64,000 bases of DNA from Segnochrobactrum spirostomi (GTDB taxonomy: Bacteria; Pseudomonadota; Alphaproteobacteria; Rhizobiales; Segnochrobactraceae), in the NCBI RefSeq assembly GCF_009600605.1, contig NZ_VWNA01000001.1:2590501-2654500 (forward strand). The letters are read 5' to 3'. Position numbers and translations under genes: made by a program. A model generated the notes under the pieces. It made no database searches, had not been told where the DNA came from, and worked only from the letters and a program-made list of their open reading frames with translations. This document shows positions 1 to 64,000 of this stretch, piece after piece (within the stretch, counting starts at the first letter, position 1; every line of letters begins with the position of its first letter).

Positions 1-1
1 C

Positions 2-1204
2 GTCGTCAACGCGCTGTTCTTCCTCAGCGCCTGGCTCGGCCGCGTCGCCGCGAAGCCGCCCCAGCCCACGTCGTTCTTCGCGTCCCTGCGTGGGCGGCAA
101 TACCGCAAGCTGATCTTCCAGGTTCTCACCGTCGCATTGTGGGCGGCCGCGGCCCTTCTGGTGCTTCAGGGCTGGAAGCTCCACGCGATCGAGTTCCTGT
201 TGACCCAGCCCGGCCGCGTGCTGCTGCGGTCGATCAGCGTGATCGCCACCGTGTCGATCGGCGGCCTCGTCGTGTCGGAGTTCGCCAACGCGGAGATCGA
301 GAAGCGGCTGCGGGCCTCGGAAGGCAACGTGTTGAGCGCGCGGGCCCGGACGCTGCTCGCGTTCCTGCGCAACATCATCCTCGTCGCGATCGGCGTGATG
401 GTCGTGCTCATCAGCCTGTCCGAGCTCGGCATCGACATCGCGCCGCTGCTCGCCGGTGCCGGCGTCATCGGCCTCGCCATCGGCTTCGGTGCCCAGACGC
501 TGGTCAAGGACATCATCACCGGCATCTTCATCCTGCTCGAGGATCAGATCCAGGTCGACGACGTGGTCGATCTCGGGGGCGGCTTCTCGGGCAGCGTCGA
601 GGCGATGACGATCCGCACGATCCGGCTGCGCGACGAGACCGGCACCCTCCAGGTGATCCCGTTCTCGAGCGTGACCGGCGTGCGCAACATGACGCGCGGC
701 TTCGCCTATTCGGTGTTCAACATTGCGGTCGGCTATGCCGAGGACGTCGATCGCATCCTGGCGCTGATCGGGAAGCTCGCGGCGGAGCTCAAGTCGGACC
801 CCAAATTCGGTCCCCTGATCGCCGCCCAGCCGGAAATCCTCGGCGTCGATTCCCTGACCGAGACCGGCTACGTCGTGAAGGGGCGCTTCAAGACCTATGC
901 CGGGCGGCAATGGTCGGTGTCGCGAGAGTTCAATCGCCGGGTGAAGCGCCTGCTCGACGACGAAGGGATCGACCGGCCGAGCCGTCGGCAGACCTATACC
1001 TATTCGGGAGATCCGAACTCGGTGCCGCCGGCGACCGTCTCCGCCGAGGCCGAGGAGGTGGCGGCGCTCGCGAACGGCGAAGCCGCGCCGATGGAGGCGA
1101 GCGAGGCGGGCAAGGCCGACGGGCCGGCGGCGAAGACCGGGAAGCCGGCCGTGGCGAAGGTCGGCACGGACAGCGAACCGAAGCCGCCGGGCGCGCGGGC
1201 CTAG
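2..1204 (+). CDS. Mechanosensitive ion channel, MscS family (5' end outside window)
   Basis: Inner-membrane channel that opens under membrane tension to release solutes on osmotic downshock. The frame is open from base 2, so the N-terminus lies before the window. Hydrophobic helices are followed by the MscS pore-lining helix and domain (PLLAGAGVIGLAIGFGAQTL, then VKDIITGIFILLEDQIQVDD), with the beta domain (GSVEAMTIRTIRLRDETG, IPFSSV) after it. The C-terminal 60 residues or so are Ala/Glu/Pro-rich and probably disordered. It ends 1 base before the stop of the convergent small gene at 1206. The family call is firm; the exact subfamily (YnaI/YbdG-like) is inferred. Confidence 0.9.
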   Translation, partial: VVNALFFLSAWLGRVAAKPPQPTSFFASLRGRQYRKLIFQVLTVALWAAAALLVLQGWKLHAIEFLLTQPGRVLLRSISVIATVSIGGLVVSEFANAEIEKRLRASEGNVLSARARTLLAFLRNIILVAIGVMVVLISLSELGIDIAPLLAGAGVIGLAIGFGAQTLVKDIITGIFILLEDQIQVDDVVDLGGGFSGSVEAMTIRTIRLRDETGTLQVIPFSSVTGVRNMTRGFAYSVFNIAVGYAEDVDRILALIGKLAAELKSDPKFGPLIAAQPEILGVDSLTETGYVVKGRFKTYAGRQWSVSREFNRRVKRLLDDEGIDRPSRRQTYTYSGDPNSVPPATVSAEAEEVAALANGEAAPMEASEAGKADGPAAKTGKPAVAKVGTDSEPKPPGARA

Positions 1205-1205
1205 T

Positions 1206-1415
1206 TTACTTCTGCTGACGCTGCGGAATGCGGAAGGCGAGCAGGGCGGCCACGACGCCGACGGCGAGCTTGATGCCGCCATAGGTGAGGGCGGCGGCGG
1301 ACGAGCCTTGATAAGCGGGGGTGCCGCTCACGGTCGCGAGCATCACGTCGTTGATGCCCCACAGCCAGAATCCGGCGGCGACGATCAGAAGAAGGGGCGG
1401 CAGCAGGCGCTTCAT
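1206..1415 (-). CDS. Small two-helix membrane protein, function unknown
   Basis: 69 residues. The start is the ATG at 1415, preceded by GAGG eight bases upstream; a longer frame to 1583 is Arg/Pro-rich and not protein-like. It begins MKRLLPPLLLIVAAGFWLWG, a likely membrane helix or uncleaved signal, then a short polar loop and a second helix (GGIKLAVGVVAALLAF), ending in a basic tail. I recognise no named family. It is tail-to-tail with the MscS gene and downstream of serA on the same strand, but a 181-base gap with a hairpin separates it from serA. Confidence 0.65.
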   Translation of the reverse strand: MKRLLPPLLLIVAAGFWLWGINDVMLATVSGTPAYQGSSAAALTYGGIKLAVGVVAALLAFRIPQRQQK

Positions 1416-1551
1416 CACGAACCTCGCGGGCGGGCGCCGGCCTTGGTCGCGCCGGCGCCCGCCATCACGCGACGGCGCCCGCGCGCTGTCAACGCGCTTC
1501 GTCCCGCCGGGACGCATTGTCTCGGTCTTCGGACGCGAAGGGCGGTTGCAG

Positions 1552-1575
1552 GAGGCGGGCGCTGGCGCCCGCCTC
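1552..1575 (-). terminator. GC-rich hairpin downstream of serA
   Basis: GAGGCGGGC at 1552-1560 pairs with GCCCGCCTC at 1567-1575 around a 6-base loop, starting 22 bases past the serA stop. There is no T-run, so if it is a terminator it is not a classical intrinsic one. It could also stabilise the serA mRNA 3' end. Confidence 0.4.
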
Positions 1576-1596
1576 GCGTTCAAGGCGTGCCACGCC

Positions 1597-3183
1597 TCAG
1601 AAGCGCAGCTCCTTCGCCTGGCGCACCAAGGGCAGGTTCTCGATCTTCGTCAGCACCTCGGCCGGGATCGGGCCGTCCACCTCGACGAGGCAGATAGCGT
1701 CCTGGCCCTGGGAGAGGCGGCCGAGATTGAAGGTCGCGATGTTGACGCCGGCGGTTCCGAGGGTGCTGCCGAGCGCGCCGATGAAGCCCGGCTTGTCCTC
1801 GTTCGTCACGTAGAGCATGTGGGGGCCGAGCTCGGCCTCCATGTTGATGCCCTTGATCTGGATGATGCGCGGCTTGCCGTCGGAGAACACGGTGCCGGCG
1901 ACGGACCGCTCCTGCCGCTCCGTGACGACGGTCAGGCGGACATAGTTCTCATAGGCCCCCTGCTGCTCGCGGCGCACCTCCTCGACGACGATGCCGCGCT
2001 CGCGCGCGATCACCGGGGCGGACACCATGTTGACGTCCTGGAGCAGCGGGCGGAACAGGCCGGCGAGCGCCGCGGCGGTGAGCGCCTTGACGTTCATCGA
2101 CGCCACCGCGCCCTCGAACTCGATGCGCACCGCCTGGAGCCCCGTCTCGGTGAGCTGGCCGGCGAACGAGCCGAGCTGCTCGGCGAGCTTGACGAAGGGG
2201 ATGAGCTTCGGCGCCTCCTCGCCCGAGATCGACGGCATGTTGAGGGCGTTCGAGACTGCGCCGGTGAGCAGATAATCCGACATCTGCTCGGCGACCTGGA
2301 GCGCCACGTTCTCCTGCGCTTCCGTGGTGGAGGCGCCGAGGTGCGGCGTCGAGACGAGGTTCTGCGCACCGAACAGCACGTTCTCCTTCGCCGGCTCGAC
2401 CGTGAACACGTCGAAGGCGGCGCCGGCGACCTTGCCGGAATCGAGCGCCTTGCGCAGGTCCTCCTCGACGACGAGGCCGCCGCGGGCGCAGTTCACGATG
2501 TAGACGCCGTCCTTCATCTTCGCGATCGCCGCGGCGTCGATGATGTTCTTCGTCTTCTCGGTCAGCGGCGTGTGCAGCGTGATGAAGTCGGCGCGGCGGA
2601 ACAGTTCGTCGAGCTCGACCTTGTCGACGCCGAGATCGAGCGCCCGCTCCGGCGACAGGAAGGGGTCGAACGCGACCACCTTCATCTTGAGGCCGAGGGC
2701 CCGCTCGGCGACGATCGAGCCGATGTTGCCGCAGCCGATGATGCCGAGCGTCTTCGAGGTCAGCTCGACGCCCATGAAGCGGTTCTTTTCCCACTTGCCG
2801 GCCTGGGTCGAGGCGTCGGCGGCGGGGATCTGGCGGGCGACGGCGAACAGCATCGCGATGGCGTGCTCGGCCGTGGTGATCGAATTGCCGAAGGGCGTGT
2901 TCATCACGATGATGCCCTTCGCCGTCGCGGCCGGAATGTCGACATTGTCGACGCCGATGCCGGCGCGGCCGATCACCTTGAGGTTGCCGGCGGCGGCGAT
3001 GATCTTCTCGGTCACCTTGGTCGCCGAGCGGATGGCGAGGCCGTCGAACTGGCCGATGATCTCGGCGAGCTTGTCCTTGTCCTTGCCGAGCTCGGGCTCA
3101 TAGGTGACGTCGATGCCGCGGTCGGTGAAGATCTTCACGGCGGCGGGAGAAATCTGATCGGAAATCAGGACTTTGGGAGCCAT
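1597..3183 (-). CDS. serA: D-3-phosphoglycerate dehydrogenase
   Basis: Oxidises 3-phosphoglycerate to 3-phosphohydroxypyruvate, the first step of serine biosynthesis; cytoplasmic. 528 residues, the long form (substrate, NAD, intervening ASB and ACT domains). Visible landmarks are the NAD-binding GIIGCGNIGSIVAERALGL near residue 148, NCARGGLVVEEDL near 232, STPHLGASTTEAQENVA near 280 with the catalytic His, and a C-terminal ACT domain (LYVTNEDKPGFIGALG) that in this family senses serine. The ATG at 3183 has AGGA nine bases upstream. It lies 216 bases downstream of serC on the same strand, so the two probably form a serine operon. Confidence 0.97.
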   Translation of the reverse strand: MAPKVLISDQISPAAVKIFTDRGIDVTYEPELGKDKDKLAEIIGQFDGLAIRSATKVTEKIIAAAGNLKVIGRAGIGVDNVDIPAATAKGIIVMNTPFGNSITTAEHAIAMLFAVARQIPAADASTQAGKWEKNRFMGVELTSKTLGIIGCGNIGSIVAERALGLKMKVVAFDPFLSPERALDLGVDKVELDELFRRADFITLHTPLTEKTKNIIDAAAIAKMKDGVYIVNCARGGLVVEEDLRKALDSGKVAGAAFDVFTVEPAKENVLFGAQNLVSTPHLGASTTEAQENVALQVAEQMSDYLLTGAVSNALNMPSISGEEAPKLIPFVKLAEQLGSFAGQLTETGLQAVRIEFEGAVASMNVKALTAAALAGLFRPLLQDVNMVSAPVIARERGIVVEEVRREQQGAYENYVRLTVVTERQERSVAGTVFSDGKPRIIQIKGINMEAELGPHMLYVTNEDKPGFIGALGSTLGTAGVNIATFNLGRLSQGQDAICLVEVDGPIPAEVLTKIENLPLVRQAKELRF

Positions 3184-3399
3184 GGGACGGGTTCCTGAGG
3201 GGCGTGCCGCGCCACGGATTTCGGGCGTTCGGCGGAATGTCGGGTGATCGCCCGCGCCGCCGTCACCGCACGGCGGTCACGGCCCGAGGCGGGCGAGGGG
3301 AGAGGCGGCGGCGGTATGTCGGCGAGGCTTTTATACGCGCAGTGCGCGACGGGCCGTTGACCGAAGGGCGGCGCCCTCCGGTGAGGCTCGCCGCACCGA

Positions 3400-4575
3400 T
3401 CAGGCGGCGACGGAGAGGCCGGCCTTTTCCTCGGCGAAGGCCCAGTCGAGCCAGAGCGTCAGCGCTTCGACGTCCGCGGTCTCCACCGTCGAACCGGTCC
3501 AGATGCGCAGACCCGGAGGGGCGTCGCGATAGGCGCCGATGTCGAAGGCGACGCCTTCAGCTTCGAGCTTCGCGGCGAGACCCTTGGCGAACGCCTCCTG
3601 GCCCTTGGCGTCGAGCGTGGCCACAGCCGGATCGACGATCTTGAGGCAGACGGAGGTGTTGGAGCGCGTCGCCGGATCGATTGCGAGGAAGTCGATCCAC
3701 GAGGTCCGCTTCACCCAGGCTTCGAGGGTCGCGAAGTTGCGGTCGGCGCGGCCGATCAGGCCGTTGAGGCCACCGGAGGTGCGGGCCCAGACGAGGGCGT
3801 CGAGATAATCCTCGACGCAGAGCATCGACGGCGTGTTGATCGTCTCGCCGACGAAGATGCCTTCGTTGATCTTCCCCTTCGCGGTGAGGCGGAAGATCTT
3901 CGGCAGCGGCCAGGCCGGCACATAGGTTTCGAGCCGTTCCACCGCGCGGGGCGAGAGGATGAGGATGCCGTGGGCCGCCTCGCCGCCGAGCGCCTTCTGC
4001 CAGGAGAAGGTGACGACGTCGAGCTTCGGCCAATCGAGCGCCTGGGCGAACGCCGCCGAGGTGGCGTCGCAGATCGTCAGGCCCTGGCGGTCGGCCGGGA
4101 TGAAGTCGCCGTTCGGCACGCGCACGCCAGAGGTCGTGCCGTTCCAGGTGAAGACCACGTCGCGGTCGAAATCGATCGCGGAAAGGTCCGGCAGCTCGCC
4201 GTAGCCCGCCTTGAGGGTGCGGGTGTCGGCGATCTTGAGCTGCTTGACGATATCGGTAACCCAGCCCTCGCCGAAGGATTCCCAGGCGACGACATCGACG
4301 CCACGGGCCCCGAGCAACGACCACAGCGCCATCTCGACCGCGCCCGTATCGGAGGCCGGCACGATGCCGATGCGGTAATCGGTGGGGATCTGGAGGACGT
4401 CTCGGGTGAGGTCGATGGCGGCCTTGAGCTTCGCCTTGCCGACCTTGGCGCGGTGGGAGCGGCCGAGGGGCGCTCCTTTCAGGCCTTCGAGCGTCCAGCC
4501 GGGACGCTTGGCGCAGGGGCCCGAGGAAAAATTAGCGCATTCCGGGCGCAGCCCGGGCTTCGGATTCGCGGTCAT
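3400..4575 (-). CDS. serC: Phosphoserine aminotransferase
   Basis: PLP enzyme converting phosphohydroxypyruvate plus glutamate to phosphoserine, upstream of serA in the same direction. 391 residues from the ATG at 4575 ([20 protein letters not shown]), the alphaproteobacterial type. The PLP lysine is in [33 protein letters not shown] is also typical. An in-frame ATG at 4584 lies inside the leader hairpin with no spacing from AAGG, so 4575 is preferred: it has AAGG nine bases upstream. Expression is probably controlled by the serC leader RNA immediately 5'. Confidence 0.95.
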
Positions 4576-4580
4576 GTCTT

Positions 4581-4617
4581 CCATCCTTACAGATGGGCGC
4601 CTCTCGTTGGGGAGAGG
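4581..4617 (-). ncRNA. serC leader RNA motif
   Basis: Read on the minus strand, two tandem hairpins precede the serC ATG. Hairpin 1 is CCTCTC (4617-4612), loop CCCAAC, GAGAGG (4605-4600). Hairpin 2 is CCATC (4596-4592), loop TGTAAG, GATGG (4585-4581), which places the AAGG Shine-Dalgarno sequence in its loop and 3' arm. The layout and sequence match the serC RNA motif known upstream of serC in Alphaproteobacteria (a putative cis-regulator). The match is from memory, not a covariance search. The leader may start further upstream. Confidence 0.8.
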
Positions 4618-4701
4618 TGTCCCGCGAATGGCGATAGACCCGCCGGCCTGCTCCGGTCAATCCCATCCGACACGATTTTTTCAGGAAGCGACGGGAGCGT
4701 C

Positions 4702-4744
4702 TTGTACGCCAACTCCGCATGTGTAAATGTTTTTGTATATACAC
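4702..4744 (+). promoter_or_regulatory. AT-rich promoter and operator-like dyad before brnT
   Basis: GTGTAAAT at 4721-4728 and ATATACAC at 4737-4744 form an inverted repeat (7 of 8 pairs) with an 8-base T-rich spacer, about 20 bases before the brnT ATG. TTGTAC at 4702-4707 and TAAATG at 4724-4729 give a possible -35/-10 pair with a 16-base spacer overlapping the dyad. BrnTA-type operons are autorepressed by the antitoxin complex, so this is the natural operator candidate. Confidence 0.5.
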
Positions 4745-4764
4745 CATGGGCGTTGGGGGGATCC

Positions 4765-5061
4765 ATGGCGATCGCTGGTTTCGATTGGGACAGCGGAAAT
4801 TGGCCCAAATGTGCCAAGCACGGCGTTTCGCGAGACGATATCGAGGCGGTCCTCACCGGTCGGTTTCATGTGCAGCCCGATCGCGTCGACCACGCCGGAG
4901 AGCAGCGCTTCAATGCCATCGGGAAGACACCGACGGGTCGTTTCATCTTCGTCGTGTTTACGCTTCGAAAGCTCGATGGCGCGGATTTCATTCGGCCGAT
5001 TTCGGCCCGATACATGCATCGCAAGGAGATCGCGCACTATGAGCGGCAGCAAGGTCTTTAA
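4765..5061 (+). CDS. brnT: BrnT family toxin of a type II toxin-antitoxin system
   Basis: 98 residues. BrnT proteins have a RelE-like fold, act as RNases that inhibit translation and are neutralised by BrnA. Family hallmarks are FDWDSGNWPKCAKHGVSRDD at residues 6-25, ERFNAIGKT-like QRFNAIGKT near 48, FVVFTLRK near 62 and the C-terminal RPISARYMHRKEIAHYE. The ATG at 4765 follows a GGGGGG tract four bases upstream. The antitoxin gene overlaps its 3' end by 23 bases. The pair sits between serC and an outer-membrane protein gene, both on the opposite strand. Confidence 0.88.
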   Translation: MAIAGFDWDSGNWPKCAKHGVSRDDIEAVLTGRFHVQPDRVDHAGEQRFNAIGKTPTGRFIFVVFTLRKLDGADFIRPISARYMHRKEIAHYERQQGL

Positions 5062-5311
5062 GCCGCTTCCGCATTTTGAGAGCGATGCGGAGGCGGAGCG
5101 TTTCGTCGCGGAGGCCGATCTCAGCGCCTACGACCTTTCCGGATTCAAACCGGCCCAATTCGAGTTCGAAAAGAAGGGCGAGCAGATCAATCTGCGTATC
5201 CCGAGGTCGATGCTGGATGCGGTGAAGGCCAAGGCGGAGGCGCGGGGTATCCCCTTCACCCGCTATATCCGGTTGCTGATCGAGCAGGACCTCGCCCGCC
5301 CCGGACCCTGA
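5039..5311 (+). CDS. brnA: BrnA-like CopG family antitoxin
   Basis: 90 residues. It begins MSGSKVFKPLPHFESDAEAE, then LSAYDLSGFKPAQFEF, and a C-terminal ribbon-helix-helix (INLRIPRSMLDAVKAKAEAR, then GIPFTRYIRLLIEQDL) that should bind DNA. This is the usual architecture of antitoxins partnered with BrnT. The ATG lies inside the brnT 3' end, giving translational coupling. It presumably binds the toxin and represses the operon through the dyad upstream of brnT. The stop is 6 bases from the end of the convergent gene at 5318. Confidence 0.87.
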   Translation: MSGSKVFKPLPHFESDAEAERFVAEADLSAYDLSGFKPAQFEFEKKGEQINLRIPRSMLDAVKAKAEARGIPFTRYIRLLIEQDLARPGP

Positions 5312-5317
5312 GAGGCC

Positions 5318-6082
5318 CTATTCGAACCGGTAGCGCAGGCCGATCCGGACCTGCTGGGTCGTGACGTCGTCGATCTTGAGCTTGGCGGGGCCGGCGCTGG
5401 TCCAGCCGCTGCCGGTGGCGGCGTCGCCGAGGTCGAGATAGCGGTAGCCGACATCGACGGACACGGCGTCGTTGAGCTTGACCGCGAGACCGCCCGTGAA
5501 GGCGTAGGCGAAGCCCCACGAGGCGGCGCCGGGCGGCGCCGCGACGGCGCCCGAAGCGCCCGACACCGCGGCGTTCGACGTCTCGAGCCGCGCCGTGCCG
5601 ATGCCGGCGCCGACATAGGGCGTCACCGGCCCCAGCACGGGGAAATCGACATAAGCGTTGGCGAGAATTGCAAGGCTCGACACGTCTGCCCGCGCCGACG
5701 GCCCGCCGCAGGCGGCGCAGCCGCCCGTCGCCTGGACCGCGGGGGCATAATCGAACGTCAGGTCGGACCTGAGCCACGGCGTGAACCGCCAGCCGAGACC
5801 GAGCCCGGCGGTCGCCACCGCATCGAAATCGGGCGACGAGACCGTCGCCGGCGCGGCCCCGCCGAGGCTCATATGCGAGGCGTCGGGAAAGGCCACGCCG
5901 AGATCGGCGCGCGCATAGGGGCCGAAATCGTCGGGCACGGCGGGGATCATGTCCGCGGTGTGCTCGAGCTCCGGCGGCTGGCCGAGATCGACCGCGCCCG
6001 CCGGGCCCACCAGGGCCGACACCGCGACCGCGGCGAGCGCGGCCGTGACGACGGCGGAAGCGGGGCGCAATCGGGCGGACAT
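5318..6082 (-). CDS. Outer-membrane beta-barrel protein (Omp25/opacity-like)
   Basis: 254 residues from the ATG at 6082; upstream frame sequence is not protein-like. A signal peptide (MSARLRPASAVVTAALAAVA, cleavage near GPAGA-VDL) precedes an eight-stranded-type barrel rich in alternating aromatic and Gly residues (FGPYARADLGVAF, VTPYVGAGIGTARL, VDVGYRYLDLG) that ends in IGLRYRFE. It resembles the Omp25/Omp31/OmpW class common in Rhizobiales. A GGCAACGG-like loop (TGGCAACGG) has two Cys. A CtrA-type box lies 56 bases upstream of the start. Substrate or role is unknown. Confidence 0.78.
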   Translation of the reverse strand: MSARLRPASAVVTAALAAVAVSALVGPAGAVDLGQPPELEHTADMIPAVPDDFGPYARADLGVAFPDASHMSLGGAAPATVSSPDFDAVATAGLGLGWRFTPWLRSDLTFDYAPAVQATGGCAACGGPSARADVSSLAILANAYVDFPVLGPVTPYVGAGIGTARLETSNAAVSGASGAVAAPPGAASWGFAYAFTGGLAVKLNDAVSVDVGYRYLDLGDAATGSGWTSAGPAKLKIDDVTTQQVRIGLRYRFE

Positions 6083-6406
6083 GTCGGCCTCCGGCGGGGG
6101 AATCGGTCGGGTGTTCGGCGACCATCGCTCGGCAACCGTTAACGCGGCATTAACCGTGTTTTTTAACGGATCGGAAGGGTTACCGGAACGGCCTGCCCGG
6201 GAGCTGGCGCCAAGGGAGGCCTGCTCGGGGAGGCTGCGAAGCCGCGCCCGCCCGCCGCCAACGCCCCGAAGCAGGTCCGTGGCGTTGCGAGCTCGCAACA
6301 ACGCGTAAAAAGGGTACTTGCACGGCTATTCAAGTGGGAAACCGCGCTTCCGAGTGCCTTCAGCCCCCGGTATCAAATATGGGTGAGGACTGAAAAGGTC
6401 GCGCCA
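6083..6406. other. Divergent intergenic region between omp and the GGDEF gene
   Basis: 324 bases without a gene. The part next to the barrel gene (6136-6170) is AT-rich and holds the CtrA-type box plus a further TTAAC at 6163-6167. The half next to the cyclase contains GTAAAAAGGGTACTTGCAC near 6304-6322 and AAAAGG before the cyclase ATG. I see no RNA gene. Confidence 0.6.
6138..6154. promoter_or_regulatory. CtrA-type box GTTAA-N7-TTAAC
   Basis: GTTAA at 6138-6142 and TTAAC at 6150-6154 are separated by exactly 7 bases, matching the alphaproteobacterial CtrA consensus TTAA-N7-TTAA(C) on both strands. It lies 56-72 bases upstream of the outer-membrane protein start on the minus strand, a normal promoter-proximal position. 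The match is exact, but occupancy is inferred. Confidence 0.6.
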
Positions 6407-7438
6407 ATGGGACGTGCCTACCTGCCTTCCGGGGATTCCGTTTCGCTTCACACCGAAGCCTCCGTGCGGCCGACCTCGCCCGTGTCCGAGATCGAGAACG
6501 GGCTGGCCGATGTCCGGCTCGACCGGATCGTGTGGATCGCCCGGCGCTTCTACGAGGCGGATCTCGCCGTGCTCAGCTTCGCGGCCGGCGGGTCGGAATG
6601 GATGAGGCTCGTCACCTCCTCCGCCGTTTCGCCTGCGCTCGAACGGCAGATCGCGCTCATCGAACCGGTCATGACGGCGAACGGGAGATTTTTCGCGCCC
6701 GACCTCGAGGCCGATCCGCGATTCACCGCGGGCGCGGCGCCGGACCTGCCATTTCGCACCTTCGCCGGTGTTCCGCTGGTGGCGCCGTCCGATCTCGTCG
6801 TCGGGACGCTCTTTCTCCTGTCCCGGGAACCGTCGCGGGTCGCGAGCTTCGATTTCGCGCCGCTCGAGGCGATCGCGGCGATCGCGGTCGACGAGCTCGC
6901 CTTGTCGCGGCGCAACCACGACCTCAATTCCCAGGTCCACGTCGATGCGCTGACCGGTCTCATCAACCGGCGAGCCCTCGACGAGGCACTGCCGCGCCTG
7001 ACCGCCCGCTGCATGCGGACGTCCCAGCCGCTCGCCGCGCTCCTGATCGACATCGACCATTTCAAGGTGGTCAACGACAAGCTCGGCCACGATGCCGGCG
7101 ACGACGTGCTGCGGCGCTTCGCGGGCGTCCTCGCCTCGGCGGGTCTGCGCGCGGACGATCTGATCGCTCGCTACGGAGGGGAGGAATTCGTCGCGCTGCT
7201 GCCGGGCTGCGACCGCGCCGGGGCGATGATCGTGGCGGACCGGATCCGCCAGAAGCTCGCGCTCGCGGCTCTCGCGCATCCCGATGGGGTGGTGACGGCC
7301 AGCATCGGCGTCGCGGTCGCGACGGGACGGGCGATTTCCGGTCAGGACCTCGTCGCGCGAGCGGACGACGCGATGTACCGCGCCAAGCAGGCCGGCCGTG
7401 ATTGCATCGTCGCCGACGAGGGCGCTTCCGGCGCGTGA
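6407..7438 (+). CDS. Diguanylate cyclase with N-terminal GAF domain
   Basis: 343 residues. Makes cyclic di-GMP from two GTP. Residues of about 25-175 resemble a GAF sensor domain (RIVWIARRFYEADLAVLSF, FAGVPLVAPSDLVVGTLFLL); the rest is GGDEF (VDALTGLINRRALDEAL, LLIDIDHFKVVNDKLGHDAG). The active site is GGEEF at 257-261, and RADD at 248-251 is spaced like the RxxD inhibitory site, so product inhibition is expected. The ATG at 6407 has AAGG eight bases upstream; a GTG at 6383 is less likely. No membrane segment, so it is cytoplasmic. The ligand of the GAF domain is unknown. Confidence 0.9.
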   Translation: MGRAYLPSGDSVSLHTEASVRPTSPVSEIENGLADVRLDRIVWIARRFYEADLAVLSFAAGGSEWMRLVTSSAVSPALERQIALIEPVMTANGRFFAPDLEADPRFTAGAAPDLPFRTFAGVPLVAPSDLVVGTLFLLSREPSRVASFDFAPLEAIAAIAVDELALSRRNHDLNSQVHVDALTGLINRRALDEALPRLTARCMRTSQPLAALLIDIDHFKVVNDKLGHDAGDDVLRRFAGVLASAGLRADDLIARYGGEEFVALLPGCDRAGAMIVADRIRQKLALAALAHPDGVVTASIGVAVATGRAISGQDLVARADDAMYRAKQAGRDCIVADEGASGA

Positions 7439-7494
7439 CGCCGCGCCGGCGGTCGCGAGCGGCCCGCCGGGAGACTGCCGATTCGGGACGCGCC

Positions 7495-8841
<1,347 letters not shown>

Positions 8842-9102
8842 GTAGCCCGCTCCTACCCATTTTGCTTTAGGTGGCTCGTATAAGCCGCAACCGGGCGCAA
8901 TTCACGGTCTCGCGCATCAATTTGTGTGAACGATTGTTGCAAGCGAGGGCACGGGAATCCGGTGAACCCGCGGTGAGCCGGCTCAGGAGCCCGCGAACCG
9001 AAGGCCGGGACCGATACGCGGCGCAGCCATCACACGGGCGACAGCCCGCCGGTCGCAATCGTCGGCGGGTCCCCCTGCGGCACCGGCCGGAGCGAGCGTG
9101 CC

Positions 9103-9417
9103 TTACGCCAAGGCGCGGGCGAGCTCTTCCTTGCTCATCTTGGAGCGGCCCTCGATGTTGCGCTTCTTCGCTTCCGCATAGAGTTCGGCGCGGCTCTTCT
9201 CGGTCTTCGCCTCGCGCGACTTGGTGCGCTTGAGCTTTTCGCGATTCTGGCTCGGCGAATTGTATTTCGACGCGCCGGCCTCGTTGAGGGCGATCGCGAT
9301 CGCCTGCTTGCGGCTCTTGACCTTGCCGCCGCCCTGGCCGCGCTCGAGATCGCCGTCTTTGTATTCCTCCATCACCCGATGGATCGTGTCCTTCTGGGCC
9401 TTCGATTCCTTGACCAC
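9103..9417 (-). CDS. Small basic DUF6496-type protein with C-terminal Rho-N/SAP-like segment
   Basis: 104 residues, GTG start at 9417 with GGAGGA eight bases upstream. The N-terminal half (TIHRVMEEYKDGDLERGQGG, then KVKSRKQAIAIALNEAG) matches proteins annotated DUF6496. The middle is highly basic. The end (SRAELYAEAKKRNIEGRSKM, then SKEELARALA) looks like the helical element of Rho N-terminal or SAP-type domains that bind nucleic acid. Function is unknown; nucleic-acid binding is inferred from charge and the C-terminal motif. It is isolated between glmM and a divergent nitroreductase gene. Confidence 0.75.
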   Translation of the reverse strand: MVKESKAQKDTIHRVMEEYKDGDLERGQGGGKVKSRKQAIAIALNEAGASKYNSPSQNREKLKRTKSREAKTEKSRAELYAEAKKRNIEGRSKMSKEELARALA

Positions 9418-9554
9418 GGCTCGTCTCCTCCGAACACGGCGCCCGGCGCCGTTGCCGAGCGAACGCGTAGGGGCGGTCTTCGTTGCATGGAGAGGGGATG
9501 TCGCGGGCCGTTCGTGTAGAAAGGCATCCGCGGAACGATCGAGGCATTAGTTTC

Positions 9555-10235
9555 ATGACCCATTCCGGACATCACGGCGCGCCGCCGCCGATCGGGGCCG
9601 ATCCCGGGGTGCCGATCCTGCGGCCGCCGGTCAAGGCGGCGCTCGATCTACTGGCGCACCGGCGCTCGGCGCCGCTGCGCTCGCTCGCCGAGCCCGGACC
9701 GAACCCGGCCGAGCTCGAGCAGATGCTGACCCTGGCCGCCCGCACGCCGGATCACGGCCGGCTGGTACCCTGGCGCTTCATCGTGATCGAGGGCGCCGAC
9801 CGGGAGGCGGCGGGGCGCCGGCTCGACGCGCTCTATCTCGCCCAGAATCCGGACCTTCCCGAGGCCAAGCGCACCATGTGGATGGCGTACATGATGCGCG
9901 CGCCGCTCGTCGTCCTGGTGGTGAGCCGCCCCGATCCGGCGTCCAAGGTGCCGGTTTGGAACCAGGCGCTGTCCGCCGGGGCGGTGTGCATGAGCCTCAC
10001 ATTCGCCGCGGCGGCGATGGGCTTCGCCACCCAATGGCTCTTGAAATGGCCGGTGCGCGATCCGGCAGCGGCGGCGATCCTCGGGGTCGGCGCAGGCGAA
10101 CAGGTCGCCGGCTGCCTCCATATCGGCCGCCCGACCGAGGAGACGCCGGACCGCCCGCGCCCGGATCTCGCCGCGATCGTCACCCGCTGGAGCCCGGACA
10201 CAACCGTGGCATCGGCGCCTGCGGCGGATATTTAA
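9555..10235 (+). CDS. Nitroreductase family protein (YdjA-like)
   Basis: 226 residues from the ATG at 9555; upstream frame residues look non-coding. Flavin (FMN) oxidoreductase fold that reduces nitro compounds or quinones with NAD(P)H. Motifs are AARTPDHGRLVPWRFIVI near residue 59, AYMMRAPLVVLVVSRP near 111, QALSAGAVCMSLTFAAAAMG near 137 and GVGAGEQVAGCLHIGRP near 178. The short length and the PDHGRL motif suit the single-domain YdjA subgroup. The physiological substrate is unknown. It is convergent with the GntR gene at 10253. Confidence 0.85.
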   Translation: MTHSGHHGAPPPIGADPGVPILRPPVKAALDLLAHRRSAPLRSLAEPGPNPAELEQMLTLAARTPDHGRLVPWRFIVIEGADREAAGRRLDALYLAQNPDLPEAKRTMWMAYMMRAPLVVLVVSRPDPASKVPVWNQALSAGAVCMSLTFAAAAMGFATQWLLKWPVRDPAAAAILGVGAGEQVAGCLHIGRPTEETPDRPRPDLAAIVTRWSPDTTVASAPAADI

Positions 10236-10252
10236 CCGGCTAAAGAGAGACT

Positions 10253-11020
10253 TTAGAGGTCGAAGGCGCGGGCTTCGATCATGGCGATCGGCGCCTCGGT
10301 GCCGCCGTAGCCGCGCCGCTGGGCGCCTTCGAGAATGACCGCCGACATGGCGAGGCTCGCTGCCGTCGCGTCGCCGCGCTCGATCGCCTCGACGATGGCG
10401 GCGTGCTTCGCCGCGGAGCGCTGCTGCCGCTCCGGATCGTCGGTCGGGGTCGACAACGTGAACGACATCGCGAGCGCCGCTTCGATGACGGCGCCGATCG
10501 AGCGCATCAGCGGATTTCGGGAGGCTTCGACGACGGCGAGATGGAAGGCGAGATCGACCCGGGCGAAGCTCTCGCGGTCGTGCTTGGGGTCTTCCATCGC
10601 CTTCTGGCAGTTCCACAGCCTGGCCAGATCGTCGGCGCTGCGGCGGTGGGCGGCGAGCGCGGCGGCGAGCGGCTCCAACGTCTGCCGGACCTCGAACAGC
10701 CCGCCGAGGAAACGCGCGTCGATCCCGACTTCGAGCCGCCAGGACAGAAGATCGCCGTCGAACATGTTCCAGTCGGACTCGGGCAGCACCCGGGTGCCGA
10801 CCTTGGCCCGCGATTGGACGAGCCCTTTCGCGGACAGCGTCTTCATCGCCTCGCGCAGCGCCGTGCGGGAAACGCCGAAGCGGGCCATCAGCTCCGCTTC
10901 GGGCGGCAACACGGCGCCGACCGGATAATCGCCGCGCAGGATTCCCATCCCGATCGTCTGGGTGATGAAACCGTGCGCCGAGCGGGCCGGCTGGCCGATA
11001 CGGGTCCGTCTCTTGTCCAT
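10253..11020 (-). CDS. GntR family transcriptional regulator, FadR/FCD subfamily
   Basis: 255 residues from the ATG at 11020, which has AGGGGA just upstream. N-terminal winged helix-turn-helix (LPPEAELMARFGVSRTALRE, AMKTLSAKGLVQSRAKVGTR), then an all-helical FCD domain with the metal-binding pattern (DLAFHLAVVEASRNPLM, then AKHAAIVEAIERGD). Regulators of this type bind sugar acids or other small carboxylates. It follows the ytfQ-ytfR-ytfT-yjfF operon on the same strand after 170 bases and is the likely local regulator of that importer. Ligand is not predictable. Confidence 0.88.
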   Translation of the reverse strand: MDKRRTRIGQPARSAHGFITQTIGMGILRGDYPVGAVLPPEAELMARFGVSRTALREAMKTLSAKGLVQSRAKVGTRVLPESDWNMFDGDLLSWRLEVGIDARFLGGLFEVRQTLEPLAAALAAHRRSADDLARLWNCQKAMEDPKHDRESFARVDLAFHLAVVEASRNPLMRSIGAVIEAALAMSFTLSTPTDDPERQQRSAAKHAAIVEAIERGDATAASLAMSAVILEGAQRRGYGGTEAPIAMIEARAFDL

Positions 11021-11190
11021 GGTCCCCTGGTCTAGAGGATTCCATCCCGCCAGAGAAAGGATGAAATCCGCCAAATTCCGCCGTCTGAGGCGATTTCTTC
11101 ATACGAAGCGGTGCCGCCGGAGCGCAGGCACCGTGCGGTCCTGTTCGGACGAGGCCGCAATACCTGCGGACTAAGGCGCCGCCGCGGCAT

Positions 11191-12177
11191 TCAGGCCTCC
11201 ACGGCGACCGTGCCGCCGCCCTTGGCGCCACGGGCGGAGAAGGCGGTCAGGCCGCGCTGGAGCACGATGAAGCCGAACAAGAGAACGCCGATGGCGATCT
11301 TGGTCCACCAGCTCGACAGCGTGCCGTCGAAGGTGATGTAGGTCTGGATCAGGCCCTGGATCATCACGCCGATCAGGGTGCCGAACACCGTGCCGTAGCC
11401 GCCGGTGAGCAGCGTGCCGCCGATCACGACGGCGGCGATGGTGTCGAGCTCGACCCCGTTCGCGGCGAGCGAGAAGCCGGCCGAGGTGTAGAACGAGAAG
11501 ACGATGCCGGCGAGGGCGGCGAGCACGCTCGACAGCACGTAGATCGCGATCGTCGTGCGCGCCACCGGCACGCCCATCAAGGCCGCCGAGGTGCGGTTGC
11601 CGCCCAGCGCGTAGACGTTGGCGCCGAACTTGGTGCCGTGGGCGACGATCATGCCGACTGCCACGACCGCGAGCATGATCATCGCGATGACGCTGAGCCG
11701 GCCGCCGCCGGGCAGCTTGATCGCGTAATCGTAGAGCGCGCCGTAGAGCGGGTGGTTGATCGGGATCGAATCCGTCGTCAGCACGAAGCTCATGCCGCGG
11801 GCGAAGAACATGCCGGCGAGCGTGACGATGAAGGCCGGAATGCGGAAATAATGGATGAGCGTGCCCATCGCCCCGCCGAACAGGGCGGCGATGAGAAGGA
11901 TCAACGCGAATGCGGCGAAGGGCGGCATGCCGACCCGCTCGATCATGATGGCGAGAAAGACGCTGGTGAAGGCGATCACCGAGCCGACCGAGAGGTCGAT
12001 CCCGCCGGAGATGATGACGAACGTCATGCCGACCGCGACGACGCCGAGAAAGGCGTTGTCGGTCAACAGGTTGCCGAACACCCGGGTGGACGCGAAGTTG
12101 GGGAATTGCAGGCCGCAGAAGACGCAGCCGGCGAGAAAGACCGCGAGCGTGATGAGAAGGGGCAGGGAGCGGCTCAT
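11191..12177 (-). CDS. yjfF: Sugar ABC transporter permease, galactofuranose type
   Basis: 328 residues, about ten hydrophobic segments, BPD_transp_2 family. SGGIDLSVGSVIAFTSVFLA is the signature loop contacting the ATPase; GGTLLTGGYGTVFGTLIGVM is also typical. The order binding protein, double ATPase, two permeases is that of E. coli ytfQ-ytfR-ytfT-yjfF, which imports galactofuranose; the second permease most resembles YjfF. The ATG at 12177 overlaps the stop of the preceding permease by four bases (ATGA), indicating coupled translation. The actual sugar may differ. Confidence 0.85.
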   Translation of the reverse strand: MSRSLPLLITLAVFLAGCVFCGLQFPNFASTRVFGNLLTDNAFLGVVAVGMTFVIISGGIDLSVGSVIAFTSVFLAIMIERVGMPPFAAFALILLIAALFGGAMGTLIHYFRIPAFIVTLAGMFFARGMSFVLTTDSIPINHPLYGALYDYAIKLPGGGRLSVIAMIMLAVVAVGMIVAHGTKFGANVYALGGNRTSAALMGVPVARTTIAIYVLSSVLAALAGIVFSFYTSAGFSLAANGVELDTIAAVVIGGTLLTGGYGTVFGTLIGVMIQGLIQTYITFDGTLSSWWTKIAIGVLLFGFIVLQRGLTAFSARGAKGGGTVAVEA

Positions 12178-13262
12178 CGGGCGCCCTCCGGCTTGGCTGG
12201 TGCATCGGGGCCCGAGCCGCTGCGGCGCGATTGCGGTGCTCGGCGCGGCATCTGCCACAAAGCGGTGATGCGCGGCGATTGGATGAGGAGCACGATCAGC
12301 ACCACCACCGCCTTCACGATCAGGTTGAATTCCGGCTTGAAGCCGGAGAGCAGGATGCCGGTGTTCATGGCCTGGATGATGATCGCGCCGACGAGGGAGA
12401 GAGCGAGGCTGAAGCGGCCGCCGAACAGCGACGTACCGCCGACCACGACGGCGAGGATGGCGTCGAGTTCGAGCCACAGCCCGGCATTGTTGGCGTCGGC
12501 GCCGCGGATGTCGGCGGCGACGATGATGCCGGCGATCGCCGCGCACAGCCCGCTCCAGGCATAGACGGCGACGACCACCACGCGGGTGTTGACGCCGGCA
12601 TAGGCGCTCGAGCGCAGGTTCGCGCCGATCGCCTCGATGAAGAGGCCGAGCGCGGTGCCGCGCACCAAAGCGAGGGTGACGAGGAACAGCGCGATCGCGA
12701 TGACGACCGGCATCGGCACCGAGAGGAACGAGCCGGTGCCGAGCATCGACAGGCTGTCGCTGACGAAGGTGACGATGGTGCCTTCGGTGACGAGCTGGGC
12801 GATGCCGCGCCCGGCGACCATCAGGATCAGCGTGGCGACGATCGGCTGGATGCGCAGCACGGCGACGAGGAAGCCGTTCCAGAGGCCGCAGACGATGCCG
12901 GCGGCGAGCGCAGCTCCGACCACGACGGGCAGGGAATAGCTGGCGTTGACCAGGGTCGCTGCGACCGCCCCGGCGATTGCCATCACCGCACCGACCGAGA
13001 GGTCGATGCCGCGCGTCGCGATCACGAGCGTCATCCCGAGGGCGAGGAGGCCGACCGGCGCGCCGCGATTCAACACGTCGATGACACTGCCGAACAGGCG
13101 CCCGTCCTGGAGGCGCACGTCGAAGAAGCCGGGAAAGGCGATCCAGTTCGCCCCGAGCACCAGGACGAGGGCGACGATCTGCGCCCCGCCCTGGCTCGGC
13201 ACCAGCCGGCTGAGCTTGAGCCGGGAGGCGGTGGCGTCGTCGGATGAGGGTCGTCTGCTCAT
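12174..13262 (-). CDS. ytfT: Sugar ABC transporter permease, galactofuranose type
   Basis: 362 residues. BPD_transp_2 permease with the contact loop TRGIDLSVGAVMAIAGAVAA and GGTSLFGGRFSLALSLVGAI. It carries a charged N-terminal cytoplasmic extension of about 25 residues and a basic/Pro-rich C-terminal tail (PRRAPQSRRSGSGPDAPAKP) not needed for transport. The ATG at 13262 overlaps the ATPase stop by four bases. It presumably forms a heterodimer with the permease encoded next. Confidence 0.86.
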   Translation of the reverse strand: MSRRPSSDDATASRLKLSRLVPSQGGAQIVALVLVLGANWIAFPGFFDVRLQDGRLFGSVIDVLNRGAPVGLLALGMTLVIATRGIDLSVGAVMAIAGAVAATLVNASYSLPVVVGAALAAGIVCGLWNGFLVAVLRIQPIVATLILMVAGRGIAQLVTEGTIVTFVSDSLSMLGTGSFLSVPMPVVIAIALFLVTLALVRGTALGLFIEAIGANLRSSAYAGVNTRVVVVAVYAWSGLCAAIAGIIVAADIRGADANNAGLWLELDAILAVVVGGTSLFGGRFSLALSLVGAIIIQAMNTGILLSGFKPEFNLIVKAVVVLIVLLIQSPRITALWQMPRRAPQSRRSGSGPDAPAKPEGAR

Positions 13263-14803
13263 GGCCGCGCGTCCTCGGGGGCGGCGGCGATCGTCGCCAT
13301 CATGGTCTTCACGCTGATCGCCTCGCCGCTCAGCTCGCCGACATGCCGGCGGTCGCGCAGGATTGCGACGCGGTCGCTGTAGGCGGCGATTTCCTCGAGC
13401 TCGGACGAGATGACGAGGAGGGCGAGGCCGTCGGCGCAGAGCCGCTCGATCAGCCGGATGATCTCGGCGTGGGCGCCGACGTCGATGCCGCGGGTCGGCT
13501 CGTCGAGGATGAGGAAGGAGGGCTCGGTGGCGAGCCAGCGGGCGAGCAGCGCCTTCTGCTGGTTGCCGCCGGACAGGAACTGGATCGGCCGCTCGGCGTC
13601 CGGCGTGCGGATGTCGAGGGCGCGGATGAAGCGGTCGGCGATGGTGTTCTGTTCCGCCCGGCTCAAGGGCCGCATCCAGCCGCGCCGGGCCTGGAGCGCG
13701 AGGATGATGTTCTCGCGCACCGAGAGTTCGCCGACGATGCCCTCGGTTTTGCGCTCCTCGGGGCAATAGCCGAACTTGAGCCGCACCGCATCGCGCGGGG
13801 AGGCGATGCGCACCGGCCGGCCGTTCACGGTGACGCTGCCGGTCTCGGCGCGCTCGATGCCGAACATCAGCTTTGCCGTTTCCGTGCGGCCGGAGCCGAG
13901 CAGGCCGGCGACGCCGACGATCTCGCCGCGGCGGATGTCGAGGTCGAAGGGGGCGAGATAGCGCTTCTTGCCGAGGCCGCGGAACGAGACGAACGGGGTC
14001 TCATCGCGCGGGGCGGCGGTGGTGCGGTTGCGATGGAGCGCCTCGGCCGAGAGCTCCTTGCCGAGCATCATCGAGACGAGATCGAGGCGGGGCAGGTCGC
14101 GGGCGAGCCGCTCGCCGACGAGCCGGCCATTGCGCAGCACGGTGATGCGGTCGGCCAGCGCATAGACCTGATCGAGGAAATGGGTGACGAAGACGACGGC
14201 GACGCCGCGCGCCTTCACGGCCCGCACGACGCGGAACAGCGTCTCCACCTCGTGGGTGTCGAGGCTCGCGGTCGGCTCGTCGAGGATCAGCACCTTGGCG
14301 GAGAGATCGACGGCGCGGGCGATCGCCACGATCTGCTGCACGGCGACGGAATAGCGCGACAGGGGATCGGCGGGGTTGATGCCGGTCAGATCGTAGCGCG
14401 CCAGGATTTCGGCGGCGCGGCGGCGCATCGCGCCGCGATCGACGAGGCCGAACCGGGTCGGCTGACGGCCGAGGAAGAGATTTTCCGCCACCGACAGGTT
14501 CGGCAGCAGGTTGACCTCCTGATAGACGGTCCCGATGCCGAGCCTGACCGCATCCGCGGCGTCGTGGGCTTCGATCTCGACGCCGTCGAGCAGGACGGTC
14601 CCACCGTCGCGCGGCAACACCCCGGTCAGCACCTTGATCAGGGTCGATTTGCCGGCCCCGTTCTCGCCGAGCAGGGCATGGACCTCACCGGCGAACAGGC
14701 GGAAATCCACCTGATCGAGCGCGCGCACGCCGGGAAAGGTCTTCGAGAGGCCGACGATCTCGAGGAGCGGCCGCTCGCCGTCGCGCGAAACTTGTTCGCT
14801 CAA
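13259..14803 (-). CDS. ytfR: Sugar ABC transporter ATPase, two nucleotide-binding domains
   Basis: 514 residues, a fused pair of ABC domains as in RbsA/YtfR. Domain 1 has Walker A GENGAGKST near residue 49, a degenerate signature (LSRYSVAVQQ) and Walker B LILDEPTASLDTHE; domain 2 has a degenerate Walker A (GLLGSGRTE), LSGGNQQKALLARWL and ILDEPTRGIDVGAHAE. Powers import with the two permeases encoded downstream. It is separated from ytfQ by 141 bases containing a strong stem-loop. Confidence 0.93.
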   Translation of the reverse strand: MSEQVSRDGERPLLEIVGLSKTFPGVRALDQVDFRLFAGEVHALLGENGAGKSTLIKVLTGVLPRDGGTVLLDGVEIEAHDAADAVRLGIGTVYQEVNLLPNLSVAENLFLGRQPTRFGLVDRGAMRRRAAEILARYDLTGINPADPLSRYSVAVQQIVAIARAVDLSAKVLILDEPTASLDTHEVETLFRVVRAVKARGVAVVFVTHFLDQVYALADRITVLRNGRLVGERLARDLPRLDLVSMMLGKELSAEALHRNRTTAAPRDETPFVSFRGLGKKRYLAPFDLDIRRGEIVGVAGLLGSGRTETAKLMFGIERAETGSVTVNGRPVRIASPRDAVRLKFGYCPEERKTEGIVGELSVRENIILALQARRGWMRPLSRAEQNTIADRFIRALDIRTPDAERPIQFLSGGNQQKALLARWLATEPSFLILDEPTRGIDVGAHAEIIRLIERLCADGLALLVISSELEEIAAYSDRVAILRDRRHVGELSGEAISVKTMMATIAAAPEDARP

Positions 14804-14885
14804 GGCACAACTCCGGACATTGCTCAGGCGGATCTCCGCCTCAGCGCGGGCGGATCGAGGCCCGGGCTCAGGCTGATCGGGGCCT

Positions 14886-14923
14886 GGACGGCCGGGCGGC
14901 GTCGAAACACCGCCCGGCCGTCC
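14886..14923 (-). terminator. Strong stem-loop between binding-protein and ATPase genes
   Basis: GGACGGCCGGGCGG (14886-14899) pairs perfectly over 14 bases with CCGCCCGGCCGTCC (14910-14923), loop of 10. It starts 22 bases after the ytfQ stop on the minus strand and has no T-run. By position it is likely a processing/attenuation or 3'-end protecting hairpin that keeps binding-protein mRNA in excess over the membrane components. Confidence 0.7.
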
Positions 14924-14944
14924 GCCCCCACGCGGGTCGGACGC

Positions 14945-15907
14945 TCAGTAGAGGTCCTTGCGCTTCTGATATTCCGCCTCGGCCGTGTCCGGCGTGAAGA
15001 GGGTCGAGGGCGTCTGGATCCACTTCGGCGGCGTGGTGCCGCTCTTCTTCAGGGCGATGAGGGCGTCGTAGGCCGGGCCCGCCATGTTGGGCGAGAGCTC
15101 GACGGTGCCGTTGGCCTCGCCGGCGGCCATCGCCTTGAAGATGTCGGGCACGCCGTCGATCGAGACGACGAGTATGTCCTTGCCCGGCTTCAGGCCGGCT
15201 TCCTTGATCGCCTGGATGGCGCCGATCGCCATGTCGTCGTTGTGGGCATAGACGGCGCAGATCGACTTGCCGCCGTTCTCGGCCTTGATGAAGCTCTCCA
15301 TCACCTGCTTGCCGCCCGAACGGGTGAAGTCGCCCGACTGGCTGCGGATGATCTTCATGTCCGGATGGGAGGCGATCGCTTCCTCGAAGCCCTTCTTGCG
15401 GTTGATCGCGGGGCTCGAGCCGACGGTGCCCTGGAGCTCGACGATGGCGCACTTGCCGTTCGTCAGCTTGGTCAGGTAGTCGCCGATCATGCGGCCTTCG
15501 AGCACGGTGTCGGAGGTGACGGCGGCGACGTAGAGCGACTTGTCGCTGGTCTCGATATCGCGGTCGAGCAGGAAGACCGGGATGTTGGTGTCCTTCACTT
15601 CGCGCAGCACCGAATCCCAGCCGGTGGCGACGACGGGGGCGATGAAGATCGCGCTGACACCCTGGGCGGCGAAGGCGCGGATCGCCTTGATCTGGTTCTC
15701 CTGCTTCTGCTGGGCGTCGGAGATCTTGAGATCGATGCCGCGCTTCTCCGCTTCGGACTTCGCGACCTTGGTCTCCGCGGCGCGCCAGCCGGATTCGGAG
15801 CCGATTTGAGAGAAGCCGACGATCAATGTTTCGTCGGCATAGGCCGCGGTCGCGGCGAAAGCCGCGAGCGAAAGCGTCGCGGCCGCCATCAGGCGTTTCA
15901 GACCCAT
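14945..15907 (-). CDS. ytfQ: Periplasmic sugar-binding protein, galactofuranose type
   Basis: 320 residues. Signal peptide MGLKRLMAAATLSLAAFAAT with cleavage near AYA-DET. Type I periplasmic binding fold (Peripla_BP_4): LIVGFSQIGSESGWRAAETK, IFIAPVVATGWDSVLREV, VFLLDRDIETSDKSLYVAAV, VYAHNDDMAIGAIQAIKEAG. The GSESGWR and DRDI segments match YtfQ homologues. First gene of the importer operon. The ATG at 15907 has GGGAGA nine bases upstream; an ATG at 15949 is in non-coding-like sequence. Confidence 0.88.
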   Translation of the reverse strand: MGLKRLMAAATLSLAAFAATAAYADETLIVGFSQIGSESGWRAAETKVAKSEAEKRGIDLKISDAQQKQENQIKAIRAFAAQGVSAIFIAPVVATGWDSVLREVKDTNIPVFLLDRDIETSDKSLYVAAVTSDTVLEGRMIGDYLTKLTNGKCAIVELQGTVGSSPAINRKKGFEEAIASHPDMKIIRSQSGDFTRSGGKQVMESFIKAENGGKSICAVYAHNDDMAIGAIQAIKEAGLKPGKDILVVSIDGVPDIFKAMAAGEANGTVELSPNMAGPAYDALIALKKSGTTPPKWIQTPSTLFTPDTAEAEYQKRKDLY

Positions 15908-16319
15908 CGAAGCGTTCTCCCTGCGTGTCCGCGCCTCGGCGCCGGACATCGTCGTTTGTCATTCTTTGTTGATCCGGCCGTCGGCCGGGCCCCACGCCGG
16001 GACTGCGGGAGGCGGCGCTGCCCTCCGATCGAACGCGGCGAACCGCGGTCCCGGACCCCTCCCTCGGGCAGCGCCAATCCAGCTTATTATAGTATTGTAT
16101 GATTTCAAGCCCTCTTCCCTCGGACGTTGCAGGCTCGCGCTTTCACATGTGCGGGAAGCGGACCGGCTTCTGCGCCGAGGCGCCGCGGCGGCGCGGAAGG
16201 CGGTGCCCCGCCAGCGCGTGGGCCATCGAGCGGCCGCGCGGACGGGGCCGCCAACCGCTTGTCTATTCATGCCTATGTGGCATGGTGGCCGGACGCCTCG
16301 CCCCGCCTGGAAGCCGCTG
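15908..16319. other. Divergent intergenic region between ytfQ and the hutC-like gene
   Basis: 412 bases with no credible gene. Mostly GC-rich except for the AT-rich block 16079-16110 annotated separately. The portion nearest the regulator (16120-16320) shows no clear promoter hexamers. Confidence 0.6.
16083..16110 (-). promoter_or_regulatory. AT-rich promoter/operator block upstream of ytfQ
   Basis: On the minus strand a perfect TATAAT (16091-16086) is preceded by ATCATACAATAC and TTGAAA (16108-16103). The -35 at standard spacing is poor, suggesting an activated or repressed promoter. ATTGTATGAT (16095-16104) resembles the half-sites bound by GntR-type regulators. It is about 180 bases from the ytfQ ATG, leaving a long leader. 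Confidence 0.45.
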
Positions 16320-17099
16320 ATGCCGGATGGCCGTCCCGAAAAGCCCGCCCCGCTCTATGAGCGCGTGAAGCAGCACATCACCGAGCGGGTGGCGCGGGGG
16401 GAATGGGCGGACGGCGAGCGGCTGCCCTCGGAACACGAGCTGATGGCCGCCTTCAAGGTGTCGCGCATGACGGTGCACCGGGCGCTGCGCGAGCTTTCGG
16501 CGGAAGGGGTGATCTCCCGCATCCAGGGGGTCGGCAGCTTCGTCTCGACCCCGAAGCCGCGGCTCGAACTGATCGAGATCCGCGACATCGCCGAGGACGT
16601 CACGGCGCGCGGGCAGCGCCACGGCGTCAAGGTGCTGCGGCTCGAGGCGATCCGCGCCGGCATCGAGCAGGCGATGGCCTTCGATCTCCGGCCCGGCGCA
16701 CGGATCTTCCATTCCCTGATCGTCCACCTCGAGGACGAGATGCCGATCCAGATCGAGGAGCGCTTCGTCAATCCGGTCTTCGCGCCGGCTTATCTCGATC
16801 AGGACTTCGCGGTGCTCTCTACCACCCGCTATCTCCAGAGCGTGGCGGCGGCGACCGAGATCGAGCACGTGGTGTTTGCGTTCAATCCCGACGCCGAAAC
16901 CCGCAGCCTTCTCGATATCGGCCCCGACGAAGCCTGCCTGCGCCTCGCCCGCCGCACCTGGGTCTCGGCCGTGCCGGCGACCCACTCGCTCTTCACCTAT
17001 CCCGGCAGCCGCTACAGCCTCGGCAGCCGGTATAAGGTCGGGGGTGAGGGGCTCAATCAGCAGCGCACGGGGGCATCTGCGGCAGATGTAATCGTGTAA
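16320..17099 (+). CDS. hutC: GntR/UTRA regulator, histidine utilisation repressor (HutC)-like
   Basis: 259 residues from the ATG at 16320. Winged helix (LYERVKQHITERVARGEWAD, LPSEHELMAAFKVSRMTVHR) followed by a UTRA ligand domain (GARIFHSLIVHLEDEMPIQI, EERFVNPVFAPAYLDQDF, LRLARRTW). The end, TYPGSRYSLGSRY, is characteristic of HutC, which responds to urocanate. No hutU/hutH/hutG gene lies in the window; the next same-strand gene is a small orphan and the next operon is convergent. The target could therefore be elsewhere or be the divergent sugar operon. In-frame ATGs at 16269 and 16275 would add 15-17 residues. Confidence 0.8.
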   Translation: MPDGRPEKPAPLYERVKQHITERVARGEWADGERLPSEHELMAAFKVSRMTVHRALRELSAEGVISRIQGVGSFVSTPKPRLELIEIRDIAEDVTARGQRHGVKVLRLEAIRAGIEQAMAFDLRPGARIFHSLIVHLEDEMPIQIEERFVNPVFAPAYLDQDFAVLSTTRYLQSVAAATEIEHVVFAFNPDAETRSLLDIGPDEACLRLARRTWVSAVPATHSLFTYPGSRYSLGSRYKVGGEGLNQQRTGASAADVIV

Positions 17100-17137
17100 G
17101 ATGGCCCGCGGTGATTGTGCTGGCGGGAGATTCGCGG

Positions 17138-17362
17138 ATGACTGTGATTGAGAGAAATCTAGAGGACCTACGTCGCATGCGAGAAAGCCTCTCCGAAGGT
17201 CTTGAGCTAATGGAAAGGCGGATAAACGCAGATCCTGGGACTAGCCTCGGTACCCATTTCAATAATGTCGATACGACGGAGCAGTCTATTCTGAAGGCTA
17301 AGGATGATATCAAAGAGTTAGACGATCTGATAGATAGAATAGTTTCGAACAAGCCGATCTAA
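17138..17362 (+). CDS. Low-GC orphan gene, small helical protein, unknown
   Basis: 74 residues from the ATG at 17138, with GGGAGA about eight bases upstream. Almost entirely charged and helical: IERNLEDLRRMRESLSEGLE, then LMERRINADPG, a short turn, and SILKAKDDIKELDDLIDRIV. It reads as two coiled-coil helices. G+C counted over 17161-17340 is 85 of 180 (47%), far below the neighbours, with AGA, ATA and TTA codons otherwise rare here. I recognise no family. Probably acquired by transfer; it might also be a remnant of a larger island. Confidence 0.6.
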   Translation: MTVIERNLEDLRRMRESLSEGLELMERRINADPGTSLGTHFNNVDTTEQSILKAKDDIKELDDLIDRIVSNKPI

Positions 17363-17452
17363 CACGTCTCGTTTTGCGCTGTGGCTATCCGTGGCTTCGC
17401 GAGATCGAAATAGAGAAGACCGGCGATCTCGCTGAAGCGGACCACGCGCACC

Positions 17453-17470
17453 GAGCCCCGTTCGGGGCTC
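17453..17470. terminator. Hairpin between convergent orphan gene and hisD-like gene
   Basis: GAGCCCC (17453-17459), loop GTTC, GGGGCTC (17464-17470). Perfect 7-bp stem in the 157-base gap between convergent genes; it could terminate either direction. No T-run. Confidence 0.45.
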
Positions 17471-17519
17471 AGTGTCGGCTCGCGTCGTTCTCAAGGCAAG
17501 ACGGCTCGCCACAAGACCC

Positions 17520-18842
17520 TCAGTCGCCGAGCACCTTTTTCCGCAGGTCCGACACCGCGCGGGCGTGGCCGTCGAAGCCTTCGTAGCGGGCGAGGGCGTG
17601 GGCGTGACCGGCGAGGGCGTCGTAGGCCGACTTCGTCACGTAGCCGACCGACATGCGCTTCATGTAGTCGAACACCGAGAGCGGCGAGTGCGTGCGCGCC
17701 GCGCGGCCCGTCGGGAGCACGGCGTTCGGCCCGAGCACGAAATTGCCGAGCACGACGGGCGTGTGGGGTCCGAGCAGCACTTCGCCGGCATTGCGGATGC
17801 GGCCGAGCACGCCCATCGGCTCGGCGGCGAGGATCTCGAGGTGTTCCGGCGCGTAGGCGTTGACGAAGGCGACCGCCGCCTCGAAGTCCTTGGTGACCAC
17901 GATGCCGCCGTGCGGGCCGGTCAGCACGGCCTTCGAGAAGGCGGCGCGGCCCGGCTCCATGCCGGCCCAATAATCCGGCAGCGCCGCGCGCGCCGCTTCC
18001 GCGACCGCCATCGAGTTCGTCACCAGATAGGCCGAGGAATCGGGCCCGTGCTCGCTCTCGATGATGAGGTCGAGGGCGGCGAGCGCGCCGTTCGCGGTCT
18101 CGTCGGCGAGCACGATGCACTCGCTCGGGCCGGCGGGCACGCCGGGATCGATCACGTCGGAGAGCAGGCGCTTCGCCGCCACCACCCACGGCGAGCCGGG
18201 GCCGACGATCTTCTCGCACTTCGGCACGGTCTCGGTTCCGTAGGCGACCGCCGCGACGCCCTGGGCGCCGCCGCACTTGTAGATTTCCTCGATGCCGATG
18301 AGGCGGGCGGCGACCAGGGTGCCGGCATCGACCGTCCCGTCGGGGCCCGGCGGCGTCACCACGATGGTGCGCTCGACGCCGGCGACGACCGCCGGGATGG
18401 TCGTCATCATCAGCACGCTCGGGAACGAGCCCTTGCCGCGCGGCACGTAGCAGGCGACCGAGGCGATCGGCAGGAAGCGGTCGCCGGCGAAGGCGCCGGG
18501 CTGCATCTCCTTGAGCCACATCTCCTCGGGCTTCTGCGCCTCGTGGAAGCGGCGGATATTGTCGATGGCGAACTTGAGCGCCTCGACGACGGCCGGCTCG
18601 ACGGTCGCGAAGGCGTGCTCGAACTCGGCCTCGGTGACGCGGATGGAGAAGGTCTCGGCGGTCACCTTGTCGAAGTCGCGGGCGAAGCGGGCGAGGGCCG
18701 CGTCGCCCTCCGTGCGCACCGCGGCGATGATCGGCTTCACCTTGTCGAGGAAGCTGGAGAGGTCCGCCTCGGTGCGGGCGAGCAGCGCCTCGGGGACCGC
18801 ATCGACGGACCGGAGGTCGTGGAGATTGGCTTGCGCGTTCAT
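17520..18842 (-). CDS. HisD-family dehydrogenase paralogue (histidinol dehydrogenase-like)
   Basis: 440 residues, full length for the HisD family (NAD-dependent two-step alcohol to acid oxidation). Conserved: ACYVPRGKGSFPSVLMMT, GPGSPWV, Glu333-His334 in APEHLEI, Glu421 and His426. Changed relative to true histidinol dehydrogenase: the zinc-ligand Gln is Glu262 (IESEH), the zinc-ligand Asp is Asn367 and the next Tyr is Phe368 (LGNFVLGPN), and the imidazole-contacting His region reads GPNAVLPT. So the substrate is probably not histidinol; paralogues of this kind include sulfopropanediol dehydrogenase. It lies 55 bases downstream of a NitT/TauT-type importer on the same strand. The ATG at 18842 has GAGGGA nine bases upstream. 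Confidence 0.82.
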   Translation of the reverse strand: MNAQANLHDLRSVDAVPEALLARTEADLSSFLDKVKPIIAAVRTEGDAALARFARDFDKVTAETFSIRVTEAEFEHAFATVEPAVVEALKFAIDNIRRFHEAQKPEEMWLKEMQPGAFAGDRFLPIASVACYVPRGKGSFPSVLMMTTIPAVVAGVERTIVVTPPGPDGTVDAGTLVAARLIGIEEIYKCGGAQGVAAVAYGTETVPKCEKIVGPGSPWVVAAKRLLSDVIDPGVPAGPSECIVLADETANGALAALDLIIESEHGPDSSAYLVTNSMAVAEAARAALPDYWAGMEPGRAAFSKAVLTGPHGGIVVTKDFEAAVAFVNAYAPEHLEILAAEPMGVLGRIRNAGEVLLGPHTPVVLGNFVLGPNAVLPTGRAARTHSPLSVFDYMKRMSVGYVTKSAYDALAGHAHALARYEGFDGHARAVSDLRKKVLGD

Positions 18843-18897
18843 CGGGGGCGGTCCCTCGGCAGACGAGATCGGGGCGGTGGGTGAGCGGGCGGGCGGA

Positions 18898-19692
18898 TCA
18901 GGCCGCGTCGTCGGCGGAGATCGAACCTTCACGGATCGAGCGGATCACGGCGCGCTGGAGGTCGATGAAGTCGCGGCTCGCGATCATGTCCTGGTTGCGC
19001 GGTCGCGGCAGCGGCACGTCGAAGCTCTCCTTGATGCGGCCGGGGCCCATCGCCATCACCACGATGCGGTCGGAGAGGTAGACCGCCTCCTCCACGTCGT
19101 GGGTGACGAACAGCACGGTGAGGCGGTGCTCCTCCCAGATGCGGGTGAGCAGTTCCTGCATCTGGTGGCGCGTCAGGGCGTCGAGCGCGCCGAACGGCTC
19201 GTCCATCAGCAGCATCTTCGGCCGGTAGGACAGCGCGCGGGCGATCGCGACGCGCTGCTTCATGCCGCCGGAGAGTTCGGACGGATAGGCGTTGGCGAAC
19301 TTCGAGAGTTTGACGAGGGCGAGGTGCTCCTCGGCGATGTCGCGGCACTCGCCCGCCTTGTAGCCGGCCGCCTTGAGCGCGAACTCGACGTTCTGCCGCG
19401 CCGTGAGCCAGGGCAGCAGGGTGTAGGACTGGAACACCACGCCGCGGTCGAGGCCGGGGCCGGTGACCGGCACGCCGTCGACCTCGACCGAGCCCGCCTC
19501 GAACTCCTGGAGGCCGGCGACGATCGACAGAAGCGTGCTCTTGCCGCAGCCCGAGGTGCCGACGAGGGAGACGAACTCGTTGTCGGCGAGCGTCAGGTCG
19601 ATGTTGCTCAGGGCCTCGAAGCGGCGTGCGGGCGGGCCGTAATATTTGGCGAGGCCCGCGACCTTGAGCTTCGGAAGGGGGGCGGCGCTCAT
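18898..19692 (-). CDS. ABC transporter ATPase, NitT/TauT type
   Basis: 264 residues. Walker A GTSGCGKST near residue 48, Q-loop QSYTLLPWLT, signature LSGGMKQRVAIARAL, Walker [18 protein letters not shown]-loop FVTHDVEEAVYLSDR. The YTLLPWLT and GALDALTR segments are typical of the TauB/SsuB/NrtD group that energises uptake of sulfonates, nitrate or related small compounds. The ATG overlaps the permease stop by four bases. Substrate is not identifiable from the ATPase. Confidence 0.9.
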   Translation of the reverse strand: MSAAPLPKLKVAGLAKYYGPPARRFEALSNIDLTLADNEFVSLVGTSGCGKSTLLSIVAGLQEFEAGSVEVDGVPVTGPGLDRGVVFQSYTLLPWLTARQNVEFALKAAGYKAGECRDIAEEHLALVKLSKFANAYPSELSGGMKQRVAIARALSYRPKMLLMDEPFGALDALTRHQMQELLTRIWEEHRLTVLFVTHDVEEAVYLSDRIVVMAMGPGRIKESFDVPLPRPRNQDMIASRDFIDLQRAVIRSIREGSISADDAA

Positions 19693-20534
19693 GTCCGCCT
19701 CGTGTTGTAGCGGAACAGCACCCGCTCGAGCGCCTTCATCACCTGATCGGTGACGAGGCCGAACACGCCGAGGAGCAGGATGTAGCCGATGATGGTGTTG
19801 GTCTGGAAATAACGCTGCGCCACGGTGATGCGGTAGCCGAGGCCGGAGGTCGCGGCGACGAGCTCGGCGAGCACGAGCCAGGTCCAGGCCCAGCCGAGGC
19901 TGATGCGCAGGGTGTCCCAGATGCCGGGCAGGGCCGACGGCAGCACGATCCGGGTGAGGATCTTGCGCTCCGGCAGGCCGAGGGTGCGGCCGAGGCCGAC
20001 GAAGTCCTCCGGCACGCGCTTCACGTTGTCCATGACGAGCAGCACCTGCTGGAAAAAGGTGCCGATCCAGATGATGAGGAATTTCTGCCCGTCGCCGGTG
20101 CCGGCCCACAGGATGGTGAGCGGCACGAACGCCACGACCGGCATGTAGCGGATGAAATCGACCAGAGGCTCGATCGCGGCCTCCCACACCCGGTAGGAGC
20201 CGATCAGCACGCCGATCGGGATCGCCATCGCCGAGGCGAGCAGGAAGCCGACCAGGATGCGGTAGATCGAGACGCCGGTGTCGGCGAGGAGCGTACCGTT
20301 GCCGGCGAGCTCGACGAGCTTGAGCCAGACGCCGACCGGATCGGGCAGGAAGATCGGGCGCACCGCGCCGCTCGCGGTCGCGGCCCACCAGATTAGGCCG
20401 AGGGCGACGAACACCGCCGCCGCGATGGCCGCATAGACGCGCGCATCGAGCGGCGCGCCGAGGCGAAAAGCCCGGCCGAGCGGTCCGGCGCGTTTGCGCC
20501 CCGTTTTCGCGGGGCCGGTCGGTGGGGTCGTCAT
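19689..20534 (-). CDS. ABC transporter permease, NitT/TauT type
   Basis: 281 residues, start at the ATG 20534. Six hydrophobic segments (VYAAIAAAVFVALGLIWWAA, VSIYRILVGFLLASAMAIPI and others) and the EAA-like loop FVGLGRTLGLPERKILTRIV followed by LPSALPGIWDTLRISLGWAW, typical of TauC/SsuC. Forms a homodimer in this family. Placed between the binding-protein gene and the ATPase gene. Confidence 0.9.
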   Translation of the reverse strand: MTTPPTGPAKTGRKRAGPLGRAFRLGAPLDARVYAAIAAAVFVALGLIWWAATASGAVRPIFLPDPVGVWLKLVELAGNGTLLADTGVSIYRILVGFLLASAMAIPIGVLIGSYRVWEAAIEPLVDFIRYMPVVAFVPLTILWAGTGDGQKFLIIWIGTFFQQVLLVMDNVKRVPEDFVGLGRTLGLPERKILTRIVLPSALPGIWDTLRISLGWAWTWLVLAELVAATSGLGYRITVAQRYFQTNTIIGYILLLGVFGLVTDQVMKALERVLFRYNTRRT

Positions 20535-20563
20535 GAACGCGGTCCGGAACGCAGGAGAGAAGC

Positions 20564-20591
20564 GGGACGGCACCGCGGTGGGCGCCGTCCC
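20564..20591 (-). terminator. Stem-loop between binding-protein and permease genes
   Basis: GGGACGGC (20564-20571) pairs with GCCGTCCC (20584-20591), 8 bp with a 12-base loop that can add two more pairs. It starts 13 bases past the binding-protein stop. Same position as the hairpins in the sugar and sulfate operons. Confidence 0.6.
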
Positions 20592-20604
20592 AGGGGAGAG
20601 CGGA

Positions 20605-21624
20605 TTATTGCGCCGCTTCGACGAAGGCGGGGTCGATCAGCGTCTTCGCCGAGACGTCCGTCTGCAGGATGCCGGCCTTCTTGGTGGCGGCCGCGACGTC
20701 GTCGAACACCTTGTTGGTGAAGTCGCCGGTCAGCATCTTCTTGTTCTCGGCGAGCGAGAAGTACTTCACGCCGTCGAACGCGGTGGCGAGCTCGTCCGGC
20801 GTCGCGCCGACGGCCTTCGAGATGATGGCGCGGTCGGCCGTCTTGTTCTTCTCGTAGTCGGTGTAGGCGGCGGCCCAGGCCTGGACGAGCGCGCGGATCT
20901 GACCCGGCTTCGACTTCACGACGTCGTCGCGCACCACGAGCACGTCGCTGATGAGGCCGGGATCGGTACCGGCGGTGAACAGCAGCTTGACGTTCTTGTC
21001 CTGGTTGCGGGCCATCGTCAGATACGGCTCGTAGGTGACGGCGACCGGGACGCGGCCGGCGATCAGCGCGGCGCCGGCGTCGGAAGCCGGCATCGGCACG
21101 ACCTGGATGTCCGCGATCGTCATGCCGTTCGCGGCGAGGGCGTAATTGATCAGGATGTCGCTGGTGGTGCCCTGCTCGAAGGCGACCTGCTTGCCCTTCA
21201 GGTCCTTGATCGAGGTGATGTCCTTGCCCGCCAGGATGGCGTCGGCCTCGTTCGAGATGTCGAGCAGCATCACGATCTTGATCGGTAGGCCGGCGGCGGC
21301 CATGGCCATCGCCGTGTGGGTCGCGATCGAGGCGCCGTCGAGGTCGCCGCTGGCGAGCGCCGCGTTGATGTCCTTGTCCTGGGTGAAGTTGACGATGTTC
21401 ACGTCGACGCCCTGGTCCTTGAAGAACCCCTTGTCGGCGGCGACGTGCCAGAGGCCGTAGCCGAGCCACGGCTCGACGCCGAGCTTGAAGGTGCCGGCCT
21501 CGGGCTTCGAGGGTACGGCGTCCTGGGCGTGCGCGGCGGGCGCGAAGGCCGGGGCCGCAAGCGCGAGGGCGCCGACGAGGGCGCCGGCGAGCGCGAGGCG
21601 CGCGGTGGCGAAGAGGCTTTGCAA
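20605..21624 (-). CDS. ABC transporter substrate-binding protein, NitT/TauT type
   Basis: 339 residues from a TTG at 21624 that has GGGAGA five bases upstream and gives a compact signal peptide ending near AHA-QDA. Another TTG at 21687 would add 21 residues ahead of the signal. Binding-protein landmarks are GVEPWLGYGLWHVAADKGFF, ALASGDLDGASIATHTAMAM, LKGKQVAFEQGTTSDILINY and ALIAGRVPVAVTYEPYL. These match the TauA/SsuA/ThiY superfamily; ligand unknown. The adjacent HisD paralogue suggests an alcohol-bearing substrate, possibly a sulfonate (inference). Confidence 0.85.
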   Translation of the reverse strand: MQSLFATARLALAGALVGALALAAPAFAPAAHAQDAVPSKPEAGTFKLGVEPWLGYGLWHVAADKGFFKDQGVDVNIVNFTQDKDINAALASGDLDGASIATHTAMAMAAAGLPIKIVMLLDISNEADAILAGKDITSIKDLKGKQVAFEQGTTSDILINYALAANGMTIADIQVVPMPASDAGAALIAGRVPVAVTYEPYLTMARNQDKNVKLLFTAGTDPGLISDVLVVRDDVVKSKPGQIRALVQAWAAAYTDYEKNKTADRAIISKAVGATPDELATAFDGVKYFSLAENKKMLTGDFTNKVFDDVAAATKKAGILQTDVSAKTLIDPAFVEAAQ

Positions 21625-21783
21625 GTTCGTCTCCCACTCTGGTGTGGCTGACGAGCCGTTGGGGATATCCGTCGGGGATCGGCTCAATGGTGCGAACCTT
21701 GTCTCCGCGGCGTCCCTCTTTTCAACCGGTCCGTTCCCGTCAGCGAGGATTTTGTCTCAGGCTCGGATCGGAGGGAGAGTAAA

Positions 21784-21804
21784 TTATAGACAGGAAAATA
21801 CAAG
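21784..21804 (-). promoter_or_regulatory. Promoter-like AT-rich block upstream of the NitT/TauT-type operon
   Basis: On the minus strand a perfect TATAAT (21789-21784) follows TTGTATTTTCCTGTC. The gap from 21625 to 21913 (289 bases) otherwise shows no gene; this block is about 160 bases from the TTG start. A standard -35 is not obvious, suggesting regulated expression. Confidence 0.45.
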
Positions 21805-21913
21805 TGCACGCAGGTTGTGCAGACAAGCGCAGCCGACCGGGAAGCGACCGCCGGCGGCGACCGATTTCCGGAGGACGGCGACGTCGGCGCGGCACGGGTC
21901 GAGCCCGGCCTCG

Positions 21914-22579
21914 TCAGACCGCGTGCAGGGCCTTCAGCAGCGGCAGAAGCTCGGAAAAATCGGTGATGATCGTCTCGGCGCCCGCCGCCCTGAGACGCGC
22001 GTCATGGCCCGGCACGATGTGGCCGGCGCCGCAGAAGCCGATCACCCGCATGTTGGCGGCGCGGGCCGCGGTGACGCCGGTGATCGAGTCCTCGATCACG
22101 ATGCACTCGCTCGGGTCGCGCCCGAACGTCGCGGCGGCATGGAGGAAGAGGTCCGGAGCCGGCTTGCCGCGGGCGACGTCTTCCGACGAGAAGATGCGGC
22201 CGTCGAAGCGGTCGAGCAGGCCGGCGACCCGCAGCGTGTGGCGCAGCCGCTTGTGGCCGCTGTTCGAGGCGACGCAATAGGCGCAATGCAGGCCGTCGAG
22301 GGCGTCGATCGCGCCCGGCAGGGGGCGCAACTCGGCCTCGAAGGCGGCGGACAGCCGTTCGGCCGCCCGGCCGTCGAATTCCTGCGGCAGGGCGATGCCG
22401 TGATCGCGCTCGACCTTGGCGAGGATCGAGGCGTTGTCGAGCCCGACGAACTCGGCGACCACCTGCCGCGGCGTCAGATCGACCCCGATCTCGGCGAGCG
22501 ATTCGGCGAACACCCGCGCACTGATCCACTCGCTGTCGATGAGGACGCCGTCGCAATCGAACAGCACGAGCTCAATCAT
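21914..22579 (-). CDS. HAD superfamily phosphatase, subfamily IA (YieH/beta-PGM-like)
   Basis: 221 residues. HAD motif I FDCDGVLIDSE at residues 7-17 (nucleophile Asp), motif II CVASNSG near 104, Lys in FSSEDVARGKPAPDLF and motif IV CIVIEDSITGVTAARAANM. The cap domain is the small helical type of phosphoglycolate phosphatase, beta-phosphoglucomutase or 6-phosphogluconate phosphatase (YieH). Substrate cannot be assigned. ATG at 22579 with GGAG seven bases upstream. Transcribed away from the aminotransferase gene and toward the transporter operon. Confidence 0.85.
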   Translation of the reverse strand: MIELVLFDCDGVLIDSEWISARVFAESLAEIGVDLTPRQVVAEFVGLDNASILAKVERDHGIALPQEFDGRAAERLSAAFEAELRPLPGAIDALDGLHCAYCVASNSGHKRLRHTLRVAGLLDRFDGRIFSSEDVARGKPAPDLFLHAAATFGRDPSECIVIEDSITGVTAARAANMRVIGFCGAGHIVPGHDARLRAAGAETIITDFSELLPLLKALHAV

Positions 22580-22898
22580 GGGGGGTCTCCGGATGGCGTT
22601 CGGTCGGTCCGCGCGGCCGGGGCGAAGCCGCGCGCGGGGCGGGTCTGCGGGGCGGAACCGCCGGGGCGAGGCGGCCGCTGCGGGCCGCTTATAGCGTCTC
22701 GGGCGGCGGGCGCGATCATTTTCGTCGTTCCGTATCGCTCATGGGCATGGCATCCAGAGCGCGGACGCCCGCCCGATCCCGTTCCGGGGCGGCGGGCGCC
22801 GCACGAAATGTCCGACGCGGGAACGCGGGGCCGACGCGCCCCGCAGGACATCCCGCCCGGCGAGAGCGGCGTCGACGCCGCCGGAGAGGAGCCTTTTC
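22580..22898. other. Divergent intergenic region before the aminotransferase gene
   Basis: 319 bases, no gene seen. Contains GCGGCCGCTGCGGGCCGC near 22670-22688 and a less GC-rich stretch (CGATCATTTTCGTCGTTCCG near 22714-22733) that may hold the rightward promoter. AGGAG precedes the aminotransferase ATG. Confidence 0.55.
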
Positions 22899-24287
22899 AT
22901 GTCCGCCGCCCCCCGCACCGGTCCCCTGTCGCCGATCGAGAGCGCCGCCGTTCGCCTCTATGAGCGCGAGGCGAAGGTCTATCTCGACCGACGACCGTCG
23001 AGCGCGAAGGCGGTGGCGAGCGATCTGCCCGGCTTCCTCGACGGCATGCCGCTTCATTGGATGCTCGATTGGCCGATGCCGGCGCCGCTCGTCGTCGAGC
23101 GCGCCAAGGGCGCCACGCTGACCGACATCGACGGCAACCGCCTCACCGATTTCTGCCTCGGCGACACCGGGGCCATGTTCGGCCACGCGCCCGGGCCGGT
23201 CGCCCGCGCGCTCGCCGGCCGCGGCGATCTCGGCCTCACCACCATGCTGCCGTCGACCGACGCCCCCGTCGTCGGCGCGCTCCTCGCCGCCATCTTCGGC
23301 CTGCCCCATTGGCAGGTCGCGACGACGGCGAGCGACGCCAACCGCTTCGCCCTGCGCGCCGCCCGCGCCGTCACCGGCCGCCGCAAGATCCTGGTGTTCG
23401 ACGGCTGCTATCACGGCGCGGTCGACGAGACGCTGGTCGATCTCGTCGAGGGCCGCACCGTGCCGCGGTCGAGCCTGCTCGGCTCTGCCTTCGACGCCGG
23501 TCAGACGACGGTCGCCGTGCCCTTCAACGACCTCGCCGCCCTCGAAGCCGCCCTGGCGGGGCGCGACATCGCCTGCGTCATCGCCGAGCCGGTGATGACG
23601 AACTGCTCGATGATCCAGCCGCAGCCGGGCTTCCACGCCGCGCTGCGCCGCCTCACCCGCGAGACCGGCACGCTCCTCATCATCGACGAGACCCACACGA
23701 TCTCGACCGGCTACGGCGGCTATACCCGCGTCCACGGCCTCGAGCCCGACCTCTTCGTCGTCGGCAAGCCGGTCGCCGGCGGCGTGCCGACCTCGGTCTG
23801 GGGCATGAGCGACGCCGTCGCCGCCGCCCTCGAAAAGGCCCGCGCGGACCGCCCCGCCGGCCATTCGGGCATGGGCACGACGCTCTCCGGCAGCGCGCTC
23901 CAGCTCGCCTGCCTGCGCGCCTGCCTCGGCGAGGTGATGACGCCGGAAGCCTATGTCCGCATGGAGACCCATGCGGCGGCGATCGCCGAGGGGTTCTCCG
24001 CGACGATCCACGAGCACCGGCTGCCCTGGCATGTCAGCCGCGTCGGCGCCCGGCTCGAGGTGGTGTTCCGCGCCGAGCCCCTCGTGAACGCCGAGGACGC
24101 CCACGCCGCCGCCTCGGCCGAGCTCGAGCGCGCCCTTCATCTCGGCCTGCTCAACCGCGGCTTCCTGGTCACCCCGTTCCACAACATGGTGCTGGTGTGC
24201 CCGGCGATCACCGGTGAGAATGCCGCCGGCCTCACCGCGGCCTTCGACGAGGTCGTCTCGCTCCTCGCCGCCGGAGCCGACCTGTGA
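22899..24287 (+). CDS. Class III PLP-dependent aminotransferase
   Basis: 462 residues. Resembles the glutamate-1-semialdehyde/omega-aminotransferase group. Features are FCLGDTGAMFGHAPGPVARA, TTASDANRFALRAARAVTGR, the metal/PLP-phosphate region FDGCYHGAVDE, IIDETHT (Asp contacting PLP) and the catalytic Lys in FVVGKPVAGGVPTSVWG. The ATG at 22899 has AGGAG about nine bases upstream. Its stop overlaps the start of the glutamine-synthetase-like gene by four bases, so the two act together, most plausibly in catabolism of an amine or amino acid. The amino donor is not predictable. Confidence 0.87.
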   Translation: MSAAPRTGPLSPIESAAVRLYEREAKVYLDRRPSSAKAVASDLPGFLDGMPLHWMLDWPMPAPLVVERAKGATLTDIDGNRLTDFCLGDTGAMFGHAPGPVARALAGRGDLGLTTMLPSTDAPVVGALLAAIFGLPHWQVATTASDANRFALRAARAVTGRRKILVFDGCYHGAVDETLVDLVEGRTVPRSSLLGSAFDAGQTTVAVPFNDLAALEAALAGRDIACVIAEPVMTNCSMIQPQPGFHAALRRLTRETGTLLIIDETHTISTGYGGYTRVHGLEPDLFVVGKPVAGGVPTSVWGMSDAVAAALEKARADRPAGHSGMGTTLSGSALQLACLRACLGEVMTPEAYVRMETHAAAIAEGFSATIHEHRLPWHVSRVGARLEVVFRAEPLVNAEDAHAAASAELERALHLGLLNRGFLVTPFHNMVLVCPAITGENAAGLTAAFDEVVSLLAAGADL

Positions 24288-25687
24288 GCGCCCCCGATTC
24301 CATCGCCGTCCGCCCCGCGGCCGCCGCGCCGGTCGAGGAGGCGGAAGCCTTCCTCGCGGCCCATCCCGAGATCGTCGCCTTCGATCTCGTCCTCATCGAC
24401 GCCAACGGGATCGCGCGCGGCAAGATGCTGCGCCGCCACGAATTGCTGCCGCTGTTCAAGAACGGCCGGCATCTGCCGGGCTCGATCCTCGGCCTCGACG
24501 TGAGCGGCGAGGACGTCGAGGAGACCGGGCTGGTCTGGTCGGACGGCGACGCCGACCGCCGCGGCTGGCCGATCGCCGGCTCGCTCAATCGTCTGCCCTG
24601 GACCACGCCGCCGCGCGGCGAGGTCCGGGTGATGCTCCACGAGCTCGACGGCCAGCCGATGGCGGCCGATCCCCGCCACGCCCTCGCCCGTCAGGACGCC
24701 GCGCTCCGGGCGATGGACCTCGCGCCGGCCGCCGCCTTCGAGCTCGAATTCTACCTGTTCGACCGCGGTGCCACGACCGACGGCCGCCCGCGCCCGGCTT
24801 TGCTGCCCCTGAGCGGCGACCGCCCGCATGCGATCCAGGTCTACGGCGTCGACGATCTCGACCGCATGGAGCCGTTCGTCGACGCGGTCTACCGCGCGGC
24901 GGAGGCGCAGAAGCTGCCGGTCGAGACGCTGATCTCGGAATATGCGCCGGGCCAGTACGAGCTGACCCTGCACCATCGCCCGGACGTGCTCGCCGCCGCG
25001 GACGATCTCGTGATGCTGAAGCGGCTGTTGCGCGCGGTGGCGCTGCGCCACGGCATGATCGCCTCGTTCATGGCGAAGCCGGTCGCGGGCTGCGCCGGCT
25101 CCGGCATGCACCTCCATGCGAGCGTTGCCGGTGCCGACGGGCGCAACCGCTTCGCCGACATCGACGGCGATCTGGCACCCCTCCTGAAGCACGCCATCGC
25201 CGGCCTGCTCGCGACCGCGGAGGAGGCGGCGCTGGTGTTCGCGCCGCACGCCAATTCCTGGCGGCGCTTCGCGGCGGCGAGCTATGCGCCGACGCAGCCG
25301 ACCTGGGGCACCAACAACCGCAGCGTCGCGGTGCGCGTGCCGGCCGGTGCCGCGGAGACGCGGCATCTCGAACACCGCTGGGCCGGCGTCGACGCCAATC
25401 CCTATCTGGTCGCGACCGCCGTGCTCGCCGGCATGCGCCACGGCATCGAGGCCCGCCTCGATCCCGGCGCCCCTGCGACCGGCAACGGCTACGCCGCCGC
25501 CGCGTCCACGGCGCTGCCGCCCGACTGGCGCAGCGCCATCGTCGCCGCGGAGCGCTCGGATTTCCTGAAGCGTGCGCTCGGCGAACGGCTCCACACCGTC
25601 TTCCTGGCGCTGAAGCGGGCCGAATATCTCAAGCTCGCCGCCGAGGTGACCCCGGCCGAACGGTCGCAATTGCTCGATTTGATCTGA
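24284..25687 (+). CDS. Glutamine synthetase family ligase (gamma-glutamyl-amine synthetase-like)
   Basis: 467 residues from a GTG at 24284 overlapping the aminotransferase stop (GTGA). Glutamine synthetase catalytic domain: AFELEFYLFD (metal Glu), SEYAPGQYELTLHH, GSGMHLHASV, YAPTQPTWGTNNRSVAVRVP and ETRHLEHRWAGVDANPYLVA. The N-terminal beta-grasp is short and the NRSVAVRVP segment follows the PuuA-like group that joins glutamate to amines rather than GlnA. It likely makes a gamma-glutamyl intermediate for the partner aminotransferase (inference). Confidence 0.87.
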   Translation: MSAPDSIAVRPAAAAPVEEAEAFLAAHPEIVAFDLVLIDANGIARGKMLRRHELLPLFKNGRHLPGSILGLDVSGEDVEETGLVWSDGDADRRGWPIAGSLNRLPWTTPPRGEVRVMLHELDGQPMAADPRHALARQDAALRAMDLAPAAAFELEFYLFDRGATTDGRPRPALLPLSGDRPHAIQVYGVDDLDRMEPFVDAVYRAAEAQKLPVETLISEYAPGQYELTLHHRPDVLAAADDLVMLKRLLRAVALRHGMIASFMAKPVAGCAGSGMHLHASVAGADGRNRFADIDGDLAPLLKHAIAGLLATAEEAALVFAPHANSWRRFAAASYAPTQPTWGTNNRSVAVRVPAGAAETRHLEHRWAGVDANPYLVATAVLAGMRHGIEARLDPGAPATGNGYAAAASTALPPDWRSAIVAAERSDFLKRALGERLHTVFLALKRAEYLKLAAEVTPAERSQLLDLI

Positions 25688-25754
25688 GCACAGGCACGGC
25701 TCGGAGCCGACTATAAGTCGGCAAAGCAACACGTGCCAGCGAGGCCCACCCTCC

Positions 25755-25896
25755 CTTCTCCCCGCGCGCGGGGAGAAGGTGCCCCGAAGGGGCGGATGAG
25801 GGGAATCTTTTGTTTTGAAGGGTTTACGAGGATGAGAGGGTGCGTGAGCCCCCTCATCCGGCGCTGCGCGCCACCTTCTCCCCGGCGGGGAGAAGG
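25755..25896. repeat. REP/RIME-like palindromic doublet, type A
   Basis: Two related units in inverted orientation. Unit 1 (25755-25803): a perfect 24-base palindrome with arms CTTCTCCCCGCG/CGCGGGGAGAAG, then a second hairpin GCCCC-GAA-GGGGC, then GGATGAGGGG. Unit 2 (25850-25896) is the reverse: CCCTCATCC, a GCGC hairpin, then CTTCTCCCCGGCGGGGAGAAG. They lie between the convergent glutamine-synthetase-like gene and ispG. The whole could fold as one long hairpin. Confidence 0.85.
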
Positions 25897-25956
25897 AGAT
25901 TGCGGCGCGCTGCTCGGTTCCTCGCGTAACGATGGGACCCGGCTTGTCGCCCCGCC

Positions 25957-27258
25957 TCAGGCGGCCGTTTCGGTCGCCGCCCGGGCGCCCTGGCCGAAGC
26001 GGCGCTCGATATAATCCTCGACCATCGCCAGGAAGTCGTCGCCGATGGTCGGGCCCTTGAGGGTGGTCGCCTTGGCACCGTCGATGAAGACCGGGGCGGA
26101 GGGGACTTCGCCGGTGCCGGGCAGCGAGATGCCGATGTCGGCGTGCTTGGACTCGCCCGGGCCGTTGACGATGCAGCCCATCACCGCGACCTTCAGTGTC
26201 TCGACGCCGGGATAGGTCTCGCGCCAGACCGGCATGCGCTCGGAGAGATGCGCTTCGATCGTCTTGGCGAGTTCCTGGAACACCGTGGACGTGGTGCGGC
26301 CGCAGCCGGGGCAGGCGGCGACGACCGGCATGAAGGTGCGGAAGCCCATGGTCTGCAGGAGCTCCTGGGCGACCTTCACCTCGAGCGTGCGGTCGCCGCC
26401 GGGCTCGGGCGTGAGCGAGATGCGGATGGTGTCGCCGATGCCCTCCTGGAGCAGCACCGAGAGGGCCGCCGACGAGGCGACGATGCCCTTCGAGCCCATG
26501 CCGGCCTCGGTGAGGCCGAGATGCAAGGCGTGGTCGCTGCGGCGGGCGAGGTCGCGGTAGACCGCGATCAGGTCCTGCACCTGCGAGACCTTAGCCGACA
26601 GAATGATGCGGTTGCGCGGCAGCCCGATCTCCTCGGCACGCTCGGCCGAGAGGAGCGCCGAGCGCACGATCGCCTCGCGCAGGATGGCGGCCGCGGTGAG
26701 CGGGGTCGCGCTCTTCGCGTTCTCGTCCATCAGGTGGGTCAGGAGCTCCTGATCGAGCGAGCCCCAATTGACGCCGATGCGCACCGCCTTGCCGAGCTTC
26801 GCGGCGAGTTCGACGATCGCCCCGAACTGGCGGTCCTTCTTCTCCTTGAAGCCGACATTGCCCGGATTGATGCGGAACTTCGCCAGCGCCTCGGCGCAGG
26901 CCGGATGATCGGCGAGCAGGCGGTGGCCGATATAATGAAAGTCGCCGACGAGGGGGACGGTGACGCCGCGCAGCAGGAGCCGGTCGCGGATGTGCGGCAC
27001 CGCGGCGGCCGCCTCCGGCCGATCAACCGTGATGCGGACGATCTCGGAGCCGGCGCGGGCGAGCGCCGCGACCTGGGCCACCGTCGCCTCGATGTCGGCG
27101 GTGTCGGTGTTCGTCATCGACTGGACGACGATCGGCTGCCCGCCGCCGACGAGAACGCCGCCGACATCGACCGCGACGGTGCGGCGCCGCGGCAGCGGCC
27201 CGGCTTCACCGGCGGCGGAGGGCGCGAGATCGGAGGCGGGGGACGTCGAGGCGAGCAT
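25957..27258 (-). CDS. ispG: 4-hydroxy-3-methylbut-2-enyl diphosphate synthase (IspG/GcpE)
   Basis: Reductive step of the MEP isoprenoid pathway converting MEcPP to HMBPP with a [4Fe-4S] cluster. 433 residues, two-domain bacterial form. TIM-barrel part: [57 protein letters not shown]. Cluster part: [19 protein letters not shown] and [20 protein letters not shown] with the three conserved Cys. An Ala/Pro-rich segment of about 25 residues precedes the core. ATG at 27258. Confidence 0.97.
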
Positions 27259-27456
27259 GGGATCGCATCCTCTGCGGATCGCGCGTCCGGCGCGGCGGAG
27301 GAAGGCCGCGGGCGCGCCCCCGCGTCGTGCCAGAGCGGGCGCGGCGGGTCAACCGCCGCCCGCGATCTTGGGCATAGGGGTCAGGCAGCCGCACCCTCGT
27401 CCCGATTCCGGGCGAAAGCGGGGCGCCGCTCGGACGGCGGCGGCCCGGCCGTCGTG

Positions 27457-28749
27457 TCAGGCGGAGATGCGCTCGATCTCGGCGCCGCAGCGGGTCAGCT
27501 TGTCCTCGAGCCGCTCGAAGCCGCGGTCGAGATGATAGACGCGGTGGACCTCGGTCTCGCCTTCGGCGGCGAGGCCGGCGATGACGAGGGAGACGGACGC
27601 GCGCAGGTCGGTCGCCATCACCGGCGCGCCCTTCAGGGTCGAGACGCCGTTGATCGTCGCGGTCTGGCCGTCGAGATGGATGTCGGCGCCGAGGCGGGCG
27701 AGCTCCTGGACGTGCATGAAGCGGTTCTCGAAGATCGTCTCGGTGATCGTCGAGGTGCCCTTCGCCCGGGTCATCAGCGCCATGAGCTGGGCCTGAAGGT
27801 CGGTCGGGAAGCCCGGATAGGGCTCGGTGGTGATCGAGACGGCGTGGATGCCGTGGCCGTTGCGGCGCACGCGGATGCCGTGGTTGAGCACGTCGATCTC
27901 GGCGCCGGCCTGGCGCAGCGTCTCGAGCGGGGCTTCGAGCAGGTCTGCCGAGGCGCCCTCGAGCACCACGTCGCCGCCGGCCATGGCGACCGCCATCGCA
28001 TAGGTGCCGGTCTCGATACGGTCGGGCAGTACACGGTGGCGGGCGCCGCCGAGCCGCGGCACGCCCTCGATGTGGATCGTCGAGGTGCCGGCGCCTTCGA
28101 TGCGGGCGCCCATGGCGACGAGGCAGCGGGCGACGTCGGCGACTTCCGGCTCGCGGGCGGCGTTCTCGATCACCGTCTCGCCGCGGGCGAGCGCCGCCGC
28201 CATCATGATGGTGTGGGTCGCGCCGACCGAGACCTTCGGGAACACGACGCGGTTGCCGATGAGGCCGCCCGCGGGCGCCCGGGCGACGGCATAGCCGCGC
28301 TCGATGTCGATCTCGGCGCCGAGCGCCTTGAGGCCCTGGATGAAGAAGTCGACCGGCCGGGTGCCGATGGCGCAGCCGCCCGGCAGCGACACCCGCGCCT
28401 CGCCCATGCGGGCGAGCAGCGGCCCGATCACCCAGAAGCTCGCGCGCATCCTGGAGACGAGCTCGTAGGGCGCGGTGGTGTCGACGATGGCGCGGGCGGA
28501 GAGATCGACCGTCTGGCCGCTCATCTCGTCCTGGCCGTTGCGCTTGCCTTGAATCGAATGATCGACGCCATGGTTCGACAGGATCTGGAACAGGAGCTGC
28601 ACGTCGCGCAGGCGCGGCAGGTTCTCGAGCGTCAGCGTCTCGTCGGTGAGGAGGCTCGCAATCATCAGCGGCAACGCCGCGTTCTTGGCGCCGGAGATCG
28701 GAATCGATCCCGTAAGCGCCTTGCCGCCGACGACCCTGATTTTGTCCAT
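27457..28749 (-). CDS. murA: UDP-N-acetylglucosamine 1-carboxyvinyltransferase
   Basis: First committed step of peptidoglycan synthesis, transferring enolpyruvate from PEP to UDP-GlcNAc; fosfomycin target. 430 residues from the ATG at 28749 (GAGGAC just upstream). Lys22-Asn23 ([14 protein letters not shown]) and the catalytic Cys126 ([12 protein letters not shown]) are present, so fosfomycin sensitivity at this residue is expected. [15 protein letters not shown] and [17 protein letters not shown] are typical. Confidence 0.97.
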
Positions 28750-28954
28750 GAAGCGTCCTCGAAGTCCGATGCAGAGCCCCCGCCAGCCCATCCCGCCCGG
28801 TTAAACCAGGGGCGGGGGCGACGCAAGCTGCGCGTTTCAGTTCATCCGGCCATGGTGACCCGAGAATCTTCAGACTTCGCTAACTGCGTTCTCACAACCC
28901 CGTGTCGTGTGGATTTCCGGCCGCGCTCCGGAAAACCACGCCGGTGGGCGAGCC

Positions 28955-31900
28955 TCACCCGATCGACATCAGGCTCGCGTTGCCGCCGGCGGCGGCGGTG
29001 TTGGTGGAGATCGAGCGCTCCTCGACGAGGCCTTCGAGCGGGATGTCGGCGACGGTGAGACCGTCGCCGGCGACCGGGCGGACCTCGACCGCATGGATCT
29101 GGACGATCGGCCCCGGCCGGGCGGCGAGGCGGCGGTTGAAGGCCGCGAGCGCGTCGCCGTCGCCTTCGTAGAGCACGGCCCGGATGTCGTCGGGCACCAT
29201 GTCGGGCGCGACCTTGCGGATATGCTCGGCGAGGGGCTTCGGCAGCCGGGCGAGGAGATCGGCGGCCGCGGGCGCGGCGTCGACCGCGACCGGATTGCCC
29301 GCGGCGAGCGCCGCCGCGACCGCGGCGACGAGACCGGCCTCGGTCGCGACCTTGGCGAGCACGAGGCCGCGCGGCTCGATCCGGTAGAGATTGCGCTCGC
29401 CGACGGGGCCGGGGAGCTCGATCTCGCGGCCGACCAGGGAACGGCCGATCGCCGCCTCGACCTGGGCGGCCTCGGCGGTGCGGCCCTCCTTGGTCAGCCA
29501 GTCGCGGAAGGCGCGGGCCGCCGCCTGTTCCCGTGGTTCGCCGGCGGAGGCGAAGGCGGCGAGGAAATGGTCGGCGGGGCGCGCCGCGAGCAGGCGATAG
29601 AGATAGAGCGGCCCGCCCGCCTTCGGTCCGGTGCCGGAGAGGCCGCGGCCGCCGAACGGCTGCACACCGACCACGGCGCCGATCAGGTTGCGGTTGACGT
29701 AGACGTTGCCCGCCTCGACCTGCTCCGACACCCGGGCGATGGTCTCGTCGATCCGGGTGTGGACGCCGAAGGTGAGCCCGTATCCCGAGGCGTTGATGTC
29801 GGCGATCAGGCGGTCGAGATCGTCGCGGGCATAGCGCACGACGTGGAGCACCGGGCCGAACACCTCGCGCTCGACGTCGGCGATGCGCCCGATCTCGATG
29901 ATGGTCGGGGCGACGAAGGTGCCGTGGCGGGCCTGCTGGCCGAGCGGCAGGGCTTCGACCGCATGCCCCTTCGCCTTCATACCCTCGACGTGGGCGAGGA
30001 TGCGGTCGCGGGCGTCCGCGGTGATGACCGGGCCGACATCGGTCGCGAGCCGGTCGGGATTGCCGACCGTGAGTTCGGCGAGCGCACCCTTGAGCATGGT
30101 CAGCGTGCGCTCGGCCGCCTCCTCCTGAAGGCAGAGAATGCGCAGCGCCGAGCAGCGCTGGCCGGCCGAATCGAAGGCCGAGACGATGACGTCGCCGACG
30201 ACCTGCTCGGCGAGCGCCGAGCTGTCGACGATGAGGGCGTTCTGGCCGCCGGTCTCGGCGATGAGCGGGATCGGGCGGCCGTCCGGGCTGAGCCGGCCCG
30301 CGAGTTCGGCGGCGATCAGCCGGGCGACCTCGGTCGAGCCGGTGAACATCACGCCCCGCGTGCGCGGATCGGCGACGAGCGCCGCGCCGACGTCGCCCGC
30401 GCCGGGCACCAGTTCCACCGCGCCCGCCGGCACGCCCGCCTCGTGGAGCAGGCGCACCGCTTCCGCCGCGATCAGCGGCGTCTCCTCGGCGGGCTTGGCG
30501 ACCACCGCGTTGCCGGCGGCGAGCGCCGCGGCGACCTGCCCGGTGAAGATCGCGAGCGGGAAGTTCCACGGGCTGATGCACACGATCGTGCCGAGCGGCC
30601 GGTGGGTGTCGTTGGAGAAGTGGGTGCGGACGAGGCTCGCATAATAACGCAGGAAATCGACCGCCTCGCGCACCTCGCCGATGGCGTTGCCGAGCGACTT
30701 GCCGGCTTCGCGCACCACGAGCCCGATGAGGGAGGGCAACTTCGCCTCCATCAGGTCGGCCGCGCGCTCGAGACAGGCGGCGCGCTCTTCGGGCGGGGTC
30801 GATTGCCAGATCGGGGCGGCCGCGGCCGATTGGGCGAGGGCCGCCTCGACGATCTCCGGCGTCGCCTCGACGACGACGCCGACGACGTCGCGATGGTCGG
30901 CCGGGTTGACGACGGTGCGGGCATCGCCGTCGCGCGGGCCGTCGGCGAGCAGCGGCACGGCGCGGAACGAGGTCTCGGCGCCCGACAGAAGCGCCGCCGA
31001 CAGCGAGGCGAGGCGCTGTTCGTTGGAGAGGTCGAGGCCCGCGGAATTGAGCCGGGCCGGGGCAAACAGATCGCGCGGCAGGGGGATCCGCGGATGCGGC
31101 GCGCCGAGCGGCTCGATCGCCCGGGCGGCGGCGACCGGATCGGCGATGAGCTCGTCGATCGAGACCGCCGGATCGGCGATGCGGTTGACGAACGAGGTGT
31201 TGGCGCCGTTCTCGAGGAGGCGGCGCACGAGGTAGGCGAGCAGCGTCTCGTGGGTGCCGACCGGCGCATAGATGCGGCACGGCCGGTTCAGCTTGTCGCG
31301 GCCGACCACCTCCTCGTAGAGCGGCTCGCCCATGCCGTGGAGGCACTGGAACTCATATTGCCCGGCATAATAATTCGGCCCCGCGAGCGCGTGGATGGTC
31401 GCGAGCGTCAGGGCATTGTGGGTCGCGAACTGCGGATAGACGGCGTCGGGCGCGGCAAGCAGCTTCTTGGCGCAGGCGAGGTAGGAGACGTCCGTGTAGA
31501 TCTTGCGGGTGAAGACGGGGAAGCCTTCGAGGCCGTCGACCTGGGCGCGCTTGATCTCGCTGTCCCAATAGGCGCCCTTGACGAGGCGGACCATGATGCG
31601 CCGGCGCGAGCGGCGGGCGAGATCGATCAGCCAATCGATCACGAACGGGCAACGCTTCTGGTAGGCCTGCACGACGAAGCCGATGCCGTTCCAGCCGGCA
31701 AGGTCGGGATCGAAGGCGAGCGCTTCCAGGAGATCGAGCGAGATTTCGAGACGGTCGGCCTCCTCGGCATCGATGTTGAGGCCGATATCGTAGCGGCGGG
31801 CGAGCGCGGCGAGCGCCTTCACCTTCGGGAGCAGTTCGCCGATCACCCGCTCCTGCTTGGCGCGGGCATAGCGCGGATGGAGCGCCGAGAGCTTGATCGA

Positions 31901-32860
31901 GATGCCCGGCCCTTCATAGATGCCGCGGCCGCCGGAGGCCTTGCCGATGGCGTGGATCGCCTGCTCGTAATCGGCGTAGTAGCGCTCGGCGTCGTGGGCG
32001 GTGGTCGCCGCCTCACCCAGCATGTCGTAGGAATAGCGGAAGCCCTTCGCCTCGTGGCGGCGGCTGTTGGCGAGCGCCTCGGAGATCGTCTGCCCCGTCA
32101 CGAACTGCTCGCCCATCATCCGCATGGCGATGTCGACGCCCTTGCGGATCAGGGGCTCGCCGCCCTTGCCGATCAGCCGCGTCAGCGCCGAGGACAGGCT
32201 CTTCTCGCTCGACGTGGTGGTGAGCCGCCCGGTGACGAGGAGGCCCCAGGTCGCCGCGTTGACGAACGGCGAGGGGCTGCGGCCAATATGGCTCTCCCAG
32301 TCGCCGAGGCCGATCTTGTCGCGGATGAGGGCGTCGCGGGTCGCCCGGTCGGGAATGCGCAACAGCGCCTCGGCGAGGCACATCAGCGCCACGCCCTCCT
32401 GGCTCGACAGCGCATATTCGTGGATCAGGCCCTCGACACCGCCGGCGCGCTTCTTCGAGCGCAGCGCGGTGACGAGACGGCGGGCGAGGTCGCGGGCGGG
32501 CTCCGTCACGGCGCCCGAGAAGCTCGCCTCGGAGACGAGGAGGGGAAGGCATTCCGGCTCCGGCCGGCGATAGGCCGCGGTGATCTTGGCCCTGAGCACG
32601 CTCTGCGGCTGTACCGACTGGGCGAATTCGAGGAACGGCGTCGGGTGCGGGGAGGCCTCCTCCGGGGCGGTCTCCGGCGTCGCGTCGGAGACCTGATCGC
32701 CGATCAGGCCGGAGACGTCCTCGCCGCGCTCGATCCGCTCGATCAGCGCCATCATCGATTGCTTGACGAGCCAGTGCGGCGAGCGGCCGATCCGATCGGC
32801 CGCGCCCTTGAGCCGGGCGCGCAGGGTGTCGTCGATCTTCACGCCGATGGTGGTCGCCAT
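28955..32860 (-). CDS. putA: Trifunctional proline dehydrogenase/P5C dehydrogenase/repressor PutA
   Basis: 1301 residues. Oxidises proline to P5C (FAD) and on to glutamate (NAD); without proline, E. coli PutA also represses its own gene. Domains: ribbon-helix-helix, about 1-47 (IGVKIDDTLRARLKGAADRI); PRODH barrel, about 190-500 (YEGPGISIKLSALHPRYARA, LVKGAYWDSEIKRAQ, YEFQCLHGMGEPLYEEV); P5C dehydrogenase, about 560-1010, with Glu869 (AETGGQNALIV) and Cys903 (GQRCSAL); C-terminal lid ending GGNASLMSIG. The ATG at 32860 was chosen because the DNA-binding domain begins there. A GTTGCA inverted pair lies 50-81 bases upstream, supporting autoregulation. Confidence 0.97.
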   Translation of the reverse strand: MATTIGVKIDDTLRARLKGAADRIGRSPHWLVKQSMMALIERIERGEDVSGLIGDQVSDATPETAPEEASPHPTPFLEFAQSVQPQSVLRAKITAAYRRPEPECLPLLVSEASFSGAVTEPARDLARRLVTALRSKKRAGGVEGLIHEYALSSQEGVALMCLAEALLRIPDRATRDALIRDKIGLGDWESHIGRSPSPFVNAATWGLLVTGRLTTTSSEKSLSSALTRLIGKGGEPLIRKGVDIAMRMMGEQFVTGQTISEALANSRRHEAKGFRYSYDMLGEAATTAHDAERYYADYEQAIHAIGKASGGRGIYEGPGISIKLSALHPRYARAKQERVIGELLPKVKALAALARRYDIGLNIDAEEADRLEISLDLLEALAFDPDLAGWNGIGFVVQAYQKRCPFVIDWLIDLARRSRRRIMVRLVKGAYWDSEIKRAQVDGLEGFPVFTRKIYTDVSYLACAKKLLAAPDAVYPQFATHNALTLATIHALAGPNYYAGQYEFQCLHGMGEPLYEEVVGRDKLNRPCRIYAPVGTHETLLAYLVRRLLENGANTSFVNRIADPAVSIDELIADPVAAARAIEPLGAPHPRIPLPRDLFAPARLNSAGLDLSNEQRLASLSAALLSGAETSFRAVPLLADGPRDGDARTVVNPADHRDVVGVVVEATPEIVEAALAQSAAAAPIWQSTPPEERAACLERAADLMEAKLPSLIGLVVREAGKSLGNAIGEVREAVDFLRYYASLVRTHFSNDTHRPLGTIVCISPWNFPLAIFTGQVAAALAAGNAVVAKPAEETPLIAAEAVRLLHEAGVPAGAVELVPGAGDVGAALVADPRTRGVMFTGSTEVARLIAAELAGRLSPDGRPIPLIAETGGQNALIVDSSALAEQVVGDVIVSAFDSAGQRCSALRILCLQEEAAERTLTMLKGALAELTVGNPDRLATDVGPVITADARDRILAHVEGMKAKGHAVEALPLGQQARHGTFVAPTIIEIGRIADVEREVFGPVLHVVRYARDDLDRLIADINASGYGLTFGVHTRIDETIARVSEQVEAGNVYVNRNLIGAVVGVQPFGGRGLSGTGPKAGGPLYLYRLLAARPADHFLAAFASAGEPREQAAARAFRDWLTKEGRTAEAAQVEAAIGRSLVGREIELPGPVGERNLYRIEPRGLVLAKVATEAGLVAAVAAALAAGNPVAVDAAPAAADLLARLPKPLAEHIRKVAPDMVPDDIRAVLYEGDGDALAAFNRRLAARPGPIVQIHAVEVRPVAGDGLTVADIPLEGLVEERSISTNTAAAGGNASLMSIG

Positions 32861-32909
32861 GGGAAACTCCGCGGATCGCCAGAGGTGCGATCGGACGGAG
32901 GATCGTCCG

Positions 32910-32941
32910 GGTTGCACCTTCTGTCAAGAAGAGGTGCAACC
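32910..32941. promoter_or_regulatory. Inverted GTTGCA pair, probable PutA operator
   Basis: GGTTGCACCT (32910-32919) and AGGTGCAACC (32932-32941) are perfect inverted arms with a 12-base spacer, between the upstream epimerase stop and the putA start. Each arm contains GTTGCA, the hexamer recognised by the E. coli PutA ribbon-helix-helix domain. A transcription terminator for the epimerase gene is an alternative, but no T-run follows. Confidence 0.72.
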
Positions 32942-32955
32942 ACGATGCGCCGGCG

Positions 32956-33930
32956 TCAGGCGGCGGCCTCGTCGCGCCATGTGCCGTCCCGCCACATCGT
33001 CTCGAGGGCCTCGCGATAGGTCGGGTAGAGCATCGCGTAGCCGAGCGCGGTGCGCAGCTTGGCGTTCGAGACCTGGCGGCTCTCGCTGTAGAACGAGCGC
33101 GCCATGGGGCTCAGCTCCGCATTTTCGAACGGCACCTCCGGCGGCGGCGCGATGCCCATCAGCGTCGCGGCGTAGGCGACGACGTCCTGGGGCGGGGCCG
33201 GCTCGTCGTCGCAGATGTTGAACAGGCCGGAGGCGAGCGCGGCCGCGGCGGCGATGGTCGCCCCGGCGATGTCGCCGACATGGATGCGGCTGAACTTCTG
33301 GCCCACCTTCACCACCCGTTTCGCGCTGCCGTCGGCGAGATTGACGAAGGCGTTGCGGCCAGGACCGTAGATGCCGGCGAGGCGCATGACCGCGACGGGG
33401 ACGCCGTCGCCTTCCGCGAGGTCGAGCCAGGCGCTCTCCGCCTCGATGCGCCGCACGCCGCGCTCGGCCGTCGGCCGGCATTCGCTGGTCTCGTCGACCC
33501 AGGCGCCGCCATGGTCGCCGTAGACCCCGACGGTCGAATAATAGCCCATCCACACGAGCGACGGCGCGGCGACGAGATCGGCCCGGTGATGGCGCAACAG
33601 CGGATCCCCGTCGGCGTCCGGCGGCGCCGAGGCGACGACGTGGCTCGCCTCGGCGAGCGCCGCCGCGAGGTCGGCGGACGGGCCGGCGCCGTCATAGGCG
33701 ATCGGCGTGGCGCCGAGGGCGGCGAGCTCCGGGAAGCGCCGCGGGCTGCGGCTCGTCGCGACGACCGAGGTCGCGCGGCCGGCGATGCGCCGCAGGAAGG
33801 CCGATCCCGAATAGCCGCAGCCGACCACCACGACCCGGGCGCCGTCGAACGCCGCGAGCGGATCGCCGTCGGCCGCGGACGCGGGAGACGCGGGAGACGC
33901 GGCGAGGGGGAGGCGGGTCTCGTCACTCAT
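32956..33930 (-). CDS. NAD-dependent epimerase/dehydratase family protein (YeeZ-like)
   Basis: 324 residues. Rossmann fold with GCGYSGSAFLRRIAG near residue 37, YYSTVGVYGDHGGAWVDET near 128 and MRLAGIYGPGRNAFVNLADG near 182. The canonical YxxxK pair is not evident, as in YeeZ-type extended SDRs, so the catalytic role is uncertain. N-terminal 28 residues are Ala/Ser-rich. A nucleoside-diphosphate-sugar substrate is often assumed for homologues but nothing here shows it. It precedes putA on the same strand. Confidence 0.8.
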   Translation of the reverse strand: MSDETRLPLAASPASPASAADGDPLAAFDGARVVVVGCGYSGSAFLRRIAGRATSVVATSRSPRRFPELAALGATPIAYDGAGPSADLAAALAEASHVVASAPPDADGDPLLRHHRADLVAAPSLVWMGYYSTVGVYGDHGGAWVDETSECRPTAERGVRRIEAESAWLDLAEGDGVPVAVMRLAGIYGPGRNAFVNLADGSAKRVVKVGQKFSRIHVGDIAGATIAAAAALASGLFNICDDEPAPPQDVVAYAATLMGIAPPPEVPFENAELSPMARSFYSESRQVSNAKLRTALGYAMLYPTYREALETMWRDGTWRDEAAA

Positions 33931-34046
33931 CGGCAGGCGATCTCCAAGACACCAAACGGGGCACTAGGCCGGACGCACGGCGAGGCCGAGCTTTTCAAAG
34001 CGGTAACGCCACGGCGAGACTCATACGACAAGCGGGCGGCATCGGC

Positions 34047-35177
34047 TCAGATGTCATCGGCGCCGAGCCTCCATTCGTCCCGCACGTTCGCATCGTTCTC
34101 GGCGGCAAGGTGGCGGGCGCGGGCCGCGTCGAACGCGTCCGGCGTTGCGAGGCGCGCCAGCGCCCACACCGCCGCCCCGCGCACCAGCGCCGAGCCGTCG
34201 CCGAGACGGCGGGCGAGGATCGGCAGAAATCCCGCGTCGCCGGAATTGCCGATCGCGATCAGGACGTTGCGCACGAAGCGGTCGCGTCCGATGCGCTTGA
34301 TCGGGGAGCCGGAGAAGCGCGCGCGGAAGGCCGCGTCGTCGAGCTCGGCGAGATCGGCCAAGGCGGGCGCGGCGAGATCGTCCCGCGCGGCGAGCTTCGT
34401 CTCCCGCCCGGCCTCGGCGAACTTGTTCCACGGGCAGGCGGCGAGACAATCGTCGCAGCCATAGATGCGGTTGCCGATGCCGCGGCGCAGGGCGCGGTCG
34501 ATCGGACCCTTGTGCTCGATCGTCAGATAGGAGACGCAGCGTCGCGGATCGATCTGATACGGCGCCGGGAAGGCGTCGGTCGGGCAGGCGTCGAGGCAGG
34601 CCCGGCAGCGGCCGCAATGATCGCTCTCCGGCGCATCCGGCGGCAATTCGAGCGTGGTGAACAGCGCACCGAGAAAGAGCCAGGAGCCGAAGTCGCGGGA
34701 AACGAGGTTGGTGTGCTTGCCCTGCCAGCCGAGCCCGGCGCGGGCGGCGAGCGGCTTTTCCATCACCGGTGCGGTGTCGACGAACACCTTGAAGCTGCCG
34801 CCGGCCCGGGCCGCGAGGCTCTGGCCGAGCATCTTGAGGCGGCCCTTGATGACGTCGTGATAATCGCGGTTGCGGGCATAGACGGAGACGACCCCGCATT
34901 CGGGCCGTGCGAGCGCCGCCCAGGCGTCGGCTGCGGGGCCGTAATTCACCCCGAGCATCACGACGGCGCGGACCTCGGGCCACAGAGCGCGGGGGTCGGC
35001 GCGTCGCTCCGGCTCTTCGGCGAGCCAGTCCATCGTGCCGTGGCGGCCGGCGGCGAGGAAGGTTGCGAGGCGCTCGGCCTGTTCAGGGGACGATTGGGGG
35101 GCGGCGATCCGGCAGGAATCGAAGCCGAGCTCGGCGGCGCGGCGGCGCAGGTGCGCCGCGGCCGCGGCGGGCTTCAG
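34047..35177 (-). CDS. queG: Epoxyqueuosine reductase
   Basis: Reduces epoxyqueuosine to queuosine in tRNA, using cobalamin and two [4Fe-4S] clusters. Core features are [57 protein letters not shown] and [15 protein letters not shown], plus a C-terminal HEAT-like repeat ([20 protein letters not shown]). The family-typical N-terminus ([20 protein letters not shown]) is present, but no ATG, GTG or TTG lies between the upstream GST stop and it. I place the start at a CTG (35177) overlapping the GST stop (CTGA); the next ATG would delete about 50 conserved residues. The start is therefore uncertain. Confidence 0.9.
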
Positions 35178-35866
35178 AAGTCCAGATCCTGGTAGCTCGG
35201 CACCGGCGGCATGCCGCGCACCGTCTCGCCGAGCAGCGGACGGAACGAGGGGCGGGACTTCACCCGCGCATACCAGGTCTTGGCGTGGTCGTTCTCGGCC
35301 CACGGCACCTCGCCCAGATAATCGGCACACGACAGCTCCGCCGCGGCCGCGAGGTCGGCGAAGGTGATGTGGTCGCCGGCGAGCCAGTTCCGGGTGCCGG
35401 TCAGATATTCGATATAGCGCATATGGTGGCGCATGTTGGCCCGCGCGACGCGCAGCACCGCCGATTCGGGCGCACCGCCGCCGAGCGCGGTCGGCATGTC
35501 GAGCTTGTAGATGCGCTCGTGGACGAGATGGCCGATCACCTCGTCTTCGAATTTCTGCAGGAACCATTCGACGAGCCGGCGCGTCTCGGCGCGGCGGTCG
35601 GGATGGTCCGGCATCAGCCGCTTCTCGCCCTGGGCATAGCCGCGCGTCTCGTCGAGATATTCGAGAATGGGGCCGGCGCCGACGATCGGCGGGCCGTCAT
35701 TTTCCACCGCCACGGGAAGAAAGCCGCCCGGATTCATCGCCAGAAGCTGCTTGCGCCGCTCCCAGTGACGTTCGAGCACCAGTTCGTGCCGAACCCCGTA
35801 CTCGGCGAGGATCAGGCGGACAAAACGGCAAGCGGGCGAAAAAGGATAATGATAGAGGGTGAGCAT
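35174..35866 (-). CDS. Glutathione S-transferase family protein
   Basis: 230 residues from the ATG at 35866. N-terminal thioredoxin-like domain ([47 protein letters not shown]) with SPACRF as the likely active-site Ser/Cys region, then the helical C-terminal domain ([20 protein letters not shown]). FtsZm/beta-type bacterial GST. Substrate unknown. The 3' end overlaps the queG start, so the two are probably co-translated, an arrangement also familiar from other Rhizobiales. Confidence 0.88.
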
Positions 35867-36099
35867 CGATCGCGTGGGGAGGTGAGTCGCGTCGTCCCGA
35901 CGGGAACATCCCGCCCGACGTGATGCGGCGCGTTGCCGGTCGTCTATAGTGCCACCGACCGTCGCGGACAACCACGCACAAGGTCAACCCGGCTTGCGAA
36001 ATTAGCCAGTCACGAAAATAAGTTCGCCGTCGCGCTCGTGGCCATACGCTCGCCATCTCGAGCGGCGACGAGGGCCGGTCTCATGAGGATGTGATCGCG

Positions 36100-37230
36100 A
36101 TGGACGTGAAGACGCTGGTCGACGCGGTGGTGCTCGGTCTGGTCGAGGGGCTGACCGAGTTCATTCCGGTCTCGTCCACGGGCCACCTGCTGCTCGTCGG
36201 CCATTTCCTCGGTTTCAAGAGCACAGGGCGCGCCTTCGAGGTGCTGATCCAGCTCGGTGCCATCCTGGCGCTGCTCGTCGTCTATTTCGGCCGCCTGCGC
36301 TCCGTCGCGCTGGCGCTGCCGGTGAGCCGCCGCGCCCGGCGCTTCACGCTCGGCGTGTTCGTCGCCTTCCTGCCGGCGGCGATCATCGGTGTGCTCGCCC
36401 ACGATTTCATCAAGCGGGTGCTGTTCGAATCGCCCGGGCTGATCTGCACGACGCTGCTCCTCGGCGGCATCGTGCTGCTCGTCATCGACCGGCTGCCGCT
36501 GCGTCCGCGCTATGGCAGCGCCTACGATTATCCGCTCTGGCTCGCCTTGGTGATCGGCTGCTTCCAGGTGCTGGCGCTGGTGCCGGGCATGTCGCGGTCG
36601 GGCTCGACGATCGTCGGCGCGCTGCTCTTCAAGGCCGACAAGCGCTCGGCGGCGGAGTTCTCGTTCTTCCTCGCCATGCCGACGATGGCGGGCGCCTTCG
36701 CCTACGATCTCTACAAGAACCGCGACGCGCTCTCGTGGAACGACGCGCTGATCGTGGCGATCGGCTTCGTCGCGGCCTTCCTCGCCGCCCTCGTGGTGGT
36801 GCGCCGGCTCCTCGATTTCGTCTCCCGCCACGGCTTCGCGCCGTTCGCCTATTGGCGGATCGTGATCGGCGTCCTCGGCCTGCTCGCCTTGTGGGCGACG
36901 GGCGATTTCGCCCGCAGCGGCTTCTTGGGCGGCACCGGCGGCGAGGCCTCCTCGCCCGATGCCCCGCGCACGGTCGTGACCAAGACGATCCGGGTCGCTG
37001 CGCCGAATTCCGATTTCCCGCTGAAGCCCGATTCGTCCGGCGCGGCCGATGCCCCCGTCGCGACCGTCCCCGTCGCTCCGGCGACCCCGGCCGAGACCCC
37101 GCCGCCCGCCGCCGCACCGGCGACTCAGGCGCCGACGAACAACGCGCTGCCGCCCGCGAGCGGCAACGGCGCTCAGAACGGCTCGATGTTCGACCAGAGC
37201 TTCTCGATCTTCAATCAGAAGAAGAAGTGA
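36100..37230 (+). CDS. uppP: Undecaprenyl-diphosphatase (UppP/BacA) with long C-terminal tail
   Basis: Dephosphorylates undecaprenyl diphosphate so the lipid carrier can be reused in peptidoglycan synthesis; gives bacitracin resistance. About eight membrane helices. Catalytic motifs are [20 protein letters not shown] near residue 14 and [20 protein letters not shown] near 162. The family is usually about 270 residues; this one has 376, with about 100 extra Ala/Pro-rich residues and a Gln/Ser/Phe-rich end ([16 protein letters not shown]). ATG at 36100 preferred over the GTG at 36091 on spacing from GAGG. Confidence 0.95.
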
Positions 37231-37300
37231 GGGGCGCGTGTGTGAGCGGGGCCTGAGCGCCTCGCTTGCGGTTTGATGGGGCGTCTCGCCCGCGGCGTAA

Positions 37301-37480
37301 CCCCACCCCGGCGCTTCGCGCCGACCCTCCCCCTGGCAGGGGAGGGTGAAGCCGTGTGCTTTGGGCCGCTGCAAGGGCCCCACCGACCGCTTCAAATAAT
37401 GACGGCCCGCCTCAAATCATCACGGCGCCCCACCCTCCCCTGTCAGGGGGAGGGTCGCCGGCGCAGCCGGCGGGGTGGGG
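37301..37480. repeat. REP/RIME-like palindromic doublet, type B
   Basis: The 346-base gap 37231-37576 between convergent uppP and the NDUFA9-like gene holds no gene but two inverted units. Unit 1 (37301-37350): CCCCACCCC, hairpin GGCGC-TTC-GCGCC, then ACCCTCCCC...GGGGAGGGT. Unit 2 (37431-37480): ACCCTCCCC...GGGGAGGGT, a GCCGGCGCAGCCGGC hairpin, then GGGGTGGGG. The architecture parallels the type A units (arm pair, inner hairpin, G-rich end), so they may be one superfamily. Confidence 0.82.
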
Positions 37481-37576
37481 TGCGCGCCGCGCACGAGACC
37501 TCAACAGCTCCCGCACGAGACCCCGACATCGTCAGACGAGAGCCCCGAACGACGGCGCAATCCGCCGCCCGCCTCC

Positions 37577-38584
37577 TTAAGCCGTCAGGCGGGTGTCGTA
37601 CTGGCCGTGCGGGCGGTACTGGGTGAGGTAGGTCGGCAGGATCGCGGCGAGCGAGGTCGGGGCGATGCCGAGGCCTTCGAGGGTGCGGCCCTCGGCGGCG
37701 GCCGCCGCCGACACGACGTTGTCGTGCTGGAGCAGCTTCACCTGATCGACGGTGAGCATCGGGTTCGGCAGGAGCTGGAGCACCGAGGCCTGGAGCTTGG
37801 CGAGGCCGGCCGGGATGCCGATCAGCGGGCGCTTGCGGCCGGTCTGCTCGTTCACGAGGGCAATCAACTCGTGGAAGGTCTTCACTTCCGGACCGCCGAG
37901 CTCGTAGGTCGTGCCGGCCTTCACCGGCGACGGGTCGGAGAAATGGGCGGTGCGGCGGATGCCGGCTTCGACCGCGTCGGCGATGGCCGTGGCGACGTCG
38001 CCGACGAACACCGGCTGCGCCTTGGTGTCGCCGCCGATCACCGGCAGGAAGGGCAGGCTGCGGGCGAGCGAGCCGAACAGGTTGAAGAAGCCGTCCTCCG
38101 GCCCGAACACCAGCGAGGGCCGCATGATGACGGCCTCCGGCACGACCTCGCGCACGGCCGCCTCGCCCTTCGCCTTGGTGCGGGCATAGGACGACGGGGA
38201 GTTCGCGTCGGCGCCGATCGCCGAGACGTGGACGAAGGTGCCGATGCCGGCGCCGCGGGTCGCCTCGGCGACGGCACGGGCCCCGAACGCCTGGACCGCC
38301 TCGAAGCTCTGACGCCCGCCTTCGGCGAGGATGCCGACCAGGTTCACGACCGCCGAGGCGCCTTCCACCGCGCGGTCGACCGACCAGCGATAGCGAAGGT
38401 TGGCCTGGACCGGGAGAACCTGACCGGCCATGCCGAGGGTCTGGAGGTAGCCGGCGAGGTCGGGCCGGCGCACGGCCGGGCGCACGCGGTAGCCGCGGTG
38501 CGCCAGCGCGCGGACCACATGGCGCCCGATGAAGCCGGAACCGCCGAATATGGTGACGACCTGTTCCTTCAACGCTTCAGCCAT
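37577..38584 (-). CDS. Complex I NDUFA9-like atypical SDR protein
   Basis: 335 residues. NAD(P)-binding atypical short-chain dehydrogenase: VTIFGGSGFIGRHVVRALAH at the start, VVNLVGILAEGGRQSFEAVQ, YARTKAKGEAAVRE (YxxxK retained), VIMRPSLVFGPEDGFFNLFG. This is the alphaproteobacterial relative of the mitochondrial NDUFA9 subunit. In bacteria it is encoded apart from nuo genes and its role in complex I or quinone/lipid metabolism is not settled. ATG at 38584. Confidence 0.87.
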   Translation of the reverse strand: MAEALKEQVVTIFGGSGFIGRHVVRALAHRGYRVRPAVRRPDLAGYLQTLGMAGQVLPVQANLRYRWSVDRAVEGASAVVNLVGILAEGGRQSFEAVQAFGARAVAEATRGAGIGTFVHVSAIGADANSPSSYARTKAKGEAAVREVVPEAVIMRPSLVFGPEDGFFNLFGSLARSLPFLPVIGGDTKAQPVFVGDVATAIADAVEAGIRRTAHFSDPSPVKAGTTYELGGPEVKTFHELIALVNEQTGRKRPLIGIPAGLAKLQASVLQLLPNPMLTVDQVKLLQHDNVVSAAAAAEGRTLEGLGIAPTSLAAILPTYLTQYRPHGQYDTRLTA

Positions 38585-38766
38585 CGCGTACCTCTTCGAG
38601 CCCGGACGGCCGCTTTGGGGGAAGAAACGGCCGGCACTGCATCTTTCGGAATGTCTCTAACCCGAGCGCCGCCTCGCTGTACAGCGCACGCGTGAGCGCC
38701 ACCCCCTGCTTTGTGGTGCAGGGCCGATTGACAAGCGCGCGGGGCGGCCCTAGACAACCCGCCGTC

Positions 38767-38851
38767 GCCCAGGTGGCGGAATTGGTAGACGCGCAGGTTT
38801 CAGGTACCTGTGCCGCGAGGCGTGGAGGTTCGAGTCCTCTCCTGGGCACCA
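38767..38851 (+). tRNA. tRNA-Leu (anticodon CAG)
   Basis: 85 bases including an encoded CCA. Acceptor arms GCCCAGG and CCTGGGC pair fully. D-loop GGAATTGGTAGAC, anticodon stem CAGGT/ACCTG around loop TTCAGGT giving CAG (reads CUG), a long class II variable arm (TGCCGCGAGGCGT) and T-arm GGAGG-TTCGAGT-CCTCT. Confidence 0.97.
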
Positions 38852-38887
38852 ATCCGCATGTGAAGACGGCTTCGCGCCGTCCGCTGC

Positions 38888-38905
38888 GGTCTCCCCCCCG
38901 AGACC
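38888..38905 (+). terminator. Weak hairpin downstream of tRNA-Leu
   Basis: GGTCTC (38888-38893), loop of six C, GAGACC (38900-38905), beginning 37 bases past the tRNA. A candidate transcription end or processing signal; no T-run. The rest of 38852-39045 shows no gene. Confidence 0.3.
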
Positions 38906-39045
38906 ATGAGATCGTCCGAACGACCGGTGGCCGCATCTGGCGCGGCGGTCGTGCCGTGTCTTATTGTGCGCCCGTGTTTGCCGCCGGCGCTTTCCCCATC
39001 CTTTCGCGACGTCTGTGAGGGGACCCGCGATGCCGCGGGACGGCC

Positions 39046-39942
39046 TCATTGCGCCTCGAGATAGGGGCTGATCACCTCGACCGCCCAATCGATGAACACG
39101 CGAACCCGCGGCGAAAGCTGGCGGCTGCTCGGATAAACGATTGAGAGTGGCGTCGGGGCCGGCGCATAATCGGCGAGCACTTCGATCAGGGCGCCCGAGG
39201 CGAGGTCCTCGGCGAAGCGATGGCGTGGCGCCTGCATCAGGCCGAGGCCGGCGCGCACGGCCGCCGCGTTGACGTCGGCGCTCATCACCATGACTCGGGC
39301 CGGCAGCACCACCTCGACGACGCGGCCGTCGCGGTGGAACTCGAGCGGCAGCGGTTGCTGGGTGCGCGATGAAACGAAGGCGATCATCTCGTGGCCGTCG
39401 AGATCGTCCGGCGTCGCCGGAATCCCGTGCCGCGCGAGATAAGCCGGGGCCGCGCACGTGATTTCTCGGAAAAAGCCGAGCCGCCGGAAGACCATCCCGT
39501 TCTCGGCGAGATCCCCGGCCCGCACCACGCAGTCGAAGCCCTCGCGGACGAGATCGACGAATCGCTCGCCTTCGCCGACCTGGATGGCGAGGCCCGGATG
39601 ACGGGCCAGAAAGTCCGGTAGGCGCGGTACCAGAATCTCGCGCGCCAAGGTGCCCGGCACATCGATCTTCAACAGCCCGCGCACCACCCCGCCGACACCC
39701 TGATCTGCATCCTCGATGTCGTTCAGGATGCGCACGCAGCGCTCATAATAGGTGGCGCCCTCCGGGGTCGGGGCGACGTGGCGGGTCGAGCGCTGGAGCA
39801 GGCGCACGCCGAGTCGGGTTTCGAGCGCCTTAATCGTCGTCGTGGCCACCGGGCGGGAGAGCCCCATCTCCGCCGCCGCGGCACTGAAGCTGCGGCGCTC
39901 GACGATCCGCTTGAACAATTCCATCGAGGTGAGTCGATCCAT
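39046..39942 (-). CDS. LysR family transcriptional regulator
   Basis: 298 residues. N-terminal winged helix-turn-helix (ERRSFSAAAAEMGLSRPVAT, TTIKALETRLGVRLLQRSTR) followed by a periplasmic-binding-like effector domain (LKIDVPGTLAREILVPRLPD). Of the AaeR/DmlR-like group often found beside an oxidoreductase it controls. It is divergent from an SDR gene starting 100 bases away, the probable target. A T-N11-A dyad sits just upstream of its own ATG. Confidence 0.92.
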   Translation of the reverse strand: MDRLTSMELFKRIVERRSFSAAAAEMGLSRPVATTTIKALETRLGVRLLQRSTRHVAPTPEGATYYERCVRILNDIEDADQGVGGVVRGLLKIDVPGTLAREILVPRLPDFLARHPGLAIQVGEGERFVDLVREGFDCVVRAGDLAENGMVFRRLGFFREITCAAPAYLARHGIPATPDDLDGHEMIAFVSSRTQQPLPLEFHRDGRVVEVVLPARVMVMSADVNAAAVRAGLGLMQAPRHRFAEDLASGALIEVLADYAPAPTPLSIVYPSSRQLSPRVRVFIDWAVEVISPYLEAQ

Positions 39943-39945
39943 GAG

Positions 39946-39968
39946 ATTGTTTTGTACGCCAGAATAAT
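39946..39968. promoter_or_regulatory. Candidate LysR-type binding site (ATTGTT-N11-AATAAT)
   Basis: ATTGTT (39946-39951) and AATAAT (39963-39968) are inverted arms matching at 5 of 6 positions with the T-N11-A spacing of LysR-type operators. It lies in the divergent LysR/SDR region, four bases upstream of the regulator ATG, a position suited to autorepression. It is also the most AT-rich part of the gap. Confidence 0.42.
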
Positions 39969-40042
39969 GATGTCGAACAACGCGGCCTAATCGCGCCGGG
40001 CGATCGGCTCTAAGTCAGGGACGCGCAACTTAGGAGGCCGTC

Positions 40043-40804
40043 ATGACAGACAGGACACGGATCGCCATCATCACCGGCGGCAGTCGCGGGCTCGGCCGCG
40101 CGGTCGTCCTCGCCCTCGCGGAACGGGGCGTCCGCTCCATCTTCACCTACAACGCCAACCGCGCGGCGGCCGACGACGTGCTCACGGAGACCGCGCAGCT
40201 CGGCGCCCCGGCCGCGGCGCTGCAACTCGACACCGGCAAGGTCGCGGGCTTCGACGCATTCGTCGGCGCGGTCCGCGGCGTGCTCGCGGACTGGGGGGCC
40301 GAGCGCTTCGACATCCTCGTCAACAATGCCGGCACGTCCCACGGCAAGACGATCGCGGAGACGACGGAAGAGGAGCTCGACGCCCTCTATGAAGTGCACT
40401 TCAAGGGCGTCTTCTTCCTGACCCAGAAGCTGTTGCCGCTGCTCGCCGACGGCGGACGCATCGTGAACGTCTCGTCGGGCCTGACCCGCATCGTGATGAA
40501 CGGGCGCGCGCCCTATGGCGCGATGAAGGGGGCCGTCGAAGTGCTGACCCGGTACATGGCGAAGGAGTTCGGCCCGCGCGGCATCGCCGTCAACGTCGTC
40601 GCCCCAGGCGCCATCGCGACCGATTTCAGCGGCGGAATCGTGCGCGACAATCCGGAGGTCAACCGCCACGTCGCCGAGGCGACCGCGCTCGGCCGCGCCG
40701 GCGTGCCGGAGGATATCGGCCCGATGATCGCGGCGCTCGTCTCGGACGACAATCGCTGGGTCAATGCCCAGCGGATCGAGGTCTCGGGCGGCATGATGAT
40801 CTGA
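40043..40804 (+). CDS. Short-chain dehydrogenase/reductase
   Basis: 253 residues, classical SDR. Cofactor motif GGSRGLG at residues 13-19 (TGGSRGLGRAVVLALAERG), LVNNAGTSHG near 93, catalytic Ser in NVSSGLTRIV, YxxxK in APYGAMKGAVEVLTRYMAKE, and VVAPGAIATDF. ITGGSRGLG followed by a residue pattern favouring NADP (NANRAAADD) is suggestive only. Substrate unknown. Probably regulated by the divergent LysR protein. Confidence 0.92.
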   Translation: MTDRTRIAIITGGSRGLGRAVVLALAERGVRSIFTYNANRAAADDVLTETAQLGAPAAALQLDTGKVAGFDAFVGAVRGVLADWGAERFDILVNNAGTSHGKTIAETTEEELDALYEVHFKGVFFLTQKLLPLLADGGRIVNVSSGLTRIVMNGRAPYGAMKGAVEVLTRYMAKEFGPRGIAVNVVAPGAIATDFSGGIVRDNPEVNRHVAEATALGRAGVPEDIGPMIAALVSDDNRWVNAQRIEVSGGMMI

Positions 40805-40882
40805 CCGGCTGCGTGCGAACCGCAGGGACGGGGCTCCGCGGGTGCGCGCGGGGCCTTCTCACGTCGGCGCGGCCCGGAGGCC

Positions 40883-41623
40883 TCACGCGCTTGCGGACGC
40901 GAAGGCGGCGAGAAGATCGTCGCTCGTGAGCGTGACGCCGTAGGTGAGCCGCACGAGATAATGGATCGCCTCGCTCACCGAGGCCGGCGATCCGGTGGCG
41001 CAGGCGTCTTCCACCATCAGGCAGCCGTAGCCGCGGAAATTCGCGTCGCACAGGGTGGAGAAGACGCAGCGGTCGGTGTTGGTGCCAGAGAAGATCAGCG
41101 TGTCGATGCCACGGTTGCGCAGGATCGAATCGAGGTCATTGTCGTAGAAGCCCGACAGCCGGTGCTTGTGCACCACGAGATCGCCCGCCTCGGGCACCAG
41201 CTCGTCGACGAGTTCGGCGCCCCATTCGCTCGCGACCAGGATGCCGCCGTGGCCCGGCACGAGCGTGTCGGCATAGACCGGCCGGGTGCCGCCGGCGGAG
41301 GCCTTCGCGATCAGCATCGGGGAGAGTTCCGCCCGGTCGGCTCGGACGCCCCAGTTCAGCCAGATCACCTGCACCCCGGCGCGCCGCGCCGCCTTGGCGA
41401 GGACGTCGAGCTTCGGAACGATCGCCGTGAGCGGCGTCGGGTCGAAGCCGAGCCGGGGAAACCAGCCGTCGGGATGCAGAAAATCCTTCTGCATGTCGAT
41501 GACGAGGAGGGCTGTGCGGGCGAGGTCGATCTCCGCGTGCTGCGGCGCTGCCGGAAACGACACGAGATGCGGCGCGGCGGGCGGCCGCGCGAAGCTCAGA
41601 ACGGGAAGGTCCTTCACCGGCAT
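40883..41623 (-). CDS. Isochorismatase-like cysteine hydrolase (RutB-like)
   Basis: 246 residues. The catalytic triad is visible: Asp in LLVIDMQKDFLHPDGW, Lys in LVVHKHRLSGFYDNDL and Cys in SGTNTDRCVFSTLCDANFRG, followed by VEDACATGSPASVSEAIHYL. Enzymes of this type cleave amides such as ureidoacrylate, biuret, N-carbamoyl compounds or nicotinamide. RutB-like is the closest visual match, but no rut genes are adjacent. ATG at 41623. Confidence 0.86.
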   Translation of the reverse strand: MPVKDLPVLSFARPPAAPHLVSFPAAPQHAEIDLARTALLVIDMQKDFLHPDGWFPRLGFDPTPLTAIVPKLDVLAKAARRAGVQVIWLNWGVRADRAELSPMLIAKASAGGTRPVYADTLVPGHGGILVASEWGAELVDELVPEAGDLVVHKHRLSGFYDNDLDSILRNRGIDTLIFSGTNTDRCVFSTLCDANFRGYGCLMVEDACATGSPASVSEAIHYLVRLTYGVTLTSDDLLAAFASASA

Positions 41624-41814
41624 CGACGGTCCCCCTCATGCGCGGGCGGCGACGTGTTCCGTCCATCCCCGCCGGCGCTCCGAGACTAGGCGGAATCGGG
41701 CAGCGAAACCAGCCGGCGCTAAGGTACGTCCCTGTTCTGTTCCTGCTGCGCATTCCGTGGGTTATCGTCCGCGTTGCGCCGCTTGGCGGCACGCGCGAGC
41801 GGGGGACGACGGGC

Positions 41815-42774
41815 ATGACTGAAGCTTCGCCGAGCGGACCGGTCGCGCTGATCGCCCAGCACCGCGTCGCGGACGAGCACTACGCCGCCTATTGCCGGTG
41901 GCTCGCCGGGCTCGTCGAACAGCTCAGGAGCCGGCCCGGCTTCGTCGCCCACGATGTCGTGCCGCCGGCACCGCCCGAACAGCTCGACTGGATCATGATC
42001 GCCCGTTTCGCCGATGCCGCCGCCGCCCGCGGCTGGCTCGACAGCCCGGAGCGGGCGGCGGCGCTCGCCGTGGCGCGCCGCGACCACCTTCTCACCGACG
42101 AGGAGGTGCATCTGATGGAGGACAAGGACCCGCGCCCGCACGGCGGCGCCACCGCCTTCGTCGCCTATGACGTGCCGCCCGAGAAGGAGGCGGCCTTCCT
42201 CGCCTGGCAGAAGGCGATCTACGCGGTCGAGGTGCGCCATCCGGGCTTCGTGCGCCACAAGATCGAACGGCCGGTCCCCGGCGTGCGGGACGAGTGGATC
42301 ATCGTCTTCACCTTCGACAGCGACGCCAGCCTGACGCGCTGGCTGCGCTCGGCCGAGCGGCGCGCCGTGATGGCCGAGGGCGGCGCCCTCAACGTCGCCG
42401 CCCGCCTCTCGCGCACCAGCTACGGCTTCGATTTCTGGTTCCGCGACAGGGACGCCGCCGCCCCGACCGGGTGGACCATTCTGAAGAACAACCTCCTCGT
42501 TCTCGCGGTCCTGAACCCGCTCGTCTATCTGTGGAGCTTCGGCCCCGGTGCGGCCCTCGGCGCCCATGGCGCGCCGCTGTGGCTCGTCCTGTTCCTCGGC
42601 AACCTCGTCTGCACGCAACTCCTCGGCTGGTGGCTTGCGCCGCTCGCCTTCAAGCTCTTCCGCCGCTGGCTCGCCCCCGATCTCGCGGGGCGGGCGACGG
42701 CCGCCGGCTATGCTGTCCTCGCCCTGCTCTACGCCGCCTCGATGGCGCTCGGCGCTGCTTTGCTCGGGACCTGA
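41815..42774 (+). CDS. Two ABM-domain protein with C-terminal membrane helices
   Basis: 319 residues from the ATG at 41815. Two tandem antibiotic-biosynthesis-monooxygenase-like ferredoxin folds, about residues 8-100 (VALIAQHRVADEHYAAYCRW, WIMIARFADAAAARGWLDS) and 107-205 (VAYDVPPEKEAAFLAWQKAI, WIIVFTFDSDASLTRWLRSA), then three hydrophobic helices (NNLLVLAVLNPLVYLWSF, LWLVLFLGNLVCTQLLGWWL, AGYAVLALLYAASMALGAAL). Family members are membrane proteins of unknown function; heme, flavin or metabolite binding is not shown. Divergent from the cysteine hydrolase. Confidence 0.78.
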   Translation: MTEASPSGPVALIAQHRVADEHYAAYCRWLAGLVEQLRSRPGFVAHDVVPPAPPEQLDWIMIARFADAAAARGWLDSPERAAALAVARRDHLLTDEEVHLMEDKDPRPHGGATAFVAYDVPPEKEAAFLAWQKAIYAVEVRHPGFVRHKIERPVPGVRDEWIIVFTFDSDASLTRWLRSAERRAVMAEGGALNVAARLSRTSYGFDFWFRDRDAAAPTGWTILKNNLLVLAVLNPLVYLWSFGPGAALGAHGAPLWLVLFLGNLVCTQLLGWWLAPLAFKLFRRWLAPDLAGRATAAGYAVLALLYAASMALGAALLGT

Positions 42775-43027
42775 GCCGAGCGCCGGAAGGAGGCGGCCAG
42801 GGCCGGAAACGGCGGCAGAATCCCCTTGCCGGCGCGGGGGGACTTCGCTAAGCACCGACGCCGACGGTGCCGCGAGGTGCCGCCGCTCGACCGGCGCAAT
42901 CGGGCGAGTTTGCAGTCCGCGAGCGGTCGCAATTCCGGCAAAGGATTGGGCCGCTTTCTTGGTATTCTGTGCCCGCGTCGTCCGCCGTTCGCGGATGGGG
43001 CACCGGCTCAGCACGTTCGAGGTGCCA

Positions 43028-43642
43028 ATGAGCTTCCGCCTGCATCGTGGCGACCTGCCCGATCTCGACCGCTATCGCGGCTCCGTCGCGATCGACACCG
43101 AGACCCTCGGCCTCAATCCGCACCGCGACCGGCTCTGCGTCGTGCAGCTTTCGCCCGGCGACGGCAGCGCGGACATCGTGCAGATCGCCCGCGGTCAGCG
43201 CGAGGCGCCGAACCTGACGCGCCTCCTCGCCGACGCCTCGGTCACCAAGATCTTCCATTACGGCCGGTTCGATCTCGCGGTGCTCTACGCGGCCTTCGGC
43301 GTGATGGCCGGACCGGTCTTCTGCACCAAGATCGCCTCGCGGCTGACGCGCACCTACACCGATCGCCACGGCCTCAAGGATCTCGCCCGGGAACTCCTCG
43401 GCGTCGATCTGTCGAAGCAGCAGCAGAGCTCCGATTGGGCGGCCGAGACGCTGACCGAGGCGCAGGTCGCCTATGCGGCGTCCGACGTGCTCCATCTGCA
43501 CGCCCTCAAAGATAAGCTCGAGGTCCTGCTCGCCCGCGAGGAGCGCAGCGAGATCGCGGCCGCCTGCTTCGCCTTCCTGCCGACACGCGTCCGCCTCGAT
43601 CTCGCCGGCTGGCCGGAAGAAGACATCTTCGCCCATTCTTGA
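43028..43642 (+). CDS. Ribonuclease D-type 3'-5' exonuclease
   Basis: 204 residues: a lone DEDD exonuclease domain without the HRDC domains of full-length RNase D. Metal ligands are in AIDTETLGLNPHRDRLC (Asp, Glu), HYGRFDLAVLYAAFG (Asp) and AYAASDVLHLHALK (Tyr, Asp). The ATG at 43028 follows GAGG; an upstream in-frame ATG at 42995 would add 11 residues. It precedes lptC on the same strand, an order common in Rhizobiales. Likely acts in tRNA or structured-RNA 3' maturation. Confidence 0.9.
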   Translation: MSFRLHRGDLPDLDRYRGSVAIDTETLGLNPHRDRLCVVQLSPGDGSADIVQIARGQREAPNLTRLLADASVTKIFHYGRFDLAVLYAAFGVMAGPVFCTKIASRLTRTYTDRHGLKDLARELLGVDLSKQQQSSDWAAETLTEAQVAYAASDVLHLHALKDKLEVLLAREERSEIAAACFAFLPTRVRLDLAGWPEEDIFAHS

Positions 43643-43799
43643 GCCGCCGTTCGCGCGACCGGATTTGCGGTCGCGCGGGAGGACCGCCATATAATGGGCT
43701 CCGTGCGGAGCCTTCGGTCCGGTTCGTCGGAAGCGTTCCCGGGGGAACTCCCGGCGAGACGTCAACGGGGCCGGTGGGGCAAACGAGGATCTGCGAGGC

Positions 43800-44576
43800 A
43801 TGAGCGACGCGCCGTTGCGCTCGGCACCGTCCGTCTACGCGACCCGGAACGAGCCCGCGCCGACGCCGGGCCCGCGGCAGGGGGCGCGCGACATTCCGGA
43901 CGACATCGACTATCGCCGTGAGAAGGCCCGCCGTCTCGCCAGCGGTCACAGTCGCCGCGTCCGGCTCCTGCGGGTCGTGCTGCCGCTGGCCGCTCTCGTG
44001 ATCTTTCTCGGCGTCGCCGGCTTCAGCGTCGTCAAGTCGATGATCCCCGACAGCTTTAAGCTCGGCGGGATCGGCCTCTCCTCCGAGGGCATCGTGATGG
44101 AGAACCCCACCTTGTCGGGCCACGCCGGCGAGCGCGTCTATCAGATCCACGCCGACCGGGCGATCCAGCACATCGCCGATTCCTCGCTGATGTCGCTCGA
44201 GACGATCACCGCGCACATCACGACGGCGGACGGCAACAAGGTGACGCTGACCTCGAATAAAGGCCTCTACAACAGCAAGGCCGAAACGCTGCGCCTCGAC
44301 GGCGACATCCACATCGTGGCGGCGAACGGCCAGAGCGCCGACATGAGCTCCGCCGACATCGACCTGAAGACCGGTCTCGCCTCCAGCACGACGCCGCTCA
44401 CGCTGCGTTCCGGCCAGGGCCAGATCGAAGCCGGCGCCGGAACCGTTGCGCAGAACGGCAGCACTATGGTCTTTAAAGGCGGTGTAAAGGTTACCATGCA
44501 TCCTGCCGCAAAGGGCGGTCAGGTCGCACCTGCGAACAACGCCGCCAAGCAGCCCGCGCCGGAGACCCTCCCATGA
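43800..44576 (+). CDS. lptC: LPS export ABC transporter periplasmic protein LptC
   Basis: 258 residues. Bitopic inner-membrane protein: a basic N-terminal cytoplasmic tail (DIDYRREKARRLASGHSRRV), one helix (LRVVLPLAALVIFLGVAGFS), then the beta-jellyroll OstA-like domain (GIGLSSEGIVMENPTLSGHA, VTLTSNKGLYNSKAETLRLD). Carries LPS from the LptB2FG extractor to the LptA bridge. The stop overlaps the lptA start by four bases (ATGA). Confidence 0.93.
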   Translation: MSDAPLRSAPSVYATRNEPAPTPGPRQGARDIPDDIDYRREKARRLASGHSRRVRLLRVVLPLAALVIFLGVAGFSVVKSMIPDSFKLGGIGLSSEGIVMENPTLSGHAGERVYQIHADRAIQHIADSSLMSLETITAHITTADGNKVTLTSNKGLYNSKAETLRLDGDIHIVAANGQSADMSSADIDLKTGLASSTTPLTLRSGQGQIEAGAGTVAQNGSTMVFKGGVKVTMHPAAKGGQVAPANNAAKQPAPETLP

Positions 44577-45343
44577 CGTTGTCGCTCGTCCCCTCGATGA
44601 AGCTTCCGCTGGGTCGCCGCGGGCCGTCCGCCTTGTTGGCCGCGGCGCTGGGTCTCGGCGTCGTGACGGCCCTCGCCGGGCTCGCCGCTCCCGCTTTCGC
44701 CCAGGGTCAAGCCACGGCACCCGGCGCCGCCGCGCCCGGGCAGACGCCGGGCTCGTTCGGCGGCTTCGGCGGCGACAACAAGCAGCCGATCCAGATCGAA
44801 TCGAGCGAGCTCGAGGTCAAGGACAAGGACGGCATCGCCATCTTCACCGGCAACGTGATCGCCAAGCAGGGCGATTCCACCCTCGAGACCGAGAAGATGA
44901 TCGTCCACTATGCCGGCAGCGCGACCTCCGAGAACGGGGCGAAGCCGAGCAAGGCCGGGGCGAAGGCCGCGGCTGCGCCCGCCGCGACCGCAAGCGAGCC
45001 TGCCGCGCCCGCGGCGGGCGGCAGCGTGCTCGGGGGCGGCGCCCAGAACCAGCAGATCGAGAAGCTCGAGGCGATCGGCAAGGTGTTGCTGACCTCGAAG
45101 GATCAGTCCGCGACGGGCAATTACGGCATCTACGATTCGAAGGCGCAGACCTTCGTGATGACGGGCAATGTTGTGCTCACCCAGGGCAAGAACGTGGTCA
45201 AGGGTGACAAGCTCACCGTCGACCTCGTCACCAACAACGCGCACGTCACCTCGAACAAGCGCGTTCAGATGCTCCTGATTCCGGGGCAGGGGCAGAACGG
45301 CGGCGCGCCGGGGGCGCCGGCCGCGAAATCCAAGACGCAGTGA
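44573..45343 (+). CDS. lptA: LPS transport periplasmic protein LptA (OstA-like)
   Basis: 256 residues, longer than the E. coli protein. Signal peptide ending near PAFA-QGQ. Jellyroll repeats: IQIESSELEVKDKDGIAIFT, GNVIAKQGDSTLETEKMIVH and ATGNYGIYDSKAQTFVMTGN, VVLTQGKNVVKGDKLTVDLV. Between the two halves, residues of about 116-158 are an Ala/Gly/Pro-rich insertion (KAAAAPAATASEPAAPAAGG) without beta character. Forms the periplasmic bridge for LPS. Confidence 0.92.
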   Translation: MTLSLVPSMKLPLGRRGPSALLAAALGLGVVTALAGLAAPAFAQGQATAPGAAAPGQTPGSFGGFGGDNKQPIQIESSELEVKDKDGIAIFTGNVIAKQGDSTLETEKMIVHYAGSATSENGAKPSKAGAKAAAAPAATASEPAAPAAGGSVLGGGAQNQQIEKLEAIGKVLLTSKDQSATGNYGIYDSKAQTFVMTGNVVLTQGKNVVKGDKLTVDLVTNNAHVTSNKRVQMLLIPGQGQNGGAPGAPAAKSKTQ

Positions 45344-45439
45344 ACCCGGCGGATCGCTCCGCCGGCTTTCGAGTGCCTGACCGCCGGTCGACAGCCGGGC
45401 GCCGCCCGCGCATGTCCCCGCGCCAGTTCGGATCATTGC

Positions 45440-46303
45440 ATGACCTTGTTGCGTAGCAGTTCGCGCGAGCGGAAGCCGGCCGAGCCGGCGGCGTCACCCC
45501 GTTCGCTCCCACCGGATTCGGCGAGGAAAGAGCGCGTGGCGCAGGCTGACACGAATGACATGGGGGAAGGCGAGGAGGGGGTCGGTCACCTCATCGTGCG
45601 CAGCGTGGCGAAGAGCTATCGCCGCCGCACCGTGGTCCACGATGTCAGCCTCTCCGTCTCCCGCGGCGAGGCCGTCGGCCTGCTCGGGCCCAACGGCGCC
45701 GGCAAGACGACGGTGTTCTACATGATCACCGGGCTCATCCGTCCGGATCACGGCGCGATCTCCCTCGACGGTTTCGACATCACCAAGCTGCCGATGTACC
45801 GCCGCGCCCGCCTCGGCATCGGCTACCTGCCCCAGGAAGCCTCGATCTTTCGCGGCATGACCGTCGCGGAGAATATCCGCTCGGTGCTCGAGGTGATCGA
45901 GCCGGACCGCCACCGGCGCGATCAGGACCTGGAAATGCTGCTCCAGGAGTTCCGCGTCGAGCATCTGCGTGACCAGCCTGCGACCGCTCTGTCGGGCGGC
46001 GAGCGGCGGCGCGTCGAGATCGCCCGCTCGCTCGCGAGCCGGCCCTCCTTCATGCTGCTCGATGAGCCGTTCGCCGGCATCGACCCGATCGCGGTCGGCG
46101 ACATCCAGATGCTGGTGCGCCATCTCACCCGCCGCGGCATCGGCGTGCTCATCACCGACCACAATGTGCGCGAGACCCTCGGCCTGATCGACCGGGCCTA
46201 CATCATCGCGTCCGGCAAGGTGCTCACCCACGGGCTCCCGGCGGACATCGTGGCGAACTCCGACGTGCGCCGCCTCTATCTCGGCGAGCAGTTTACGCTT
46301 TGA
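45440..46303 (+). CDS. lptB: LPS export ABC transporter ATPase LptB
   Basis: 287 residues from the ATG at 45440. Walker A GPNGAGKTT, Q-loop YLPQEASIFRGMTVAENIRS, signature LSGGERRRVEIARSL, Walker B MLLDEPFAGIDPIAV and H-loop ITDHNVRETLGL: typical LptB. About 45 residues precede the core, unusually long; a GTG at 45536 or the ATG of MGEGEEGVGHL are alternative starts. Energises LPS extraction with LptF and LptG, which are not in this window. Confidence 0.95.
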   Translation: MTLLRSSSRERKPAEPAASPRSLPPDSARKERVAQADTNDMGEGEEGVGHLIVRSVAKSYRRRTVVHDVSLSVSRGEAVGLLGPNGAGKTTVFYMITGLIRPDHGAISLDGFDITKLPMYRRARLGIGYLPQEASIFRGMTVAENIRSVLEVIEPDRHRRDQDLEMLLQEFRVEHLRDQPATALSGGERRRVEIARSLASRPSFMLLDEPFAGIDPIAVGDIQMLVRHLTRRGIGVLITDHNVRETLGLIDRAYIIASGKVLTHGLPADIVANSDVRRLYLGEQFTL

Positions 46304-46436
46304 CGGCGCCGGCCCGCCGCGCTAACGAAAAGAGAGACAGGCAAGAAACGGACCAAGGCGCGGTTGGGGCAACCGACAGGCGTCGAGCCGTCGGCTGGGC
46401 CGCCGGAGTGGTTTGGCGCCCAAGTGAGTTGGGGTG

Positions 46437-48023
46437 ATGGCGCTTTCGCAGAAGCTCGAGTTCCGACAGACCCAGTCGCTCGTGATGACGCCGCAGTTGA
46501 TGCAGGCGATCAAGCTTCTGCAATTGTCGAGCCTCGACCTCAACGCCTTCGTCGACGCCGAGCTCGAGCGCAATCCCCTCCTCGAACGCGACGAGGCGCC
46601 GGAGGGCGCCGCGCCGGGGTCCGACGGTGCGGACGGCGGGCGGGATGAGGGTGGCTCCGATGGGGGGGCGGATTTCTCCCCCGATCCCGGCGACCGTGGC
46701 GAGGCCACCGAACGGCCCGAAGGCTTCGACCGCGACCTGGAACGCGCGCCGGGCATCACCGAACCGGCCGGCCGCGAACTCGACGTCGCCCTCGGCGACC
46801 TCTTCCCCGACGATTCGCGAACCGCCAACGAGCCCCGCGATCTCGATCCGGGACGCCTCACCGGCGAGGCCTGGAGCGGCACGGGAGGCGGAGGGGAGGA
46901 CATCGATTTCGATTCCTTCGCCGCCGGCCGGCCGACGCTCTACGACCATCTGATCGCGCAACTCGCCCTCATGGTGCGCGACCCCGTCGAGCGCATCGTC
47001 GGTCAGGCGCTGATCGAGGCGATCGACGATGCCGGCTACCTGCGCGCCGAGATCGGAGACATCGCCGCCCAACTCGGGATCGACGTTCTCGCCGTCTCTC
47101 GCGTTCTTGCCATCGTCCAGCGCTTCGAGCCGTCGGGCGTCGGCGCGCGTTCCCTCGCCGAATGCCTGACCATCCAGCTCGCCGAGCGCAACCGCCTCGA
47201 TCCGGCGATGCGGGCGCTGATCGACCATCTCGATCTCGTCGCCCGCCACGACCGCGCGCGGCTCAAGCGGCTGTGCAGCGTCGACGACGAGGATCTCGAG
47301 GAGATGCTCGCCGAACTCAAGGCGCTCGATCCGAAGCCCGGCCTCGCCTACGCCCCGTCCGATGCGGTGCAGACCGTGGTGCCGGACGTGCTCGTGCGCC
47401 CGACCGCCGACGGCTACCGCGTCGAGCTCAACACCGACGCCCTACCGCGGGTGCTGGTCAACCGCTCCTATCACGCCACCGTCGCCCGCACCGCGCGCTC
47501 GGCGACCGAGCGCAGCTATTTTGCTGACTGCCTCCAGACGGCGAACTGGCTGGTGAAGAGCCTCGACCAGCGCGCCAAGACGATCCTCAAGGTGGCGACC
47601 GAGATCGTGCGCCAGCAGGACGCCTTCTTCCGCCACGGCGTCGCGCACCTGCGGCCGCTCAACCTCAAGACCATCGCCGCCGAGACCGGCATGCACGAAT
47701 CGACGGTGAGCCGCGTCACCGCCAACAAGTACATGGCGACGACGCGGGGCATCTTCGAGTTGAAGTTCTTCTTCACCGCGGCGATCGCCTCCGCCGACGG
47801 CGGCGAGGCCCATTCGGCCGAGGCGGTGCGCCACCGCATCCGCCGCCTGATCGAGGCCGAATCGCCGGCGGAGATCCTCTCGGACGACGCGATCGTGCAT
47901 AGGTTGCGCGAGGATGGCGTGGAGATTGCCCGCCGAACCGTCGCTAAATATCGGGAATCACTTGGAATTGCCTCTTCGATGGAGCGCCGGCGCGAAAAGG
48001 CCGCTGGTCAGCGGGCCTCTTGA
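46437..48023 (+). CDS. rpoN: RNA polymerase sigma-54 factor
   Basis: 528 residues. Region I LEFRQTQSLVMTPQLMQAIK, then LLQLSSLDLNAFVDAELERN; an acidic region II rich in Asp/Gly (about 50-130); the core-binding region (RDPVERIVGQALIEAIDDAG); and the C-terminal RpoN box ARRTVAKYRESLGI that contacts the -24 element. Directs nitrogen and other enhancer-dependent genes. Lies 133 bases after lptB and before hpf-ptsN, the standard Rhizobiales order. GTG at 46434 immediately precedes the chosen ATG. Confidence 0.97.
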   Translation: MALSQKLEFRQTQSLVMTPQLMQAIKLLQLSSLDLNAFVDAELERNPLLERDEAPEGAAPGSDGADGGRDEGGSDGGADFSPDPGDRGEATERPEGFDRDLERAPGITEPAGRELDVALGDLFPDDSRTANEPRDLDPGRLTGEAWSGTGGGGEDIDFDSFAAGRPTLYDHLIAQLALMVRDPVERIVGQALIEAIDDAGYLRAEIGDIAAQLGIDVLAVSRVLAIVQRFEPSGVGARSLAECLTIQLAERNRLDPAMRALIDHLDLVARHDRARLKRLCSVDDEDLEEMLAELKALDPKPGLAYAPSDAVQTVVPDVLVRPTADGYRVELNTDALPRVLVNRSYHATVARTARSATERSYFADCLQTANWLVKSLDQRAKTILKVATEIVRQQDAFFRHGVAHLRPLNLKTIAAETGMHESTVSRVTANKYMATTRGIFELKFFFTAAIASADGGEAHSAEAVRHRIRRLIEAESPAEILSDDAIVHRLREDGVEIARRTVAKYRESLGIASSMERRREKAAGQRAS

Positions 48024-48178
48024 GGCTTAACCATTGAGGCAATGATGCGGCGTTGACTCTGCCTCGGGCCCTGATAGAACGCCGCGTCGGTCACGCCCGG
48101 CCCGACGGTCCGGGAAGGAAAAGCGAGCCCGGCGACGGCTCCGTCGAGCCGGATCGAGCGGGCCGATCAGAGGATCCG

Positions 48179-48766
48179 ATGACGCTGCGCGTTTCGGGAA
48201 AGAACATCGACATCGGTGAGGCCCTGCGGAGCCGCATCGAGACTCGCATCAGCGAGATCGTGGGCAAATATTTCGAGGGCGGCTACAACGGGCACGCCAC
48301 GGTCGAGCCGGAGGGCAGCGCCTTCCGAACGGATTGCTCGATCCACCTCGATACCGGCATCGTCCTGAAATCGAGTGCGGTCGCCCACGACGCTTATCAG
48401 AGCTTCGACGCGACGGCCGATCGCATCGAGAAGCGCCTGCGCCGCTACAAGAGCCGGCTGCGCGGCCGCCACGGCCACCACGACCAGGCGTCCGGTGCCC
48501 TCGAGGCCGCCGCCTACGTGCTGGCCTCGACGGAGACCGAAGAGGAACTGCCGGCGGACCACAGCCCGCTGGTGATTGCCGAGACCTCGACCCGCATCAA
48601 GACGATGACCGTCGGCATGGCGGTGATGGAGCTGGACCTGACCGAAGCTCCGGTGGTGGTGTTCCGCAATGCGGCCCACGGCGGCGTGAACGTCGTGTTC
48701 CGCCGTGCGGACGGCAACGTGAGCTGGATCGATCCGGCCCTCATTGCGACGCCCAACGGAGCCTGA
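48179..48766 (+). CDS. hpf: Ribosome hibernation promoting factor, long form
   Basis: 195 residues. N-terminal HPF/YfiA domain (MTLRVSGKNIDIGEALRSRI, FDATADRIEKRLRRYKSRLR) that occupies the 30S decoding region, a linker, and the C-terminal dimerisation domain (MTVGMAVMELDLTEAPVVVF, FRNAAHGGVNVVFRRADGNV) that joins two ribosomes into a 100S particle. ATG at 48179 with AGAGGA five bases upstream. Adjacent to rpoN and ptsN as in most Proteobacteria. Confidence 0.95.
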   Translation: MTLRVSGKNIDIGEALRSRIETRISEIVGKYFEGGYNGHATVEPEGSAFRTDCSIHLDTGIVLKSSAVAHDAYQSFDATADRIEKRLRRYKSRLRGRHGHHDQASGALEAAAYVLASTETEEELPADHSPLVIAETSTRIKTMTVGMAVMELDLTEAPVVVFRNAAHGGVNVVFRRADGNVSWIDPALIATPNGA

Positions 48767-49016
48767 GGCAACCCGCCGGCCCGCGGTCTCCCCCGCGGCC
48801 GGCACGAGGCGACGAATGAAAGCTCTAGGATGGCTTCGTCCGGCATTGTCGTCGGCCGGAGCGGCCCGCGTGGCCGAGCCCGTACTGCACAGCACGGCGG
48901 GCATGAACCTTGCTGCGTCTCCCCTGCGACGCGTCCTGTCCAACGCGCGCTTTGCCGGCGAACCTGCCGGCCGGGAGAGGACGCCCAGCCGACCCGGGTC
49001 GGAAGGAGATCAGGCG

Positions 49017-49481
49017 ATGGATCTGAGTGATCTCTTGAGCGTGGAGGGCATCGTCCCCGCGCTCAAGGCGGGCAGCAAGAAGCAGGCTCTCCAGGAACTG
49101 GCGGAGAAGGCGGCGGTGATCGCGGGGCTCGATGGCCGCACCGTGTTGGAAACGCTGCTCCAGCGCGAGCGGCTCGGCTCCACCGGGGTCGGCCACGGCG
49201 TCGCCATTCCCCACGGCAAGATGCCAGACTTGAAGCGCATCGTCGGCGTGTTCGCCCGGCTCGATCGCGCCATCGATTTCGAAGCGCTCGATGACGAGCC
49301 GGTCGATCTCATTTTCCTGCTACTCGCGCCCGAGGGCGCCGGCGCCGACCACCTCAAGGCGCTCGCCCGGATCGCCCGTGTGCTGCGTGACGGGGCAATC
49401 GCCGCCAAATTGCGCGCCACCACCGACGCGACCGCGATCTATTCGCTGCTGACCCAGCCGCTCGCCTCGAACGCCGCCTGA
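49017..49481 (+). CDS. ptsN: PTS IIA-like nitrogen regulatory protein PtsN (EIIA-Ntr)
   Basis: 154 residues, a PTS EIIA type 2 domain. The phosphorylated His is in GVGHGVAIPHGKMPDLKRIV; LIFLLLAPEGAGADHLKALA is also typical. Final acceptor of the nitrogen PTS (PtsP-NPr-PtsN), regulating potassium and nitrogen physiology. Strong Shine-Dalgarno AAGGAG eight bases before the ATG at 49017. The 250-base hpf-ptsN gap shows no gene. Confidence 0.95.
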   Translation: MDLSDLLSVEGIVPALKAGSKKQALQELAEKAAVIAGLDGRTVLETLLQRERLGSTGVGHGVAIPHGKMPDLKRIVGVFARLDRAIDFEALDDEPVDLIFLLLAPEGAGADHLKALARIARVLRDGAIAAKLRATTDATAIYSLLTQPLASNAA

Positions 49482-49553
49482 GCGGCCCTGCGGCCACGCC
49501 TGGCTCATGTGAGGCCCGCCGCGGGACGGCGCTCTTTTGGGTCACCCCTCTTC

Positions 49554-49692
49554 CTTCTCCCCGTCGGGGAGAAGGTGCCCCGCAGGGGCGGATGAGGGGC
49601 TGAGCCCGGCTCAAGGCGCGTCCGCGATCTTCTTCAAAAAAATCCCCTCATCCGGCCTATCGGCCACCTTCTCCCCGCCAGCGGGGAGAAGG
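49554..49692. repeat. REP/RIME-like palindromic doublet, type A
   Basis: Second type A doublet. Unit 1 (49554-49599): CTTCTCCCC-GTC-GGGGAGAAG, then GCCCC-GCA-GGGGC, then GGATGAGGGG. Unit 2 (49644-49692) is inverted: CCCCTCATCC, hairpin GGCC-TATC-GGCC, then CTTCTCCCC-GCCAG-GGGGAGAAG-type arms. Between them is a run of seven A (49636-49642). It fills the gap between convergent ptsN and the DUF1150 gene. Confidence 0.85.
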
Positions 49693-49750
49693 GAAGGGTG
49701 CACGTATGCGCCGTCTCGGTCGACGCACGTCCCCGCCTACGACGCGCCCG

Positions 49751-50035
49751 TCAGTGGACGCTCACCGTCACCATGTCGTGCTCGGCCGCATTGGCGACCG
49801 CCGCTTCGCGGCTGTCGGTGAGCAGAATCGGCGTCCCGTCGGCGGCGAGCAGCGCGAACAGGTCGAGGCCCGGCTGCAGCGCGGGCGCCTGCGGGAAGAT
49901 TCGCGCCACGTCTTCCGAGCGCAGCGCCTTGATGTAGGTGATGTGACCGGTGCCGATCGCCGCCAGGTTCTCCGGCGACAGGTCATTCGGCGAGGCATTC
50001 ACCTCGGGCTTCCGGTCGTGGTGCATGTCGTTCAT
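49751..50035 (-). CDS. DUF1150 family protein
   Basis: 94 residues. Small acidic protein (NLAAIGTGHITYIKALRSED, LDLFALLAADGTPILLTDSR, EAAVANAAEHDMVTVSVH) of the DUF1150 family, regularly encoded next to small heat-shock proteins in Rhizobiales. ATG at 50035 with AAAGGAG seven bases upstream. Follows hsp20 by 92 bases on the same strand, so it is probably heat-induced with it. Function unknown; a chaperone-associated or stress role is inferred from linkage. Confidence 0.88.
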   Translation of the reverse strand: MNDMHHDRKPEVNASPNDLSPENLAAIGTGHITYIKALRSEDVARIFPQAPALQPGLDLFALLAADGTPILLTDSREAAVANAAEHDMVTVSVH

Positions 50036-50127
50036 GACTCGCTCCTTTCGATCCCCCGGTCTGGCGGGATCATCCCGTGAGCAACGGCTTGTGAGCAAAG
50101 GCTTGGATGCGCTCCCGCACCCTGCCG

Positions 50128-50559
50128 TCAGTCGCCGCACGCGATCTGGATTTTCCGCACGATGCGTTCCGGCTCCGGCCGCGCGAGGTCGATCGCCAGC
50201 AGTCCATCCTTCAACTCCGCGCCGAGGATCTCGATCCCTTCGGCGAGAACGAAGGTGCGTTGGAACTGCCGGGCGGCGATGCCGCGATGGAGGAATTGCC
50301 GGGTCTTGTCGTCGTCGATCTGACGGCCGCGGATGACGAGCTGGTTCTCTTCCAGCGTCAGGTCGAGCTGGTCGCGGGTGAAGCCGGCGACCGCCAGCGT
50401 GATCCGCAACACGTCGCCGTGGCCCCCGCGGGGCGGCAGACGCTCGATATTGTAAGGCGGATAACCGTCGCTCGCCGCTTTCGAGACGCGGTCGAGCGCC
50501 CGCTCGATCTCGTCGAAGCCGAGCAGGAACGGACTGGAAAAGGTCGTCATACGCGACAT
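50128..50559 (-). CDS. Small heat-shock protein, Hsp20 family
   Basis: 143 residues. Class A rhizobial/IbpA-like alpha-crystallin: N-terminal PFLLGFDEIERALDRVSKAA, YPPYNIERL, the crystallin core VLRITLAVAGFTRDQLDLTL, EENQLVIRGRQ, LHRGIAARQFQRTFVLAEGI, and GLLAIDLARPEPERIVRKI. ATP-independent holdase that protects unfolding proteins in the cytoplasm. A second ATG at 50550 is possible. Upstream are an RpoH-type promoter and a ROSE-like leader, which fit rhizobial hsp20 genes. Confidence 0.95.
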   Translation of the reverse strand: MSRMTTFSSPFLLGFDEIERALDRVSKAASDGYPPYNIERLPPRGGHGDVLRITLAVAGFTRDQLDLTLEENQLVIRGRQIDDDKTRQFLHRGIAARQFQRTFVLAEGIEILGAELKDGLLAIDLARPEPERIVRKIQIACGD

Positions 50560-50686
50560 CGGACGAGCCCTCGTGAGCAAGCGGCTTTCTTCTCGTTCCG
50601 TGCCCCGCACGGGGCGCAGGCACGGGCCGGACCCGTCTGGCGGCATCCGGAGGGCTTTGCGATTCGGTCGAAGTCGCTGTCCCGTG
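50560..50686 (-). promoter_or_regulatory. ROSE-like RNA thermometer in the hsp20 leader
   Basis: Predicted 5' leader of about 127 bases. The conserved ROSE motif U(U/C)GCU is present as TTGCT (50580-50576), three bases before the GAGGG Shine-Dalgarno (50572-50568), allowing the two to pair in a small hairpin. Upstream hairpins include GCCCC-GTGC-GGGGC flanked by CCGTGCC/GGCACGG. Layout follows ROSE elements of rhizobial small heat-shock genes. The fold was judged by eye. Confidence 0.6.
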
Positions 50687-50692
50687 ACCCGA

Positions 50693-50721
50693 ATATGGTC
50701 TGCCCGCCGCAGCGGTTCAAG
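50693..50721 (-). promoter_or_regulatory. RpoH (sigma-32)-type promoter of hsp20
   Basis: CTTGAA (50721-50716), a 17-base spacer, then CCATAT (50698-50693) on the minus strand, agreeing with the alphaproteobacterial RpoH pattern (CTTG, about 17, CYTAT). It lies between the TIGR02302 stop and hsp20. Confidence 0.65.
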
Positions 50722-50756
50722 CGGGCGGGCCTGGCGCACGCTGAAAGGCGCGCGGC

Positions 50757-53471
50757 TCAGTCGCGGGGCAGCAGGCGGTCGAGATAATCGAGCTCGAGCT
50801 GCGAGCGGCCGAGCTCGCCGAGCCGGCGGCGCAGTTCGTCGAGGATGCGGCGTGCCCGCTGGATGTCGATCGCGTCCGGCACCTTCACGCTTGAGCCGAA
50901 ATCGGTGCCACGGCTGCGGCTCGAGCGGCCGAGCGGATCCTCGTCGCCGGACGCCGTGCCGCCTTCCCCGGGCGCACCCTGCTCGTCGCCGTTCTCGCGG
51001 GCCATCTGCTCGGCCAGCGATTGGGCGCCCTTGCGCAGCGCTTCGAGCGCCTCGCCCTGGCGGTCCACCGCGTCGCTCGATTCGCCGCGGCCGAGCGCAT
51101 TGCCGGCTTCGCCCATGGCGCGGCCAGCGTCGCCGAGCGCATCGCCCGGATTGCCGCCCTGGCCCTGAGCACTCTGCCCCGGCTCGCCTTGGCCCTGGCC
51201 GCTCTGGCCTTGTCCCTGCTGCTGGCCTTGCCCCTGCTGACCCTGCCCTTCGGCCTGACCGCCTTGCCCCTCGCCCCTCTGGTCGCCGCGCTGGCCGGGG
51301 CCGAGCCGCTTCATCAGGTCCTGAAGGTCGCGGTTGAGGGCGTCCTGGCGATCCTGGAGCTGTTTCAGGCGCTGCTGGCGGTCGCCGCCGCCGGGCTGGC
51401 CCGTCTCGCCGTCGCCGTTGCCGGGGTTCTGACGGTCGAGATTGTAGGTCTCGTCCATCAGCCGCTGCTGCTCCTGGATCATGCGGCCGAGCTTGTCGAG
51501 CTGCTGGGACTGCTCCGAGCCCTGACCCTGCTGGCCGGGCTGACCCGGACGGGCCATCTGGAGGCCCTCCAGCATCTGCTGGAGTTCGGAGAGGAGCTGC
51601 TCGGCCGCCTCGGGCGAGCCGGTGCGCGCCAGTTCCTCGGCCTTGCGCAGCATTTCGTCGAGGTCCTTGGGCGTGACCGTGCGGGCGTTCTGGTTGCCCT
51701 GCTGGGGCGCCTGCGGGTTGCGCCGCATCTCCTCGGCGAGCTCGCGCAGATAAGTCTGCATCGCCTGGCGGAGTTCGTCGGTGAGCCGGGCGATCTCCTC
51801 GTCCGAGGCACCGTTGCGGATCGCCTGCTTCAGCCGCTCCTGGGCGTCGCGCAGCGCCTGCGCCGCGGCGGCGTGGCTGCCGTCGTCGATCGCGATCGCG
51901 AGGTCCCACAATTCGTCGAGGATCGGCTTCAACTGCGCGTCCGTCGTCGCCGCCGCGAGGTGCTGATAGGCGAGGCGGGTGCCGAGATAGGACGTCGTGG
52001 TCGGGAAGATGCCCTCCGGCGCCAGCATCAGGGCGTCGAGCGAGGTGATCGCGGTGGGCTGCGCGCGGGCGTCGAGGGCGAGGTTGCGGCGCTGCTCGAT
52101 CACCGCGCGGGCGAGCGGCTCGCGGAACGGGTGCTCGGGCAGAGTGATCGTGACCGGCGGTGTCACCGCCTCGTGGCCCGCCTCGTCGCGGGCGACCAGC
52201 ACGACGGCGACGGTCGAGCCGGCATAAGGATGCTTCGTCAAGTCCGCGACCGTCTTCGCCGCGCCGGCCTTGCCGCCGGCGGGGAGGCTGAGGCGGACCT
52301 TCGGCGCGTCGACAAGCGGGCGCCGGGCGGCCGGATCGCCGCCGTTCGGGTCCGGCATCGGGGTGATGCGTGCCTCGGCATCGACGATGCCGTAATCGTC
52401 CTTCACCTCGTAGGCGAACTCGACGCCGCCGGCGCGGGTGCCGAGGGGATCGGCGAGCCACTTGATGGTCGGTGGGTGGTCCGGATCGACGGCGAGCGAC
52501 CAGCGGGCGAGCTCGTCGCCACCGTTCGTCACCTTCACCGTGCCGTCGCCGGTGAGCTTGGCTTTGCGCTCGACCTGATCGGCCGCAGCCGTCGCAGGGG
52601 CGGCCGCCGGGGCGGGGGGCTTGCCGGTTTCCTTGTCCGCATCCTTGCCGGCCTCCGGCTTCGCGGCCGGTGTCGGCTCCAGCGGGCGCTCGCCGTTGGC
52701 GTCGGCGAAGGTCACGGCGGCGTCCGGCGCACCGTGGACGCGCACGACGAGCTCGCTGCCCGCGGGCACCTTGACGATCCGGTCGGTCGCCGCGGCGGCG
52801 TCGCCGGTCAGGAAGATCGGCGCCCGACCCGTATAGCCGGGCGGGGTGATCCAGGCGTCGAGGCGGATCGGTTTCGCCTCGCCGAGCGGTCCGAACGGCC
52901 GGAAGGCGCTCTCGATACGCTCGCCGTAGGATCCGTAGCCGGCGAAGAGTCCGACGAACAGCGCCATGCCGACCAGCGCGCGCAGGGCCCACGGGTCGTG
53001 GCGATAGAGGGCGGGGCGGGGAAAGCCGGGCGCGAGCGCCGCGAGGCGCTCGACCGCGCGGCGGCGGTGGGCCTCCCACAGGGCGGACGCAGCCGGGCTC
53101 AAGGTCGCGGCGGGCTTGTCTTCCAGGGTGGTGAGCGGGCGGTGCGGCAGGCCCGACACCGCCTCGATGCGGTGCACCGCCTCGGCGCGCGACGGCCGGC
53201 GGGTGCGCACGGCGAGACCGAGGCTCGCGACGAGCGCGCCGGCGAACACGACGAGCACGGCGAGCCGCGGCCACGGGCCGATCGCGAGCCACAGGCCGAG
53301 CCAGGACACGGCGACGAAGAGGGCTAGAATGCCGAGGGTGAGGGCGAGCCGCGGCCACAGCCGCTCCCACAGGAGCGAGCGGGCCGCCCGGGCCACGAGC
53401 ACGGCGACGCGCTGCTCGGCCGGGCCGACCGGGCGCTCGTCGTCTGCCATCGGGCTCACGGGTTCGGCCAT
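50757..53471 (-). CDS. TIGR02302/DUF4175 family membrane protein with Gln/Gly-rich region
   Basis: 904 residues. Two N-terminal membrane segments (LALTLGILALFVAVSWLGLW, RLAVLVVFAGALVASLGLAV), another near 175 (ALRALVGMALFVGLFAGYGS), a large periplasmic-type middle with beta-sandwich character (LDAWITPPGYTGRAPIFLTG), then Gln-rich helices (MLEGLQMARPGQPGQQGQGS) and a low-complexity GQGQQ/GQSGQGQG tract (about 720-775), ending in a Leu/Arg helix (LDELRRRLGELGRSQLELDY). Alphaproteobacterial family of unknown function, usually near lysA and argH as here. Confidence 0.9.
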   Translation of the reverse strand: MAEPVSPMADDERPVGPAEQRVAVLVARAARSLLWERLWPRLALTLGILALFVAVSWLGLWLAIGPWPRLAVLVVFAGALVASLGLAVRTRRPSRAEAVHRIEAVSGLPHRPLTTLEDKPAATLSPAASALWEAHRRRAVERLAALAPGFPRPALYRHDPWALRALVGMALFVGLFAGYGSYGERIESAFRPFGPLGEAKPIRLDAWITPPGYTGRAPIFLTGDAAAATDRIVKVPAGSELVVRVHGAPDAAVTFADANGERPLEPTPAAKPEAGKDADKETGKPPAPAAAPATAAADQVERKAKLTGDGTVKVTNGGDELARWSLAVDPDHPPTIKWLADPLGTRAGGVEFAYEVKDDYGIVDAEARITPMPDPNGGDPAARRPLVDAPKVRLSLPAGGKAGAAKTVADLTKHPYAGSTVAVVLVARDEAGHEAVTPPVTITLPEHPFREPLARAVIEQRRNLALDARAQPTAITSLDALMLAPEGIFPTTTSYLGTRLAYQHLAAATTDAQLKPILDELWDLAIAIDDGSHAAAAQALRDAQERLKQAIRNGASDEEIARLTDELRQAMQTYLRELAEEMRRNPQAPQQGNQNARTVTPKDLDEMLRKAEELARTGSPEAAEQLLSELQQMLEGLQMARPGQPGQQGQGSEQSQQLDKLGRMIQEQQRLMDETYNLDRQNPGNGDGETGQPGGGDRQQRLKQLQDRQDALNRDLQDLMKRLGPGQRGDQRGEGQGGQAEGQGQQGQGQQQGQGQSGQGQGEPGQSAQGQGGNPGDALGDAGRAMGEAGNALGRGESSDAVDRQGEALEALRKGAQSLAEQMARENGDEQGAPGEGGTASGDEDPLGRSSRSRGTDFGSSVKVPDAIDIQRARRILDELRRRLGELGRSQLELDYLDRLLPRD

Positions 53472-53698
53472 CGGGCCATCCCATCCTCGCGCCGCGCCCG
53501 ATCCGGCGCAGGCGGATTGATCGATCCCGAAGGCCCGCGCGGAGGCTCCGCACGACGCTCAGGGCGCGAAAGGCACCGACTCGCCCTGCCGATGCTCGCG
53601 GGCCGCCGGGCGGACCGCGAATGATAAGAATAAGCGTCGCAGGCCACGGCGGCGAGAATCGGGCGGCCGTTTTTGCAGATTTTTTGCGCGCCCGCCCG

Positions 53699-54973
53699 TC
53701 AGGCCCCGGCGATCCACGACGGCACCTGGTCGAGCCCGATCAGCGCCTCGTAGGAGGAGCGGGGGCGGACGACCTCGAAACGGTCGCCCGACACCATCAC
53801 CTCGGGCACCAGCAGTCGACTGTTATAGGTCCCGGCCTGCACCGCGCCATAGGCCCCGGCGGACAGGATGGCGATGAGGTCACCCCCGGTGACCGGTGGC
53901 AGTGGGCGCGCCTGGGCCAGGAAATCGCCGGATTCGCACACCGGCCCGACGACGTCGACGATCGTGCGCTCCGCCCCGACGGCGGCCTCGGCCACGGTGC
54001 GGATCTCGTGGTGGGCCTCGTAGAGGGTCGGCCGGATGAGGTCGTTCATGCCGGCATCGACGATGACGAACGACTTCGCCGCACCGTGCTTCAGATAGAC
54101 GACGCGGGTGAGGAGGATGCCGGCATTGCCGACGAGGAGCCGCCCCGGCTCGAACAGGATGCGGCAATCGAGGGCGTGGGCATGGCGATGCACCACGGCC
54201 GCATAGGCGGTCGCCTCGGGGACCTCGCTGTCCTCGCGGTAGGCAATGCCGAGGCCGCCGCCGAGATCGAGATGGTGGATGGCGTGGCCGTCGGAGCGCA
54301 GCACGCTGACGAGCTCGGCGAGCCGGGCGAAGGCCGCCTCGAAGGGCGCGAGTTCGGTGATCTGCGAGCCGATGTGGGCGTCGATGCCGGTTACCGCGAG
54401 GCGCGGTAGCGCGGCGGCGCGGCGATAGACCTCGCGGGCGTCGTGCCAGGGGATGCCGAACTTGTTCTCCGCCTTGCCGGTCGCGATCTTGGCGTGGGTC
54501 TTGGCGTCGACGTCCGGGTTGATGCGCAGCGACACCCGGGCGGTGCGGCCCATCGATTGCGCGACCTGCGAGAGGAGGTCGAGCTCGGGGACCGATTCGA
54601 CGTTGAAGCAGAGGATGTCCTCGCCGATCGCGTAGGCCATCTCGCGGGCGGACTTGGCGACGCCGGAGAACACGATCCGCTCGCCCGGCACGCCGGCGGC
54701 GCGCGCGCGCCGCAATTCGCCCTCGGAGACGACGTCCATGCCGGCGCCGAGACCGGCGAGCAGGGTCAGCACCGCCTGGTTGGAGTTCGCCTTCATGGCG
54801 TAGCAGACGAGCGAGGGCAGGTCGGCGACGGCGCCTGCGAAGCGGGTGTAGTTCTCGGCGATCGCGGCGGTCGAATAGACGTAGACCGGCGTGTCGACCG
54901 CGGTCGCGATGGCGGGCAGCGGCACCGATTCGGCGTGGAGGATGCCGCCGACATAGGAGAAGTGTCTGTTCAC
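53699..54973 (-). CDS. lysA: Diaminopimelate decarboxylase
   Basis: PLP-dependent final step of lysine synthesis, meso-DAP to lysine. 424 residues, GTG start at 54973 with GGAAG upstream. The PLP Lys is in [40 protein letters not shown] and the second-subunit Cys motif [17 protein letters not shown] are present, and substrate Tyr in [15 protein letters not shown]. Transcribed with lptM and argH. Confidence 0.97.
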
Positions 54974-55057
54974 GGGGGGACTTCCGGGGGCAGCGCGAAG
55001 ACGGGGAGGCGGGACGCCCGGCGACGCGCGGCGCGCCGCCGGTTCAGGTCGGGACCG

Positions 55058-55297
55058 TCACGATTTTTTCGGCGTCGTCAGGATCGGATCGAGGATGAAG
55101 GGCGTGCTCGGCGCGTAGGAGCCGTTGCCGTCCGGTGACACGCCCGGCGGCGGCTCGACGCCCGCCGGCAGCTCGGTCGCGCCGCGGCGTCCGCAGCCCC
55201 CGAGCGAGAGCCCGGCCGCGACCAAAGCGAGCGCGAGGCCGAGGCGAGCGACGTTGCGCCCGAAAGCGGTACGGTCGGAAGCAAAGCGGCGGGGCAC
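55058..55297 (-). CDS. lptM: LptM-like small lipoprotein (YifL family)
   Basis: 79 residues from a GTG at 55297 with a strong AGGAGGAC Shine-Dalgarno. Signal sequence RLGLALALVAAGLSLGGC with lipobox LGGC; the mature part is short and Pro/Gly-rich (GRRGATELPAGVEPPPGVSP), ending SPTPF-like (STPFILDPILTTPKKS). Matches the alphaproteobacterial LPS translocon maturation chaperone LptM between argH and lysA. In E. coli LptM assists LptD maturation; here the role is by homology and position. Confidence 0.82.
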   Translation of the reverse strand: MPRRFASDRTAFGRNVARLGLALALVAAGLSLGGCGRRGATELPAGVEPPPGVSPDGNGSYAPSTPFILDPILTTPKKS

Positions 55298-55467
55298 GGC
55301 GTCCTCCTGGTCCACGGCCCGCCCGCCGGTGCATTCCGGCGGCACGGGACAGGCCCGAGCGTTCGAATTCGGGGGCGCAGCGCCGGCGGCGCTCCGCGAG
55401 TCTTCGGTGAAAAGCGTCACCACATGAGCCGAAACGGGCCGCCGTGGCAATCGCCGACGCGCGTCCT

Positions 55468-56877
55468 TCAGACCGCGCCCGCTTTCGCGGCCGCTTCCTT
55501 GGTGAGCCGTTTCAGCCAGGTGCGGGCGGCACGGCGGACATTCTGCGGCGCGGTGCCGCCGTAGCTCGTGCGGCTCTTCACCGAACGCTCCACGGTGAGC
55601 ACATCGTAGACCTCGGCGGTGATGCGGGCGTCGATCGCCTGCAGCGCCTCGAGAGGCAGCTTGTCGAGGGCGATGCCCTTCTCCGCGGCGGCGGCGACGG
55701 CCCGGCCGGTGACGTGGTGCGCCTCGCGGAACGGCATGCCGACGACCCGCACCAGCCAATCGGCGAGATCGGTCGCGGTGGAATAGCCCTGGCCGGCGGC
55801 CTTGCGCAGCGCCTTCACGTCGGGCTCGAGATCGCGCACCATGCCCGCGGTCGCGGCGATGGCGAGCGAGAGGCTCGAGAGCGCGTCGAAGGTCGGCTCC
55901 TTGTCCTCCTGCATGTCCTTCGCGTAGGCCATCGGCAGGCCCTTCATGACGATGAGGAGGGTGTTGAGCGCGCCGACGATGCGGCCGGTCTTGGCGCGCA
56001 CCAGCTCGGCCGCGTCGGGATTGCGCTTCTGCGGCATGATCGAGGAGCCGGTGGTGAAACGGTCGGACAGGCGCACGAAGCCGAACTGCGCCGAGCACCA
56101 GATCACGATTTCTTCCGCGAGGCGCGACAGGTGCACCGCGGCGATGGCAGCCGCAGACAAGGTTTCTAGGGCAAAGTCGCGATCGGAAACGCCGTCGAGC
56201 GAGTTTGCGCCCGGCCGGTCGAATCCAAGGGCGTGGGCGGTGGCGAAGCGGTCGATCGGGAACGAGGTTCCCGCGAGCGCGGCCGAGCCGAGCGGGCATT
56301 CGTTCAGACGCTTGCGGGCGTCGGCGAGGCGGCCGCGGTCGCGCCCGACCATTTCGGCATAGGCGAGGAGATGATGACCGAACGTGACCGGCTGCGCGGA
56401 TTGCAGATGGGTGAAGCCCGGCATCACGGTCGCGGCGTGGCTTTCGGCCTTCTCGGCGAGCGCCTGGAGAAGATCGGCGAGGGCGGCGTCGAGATCGTCG
56501 ATGGTGTCGCGCACCCAGAGGCGGAAATCCGTCGCCACCTGGTCGTTGCGCGAGCGGGCGGTGTGCAGCCGGCCCGCCGCCGGGCCGATCAGCTCGGCGA
56601 GGCGGGATTCGACGTTCATGTGGATGTCTTCGAGCTCGCGCGAGAAGACGAAACGTCCCTCGTCGATCTCGGTCTTCACCGCGTCGAGGCCCGCGTCGAT
56701 CGCACGCGCGTCCTCCGCCGCGATGATGCCCTGCTGGGCGAGCATGGCGACATGGGCCTTGGACCCGGCGATGTCCTGCCTGTAGAGGGTTTTGTCGAAA
56801 TCGATCGAGGCGTTGATTTCGGCCATGATGGCGTCGGGGCCGGAGGCGAAGCGGCCGCCCCACATGCGGTTGCTCAT
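55468..56877 (-). CDS. argH: Argininosuccinate lyase
   Basis: Last step of arginine biosynthesis, cleaving argininosuccinate to arginine and fumarate. 469 residues. [60 protein letters not shown] and the catalytic-serine loop [20 protein letters not shown] are all present. ATG at 56877 with GAGGGA nine bases upstream. Divergent from tlpA (54-base gap) and upstream of lptM-lysA. Confidence 0.97.
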
Positions 56878-56931
56878 GGTCTGAAGTCCCTCGACGCAGT
56901 TGAAGTTCGTGACGATCCGGAGAGAATTTGA

Positions 56932-57726
56932 ATGGCCAAGGCCGGCAAGAAGGGCGCGGACGTCGATGCGGCGCCGACCAAGAAGGGCTCGAAGCTGAGC
57001 TTCATCTTGACGATCGCCGCCGCGGTCGTCGTCGCAGGGTCCGCCGGCGGGCTCGGCGCGGTATACGTGATGGGCGGCTTCTCTGGCAACGGCGAAGCGA
57101 CCCGGTGCGCCGACGCGGGTGCCCTGTCGAAGACGCTGACGCCGCTCGCGGTGGGCGAACTCGCCGGCCTCATCACCTCGGGCGAGCCGACCTATGTCGG
57201 CGACCTCACTTATCGCCGCGGCGACCGCCGGCCGACCACTCTCGCCACCGAATTGTCGACAGTTCCGGACTCGGTCGCCCTGGTCAATCTGTGGGCGACC
57301 TGGTGCGTGCCGTGCCGCGAGGAGATGCCGGCGCTCAACCGGCTCGAGGCGCAGATGGGCCAGGATCGCTTCCAGGTCATCGCGATCAACGTCGACACCC
57401 GGGACGACGGCCGCGTCCAGCGCTTCATGACCGACAACCAGATCACCGATCTCAGCCTCAACTACGACCCGACGATGGGCGTCTTCAACACGCTGAAGAC
57501 CCGCGGTCGGGCGGTCGGGCTGCCGACGAGCCTGCTCGTCAAGGCGCCGGGCTGCGTGGTCGCCGTGCTGCACGGGCCGGCGGCCTGGGACAGCAAGGAC
57601 GGCACGACGGTGATCCAGGCGCTGCTCGACGGTCCGAAGCCGGAGGCGGCGGCCGAGGGCGGCGAGGGCGGGCACGCCAAGCCCGCGGGCGAAGAGGGCG
57701 GCGAGAAGCCGGCCGAAGGGCACTGA
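56932..57726 (+). CDS. tlpA: TlpA family thiol:disulfide interchange protein
   Basis: 264 residues. A Lys-rich cytoplasmic N-terminus (about 20 residues), one membrane anchor ([20 protein letters not shown]), then a periplasmic thioredoxin-like domain with [20 protein letters not shown] (CVPC active site) and [16 protein letters not shown]. TlpA reduces periplasmic disulfides, classically for cytochrome oxidase copper-site assembly. The C-terminal 30 residues are Glu/Gly/Ala-rich. Divergent from argH, the usual Rhizobiales arrangement. Confidence 0.93.
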
Positions 57727-57759
57727 TGCCGCGATGCCGCCGGGCGCGAGCCCGGCCCG

Positions 57760-58299
57760 TCAGGCCGGGCGGTCGCGGGTGAGGAACAGCGTGTCCTCCT
57801 CCATGAAGCGCACATTGTATTGGAAGCGGAAGCCCGCCTTCTCGGCGACGCGCACCGAGGCGCGGTTCTCCGGGGCGATGAGGCAGGCGGTCCGCCGATG
57901 CGCCGTCGTGCCGTCGAGCCAGCCGAGCGCGGCGGCGAGCGCCTCGCTCGCATAGCCCCGGCCTTGCGCCCACGGCGCGAGAACCCAGCCCGCCTCGGGA
58001 AGCCCATGGATCGGCGGATCGATCGGCCGGTGGAAATCAGCGAAGCCGAGATCGCCGACGAAGCGTCCGCTCGCCTTCTCCGTCACTGCCCAATAGCCGA
58101 AGCCGAGCAGCGCCCACAGCCCGCGATAGCGCAGCAGCCGGGCCCAGCACTCGGTCGGCGTCGAGGGCTTGCCGATGTGGCGCACCACCTGCGGATCGCT
58201 CCAAAGCACACACAACGCCTCGAAATGCCCGGTGCCGTGCGCATCGAGCACGAGCCGCTCGGTTTCGAGCCGGACAGGGCGGTCGATCGGGTCGTTCAT
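57760..58299 (-). CDS. GNAT family N-acetyltransferase (RimJ/RimL-like)
   Basis: 179 residues. LETERLVLDAHGTGHFEALC opens the fold; GYWAVTEKASGRFVGDLGFA, GWVLAPWAQGRGYASEALAA (acetyl-CoA pyrophosphate loop Q-x-x-G-x-A variant, QGRGYA) and CLIAPENRASVRVAEKAGF follow. Acetyl-CoA-dependent transferase; the substrate may be a protein N-terminus or a small amine and cannot be told. Convergent with tlpA. Confidence 0.9.
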   Translation of the reverse strand: MNDPIDRPVRLETERLVLDAHGTGHFEALCVLWSDPQVVRHIGKPSTPTECWARLLRYRGLWALLGFGYWAVTEKASGRFVGDLGFADFHRPIDPPIHGLPEAGWVLAPWAQGRGYASEALAAALGWLDGTTAHRRTACLIAPENRASVRVAEKAGFRFQYNVRFMEEDTLFLTRDRPA

Positions 58300-58519
58300 G
58301 GCGTTCCCTTCCGGGTGGTCGCGCGTCGCGGCCCTCGGTAGACCCCGCGTTCAAAAAAGAAAACCGTTCGATTTCCAGCCACGCCCGCGATCACCGTTTT
58401 CTGCGAACCGCGCCTTCGAGAGAACCGGGCAGCCGGCGCGCGGCGTCGGCGGGTAAAATTCGGCTCGGCGACCCTTGCCTGTCGGCGGCTCTCCGCGCGA
58501 CGGGCACAACCGGGTACGC

Positions 58520-58547
58520 TTGACAAACTCCATCGGGTTAATAGACA
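58520..58547 (+). promoter_or_regulatory. Candidate promoter of the sulfate transport operon
   Basis: Perfect -35 TTGACA at 58520-58525 and a weak -10 TAGACA at 58542-58547 with a 16-base spacer, 27 bases before the sbp start. Weak -10 suggests activator dependence. The wider gap 58300-58573 shows no gene. Confidence 0.45.
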
Positions 58548-58573
58548 TTCTGGAGGAACAGATTTCCTCGGGG

Positions 58574-59629
58574 ATGGCTACGATGGCTCTTTCACGACTG
58601 CTTTATTCTACGCGGCGCTCCATCCTCGCGGGCGCCGGCGGTCTCGCCCTTGCGGCTGCAATCGGAGCGGGTCCCGTGCTCGCCGATCAGCAGCTCCTCA
58701 ACGTCTCGTACGATCCGACCCGCGAATTGTACAAGGCCTACAACGAGGTCTTCGCCAAGCACTGGAAGGAGACCACGGGCGAGACGGTCACCATCAAGAC
58801 CTCGAACGGCGGCTCCGGCGCACAGGCGCGCGCCGTGATCGACGGCCTGCCGGCTGATGTGGTGACGCTGGCGCTCGCCGCCGACATCGACGCCATCGCC
58901 AAGAAGACGGGCAAGATCCCGGCGGATTGGGCCTCGCGCCTGCCGCACAATTCGGCCCCCTACACCTCGACGATCGTGTTCCTGGTGCGCAAGGGCAACC
59001 CGAAGGGCATCAAGGACTGGCCGGACCTCGTGAAGGACGGCGTCCAGGTCATCACCCCGAACCCGAAGACCTCGGGCGGCGCGCGCTGGAACTACCTCGC
59101 TGCGTGGGCGTGGGCCAACAAGGAATACGGCGGCGACGAGACCAAGGTGAAGGCCTACATCGCCGACCTCTTCAAGCACGTGCCGGTGCTCGATTCCGGC
59201 GCCCGCGGCGCCACCACCACCTTCGTGCAGCGCCAGATCGGCGACGTGCTGCTCGCCTGGGAGAACGAGGCCTTCCTCGCCATCAACGAGCTCGGGCCGG
59301 ATTCCTTCGAGATCGTCGTTCCCTCGATCTCGATCAAGGCCGAGCCCCCGGTCGCCGTGGTGGACGGCAACGTCGACGCCAAGGGCACCCGCAAGGTGGC
59401 GCAGGCCTATCTCGAATATCTCTATTCGAAGGAGGGCCAGGTCCTCATCGCCAAGAACTATTACCGCCCGAGCGATCCCTCCGCGGTCGATGCGGCCGAC
59501 CTGAAGCGCTTCCCGGACGTGCCGCTGGTGACGATCGACGACCCGATCTTCGGCGGCTGGGCGAAGGTGCAGAAGACCCAGTTTGCCGACGGCGGCGTGT
59601 TCGACCAGATCTACAAGCCGGCCCAATAA
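58574..59629 (+). CDS. sbp: Sulfate/thiosulfate ABC transporter substrate-binding protein
   Basis: 351 residues from the ATG at 58574 (another at 58583). Signal peptide [20 protein letters not shown], cleavage near VLA-DQQ. Sulfate-binding hallmarks are [60 protein letters not shown] and ALVTWEN-like [20 protein letters not shown] tract lies 18 bases upstream, further than usual, so the start is not certain. First gene of sbp-cysT-cysW-cysA. Confidence 0.94.
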
Positions 59630-59639
59630 GGCCGGCCCC

Positions 59640-59672
59640 GACGGGCGCGGCGCTTTCCCGGCGCCGCCCGTC
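59640..59672 (+). terminator. Stem-loop between sbp and cysT
   Basis: GACGGGC and GGCGC (59640-59653) pair with GCGCC and GCCCGTC (59661-59672) with a 2-base bulge and a 7-base loop. It begins 10 bases after the sbp stop, as in the other two importer operons. No T-run; transcription must pass it to reach cysT. Confidence 0.6.
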
Positions 59673-59774
59673 CGGTTATCGCTACCGAACGAAGGACCCG
59701 GGCGCTCCCCTCGTCGAGGATGAAGCGGGAGAGGCCCGAAGGATCGCAACGGACGTGAAACGGAATAAGGCCTG

Positions 59775-60619
59775 ATGGCTCTTGCCCCTTCTCTGGGGCG
59801 TCGGCCGAGCGTCATCCCGGGCTTCGGGATGGCGCTCGGCTTTACGCTCGTCTACCTGTCGCTGATCGTGCTGATCCCGCTCGCGGTGCTCCTCCTTCGG
59901 TCGAGCACGGGCGGGTTCGCTTCGTTCTGGGCGATCGCCACGGACCCGCGCATCGTCGCCGCCCTGAAGCTCAGCTTCGGCGCCTCGTTCATCGCCGCGC
60001 TCGTCAACGCGGTGTTCGGCCTGATCGTCGCCTGGGTGCTGGTGCGCTACCGCTTTCCCGGCCGCAAGGTGATCGACGCGATGGTCGATCTCCCCTTCGC
60101 GCTGCCGACCGCCGTCGCCGGTATCGCGCTCACCGCGATCTACGCGCCGAACGGCTGGATCGGCCAATATCTGGCCCCCCACGGCATCAAGATCGCCTAT
60201 TCCCCGCCGGCGTGATGGTGGCGCTCGTGTTCATCGGGCTGCCCTTCGTGGTGCGCACCCTCCAGCCGGTGCTGGAAGAGGTCGATCGGGAACGCGAGGA
60301 GGCTGCCGCGACGCTCGGCGCCACCCGCGCCCAGACCATCCGCCGCGTCGTGCTGCCGGTGATCCTGCCGGCCCTGATGACCGGCTTCGCGCTCGCCTTC
60401 GCCCGCGCCGTCGGTGAATACGGCTCGGTGATCTTCATCGCCGGCAACATCCCCTACGTCTCGGAGATCGCGCCACTCCTCATCGTGATCCGGCTCGAGG
60501 AGTTCGATTATCACGGCGCCTCCGTGGTCGCCGCGGTGATGCTGATCCTCTCCTTCGCGATGCTGTTCGCGATCAATCTCATTCAGTCGTGGGCACGGCG
60601 GAGGTTCGGTGATGTCTGA
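59775..60619 (+). pseudogene. cysT: Sulfate ABC transporter permease CysT, interrupted by a one-base frameshift
   Basis: The 5' part (59775-60215, 146 residues) has [20 protein letters not shown] and [20 protein letters not shown] and ends [11 protein letters not shown]-stop. The 3' part (from about 60212, next frame) resumes at once with MVALVFIGLPFVVRTLQPVL and continues through AATLGATRAQTIRRVVLPVI to the normal CysT end. Adding one C to the CCCC run at 60202-60205 (or one G after 60206) would give [12 protein letters not shown] and a continuous permease of about 281 residues. No other damage is seen. Either a recent inactivation, a homopolymer sequencing error, or a phase-variable tract. 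Confidence 0.9.
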
Positions 60620-61508
60620 CGCTGTGGTCGGAACCCGCGCCGCCGTCCGCGCCGCGCCCGCGCACCGCCGCTCGGCGACGACCGAGAGCCCGCTCGTCAA
60701 GGCGATCCTGATCGCGCTGGCGCTCGCCTTCCTGGCGCTGTTCCTGCTCCTGCCGCTCGTCACCGTCTTCGTCGAGGCGCTGCGCCAGGGCGTCGCCGCC
60801 TATTTCGAGGCGCTGGGTCAGCCCGACGCGCTTGTGGCGATCCGCCTGACCCTCCTCATCGCGGCGATCGCGGTGCCCTGCAATCTGGTGTTCGGCCTCG
60901 CCGCGGCGTGGGCGATCGCCAAGTTCGAATTTGCCGGCAAGAGCCTTCTGACGACCCTGATCGACCTGCCGTTCTCGGTCTCGCCGGTGATCTCCGGGCT
61001 CGTCTACGTGCTGATGTTCGGGGCGAGCAGCCCGCTCAATCCGTGGCTCACCGCCCACGGCATCCAGATCGTGTTCGCGGTGCCCGGCATGGTGCTCGCC
61101 ACGATCTTCGTGACGCTGCCCTTCGTCGCCCGCGAGCTGGTGCCGCTGATGCAGGAGCAGGGGACCACCGAGGAGGAGGCGGCGATCTCGCTCGGGGCGA
61201 GCGGCTTCAAGACGTTCCTGCGCGTCACGCTGCCGAACGTGAAATGGGGCCTGCTCTACGGCGTGCTGCTCTGCAATGCCCGCGCGATGGGCGAGTTCGG
61301 CGCCGTCTCGGTGATCTCCGGCCACATTCCGGGGCTCACCAACACGATGCCGCTGCAGATCGAGCAGCTCTACAACGAATATTCCTTCGCCGGCGCGTTC
61401 GCGGTCGCCTCGCTGCTCGCGCTCCTCGCCCTCGTCACGCTCGTCGCCAAGACGCTGCTCGAATGGCGTTTCGCCGATTCGATCGCGGCGGCCACCCGGC
61501 GCCACTGA
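60612..61508 (+). CDS. cysW: Sulfate ABC transporter permease CysW
   Basis: 298 residues from the ATG at 60612 (GGAGG seven bases upstream); overlaps the cysT stop by eight bases. Six membrane segments (ILIALALAFLALFLLLPLVT and others) and the EAA loop EEEAAISLGASGFKTFLRVT; GEFGAVSVISGHIPGLTNTM and LQIEQLYNEYSFAGAFAVAS are CysW-typical. Pairs with CysT in the membrane; the frameshift in cysT would leave it without its partner. Confidence 0.95.
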   Translation: MSDAVVGTRAAVRAAPAHRRSATTESPLVKAILIALALAFLALFLLLPLVTVFVEALRQGVAAYFEALGQPDALVAIRLTLLIAAIAVPCNLVFGLAAAWAIAKFEFAGKSLLTTLIDLPFSVSPVISGLVYVLMFGASSPLNPWLTAHGIQIVFAVPGMVLATIFVTLPFVARELVPLMQEQGTTEEEAAISLGASGFKTFLRVTLPNVKWGLLYGVLLCNARAMGEFGAVSVISGHIPGLTNTMPLQIEQLYNEYSFAGAFAVASLLALLALVTLVAKTLLEWRFADSIAAATRRH

Positions 61509-61544
61509 GCGGCGGCGGCCCGAAACATCCGGAACCGTTCGACC

Positions 61545-62672
61545 ATGGACATCACCGTCGATTATGATGCGACCACGGCGGCCCGGCGCGGCCCCGCATT
61601 CCTCGAAGCGACAGGGGTACGTGCCGTGCCGATCGGCGTCCGCGTTGAGAATCTGGTGAAGGCCTTCGACCGCACGCCGGCGCTCCACGGCGTGTCGCTC
61701 GACATTCCGGGGGGCGAGCTCGTCGCCCTGCTCGGGCCGTCGGGCTCGGGCAAGACGACCCTGTTGCGCATCGTCGCCGGCCTCGAATTCCCGACCGAGG
61801 GCACCGTCTATTTCGGCGACGAGGATGCGCTCTCGAAGAGCGTTCAGGAGCGCAACATCGGCTTCGTGTTCCAGCACTACGCGCTGTTCAAGCACATGAC
61901 GGTGTTCGATAACATCGCGTTCGGGCTGACCGTGCGGCCGGCGGCGCGCCGGCCCTCGAGGCAGGCGATCCGCGACAAGGTGATGGCGCTGCTCGATCTG
62001 GTGCAGCTTCCCGGCCTCGAGAAGCGCTATCCGATGCAGCTCTCGGGCGGCCAGCGCCAGCGCGTGGCGCTCGCCCGCGCGCTCGCCGTCGATCCGCAGG
62101 TTCTCCTCCTCGACGAGCCGTTCGGCGCGCTCGACGCCAAGGTGCGCAAGGATCTGCGCCGTTGGCTGAAGGAGATCCACGCCCGCACCGGCCACACCAC
62201 CCTGTTCGTCACCCACGATCAGGAAGAGGCGATGGAACTCGCCGACCGCATCGTGGTGATGCGGGCGGGCCAGATCGAGCAGGTCGGCACGCCGGACGAG
62301 ATCTACGACAAGCCGGCGACGCCGTTCGTGTTCGACTTCATCGGCGAATCGATCCGCCTGCCGGTCACCGTCTCCCGCGGCGCGGTGCTGCTCGACGGCC
62401 GGCCGATCCCGGTCGCGTTGCCGGGCATCGCCGACGGGGCGGGTGAGCTGTTCGCCCGGCCGAGCGACATCGCCATCGCCGCGAACGGGGCGGAAGGGGT
62501 GCCGGCGCGCGTGGTCGCGGTGCGCCGCACCGCCGGCCACCGGCTGCTCGAGGCCGAGGTCGGCGCCGATTCCCACCGCGTCGAGTTCGCCATTCCGACC
62601 ACGACCGACGTCGCGGTGGGCCAGCCGATCGGTCTCGTCCTCACCGCGACGCGGTTCTATCCGGCGGCCTGA
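61545..62672 (+). CDS. cysA: Sulfate/thiosulfate import ATPase CysA
   Basis: 375 residues. Walker [11 protein letters not shown]-loop [20 protein letters not shown], signature [15 protein letters not shown], Walker [21 protein letters not shown] and H-loop [15 protein letters not shown], followed by a C-terminal regulatory domain with [13 protein letters not shown]. About 28 residues precede the usual CysA start ([14 protein letters not shown]); a GTG at 61626 is an alternative start. Last gene of the operon. Confidence 0.95.
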
Positions 62673-62685
62673 TCGGGGCGCGTTT

Positions 62686-63465
62686 TCAGATGGCGGATTG
62701 CGCCGGGACGGAGCGGTCGGTCACCGCGCCGGCCGGCTTCTCGCGTCCGCTCCAATGGTCGAGGAAGGCATCGAGCCAAGCCCTGACCGGGCCGTCGTAG
62801 ACGAAGCGGTTCGCCACATGGGTCGCGCCCGGCTGGGCGCCGGGCGGCAGCACGCGCTGGCTCGCCGAATGGGCCCACCGGTTCATCATCGCGAAGGTGA
62901 GCTCGGGGTGGAACTGAATGCCATAGGCGCAGGGCCCGACCTTCATCGCCTGGTTCGGGAACATCTCGCCCTCGGCGAGGAGTTCGGCCCCGGTCGGCAA
63001 CGCGAAGCCTTCGCTGTGCCAATGATAGACCTGGCGCGGCCAGTGGAACATCCGTTCGCCCGCGGCCGTCGGCCTCAGGGGATAATAGCCGATCTCGCCG
63101 CAGCCGTGGGCGTGGGGCGCCACCGTGGCACCGAGCTGGCGTGCCAGCATCTGGGCGCCGAGGCAGACGCCGAGGAACGGCACCTTCTCCTTCAGCGGCA
63201 CCGCGATCCAATCGATCTCCCGCCGGATGAAGTCGTCCGGGTCGTTGGCGCTCATCGGGCCGCCGAAGATGACGGCGCCGGCATAGCCGTCGAGCGAGGC
63301 GGGGAGGGGATCGCCGAGCGCGGGGCGGCGGATGTCGAGGCGAAAGCCGCGCGCCATCAGACCGAGGCCGATGCGGCCCGGGCTCGAACGCTCCTGATGC
63401 AGAACGATCAGGATGCGGTCCCGCGGCGCGCGCGGACCTTCCGGGAAAGACTGAGTCAAGAACAC
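62686..63465 (-). CDS. Class I glutamine amidotransferase family protein (GuaA-type domain alone)
   Basis: 259 residues from a GTG at 63465; the core begins RILIVLHQERSSPGRIG and no ATG lies closer, so the start is uncertain (GTG 63501 also possible). Catalytic triad: nucleophile Cys in PFLGVCLGAQMLARQLGATV, His-Glu in GIQFHPELTF; YHWHSEGFALPTGAELLAEG is typical of the lone amidotransferase group. The ammonia acceptor or hydrolysed glutamyl compound is unknown. Convergent with cysA, 13 bases apart. Confidence 0.85.
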   Translation of the reverse strand: MFLTQSFPEGPRAPRDRILIVLHQERSSPGRIGLGLMARGFRLDIRRPALGDPLPASLDGYAGAVIFGGPMSANDPDDFIRREIDWIAVPLKEKVPFLGVCLGAQMLARQLGATVAPHAHGCGEIGYYPLRPTAAGERMFHWPRQVYHWHSEGFALPTGAELLAEGEMFPNQAMKVGPCAYGIQFHPELTFAMMNRWAHSASQRVLPPGAQPGATHVANRFVYDGPVRAWLDAFLDHWSGREKPAGAVTDRSVPAQSAI

Positions 63466-63569
63466 CGTGGCGGAATCCGGCTGGTGGAATCCTGGGAGCA
63501 CCGAGTCGATGCTATGAGGATAGGACCGGATTGTGGCAGCGCAACCCCGCCACGGGGAATTGCGCGCGA

Positions 63570-63998
63570 TCAGTGCCCTTCGCCGTCCGCCCCGCCGTGG
63601 TCTTCGCCCTCGTGGCGGTGGGCGACCTGCTTGCGCAGGGTGACGCGGTCGCGCGTCGAGACGCCGAGGAGTTCCGCGACGCGCCACACCGTGTTCTCCT
63701 CGAACTCGGTCGCGACGCCGTCGGCGAAGACGGCCTCCCACATCATCTCGACCACGTGGCGGCGGCCCTCGTCGTCGAGCGCGCGCTTGAGGACGGAGGT
63801 GAAGCCGTAGAGATCGACGGCCTCGTCGTCGGCGCGCTTCGCCTGCTCGACGAGCCGGTCGGTCTCCTCTTCGGTGAGGCCGTATTGCTTGGAGAGGACG
63901 CTGCGGATTCCCGTGCGCTCGCTCTCCTCGACGGTTCCGTCGACGCTGATGAGATGGACGAGGAGCGCCGCGACCGCGAGCCGATGGTCGTCGGGGGC
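63570..63998 (-). CDS. TerB family protein (5' end outside window)
   Basis: The minus-strand frame is open to the window edge, so the N-terminus is missing. 142 residues visible: helical TerB-like core (DDHRLAVAALLVHLISVDGT, VEESERTGIRSVLSKQYGLT, GFTSVLKRALDDEGRRHVVE, MMWEAVFADGVATEFEENTV, WRVAELLGVSTRDRVTLRKQ) with the repeated acidic metal-binding turns (VDGTVEESE, ADGVATEFE), then a His/Gly/Glu-rich tail. COG4103-type; tellurite resistance is only a family name and not implied. Confidence 0.85.
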   Translation of the reverse strand, partial: APDDHRLAVAALLVHLISVDGTVEESERTGIRSVLSKQYGLTEEETDRLVEQAKRADDEAVDLYGFTSVLKRALDDEGRRHVVEMMWEAVFADGVATEFEENTVWRVAELLGVSTRDRVTLRKQVAHRHEGEDHGGADGEGH

Positions 63999-64000
63999 GA

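Follow-up and report, generated by a model that had tools for sequence, protein, structure and literature searches.

Joint control of small heat-shock genes by sigma-32 and a ROSE element is already known (PMC3669281). The classical ROSE element, Rfam family RF00435, stands before a small heat-shock gene and begins with a 5' hairpin, CCGGNN[G]CC..GG/NNCCGG (here and below the bulged base is in square brackets, the loop in parentheses, and the slash marks the point opposite the bulge), followed by a variable middle hairpin and by a last hairpin in which the Shine-Dalgarno (SD) sequence is paired with a bulged-G motif and whose stem includes the AUG. The motif U(U/C)GCU is described as conserved (PMC3669281, PMC11342760), and two to four hairpins within a size of 60 to more than 100 nt are given for these elements (PMC10474464). 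Other layouts have been described: the short ROSE-like thermometer of Pseudomonas ibpA has a two-hairpin leader under sigma-32, with the SD in a second, short hairpin and the AUG unpaired (PMC3669281), and ROSE-G, described upstream of ABC transporter genes, has the pentamer CUGCU and two opposing bulged Gs (PMC12857270). In one published ROSE-like element, heat induction fell when the bulged G was deleted; it was abolished by UU4748CC and also when the deletion was combined with U43C, which alone did little (PMC11342760). In ROSE-G, induction was lost once the double bulge had been closed (PMC12857270). Finally, a small heat-shock protein can also act on its own messenger: the IbpA of E. coli represses its own mRNA through R93, a residue common in the IbpAs of alpha- and gamma-proteobacteria (PMC10474464).

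The gene pair studied here is the one described in Caulobacter crescentus as shsp2-larA, where the DUF1150 protein is LarA, an activator of the Lon protease, and where larA is in a predicted operon with shsp2 that is directly regulated by sigma-32; the word "thermometer" is absent from the main text of that paper (PMC10665427). We found no thermometer report for hsp20-larA in the open-access literature. Two earlier sources may nevertheless cover orthologues of the present hsp20: a compilation from 2005 with over 40 predicted ROSE elements (as cited by PMC3669281 and PMC4166951), and an account according to which every class A small heat-shock gene of M. loti carries such an element (PMC3989490).

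In the window (the whole stretch of 64,000 nucleotides of DNA that was analysed), hsp20 occupies positions 50128-50559 of the minus strand, starts with an ATG at 50559 and encodes a small heat-shock protein of 143 amino acids (Pfam PF00011, E 8.6e-16). It is preceded by a DUF4175 gene (50757-53471, minus) and followed by the operon's second gene, the DUF1150 gene larA (49751-50035, minus; 94 amino acids; PF06620, E 1.2e-29), which has its own SD, AAGGAG, and starts 92 bases past the hsp20 stop. For comparison within the order, the best 30 loci of one search were joined with the best 80 of 544 from a second one; from these 110 we left out L023, at a contig end, and L041, a duplicate of L011. 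The remaining 108 leaders, 29 from the first best-hit list and 79 from the second, comprise the window's own (L006) and 107 relatives; near copies occur among them, and 86 leaders are left after dereplication. A DUF1150 gene was found at 105 of the 108 loci, and in 102 its start lies 300-800 bases downstream of that of hsp20; therefore the leader studied here is that of the hsp20-larA heat-shock operon.

A promoter CTTGAA-N17-CCATAT about 130 bases before hsp20 had been proposed in a first-pass annotation of this DNA, and its letters are confirmed: they are rare in the genome and conserved in the orthologous leaders. The -35 hexamer CTTGAA (50716-50721, minus) and the -10 hexamer CCATAT (50693-50698, minus) are both perfect matches to the RpoH (sigma-32) type, separated by a 17-base spacer, and 133 bases separate the -10 hexamer from the hsp20 ATG. 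No other copy in the window is free of mismatches; allowing spacers of 16-18 bases, the 5.4 Mb genome holds two perfect copies and none of a reversed control pattern. The best promoter site has all 12 letters in 74 of the 108 leaders and at least 10 of 12 in 106 (own included), a level reached by 0.4 composition shuffles per 108; after dereplication, 85 of 86 leaders have at least 10 letters, and the single very low score belongs to L104, whose leader contains N letters. The hexamers agree with the consensus published for RpoH1 of S. meliloti and RpoH of R. etli, for which spacers of 15-16 and 16 are given, depending on the point from which the -10 is counted (PMC4843759, PMC4167512). The promoter is real, beyond chance, and we infer that hsp20 depends on RpoH in this strain, as published for sigma-32 in the Caulobacter operon (PMC10665427).

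At the other end of the leader, the hairpin AGCC[G]CTTG(CTCA)CGAG/GGCT (50566-50586, minus), which is conserved and covaries in relatives, is the proposed thermometer hairpin. The SD sequence GAGGG (50568-50572, minus) lies entirely within it, and CCGCT (50580-50584, minus), with G50582 bulged, is the counterpart of the ROSE motif U(U/C)GCU. The bulge is flanked by the pairs C50584-G50568 and C50583-G50569 on one side and C50581-G50570 and U50580-A50571 on the other; the stem stops 6 bases short of the ATG, leaving the start codon outside. The nearest sister genome (L007) keeps the CCGCT register in AGCC[G]CTTG(GATGAA)CGAG/GGCT, and a typical hairpin of the relatives, CAAAGUC[G]CUU(CGA)GAG/GACUUUG, is formed by the last bases before hsp20. 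As judged from these comparisons of sequence, a ROSE-type hairpin over the SD is well supported, and its true partner is CCGCT and not TTGCT, the motif favoured by the first-pass annotation.

We scored an SD hairpin as present when it has a bulged G, overlaps the SD and has at least four outer pairs. By this rule it is found in 96 of the 108 leaders of the capped best-hit sets (dinucleotide shuffles: 6.3 on average, 10 at most), and in 74 of 86 after dereplication; 12 of the 108 are without a hairpin under the rule. Among hairpins scoring at least 19, the bulge holds G in 87 leaders and C in 4, and never A or T. The starts of larA, intended as a control, showed a bulged-G hairpin in 14 of 105 cases, 11 at score 19, and were rejected as a clean negative control since some of them resemble ROSE-type hairpins over the larA SD. 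Three alignments were used. In A1 (43 of the 86 leaders, all passing the bulged-G rule), the bulged G, the C after the bulge and the GG of the SD are invariant, the G partly so by selection. For alignments A2 (30 leaders out of 34 candidates of the first class) and A3 (17 out of 20 of the second), we picked leaders in which both hairpins pass the rule. Such a selection inflates both the paired percentage and the constancy of the bulged G. Over the 17 pairs of A2, 97.8% of the two-hairpin cells are paired (24-62% with slid-partner controls), and 10 pairs show changes on both sides for a shuffled mean of 3.6. In A3, 94.1% are paired and 2 pairs are doubly changed, 217 of 500 shuffles being as high; the covariation support is weaker for this second class.

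The hairpin was also searched for outside the order. Among 115 genomes of the class, 61 have a matching Hsp20 at E ≤1e-30 and, minus two of this order, 59 genes remain, whose orthology is by best score, with a DUF1150 neighbour in 21 of the 28 where the flank was at hand. Under a looser rule of three outer pairs, a bulged-G SD hairpin is present in 51 of these 59 best-hit genes, and one with a YYGCU core in 46 (shuffles: mean 1.15, maximum 4). The signature of the proposed RNA layer is thus found across alphaproteobacterial orders, and the hairpin layout looks old in Alphaproteobacteria.

The letters around the bulge vary. Over the 96 hairpins they are UCGCU in 62, GUGCC in 19, GCGCC in 11 and CCGCU in 4, the window being among these 4. 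The partner of UCGCU in the SD is AGGAC (51), AGGGC (10) or GGGGC (1), CCGCU goes with AGGGC and the G(U/C)GCC forms with GGGC; CCGCU with AGGAC, which would set C opposite A, is absent from the 96 hairpins. The combinations CCGCU/AGGG and G(U/C)GCC/GGGC match neither the published ROSE motif nor ROSE-G. On a tree of Hsp20 that is otherwise poorly resolved, a single change is enough to explain the G(U/C)GCC class (branch support 90, not starred), and an independent-pairs test for independent compensating changes, with 1-3 pairs, had no power. The element of the window and its orthologues most probably share an ancestor of the UCGCU type, from which the copy of the window drifted to CCGCU/AGGG through compensating changes. 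The variation indicates that the ROSE pentamer U(U/C)GCU can vary while the pairing and the bulged G stay, and the natural series UCGCU, CCGCU, GUGCC and GCGCC offers a ready test of pair strength against opening temperature.

Upstream of the SD hairpin, the leader of the window has two more bulged-G hairpins, which makes three in succession, as in L007. Hairpin I, CCGGAU[G]CC(GCCAGAC)GG/GUCCGG (50627-50650, minus), aligns with hairpin I of the Rfam ROSE family and of our own model R1 (see below) and has the same bulged G as the RF00435 consensus, a feature that ties the leader to classical ROSE despite its low score; it is paired in 100% of the cells of the 30 picked A2 leaders. Hairpin II, CCGUGCCU[G]CGC(CCCGU)GCG/GGGCACGG (50598-50625, minus), with a U[G]C/GG core, is predicted by folding and has a comparable one in L007; in many relatives the leader is too short for it. 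Of the 108 leaders, 99 have a bulged-G hairpin of score at least 18 in the region from the -10 hexamer to the SD hairpin (15-29 in shuffles, 12-25 with other bulged bases), with YGCY opposite GGG in 81 of them, and in the window the scan of this region scores hairpin II best. Hairpin I and the SD hairpin share the core Y[G]C opposite GG, and in the one clade with G(U/C)GCC/GGGC the SD hairpin carries the letters of hairpin I. Finally, AGCCCUC (50650-50656, minus) may compete with the local hairpin by pairing over a long range with GAGGGCU at the SD: this pairing is the minimum-energy fold in one calculation and the centroid in the other, in which the local hairpin has the minimum energy. In L007, the final 125 bases of the leader did not show this pairing.

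How the copy of the window compares with the described elements can now be detailed. Like classical ROSE, it has in silico the SD in a 3'-proximal hairpin (in one fold, a long-range closure), a bulged G opposite the GG of the SD, and two to four hairpins within 60 to more than 100 nt, the 5' one with a bulged G. Unlike it, its pentamer is CCGCU, no U(U/C)GCU is paired with the SD (TTGCT is out of register), the AUG is not in the last stem, and the score is far under the gathering cut-off of RF00435. The copy is therefore not a ROSE element in the strict sense. The layout of Pseudomonas ibpA is common to many relatives of this leader, whereas the window has a third hairpin and the CCGCU core. 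With ROSE-G it shares a pentamer that begins with C and a bulged G opposite the SD, but this pentamer is CCGCU and the bulged G is single.

The covariance search that the first-pass annotation had advised did not recover the element: RF00435 on 261 bases alone gives 14.3 bits (E 8.3) for a gathering score of 45, and the alignment, 50590-50650, misses the SD. That 14.3-bit hit is the only one at this locus. No match at E ≤10 was found in 20 loci (the window's own locus L003, 16 relatives with this hsp20 and 3 paralogues of the same genome), nor in this genome among the 150 of 415 candidates scored. With strict filters and 56 candidates per genome, 61 genomes (own included) gave a match in 4, each beside an hsp20 paralogue, and none at the hsp20-larA locus itself. 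RF00435 thus misses the leaders tested here, a gap that a covariance model trained on them would help to close. When all Rfam families, RF00435 among them, were run on the whole window, only a tRNA and a serC leader RNA (RF00517; 4576-4627, minus; 68.9 bits, gathering 35) reached gathering scores. As for the other hsp20 genes of the genome, the paralogues L001, L004 and L005 have no blast match to this hsp20. A second hsp20, L002 (contig C1 near 3275 kb, outside the window), covers its SD with a classical hairpin of the TTGCT kind, GTT[G]CTCC(CTA)GGAG/GAC, and its leader gave no RF00435 match at E ≤10, nor at ≤5 in a smaller scan.

Our model R1 was built on the 30 first-class leaders, the family of the window being excluded. 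On the copy of the window it gives 15.5 bits (E 0.02) for hairpins I-II and 9.8 bits (E 0.61) for the SD hairpin; among the sisters, L007 reaches 9.5 bits and in L008 the SD hairpin is found with 22.3 bits (E 5e-4). In a search of the own genome, with 150 of 3020 candidates scored, the leader of the window is not listed at E ≤10, and R1, with these low scores, fails as a detector of the copy. The two best matches of that search, L196 and L197, have no convincing gene start behind them and were taken for chance. Over the order, R1 matches at E ≤0.1 in 87 of 199 genomes (strict filters, 28 candidates scored per genome listed). We read 20 of the match places, mostly weaker ones: 6 precede this hsp20 (L190, L193, L200-L203), 2 an hsp20 paralogue (L187, L199) and 2 a DUF1150 gene (L186, L188), the remaining 10 being unclear or chance-like. 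At L186 and L188 (genomes G030 and G137, of the same genus), hairpin I and a GGTCGCTT..AAGGAC hairpin stand directly before the DUF1150 gene. This type of hsp20 was not found in G030, only a paralogue at 47% identity, and the leader may be the survivor of a lost gene.

The response to temperature was calculated with ViennaRNA. Every fold of the window closes the SD and none predicts its opening; an SD free at low temperature, named in the first-pass annotation as evidence that would speak against its proposal, does not appear in silico. Between 25 and 50 °C the accessibility of the SD core in the window is 0.00-0.01 and that of GAGGG 0.03-0.04. The median for the SD core over 96 leaders rises from 0.06 at 25 °C to 0.23 at 50 °C, and four classical ROSE elements of RF00435 go from 0.03-0.19 to 0.16-0.33. 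The folding suggests that the copy of the window may be stiff or constitutively closed. The probability of its local SD hairpin at 25 °C is only 0.18, because AGCCCUC (50656-50650) can pair with GAGGGCU; this probability exceeds 0.5 in 67 of the 96 leaders and fails to in 29, including the sister L008 (0.0). Because the classical ROSE controls also barely open in the same calculation, the prediction is a poor guide to opening, and we did not retain temperature folding as proof of thermometer action.

Together, the conservation of the promoter and of the hairpin, the covariation, the preference for a bulged G and the in silico sequestration of the SD have been demonstrated above, and we consider it probable that an RpoH promoter is combined here with a ROSE-type hairpin which closes the SD until heat opens its bulged stem. 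RpoH would start transcription about 125-130 bases upstream of hsp20, as judged from the promoter position. At low temperature the last hairpin, 50586-50566, would pair AGGG of the SD with CCGCU, leaving G50582 bulged, and ribosomes could not start; upon heating, the SD hairpin would open first, since the bulged G weakens it, and the 5' hairpin or hairpins would remain folded. Heat would then raise the mRNA level and release its translation. The dual transcriptional and translational control proposed in the first-pass annotation is, in this respect, well supported by the comparison, with the difference that the register is that of CCGCT with the bulged G50582. The opening by heat is presumed for this strain and could fail, since the copy of the window is stiffer than its relatives. 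If the mechanism operates, an operon that also encodes the activator of the Lon protease would have a second layer of control at the RNA level.

Three other explanations have to be weighed against this one. The register given by the first-pass annotation, a classical ROSE in which TTGCT itself (50576-50580, minus) pairs with GAGGG, is very improbable. Its letters are present, TTGCT standing 3 bases before GAGGG in the window, and the paralogue L002 forms just such a hairpin, but the signature arrangement that was read into them does not hold: TTGCTCACGAGGG, folded alone with this pairing, has -0.6 kcal/mol at 25 °C and 0.0 at 37 °C, the bulged-G hairpin of AGCCGCTTGCTCACGAGGGCT having -10.4 and -8.1 kcal/mol, and L007 has TTGGA at that place. 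Three of the letters of TTGCT belong to the stem of the conserved hairpin and two to its loop, the relatives have TCGCT/CCGCT or G(T/C)GCC opposite the SD, and the counterpart in the window begins four letters upstream of TTGCT, which stability and conservation led us to reject as the working motif. That the fold around the SD is a GC-rich one arisen by chance, with no control at the RNA level, is hardly credible either. Positions 50530-50687 fold with a stability like that of shuffled copies (z -0.36), RF00435 stays below its threshold and R1 is weak on this copy, all of which such an explanation would accommodate; it is opposed by the conservation of the hairpin, the preference for the bulged G, the covariation and the depth of the layout across the class.

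The explanation closest to the proposed thermometer is that of a conserved attenuator which would be insensitive to temperature in this strain, keeping the translation of hsp20 low throughout and leaving heat control to RpoH alone. The extra G-C pairs of the copy, its nearly invariable SD accessibility and the competing long-range pairing agree with it, as does the behaviour of the ROSE-like element cited above, in which the stabilising UU4748CC, or U43C with deletion of the bulged G, abolished induction (PMC11342760). As the predicted opening is small for the classical ROSE controls also, and the destabilising bulged G has been kept in the window, we regard such an attenuator as unlikely, though of some weight, and prefer the hairpin that opens with heat.

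A further idea concerns the Hsp20 protein. All 108 Hsp20 proteins have the arginine of the RGIA-x-R motif. In the window it is R97 (RGIAAR); by this motif, we take R97 to be the counterpart of the RNA-binding R93 of E. coli IbpA. The bulged-G hairpins could then be a repeated module that Hsp20 recognises and binds, and not solely elements that melt; the protein would hold down the hsp20-larA mRNA that encodes it until it is titrated away by unfolded proteins. We hold this to be rather doubtful, a little more so than the attenuator; if true, the Hsp20-binding module would couple the chaperone and the activation of Lon both to heat and to damaged proteins.

Two lineage-specific arrangements were noted in the course of the comparison. 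In Methylobacterium and Methylorubrum (L050, L064, L073, L074, L102), the hsp20 leader is rearranged: L050, L064 and L073 have a G(U/C)GCC hairpin with a long loop that ends 17-19 bases before the ATG, and L074 and L102 have no hairpin by the rule. The other arrangement is at larA. In the window, the hairpin of larA does not cover the likely larA SD. YYGCY cores occur at 20 of the 105 order-level larA starts (shuffles that keep the SD: 5.9, maximum 11), some of these 20 hairpins leaving the likely SD uncovered, and at 1 of 14 class-level larA starts. In some lineages (L056, L062, L048, L051, L058, L108 and others) larA has bulged-G hairpins over its own SD, as exemplified by TCTC[G]CTCG(TAT)TGAG/GAGA and CACC[G]CTTC(ATGA)GGAG/GGTG.
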